The position numbers and the translations under genes are program-made. Positions 1 to 5,381 of a stretch of DNA of 5,381 nucleotides are shown here, in pieces (positions within the stretch are counted from its first letter, which is position 1; each line of letters begins with the position of its first letter). This stretch comes from Huberarchaeum crystalense [NCBI: Candidatus Huberarchaeum crystalense]. GTDB taxonomy: Archaea; Huberarchaeota; Huberarchaeia; Huberarchaeales. The stretch is from contig PFUW01000026.1 of the NCBI GenBank assembly GCA_002790315.1, positions 1 to 5,381 of the forward strand. Direction: 5' to 3'. The notes beneath the pieces were generated by a model. It searched no databases. It saw only the letters and a list, made by a program, of their open reading frames with translations, and was not told the DNA's origin.

Positions 1-8
1 TTGCAAAC

Positions 9-38
9 TTTATAAATCTCCTGCCTTACAGGGGATTT
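9..38. promoter_or_regulatory. TATA-like box and adjoining hairpin near left edge
   Basis: TTTATAAA at 9-16 resembles an archaeal TATA box and is close to symmetrical, so it could serve either strand. It runs into an inverted repeat in which 14-23 pairs with 29-38 over 10 bp (one G-U pair) around a 5-base loop. No gene follows on the plus strand within the window. A leftward gene beyond the edge is as likely a target as a short plus-strand RNA. Seen: the box and the stem. The promoter role is inferred and weak. Confidence 0.25.
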
Positions 39-202
39 AATACAGAAAAGTAAAAACTCTTCTATAATGTCTTTTAGCAAGGTAGTTTAAAAAGGGCGCG
101 CAATTTAGAGATGCATTACGAAAACAGCATCATTTTTAGATAAATTATGCTAATATTTACATTTAAAAACATCATATTTTGAATCCAAAACAAAAACATA
201 TC

Positions 203-232
203 TTTGCATTTCTTTTTAAAAACTGCAAAAAA
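203..232 (-). terminator. T-rich transcription terminator candidate for the minus-strand genes
   Basis: Just past the stop of the 179-residue gene, the minus strand reads a run of six T (complement of 227-232), then TGCA-containing arms (203-208 pairing with 224-229) enclosing a TTTTTAAAAA palindrome at 213-222. Archaeal termination depends mainly on T-rich non-template tracts, so the T runs matter more than the stem. The position fits the end of the CBS/hypothetical unit. It is a candidate only, as the whole region is AT-rich. Confidence 0.35.
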
Positions 233-238
233 CACAAA

Positions 239-778
239 CTACTCTAATTTCTGTAAATTAAATGTTGCTTTAACTTCTTCATAAACTTTGCGGCCTTGCT
301 CAATAAGTATTTTTTTATATTTTTCTTTAAGTGGGTTGAGCACGCAAACATTATAAACTCCTTGCTTCATTTCATAAACTCCTCTACCCATAGCGCGTCC
401 AACAGCACTTATATCATCATCAATATATTCTTTTCTGTCAAATATAAATTTTCCCTTAATTTCAACTTCAACATTACCTGTTTCTGTTGGCTGGCCTTGT
501 GGTACTGGTTGTCTCTTTAAATTACCTTCTATTTTAACACCTATTTCATTTGCTATTTCTTTTATACAAATATCTTCTTCAGACAGTTTTTTTTTTGATT
601 TTAATTCTATTTTAAACCAAAAATCAGTTGGGCTTCGCTGTTTGAAAGTGTATGTTTCGCTAATATCTCCAAAAGTGCTAAACAGTGATTTTACTTTTCC
701 TGTTTTATATACCTTCATTGGATCATCGCCTTCATAAGTAATTATCTGCTTAAATACTTCTATTTCTTGCTTAGCCAT
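239..778 (-). CDS. Hypothetical soluble protein, 179 residues
   Basis: I do not recognise this protein. It is charged, with no signal peptide or membrane segment, so it should be cytosolic. It reads as two parts joined by a polar Pro/Gln linker around residues 88-101 (RQPVPQGQPTETG). The N-terminal part has alternating hydrophobic patterns typical of beta strands (for example TDFWFKIELK at 51-60) and a helix at 66-80. The C-terminal part has strand-like VEVEIKGKFIF and ends in a long Lys/Glu-rich helix from about 149 to 171. A strand-rich body closing with a long C-terminal helix would suit an SRPBCC/START-like fold, but that is a guess. The ATG at 776-778 is firm: a GGAGGT ribosome binding site (complement of 788-793) lies 9 bases upstream, and the gene starts 3 bases after the CBS gene stop. 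It is therefore almost certainly co-transcribed with the CBS gene and possibly translationally coupled to it. Confidence 0.85.
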   Translation of the reverse strand: MAKQEIEVFKQIITYEGDDPMKVYKTGKVKSLFSTFGDISETYTFKQRSPTDFWFKIELKSKKKLSEEDICIKEIANEIGVKIEGNLKRQPVPQGQPTETGNVEVEIKGKFIFDRKEYIDDDISAVGRAMGRGVYEMKQGVYNVCVLNPLKEKYKKILIEQGRKVYEEVKATFNLQKLE

Positions 779-781
779 TTA

Positions 782-1363
782 TTAATTACCTCCATTTTCA
801 CCTTTCATAGCAACGCAATGTTCGCAAATCCATACTCCATCAACTAATTGTAAATTTTCTGAAAGATTATGACACTCCTCACAATAACCTTCAATTGATT
901 TATTTTTAATTCCTTTCTTTCTATCAAGTCCTCTTATTTTAATCATTTCGCGCTTTTTTATAATCTCTTCAGGTTTAGTGCGCAAAATATCACGGTATGT
1001 AATCAAGCCAACAATCACTTTATCTTTTTCAACAGGAAATCTTTTAACATTTTTTTTAAACATAAGATTTGTTGCTTCTGTTACGGTTGTATTTAAATTG
1101 ACAGTGATTAAATCTTTAGTCATAATATCTCCTGCTTTTAGCACATAAATATTATGCCTTGGAATTGCTGAGATAATGTCGCTTTCAGTTATTATGCCTA
1201 TAATATTTTTTTTTGTATCTTCAATTAACAAGGTTCCAACGCGATTTTTTTTCATAATTTTAATACAATCCACAGCAGAAGTACTTACTGGTGCTGAAAT
1301 CAATTTATATGACATTATATCTTCTACGCAAAGCTCATGGAAAAAGAAAGGCAGATTAACCAT
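782..1363 (-). CDS. Tandem CBS-domain protein with C-terminal zinc ribbon
   Basis: A 193-residue cytosolic protein with two CBS domains forming one Bateman module, at about residues 13-66 and 77-129. Both show the family signature: an opening V.DIM-type segment (VEDIM at 13-17, AGDIMTKDLITV at 77-88) and a closing T-x-x-D motif, GIITESDI with Asp62 and GLITYRDI with Asp125. Those aspartates usually bind the ribose of adenine nucleotides, so sensing AMP, ATP or a related ligand is likely. The C-terminus has C161-x2-C164 and C180-x2-C183, a treble-clef or ribbon-like zinc site. CBS pairs with a small zinc ribbon are common archaeal stand-alone proteins, but their partners are mostly unknown. 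The start at 1361-1363 is preferred because the VEDIM segment belongs to CBS1, and the later Met17 would remove it. No ribosome binding site is visible. It is the first gene of the minus-strand pair and diverges from the peptidase gene. Confidence 0.88.
   Translation of the reverse strand: MVNLPFFFHELCVEDIMSYKLISAPVSTSAVDCIKIMKKNRVGTLLIEDTKKNIIGIITESDIISAIPRHNIYVLKAGDIMTKDLITVNLNTTVTEATNLMFKKNVKRFPVEKDKVIVGLITYRDILRTKPEEIIKKREMIKIRGLDRKKGIKNKSIEGYCEECHNLSENLQLVDGVWICEHCVAMKGENGGN
788..793 (-). promoter_or_regulatory. Strong Shine-Dalgarno site inside the end of the CBS gene
   Basis: The minus strand reads GGAGGT, 9 bases before the ATG of the 179-residue protein. It overlaps the last Gly-Gly codons of the upstream CBS protein. 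No comparable site precedes the CBS gene, the peptidase, the two small membrane proteins or the ATPase. This suggests that Shine-Dalgarno initiation is used here for this internal cistron, while other starts are leaderless or rely on coupling. Confidence 0.75.
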
Positions 1364-1558
1364 AATATATTTGTAATAATTTGGTTGATGTGTGAATTGT
1401 AAAATTAGTGTAAACTAAAATTAGTTGGTGCGTAAATTGTAAAATTAGTTAGTTGATGTGTGAATTGTAAAATTAGTGTAAACTAAAATTAGTTGGTGCG
1501 TAAATTGTAAAATTAGTTATGGTGTAAATTATGGTTGTTAGTAGCATCTAAAAATATT
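1364..1558. promoter_or_regulatory. Divergent intergenic region carrying repeat elements
   Basis: This AT-rich stretch lies between the starts of the CBS gene and the prepilin peptidase and must hold both promoters. Minus-strand ATG is preceded by AATATATT immediately upstream and by AAATTATT a little further back. Before the peptidase ATG, GTAAATTA at about 1523-1530 is the best-placed TATA-like sequence and would leave a leader of only a few bases. Because the repeats are themselves full of TAAATT/TAAAATT, no TATA box can be assigned with certainty. Two short upstream ATGs (1519 and 1531) hit stops at once. Confidence 0.4.
1384..1519. repeat. Two perfect 68-bp tandem direct repeats with internal half-repeats
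   Basis: Copy 1 (1384-1451) and copy 2 (1452-1519) are identical over all 68 positions. Each unit contains a 26-bp element A (1384-1409, 1452-1477), a 14-bp spacer and a 26-bp element B (1424-1449, 1492-1517). A and B differ at only three positions, G/A transitions or their complement, giving a consensus gttgRtgYgtRaattgtaaa followed by attagt. A decayed fifth element can be recognised at about 1521-1542. Each unit also has a small inverted repeat, TTAGT-GTAA-ACTAA (1405-1418 and 1473-1486). The perfect identity suggests recent duplication of an older A-B pair. There are no unique spacers, so this is not a CRISPR array. Confidence 0.95.
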
Positions 1559-2383
1559 ATGTTGTTAGAGATTCCTTATATTATAGCTTTGACATTTGCA
1601 TTGCTTTTTGCATATTATGACTTAAAAAAAGGTGAAGTTGAAAATTGGGTGTCCTATTTACCCCTGGCTTTGGGTATTATGTATTGGTTTGTTGTGTTAT
1701 GGCTATTCTACGAAAATTATTTATTTAATGCAATTGGAGGAGCAATATTACTTTATTTTGTTGGTCTTTTGCTTTATTATTTTGCGGGTCTTGGGGGTGC
1801 AGATGTGAGGTTTTTGGCTGGGCTGGCTGTGCTTCTTCCTGCAACACCACAAACAAACTTGTTATTTGCTGTTCCCCTTGTTTTGCTCTATAATTTCTTT
1901 ATTTTATTGGTTTTTTTGGTTTTAGGACACATAGTTTATCATTTGCGCGACAACAACAAACAAATATTTGCAAATTTTAAGAGTTTTTGCCAAAAAAATT
2001 TTATTTTGGCAGGAGCAATGACTATTTATGCAGTTATTTACTTGTTTTTATTTATTTACTTTAACTTATTCGCATTTTTGCTCGGATTTATTCTTGTTTG
2101 CTCAACACTCATAGCAATGTCACAACAAGACCTATTTACAGCAAAAATTAATGTTAAAACAGCAAAATACGCTAATTTGAAAGGTAAAGAACTCAGCCAG
2201 GCTATTATAAAAAATGGAAAAATCATCGCGCCCGCATGGTCAAAAATAACCCCTTTTTTATTGAATTTATTAAAGCAAGAAAAGGTGAACTTTATTTTTA
2301 TAAAAAGCTCGTCTTTGCCAGTAGGAATTATTTTTCCATTGCTTGTGATATTTACTTATTTTTTTGGGGCAATTGGTTTCTAA
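1559..2383 (+). CDS. Archaeal prepilin (class III signal) peptidase, A24 family
   Basis: A 274-residue integral membrane aspartic protease that would cleave the short signal of type IV pilin-like or archaellin precursors on the cytoplasmic face of the membrane. The catalytic pair is visible: Asp21 in YYDLKKGEVENW after the first membrane segment, and Asp82 in GLGGADVRFLAGLA. Their spacing of 61 residues equals that known for FlaK (Asp18/Asp79). The second motif is GGAD rather than the bacterial GxGD, a variant I associate with archaeal members. Hydrophobic segments lie at about 5-19, 33-50, 55-76, 83-94, 101-124, 150-190 and 253-273, with a polar lysine-rich loop near 192-245. I chose ATG 1559 over TTG 1535, which would add eight residues before the first membrane helix and lies in the repeat-derived region. 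No Shine-Dalgarno is present. Whether it serves pili, archaella or a secretion system cannot be told from sequence. The last three codons and stop form the first unit of a downstream tandem array. Confidence 0.9.
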   Translation: MLLEIPYIIALTFALLFAYYDLKKGEVENWVSYLPLALGIMYWFVVLWLFYENYLFNAIGGAILLYFVGLLLYYFAGLGGADVRFLAGLAVLLPATPQTNLLFAVPLVLLYNFFILLVFLVLGHIVYHLRDNNKQIFANFKSFCQKNFILAGAMTIYAVIYLFLFIYFNLFAFLLGFILVCSTLIAMSQQDLFTAKINVKTAKYANLKGKELSQAIIKNGKIIAPAWSKITPFLLNLLKQEKVNFIFIKSSSLPVGIIFPLLVIFTYFFGAIGF

Positions 2384-2390
2384 AAAGAAT

Positions 2391-2429
2391 ATGGCTGTCT
2401 TACACTTTTCTCTAAATATTGGTTTCTAA
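2391..2429 (+). CDS. 12-residue mini-ORF, first repeat unit
   Basis: ATG to TAA encodes MAVLHFSLNIGF. It begins 7 bases after the peptidase stop and ends 7 bases before the next identical mini-ORF. Its first five residues match the 33-residue microprotein and its last three copy the C-terminus of the peptidase, so it is a by-product of the 46-bp duplication. Translation is not shown. If it occurs, it would most plausibly be by termination-reinitiation from the peptidase. The peptide may have no function itself and act only as a relay. Confidence 0.3.
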   Translation: MAVLHFSLNIGF

Positions 2430-2436
2430 AAAGAAT

Positions 2437-2475
2437 ATGGCTGTCTTACACTTTTCTCTAAATATTGGTTTCTAA
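2437..2475 (+). CDS. 12-residue mini-ORF, second repeat unit
   Basis: Identical in sequence to the mini-ORF 46 bases upstream (MAVLHFSLNIGF). Its TAA lies 7 bases before the ATG of the 33-residue microprotein, so a terminating ribosome would be delivered directly to that start. The open frame is certain. Expression is unproven. Confidence 0.3.
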   Translation: MAVLHFSLNIGF

Positions 2476-2482
2476 AAAGAAT

Positions 2483-2584
2483 ATGGCTGTCTTACACCTT
2501 CCTCCTAAAATCATTGCTATTATTATTTTTGTGATTATAGTTTTTAGTTTTTGCTTGTATGTACTTTTATCTCACTTTTTATAA
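2483..2584 (+). CDS. 33-residue single-pass membrane microprotein
   Basis: A short open frame from ATG 2483 to TAA 2582-2584. It starts MAVLHLPPK and continues with an uninterrupted hydrophobic segment at about residues 10-30 that contains one Cys (24), with Lys9 as its only fully charged residue. This is a typical one-helix membrane microprotein. By the positive-inside rule the N-terminus would be cytosolic. Support for it being real: it sits exactly between the peptidase array and the 76-residue gene with gaps of 7 and 6 bases, its hydrophobic composition is sustained to the stop, and its start has the same context as the next gene. I recognise no family. There is no pilin cleavage motif. 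It could be a subunit or regulator of the peptidase or secretion machine (inference). There is no Shine-Dalgarno, so translation by coupling is likely. Confidence 0.55.
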   Translation: MAVLHLPPKIIAIIIFVIIVFSFCLYVLLSHFL

Positions 2585-2590
2585 AACAAT

Positions 2591-2821
2591 ATGGCTGATG
2601 AAAAAAATGATATTGTTCTGGTTCTTGTAGTGTTAGTAATTATAGTAATATTATTATTTATTCTTATTAATTTCCTCAACAATACTGCGCCAGGATTTAT
2701 AAAGTTTGTTTTGTATAGTATTAATGGTCTTTTTACAACCATAATAAATATGTTTGGCGCAGGTTTAGGAGTATTGAAGACAATTGTAGATATTATTACT
2801 TGGCCATTTAAACAATTTTAG
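2591..2821 (+). CDS. Small membrane protein, 76 residues, unknown function
   Basis: The protein begins with an acidic/basic stretch (MADEKND), followed by a strongly hydrophobic helix at about residues 8-29. A turn with N30-N31 and P34-G35 leads to a second hydrophobic or amphipathic stretch (37-72) rich in Ile, Phe and Gly, with Lys38 and Lys63, ending WPFKQF. I recognise no family. It lacks the Gly/Ala-preceded basic cleavage site and class III signal logic expected of a prepilin, so I do not call it a pilin, although its size and position beside a prepilin peptidase and assembly ATPase make an accessory role in that machine plausible. The start is 6 bases after the microprotein stop, with no Shine-Dalgarno, in a context (TAAAACAATATGGCTG) nearly matching the repeat junctions upstream. 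The stop codon lies inside a 9-bp inverted repeat preceding the tRNA gene. Confidence 0.75.
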   Translation: MADEKNDIVLVLVVLVIIVILLFILINFLNNTAPGFIKFVLYSINGLFTTIINMFGAGLGVLKTIVDIITWPFKQF

Positions 2822-2841
2822 ATAATTGCAAATATCTAAAA
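2816..2841. promoter_or_regulatory. Perfect 9-bp inverted repeat between the small membrane gene and tRNA-Gly
   Basis: TTTTAGATA (2816-2824) pairs perfectly with TATCTAAAA (2833-2841) across the 8-base loop ATTGCAAA. The left arm includes the stop codon of the 76-residue gene and the right arm ends 7 bases before the tRNA. No T tract follows on the plus strand, so a hairpin terminator is unlikely. It could be an operator, an RNA-processing structure at the tRNA 5' leader, or chance in AT-rich DNA. A TTTAAA at 2807-2812 is a possible TATA box for the tRNA. Confidence 0.5.
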
Positions 2842-2848
2842 AAATTAA

Positions 2849-2919
2849 GCGCGCATAGTCTAGTGGTAAGACATCACCTTGCCAAGGTGGGGACACGGGT
2901 TCGAGTCCCGTTGTGCGCA
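2849..2919 (+). tRNA. tRNA-Gly, anticodon GCC
   Basis: A full cloverleaf can be drawn without an intron. The acceptor stem is 2849-2855 with 2912-2918 (7 bp, one G-U), and the discriminator is A2919. The D arm has a 3-bp stem (2858-2860 with 2870-2872) and a loop containing the invariant GG at 2865-2866. The anticodon stem is 2874-2878 with 2886-2890. The anticodon loop is TTGCCAA, with anticodon GCC at 2881-2883, reading GGC and GGU codons. A 4-base variable loop follows, then a T stem 2895-2899 with 2907-2911 and loop TTCGAGT. CCA is not encoded and must be added by the nucleotidyltransferase. It is much more GC-rich than its surroundings, as expected for a structural RNA in an AT-rich genome. 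It lies on the same strand as the secretion genes, 27 bases after one and 18 bases before the next. Confidence 0.97.
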
Positions 2920-2937
2920 TAAAAACATAAAATACTT

Positions 2938-5310
2938 ATGGAAGATGAAAAAGAAAAACAAAACACTCTTAAAAATAAAAATTTATCCCAGGGTTCTAAA
3001 AGTTCTATGTCTGATGTTGTAAAGTCCAGTATAGATTCGCTCCAAGTCCCGCAAACAGATATTTTGCAAATATTACCATATATTATCGAAAAAGACAAAT
3101 CAGGTGCAATTCTAAAAATAAATTTTCACAATACTTTTCAATTTGCTTCAATTGAACATTCTGATTTTGCAATGGAACAAGTGCTTCGCATTCTTGAATT
3201 AGTAGGCAGTGTTAGCAAGATTGTACTTTCAAAGCAAATGGAATTTGAATATCCTCCAGAGCAAACAGCAATGCTAAATGATTTTATAGATGTAATTAAT
3301 TATTTAAAAAAATCATATAATGTTCTCGATCTAATACCACAGTACCAAACCCAACCAGAATATCTTGTATTGTTTTTTCAATTTCGCCACATCCTTGAAA
3401 AAATCATATATTCACATCCCATAATTGCATACACACACATCAACAAGATGCGACGAGATATAATCTACAAAGTTCAATATACAAAAGATGAGTTTAAAGA
3501 TATGCATTTAGCATTTATAGACAAACACTTAACACCTTCCCTAAATCTTTTAGAAAAAACGCAAATAATTAAAAAAATAAAAGATTCTTTGCCTGGTTAT
3601 GTTGGTTCGCGGGACATCTATACTACTATTTTTCATCCGCTCATAAGGCCAAGCTTTATATACACAAATATCCAACTTAAGCCTTCTGAAGATGCTATAG
3701 AAATAAATAGCTATTCAGTTGACAATGTTAAAGTGTCAATATATAAAATTAAAGATGATATCAATTATATTTATTCAATCGAGCCGCAAGAGTATTTTTT
3801 AAGCGACACAGAATATAATATTTTAAACGAAGCCCGCAGAATCATTAGCGAATATAAACCTTTTGAAAAAAGTAGCAATGTTCAATCTGAAATGAGAAAT
3901 ATATTTTCTAGCATAATTTTGAATGTGTTAATTGAGCTAAATAAAAAATATAATTCATCATTCTCTTACGAAAATTTGTTAAAATTAAGAGCTATTTTGG
4001 TGCGCGAAACAGTTGGTTTTGGGATTATAGAAGTAATTTCAAATGACCCTAAAATCCAAGACATATATATAAATGCTCCTGCTGGAACTAAGCCAATATA
4101 TGTTAACCACTCAATATATGGCGAATGTAAAACAAATATAGTCCCAACTATTTATGATCTGACTGCATGGGTTACTAAACTAAAAATGTTGTCAAACCGC
4201 CCGCTTGATGAATCAGTCCCAACACTCGATACATATCTTAACTTTCCTCCAAATACAAGAGTAAGAATAGCTGTTACCCACCCTCCTTTAAATGCTTATG
4301 GTATAGGATTAACCATACGTCGCCATAGAAGTAATCCTTGGACTTTGCCTTTATTTATAAAAAATAAGATGATTAATTCTTTAGGTGCTGCGATTATTTC
4401 TTTTTTTGTGGATTATTCATCAACTTTTTTAGTTGCAGGAACGCGTGGAAGCGGAAAAACATCTTTTTTATCATCAATGATTTTTCAAGTGTTGAACAAA
4501 CATCGATTTATTATTGTAGAAGATACACGCGAAATTGATGTTGACACTATGCGAAAAAATGGTTATAATGTTGAAAGTTTGCAAGCACAATCACCTATTA
4601 TTCAAACAGGCACAGAGTTGCCGGTTTCATCTGCCATAAGAGTATCTTTAAGGTTGGGTGATTCTGCGTTGATACTTGGAGAAGTCAGAAGTGAAGAAGC
4701 AATCACATTATATGAGGCAATGCGCGTAGGTGCTCTTGCAAATATTGTCGGCGGAACAATCCATGGAGATTCTCCTTATGGTGTTTTTGACAGGGTAGTA
4801 AATGACTTGCACGTGCCAATTACAAGTTTTAAAGCAACAGACATAATTGTGATTACTAGTATAATAAAATCACCTGGCGGACTAAAAAAAGAACGGCGCG
4901 TAACACGAATTACAGAAGTGAGAAAACGATGGACAACAGACCCTGTAAAAGAAAACGCTTTTGTTGATTTGATGGTGTATAACGCAGAAACCGACGAGCT
5001 TGAGCCAACAGATGCGCTGCAATCAGGAGATAGTGAAATTATAAAAAGAATTTCAAGCAATGTTGTTGTGTGGAAAAATGATTGGAATTTTGTTTGGGGG
5101 GACATTATGCTTAGAAAAGCGTGGTTTGATGAACTTGTAAAAATAGGCAACTTATCCCCTGAAATGTTAGAATCTAATTTTTATGTAACTGCTAATAGCG
5201 CTTTTCACAATATTTATGAAAATAAAACAACAGCATTGGGCTATATTAATTATGATGAAATTTTTAGAGATCTAATGCACTGGTTAGAGTTAAAAAAGGA
5301 AAAGACATAA
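2938..5310 (+). CDS. Type II/IV secretion or pilus assembly ATPase (VirB11/FlaI/GspE class)
   Basis: A 790-residue hexameric ATPase of the secretion superfamily, expected at the cytoplasmic face where it drives pilus, archaellum-like or secretion assembly with a TadC/FlaJ-type platform protein. Residues 1-40 are Lys/Ser-rich and probably disordered. About 40-340 is a large, mostly helical lineage-specific region. The family N-terminal domain runs about 345-480 (VGFGIIEVI from 359, RVRIAVTHPP from 441, TIRRHR at 459-464). The catalytic domain has all key motifs: Walker A GTRGSGKT (501-508, Lys507), Asp box VEDTREID (527-534), Walker B LILGEVR with Glu582, and His box GGTIHGD with His609. A C-terminal part of about 130 residues follows, with no tetracysteine zinc module, unlike GspE. 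At 790 residues it is longer than typical FlaI (about 550) because of the N-terminal region. The ATG at 2938 has no Shine-Dalgarno and lies 18 bases after the tRNA. Met24 (3007) is an alternative. The platform gene is expected downstream but is not in the window. Confidence 0.93.
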   Translation: MEDEKEKQNTLKNKNLSQGSKSSMSDVVKSSIDSLQVPQTDILQILPYIIEKDKSGAILKINFHNTFQFASIEHSDFAMEQVLRILELVGSVSKIVLSKQMEFEYPPEQTAMLNDFIDVINYLKKSYNVLDLIPQYQTQPEYLVLFFQFRHILEKIIYSHPIIAYTHINKMRRDIIYKVQYTKDEFKDMHLAFIDKHLTPSLNLLEKTQIIKKIKDSLPGYVGSRDIYTTIFHPLIRPSFIYTNIQLKPSEDAIEINSYSVDNVKVSIYKIKDDINYIYSIEPQEYFLSDTEYNILNEARRIISEYKPFEKSSNVQSEMRNIFSSIILNVLIELNKKYNSSFSYENLLKLRAILVRETVGFGIIEVISNDPKIQDIYINAPAGTKPIYVNHSIYGECKTNIVPTIYDLTAWVTKLKMLSNRPLDESVPTLDTYLNFPPNTRVRIAVTHPPLNAYGIGLTIRRHRSNPWTLPLFIKNKMINSLGAAIISFFVDYSSTFLVAGTRGSGKTSFLSSMIFQVLNKHRFIIVEDTREIDVDTMRKNGYNVESLQAQSPIIQTGTELPVSSAIRVSLRLGDSALILGEVRSEEAITLYEAMRVGALANIVGGTIHGDSPYGVFDRVVNDLHVPITSFKATDIIVITSIIKSPGGLKKERRVTRITEVRKRWTTDPVKENAFVDLMVYNAETDELEPTDALQSGDSEIIKRISSNVVVWKNDWNFVWGDIMLRKAWFDELVKIGNLSPEMLESNFYVTANSAFHNIYENKTTALGYINYDEIFRDLMHWLELKKEKT

Positions 5311-5325
5311 CACTAACACAAGTGT
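5310..5325. repeat. Small inverted repeat after the ATPase stop
   Basis: ACACT (5310-5314) pairs with AGTGT (5321-5325) around the loop AACACA, beginning at the last base of the ATPase stop codon. There is no T run after it on the plus strand, so it is a poor terminator candidate, and a 5-bp stem may be chance. Confidence 0.25.
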
Positions 5326-5347
5326 CGCAGTAGCTTCAGCAGACTAA

Positions 5348-5357
5348 TATATATAAA
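5348..5357 (+). promoter_or_regulatory. TATA-like box near right edge
   Basis: TATATATAAA at 5348-5357, preceded by an A-rich CTAA, resembles an archaeal TATA box. It would place a transcription start about 25 bases downstream, at or near the window end. It suggests that the next gene on the plus strand has its own promoter rather than being only read through from the ATPase. No start codon for that gene is inside the window. Confidence 0.4.
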
Positions 5358-5381
5358 TCCTGTATCTCTTGGGTTGAGTGG

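What the first reader, a model, noticed from the sequence alone, without database searches (positions are those of the whole stretch)
2372..2497. Tandem array of stop-start mini-cistrons between the prepilin peptidase and a microprotein
The 46-bp unit carries a peptidase-derived stop, a 7-base spacer and a new ATG, so each extra copy adds a complete 12-residue cistron (39 + 7 = 46 bases). Because the unit is self-contained, gain or loss of copies never disrupts the peptidase or the downstream protein. It only changes the number of termination-reinitiation steps before the next gene. Such an array could tune downstream translation by copy number. The layout is seen directly; the tuning role is inference. 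A simple neutral slippage duplication is the alternative.
Basis: partly seen in the sequence, partly recalled or inferred. Interest (0 to 1): 0.62.

Follow-up and report, generated by a model that had tools for sequence, protein, structure and literature searches.

The report
Slippage repeat across a gene junction
In a tiny uncultured archaeon, a 46-base stretch spanning the end of one gene and the start of the next has been copied head to tail, making short mini-genes as a by-product; the copy number differs between two assemblies, and it looks like one of many tandem repeats in this genome rather than a proven dial for gene output.

Summary
The array is real: three head-to-tail copies of a 46-bp unit at 2372-2509, giving two complete 12-codon mini-ORFs (MAVLHFSLNIGF) before a 33-codon ORF. 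The window belongs to Candidatus Huberarchaeum crystalense: 99.97% identical over 2,964 bp to PFSX01000036.1 (L001), which has two copies. In the one genome available, G001, the unit occurs at this locus only. A 169-kb sample of G001 is rich in arrays: 29 strong ones, against 7 in 332 kb of 30 comparison loci. Two of those 29 also make closed mini-ORFs from a duplicated gene start. A third of simulated duplications across this junction end the mini-ORF exactly at the copied stop, so the neat closure needs no design.

Each copied ATG carries this genome's own start context (A-rich at -9 to -5, T at -1) and scores above 88% of 123 predicted gene starts. Translation of the mini-ORFs is plausible; neither it nor tuning by copy number is shown.

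Verdict: a tandem repeat tolerated at a gene junction, mini-cistrons as by-products. The closest published parallel found, the mycobacterial MIRU, fails two membership tests (not dispersed, no -4 overlap).

The parts
1559..2383 (+). prepilin peptidase (Pfam Peptidase_A24, PF01478); its last three codons and stop begin each repeat unit
   Evidence: Pfam E 1.9e-09; ATG 1559 has a better start context than TTG 1535 (7.06 vs -1.76)
2372..2417 (+). repeat unit copy 1: end of peptidase, TAA 2381-2383, 7-nt spacer, ATG 2391
2391..2429 (+). mini-ORF 1, MAVLHFSLNIGF, 12 codons plus stop
   Evidence: sequence; start context score 6.87; translation not shown
2418..2463 (+). repeat unit copy 2, identical to copy 1; L001 has one copy fewer
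2437..2475 (+). mini-ORF 2, identical 12-codon frame
   Evidence: sequence; translation not shown
2464..2509 (+). repeat unit copy 3, first 34 nt identical to the others, 3' end different; opens the 33-codon ORF
2483..2584 (+). 33-codon hydrophobic ORF (one membrane segment by inspection), probably a real microprotein
   Evidence: best of its three frames by codon score (-1.1 vs -16.1 and -13.5 bits) but weak in absolute terms (17.9% of 246 spurious ORFs score as high; 5.3% of true-gene segments score as low); strong start context; no Pfam match; no relative with E below 0.04 in the comparison loci
2591..2821 (+). 76-aa hydrophobic protein, 6 nt after the microprotein stop
   Evidence: no Pfam match
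1384..1519 (+). second tandem array, 68-bp unit, 2 copies, upstream of the peptidase; arranged differently in L001

Best explanation
A tandem duplication arose, probably by replication slippage or template switching, in a 46-bp segment that spans the stop codon of the prepilin peptidase and the start codon of a small downstream ORF, and has since gained or lost a copy. It is tolerated because a duplication across a stop-start junction leaves both genes whole, whatever its length. The mini-cistrons are a by-product: copying the junction copies the stop and the start, and one time in three the copied stop falls in frame. Ribosomes probably do start at some of the copied ATGs, because each carries the genome's own start context, so a modest effect on the 33-codon ORF is possible. 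No evidence shows that copy number is used to tune anything. Shown: the array, the copy-number difference between two assemblies, the load of other arrays, the start context. Inferred: slippage as the cause, neutrality, translation of the mini-ORFs.
For: Array structure. Window and PFSX01000036.1 differ by one copy and by one substitution in the 2,964-bp right-hand alignment, and are identical over the 963-bp left-hand one; the substitution is a silent Leu codon change by inspection. The unit occurs at one locus in G001. Strong arrays (period >=25, >=90% match, score >=100): 29 in 169,425 bp of G001, 7 in 331,766 bp of 30 comparison loci, 0 in simulated sequence. Of 76 arrays of period >=15, 47 are mostly non-coding, although ORFs cover 146,900 of 169,425 bases. 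Arrays inside ORFs have periods in multiples of 3 in 19 of 24 cases, the others in 20 of 52; among the strong ones 6 of 6 against 8 of 23. Short closed frames in a unit are common: 12 of the 29 strong sample arrays show one on either strand by the consensus unit. Two arrays duplicate a gene start with a closed mini-ORF, L042 522-650 and L047 3158-3355. In simulation 33.5% of 2,268 junction-spanning duplications close at the copied stop.
Against: The first 34 nt of the unit are identical in all three copies while the tail of the last copy differs, which plain decay after duplication would not predict. Closed mini-ORFs from a duplicated start recur at three loci (this one, L042, L047), which could hint at a use. 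The copied ATGs have an unusually good start context. Only two assemblies of the species could be compared. Two of the six strong in-ORF arrays lie in short ORFs that may be spurious, and open-frame prediction itself favours periods divisible by 3.
Confidence: 0.77

Rival explanations
1. Copy-number rheostat: ribosomes terminating on the peptidase reinitiate 7 nt downstream, translate each mini-cistron in turn and lose a fraction at each step, so that extra copies lower (or, with fresh initiation at each ATG, raise) output of the microprotein. Slippage supplies reversible variation.
For: A 7-nt spacer is shorter than the distances that abolish reinitiation in Haloferax volcanii (60% loss at 13 nt, none left at 22 nt in one gene pair; PMC10666635 section 5). 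Each copied ATG has a near-consensus start context. Copy number differs between two assemblies.
Against: No expression data. The same paper concludes in its abstract that coupling requires short overlaps and that scanning by the post-termination ribosome is rare, and sees no set of pairs near +10 nt in H. volcanii. Closure of the mini-ORF is expected one time in three. Most arrays in the sample have no such arrangement. RNA folding shows nothing unusual (z 0.83).
Confidence: 0.11
2. Assembly artefact: the number of copies, or the array itself, was made by the assembler.
For: Reads in the time series were 150 bp (PMC6792436, passage) and the longest exact repeat in the window array is 80 nt, so the count of three depends on k-mer size. 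Contigs of G001 often end near arrays: 11 of 37 ends lie within 60 bp of one.
Against: Two assemblies both hold the array, with a private substitution between them. In L001 the longest exact repeat is only 34 nt, well within a read. The third copy differs in its tail, so it is not a plain duplicate.
Confidence: 0.06
3. DNA-level or promoter element: the repeat adds copies of an A-rich box, with a TATA-like CTAAATAT formed at each unit boundary, so that copies act as extra transcription starts for the downstream ORFs.
For: The A-box is strongest at starts with their own upstream space (68%, 79% and 83% with 4 or more A of 5, n = 44, 48, 12) and weaker inside operons (46%, n = 26), as a promoter-linked signal would be. 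TATA-like words are commoner upstream of A-box starts (n = 93) than of the others (n = 41).
Against: By my count the TATA-like stretch lies at about -26 to -18 of the ATG, too close for a leaderless start by the usual archaeal spacing (recalled). TATA-like words show no sharp position.
Confidence: 0.04
4. The 12-residue peptide itself is the product and is amplified by repetition.
For: Two identical copies in the window.
Against: Codon score of the mini-ORF is that of spurious frames (-0.23 per codon; mean of 246 spurious ORFs -0.22). Its last three residues are the peptidase's C-terminus read in the same frame.
Confidence: 0.02

Closest known systems
Mycobacterial interspersed repetitive units (MIRU), as in senX3-regX3
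   Same: Short units, several in a row, between co-directed genes; an ORF in the unit can couple to the next gene; the units at senX3-regX3 differ between two strains (passages of PMC12548453, and of PMC4213456).
   Different: MIRUs are described as apparently mobile and as inserting at start codons with a -4 nt spacing. This unit is confined to one locus of G001, was copied from the junction it sits in, and has a +7 nt spacer.
Intergenic VNTR / minisatellite-type tandem repeats of prokaryotes (recalled as a class)
   Same: Head-to-tail repeat of tens of bases, with copy number differing between strains.
   Different: Nothing essential; the unit happens to span a stop-start junction.
Translational coupling by termination-reinitiation in archaea (Haloferax volcanii; PMC10666635, abstract and section 5)
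   Same: Co-directed ORFs with a short intergenic distance.
   Different: Coupling there was measured; here it is not shown. The commonest spacings there are overlaps of 4 or 1 nt, here it is +7.
Short upstream ORFs that deliver ribosomes to the next gene (PMC12548453, passages)
   Same: A short ORF ends just before the start of a longer one.
   Different: Here the short ORF is a duplicate of the junction, repeated, and present in variable number.

Membership tests
Intergenic VNTR | head-to-tail tandem copies | tested here: met
   3 copies of 46 bp
Intergenic VNTR | copy number varies within the species | tested here: met
   3 copies in the window, 2 in L001; two assemblies only, no reads
MIRU | dispersed family at many loci | tested here: not met
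   one locus in G001 by DNA search and by a 25-base pattern with up to 3 mismatches
MIRU | ORF of the unit overlaps the next start by 4 nt | tested here: not met
   spacer is +7 nt
MIRU | ORF-bearing units in a row between co-directed genes, variable between strains | tested here: met
Termination-reinitiation coupled genes | intergenic distance short enough for reinitiation | tested here: inconclusive
   7 nt is below the 13 nt (60% loss) and 22 nt (none left) tested in one Haloferax pair, but the abstract holds that overlaps are required; transfer to this lineage is inference
Termination-reinitiation coupled genes | downstream translation depends on upstream translation | not testable with these tools
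   needs reporters or ribosome data
Regulatory uORF array | arrangement conserved across species | tested here: inconclusive
   only G001 was returned for the phylum; no relative of the microprotein with E below 0.04 in the comparison loci

The most novel reading that the evidence does not exclude
Huberarchaeum uses frequent slippage at gene starts as a reversible expression dial: duplications that copy a gene's start site make trains of mini-cistrons (seen here, at L042 522-650 and at L047 3158-3355), here with the genome's own start signal in every copy, and strains differ in how many ribosome stops precede the gene (a difference seen so far at this locus only).
Probability: 0.08. Interest if true: 0.72.

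Novelty: new member of a known kind. Interest (0 to 1): 0.3.

Why it matters
As a single array it is ordinary: a tandem repeat at a place where repeats do no harm. It matters a little more as a marker. Its copy number separates two otherwise near-identical assemblies of an uncultured archaeon, so it could track strains in the Crystal Geyser time series. The array load and the A-box start context give a simple way to ask whether repeat number affects expression in a reduced archaeal genome.

Tried and rejected
Dispersed repeat or mobile unit: rejected, a single locus in G001; no exact match of a 29-base piece in viral contigs. Viral origin of the locus: no relative of the ATPase in viral contigs. 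Structured RNA: no Rfam match above the gathering scores except the tRNA; folding no better than shuffles (160 of 200 fold at least as well). Conservation in relatives: among the 30 comparison loci the peptidase finds one weak relative (L022 7671-8507, E 9.7e-06, which lies downstream of that locus's ATPase), and the microprotein and the 76-aa protein none with E below 0.04, so selection on the junction could not be tested; several of these loci hold less than 6 kb upstream. Other Huberarchaeota: only G001 was returned; the describers report 11 genomes of the species (PMC6792436, passage), which I could not reach. Shine-Dalgarno initiation: no SD-like word in the unit; genome-wide some SD signal remains (AGGA at -15 to -4 in 11 of 147 starts against 1.5 expected), and the 16S gene keeps the usual anti-SD end. 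TRF did not list the 2-copy version of this array in L033, so array counts are lower bounds. A consensus-based closed frame at L045 10158-10241 was not borne out by the actual sequence (overlap of 11 nt). Literature: searches for Huberarchae plus tandem repeat (one paper, judged unrelated from its title and abstract), for repeat, ORF and reinitiation terms (4 papers, judged unrelated from the listing) and for start-context terms (none) showed no report of this array or of the A-box in this lineage; of the 32 papers naming Huberarchae (30 listed) I looked into one. Only the held open-access library was searched.

Full report
What is there. The window holds a tandem array at 2372-2509: two identical 46-bp copies and a third whose 3' end differs. 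Each copy begins with the last three codons of a prepilin peptidase (Pfam Peptidase_A24, E 1.9e-09) and its TAA, followed by 7 nt and ATG. The first two ATGs (2391, 2437) open 12-codon frames, MAVLHFSLNIGF, that end at the next copied TAA. The third (2483) opens a 33-codon hydrophobic frame that ends at 2584, six bases before a 76-aa ORF. A tRNA-Gly and an ATPase with a T2SSE domain follow.

Whose genome. A search with the ATPase found PFSX01000036.1 (L001), Candidatus Huberarchaeum crystalense, at 100% protein identity. The taxonomy places the genus in Candidatus Huberarchaeota, Nanobdellati. Its describers estimated a genome of about 0.5 Mbp (PMC6792436, passages). The window matches L001 at 99.97% over 2,964 bp (2418 to the end) and at 100% over 963 bp (1489-2451).

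Copy number. L001 has two copies of the unit where the window has three (a unit word starts at 962 and 1008, against 2375, 2421 and 2467). The only substitution in the right-hand 2,964-bp alignment lies in the last copy and is silent in the 33-codon frame (CTT to CTC, by inspection). The array at 1384-1519 is also arranged differently in L001. So copy number differs between two assemblies of the same species. Reads were not available. The longest exact repeat is 80 nt in the window and 34 nt in L001; the time-series reads were 150 bp, so both repeats fit within a read, but the three-copy count is the less secure.

Not a dispersed repeat. A 261-base query over the array matches one place in G001, the genome of L001, and a 25-base piece of the unit finds only the two copies in that place with up to 3 mismatches.

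A genome with many arrays. In 169,425 bp of G001 (20 contigs, part of about 500 kb), 76 arrays of period 15 or more were found: 47 mostly non-coding, 5 mixed and 24 coding, although ORFs cover 146,900 bases. Strong arrays number 29, or 17.1 per 100 kb, against 7 (2.1 per 100 kb) in 331,766 bp of loci L002-L031, whose A+T is 67.0% against 68.4%, and none in simulated sequence. Those 30 loci were selected by their ATPase, not at random; 27 are named as DPANN archaea and 3 are filed as bacteria. Of 37 contig ends in the sample, 11 lie within 60 bp of an array, while arrays hold 4.6% of bases. L001's left end lies in the upstream array, and the window's last base corresponds to L001 3922, just inside the array that TRF places at 3919-4077. 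Arrays inside ORFs have periods in multiples of three in 19 of 24 cases, the others in 20 of 52; among strong arrays 6 of 6 against 8 of 23. Two of those six lie in short ORFs that may be spurious, and open-frame prediction favours this result. The picture is of duplications arising widely and surviving where they do no harm.

Mini-cistrons elsewhere. By consensus units, 12 of the 29 strong sample arrays hold some short closed frame (3 codons or more, 0-25 nt before the next ATG) on one strand or the other, besides the window array. I read five arrays that touch a gene start. L042 522-650 (minus strand) has a 65-bp unit over a stop-TA-ATG junction and gives one 20-codon mini-ORF, 2 nt before the next ATG. 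L047 3158-3355 has a 66-bp unit, three copies, and two 12-codon mini-ORFs, each 27 nt before the next ATG. At L045 10158-10241 a start is also duplicated, but the short frame overlaps the next ATG by 11 nt. In the two arrays of L037 (9007, 12867) the gene's start is not duplicated in a clean form. So the arrangement recurs, and it is not always closed.

Is the closure special? I rebuilt the empty junction and duplicated every segment of 25-80 nt that covers both the stop and the ATG. In 33.5% of 2,268 cases the mini-ORF ends exactly at the copied stop; in 58.6% it runs past the next ATG. The observed closure is a one-in-three event. That both neighbours remain intact is true of every such duplication.

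Could the mini-ORFs be translated? Probably, at some level. In 123 predicted gene starts of the sample, excluding this locus, A is found at -9 to -5 in 72, 78, 71, 59 and 83% and T at -1 in 72%; in 277 starts from the 30 comparison loci A at these positions is 35-44% and T at -1 is 34%. The 16S gene retains the usual anti-SD end, CACCTCCT, and some starts keep SD-like words. Each copied ATG (TCTAAAAAGAAT-ATG) scores 6.87, above 88% of gene starts; about 0.1% of 2,055 internal ATGs reach this. The last two bases of the peptidase's stop codon form part of the A-box. Inside operons the box is weaker (46% with 4 or more A of 5, n = 26) than at other starts (68-83%), so it may be a ribosome signal or linked to transcription starts; the data do not settle it. 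A comparable case is Flavobacterium, whose mRNAs lack SD while the ribosome keeps the anti-SD (PMC6847099, abstract).

Effect on the next gene. In Haloferax volcanii reinitiation falls by 60% at 13 nt and is gone at 22 nt in one gene pair (PMC10666635, section 5). A 7-nt spacer might allow coupling, and each extra step would then cost some ribosomes; but the same authors conclude that coupling requires short overlaps (abstract). There are no expression data for this locus, and folding of the region is ordinary (z 0.83).

The microprotein. The 33-codon frame has no Pfam match and no relative with E below 0.04 in the comparison loci. It scores best in its own frame (-1.1 against -16.1 and -13.5 bits), but weakly: 17.9% of 246 spurious ORFs score as high, and 5.3% of true-gene segments score as low. 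With the strong start context it is probably a gene, not certainly.

An unexplained detail. The first 34 nt of the unit are the same in all three copies, while the tail of the last copy differs by several changes. Random decay would not be so uneven. Conversion among copies, or a filler made when the first duplication arose, could explain it.

Compared with what is known. The nearest published parallel I found is the MIRU of mycobacteria: ORF-bearing units between co-directed genes, differing between strains at senX3-regX3 (passages). The present unit is not a MIRU: it is not dispersed and has no -4 overlap. As a tandem repeat with variable copy number it is a new member of a known kind.

Noticed in passing
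L034-L052 (sample of the Huberarchaeum genome G001): Predicted gene starts share a phase-locked context: A-rich box at -9 to -5 and T at -1, with only a small Shine-Dalgarno signal although the 16S keeps its anti-SD end; starts in 30 comparison loci lack it.
   Followed up: partly
L033-L052: High load of tandem arrays, many near-identical, with periods of 25-77 bp: about eight times the density of the comparison loci.
   Followed up: partly
window 1384-1519: A 68-bp tandem array upstream of the peptidase also differs in arrangement between the window and L001.
   Followed up: partly
L042 522-650 and L047 3158-3355: Two further tandem arrays that duplicate a gene start and create short closed ORFs ahead of it.
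   Followed up: partly
window 1535-1559: The peptidase probably starts at ATG 1559 rather than TTG 1535, judged by the start context.
   Followed up: yes
L013, L014, L026: Contigs filed under Chloroflexi or 'bacterium' carry an ATPase 41-50% identical to this archaeal one, which may mean misbinned archaeal contigs.
   Followed up: no
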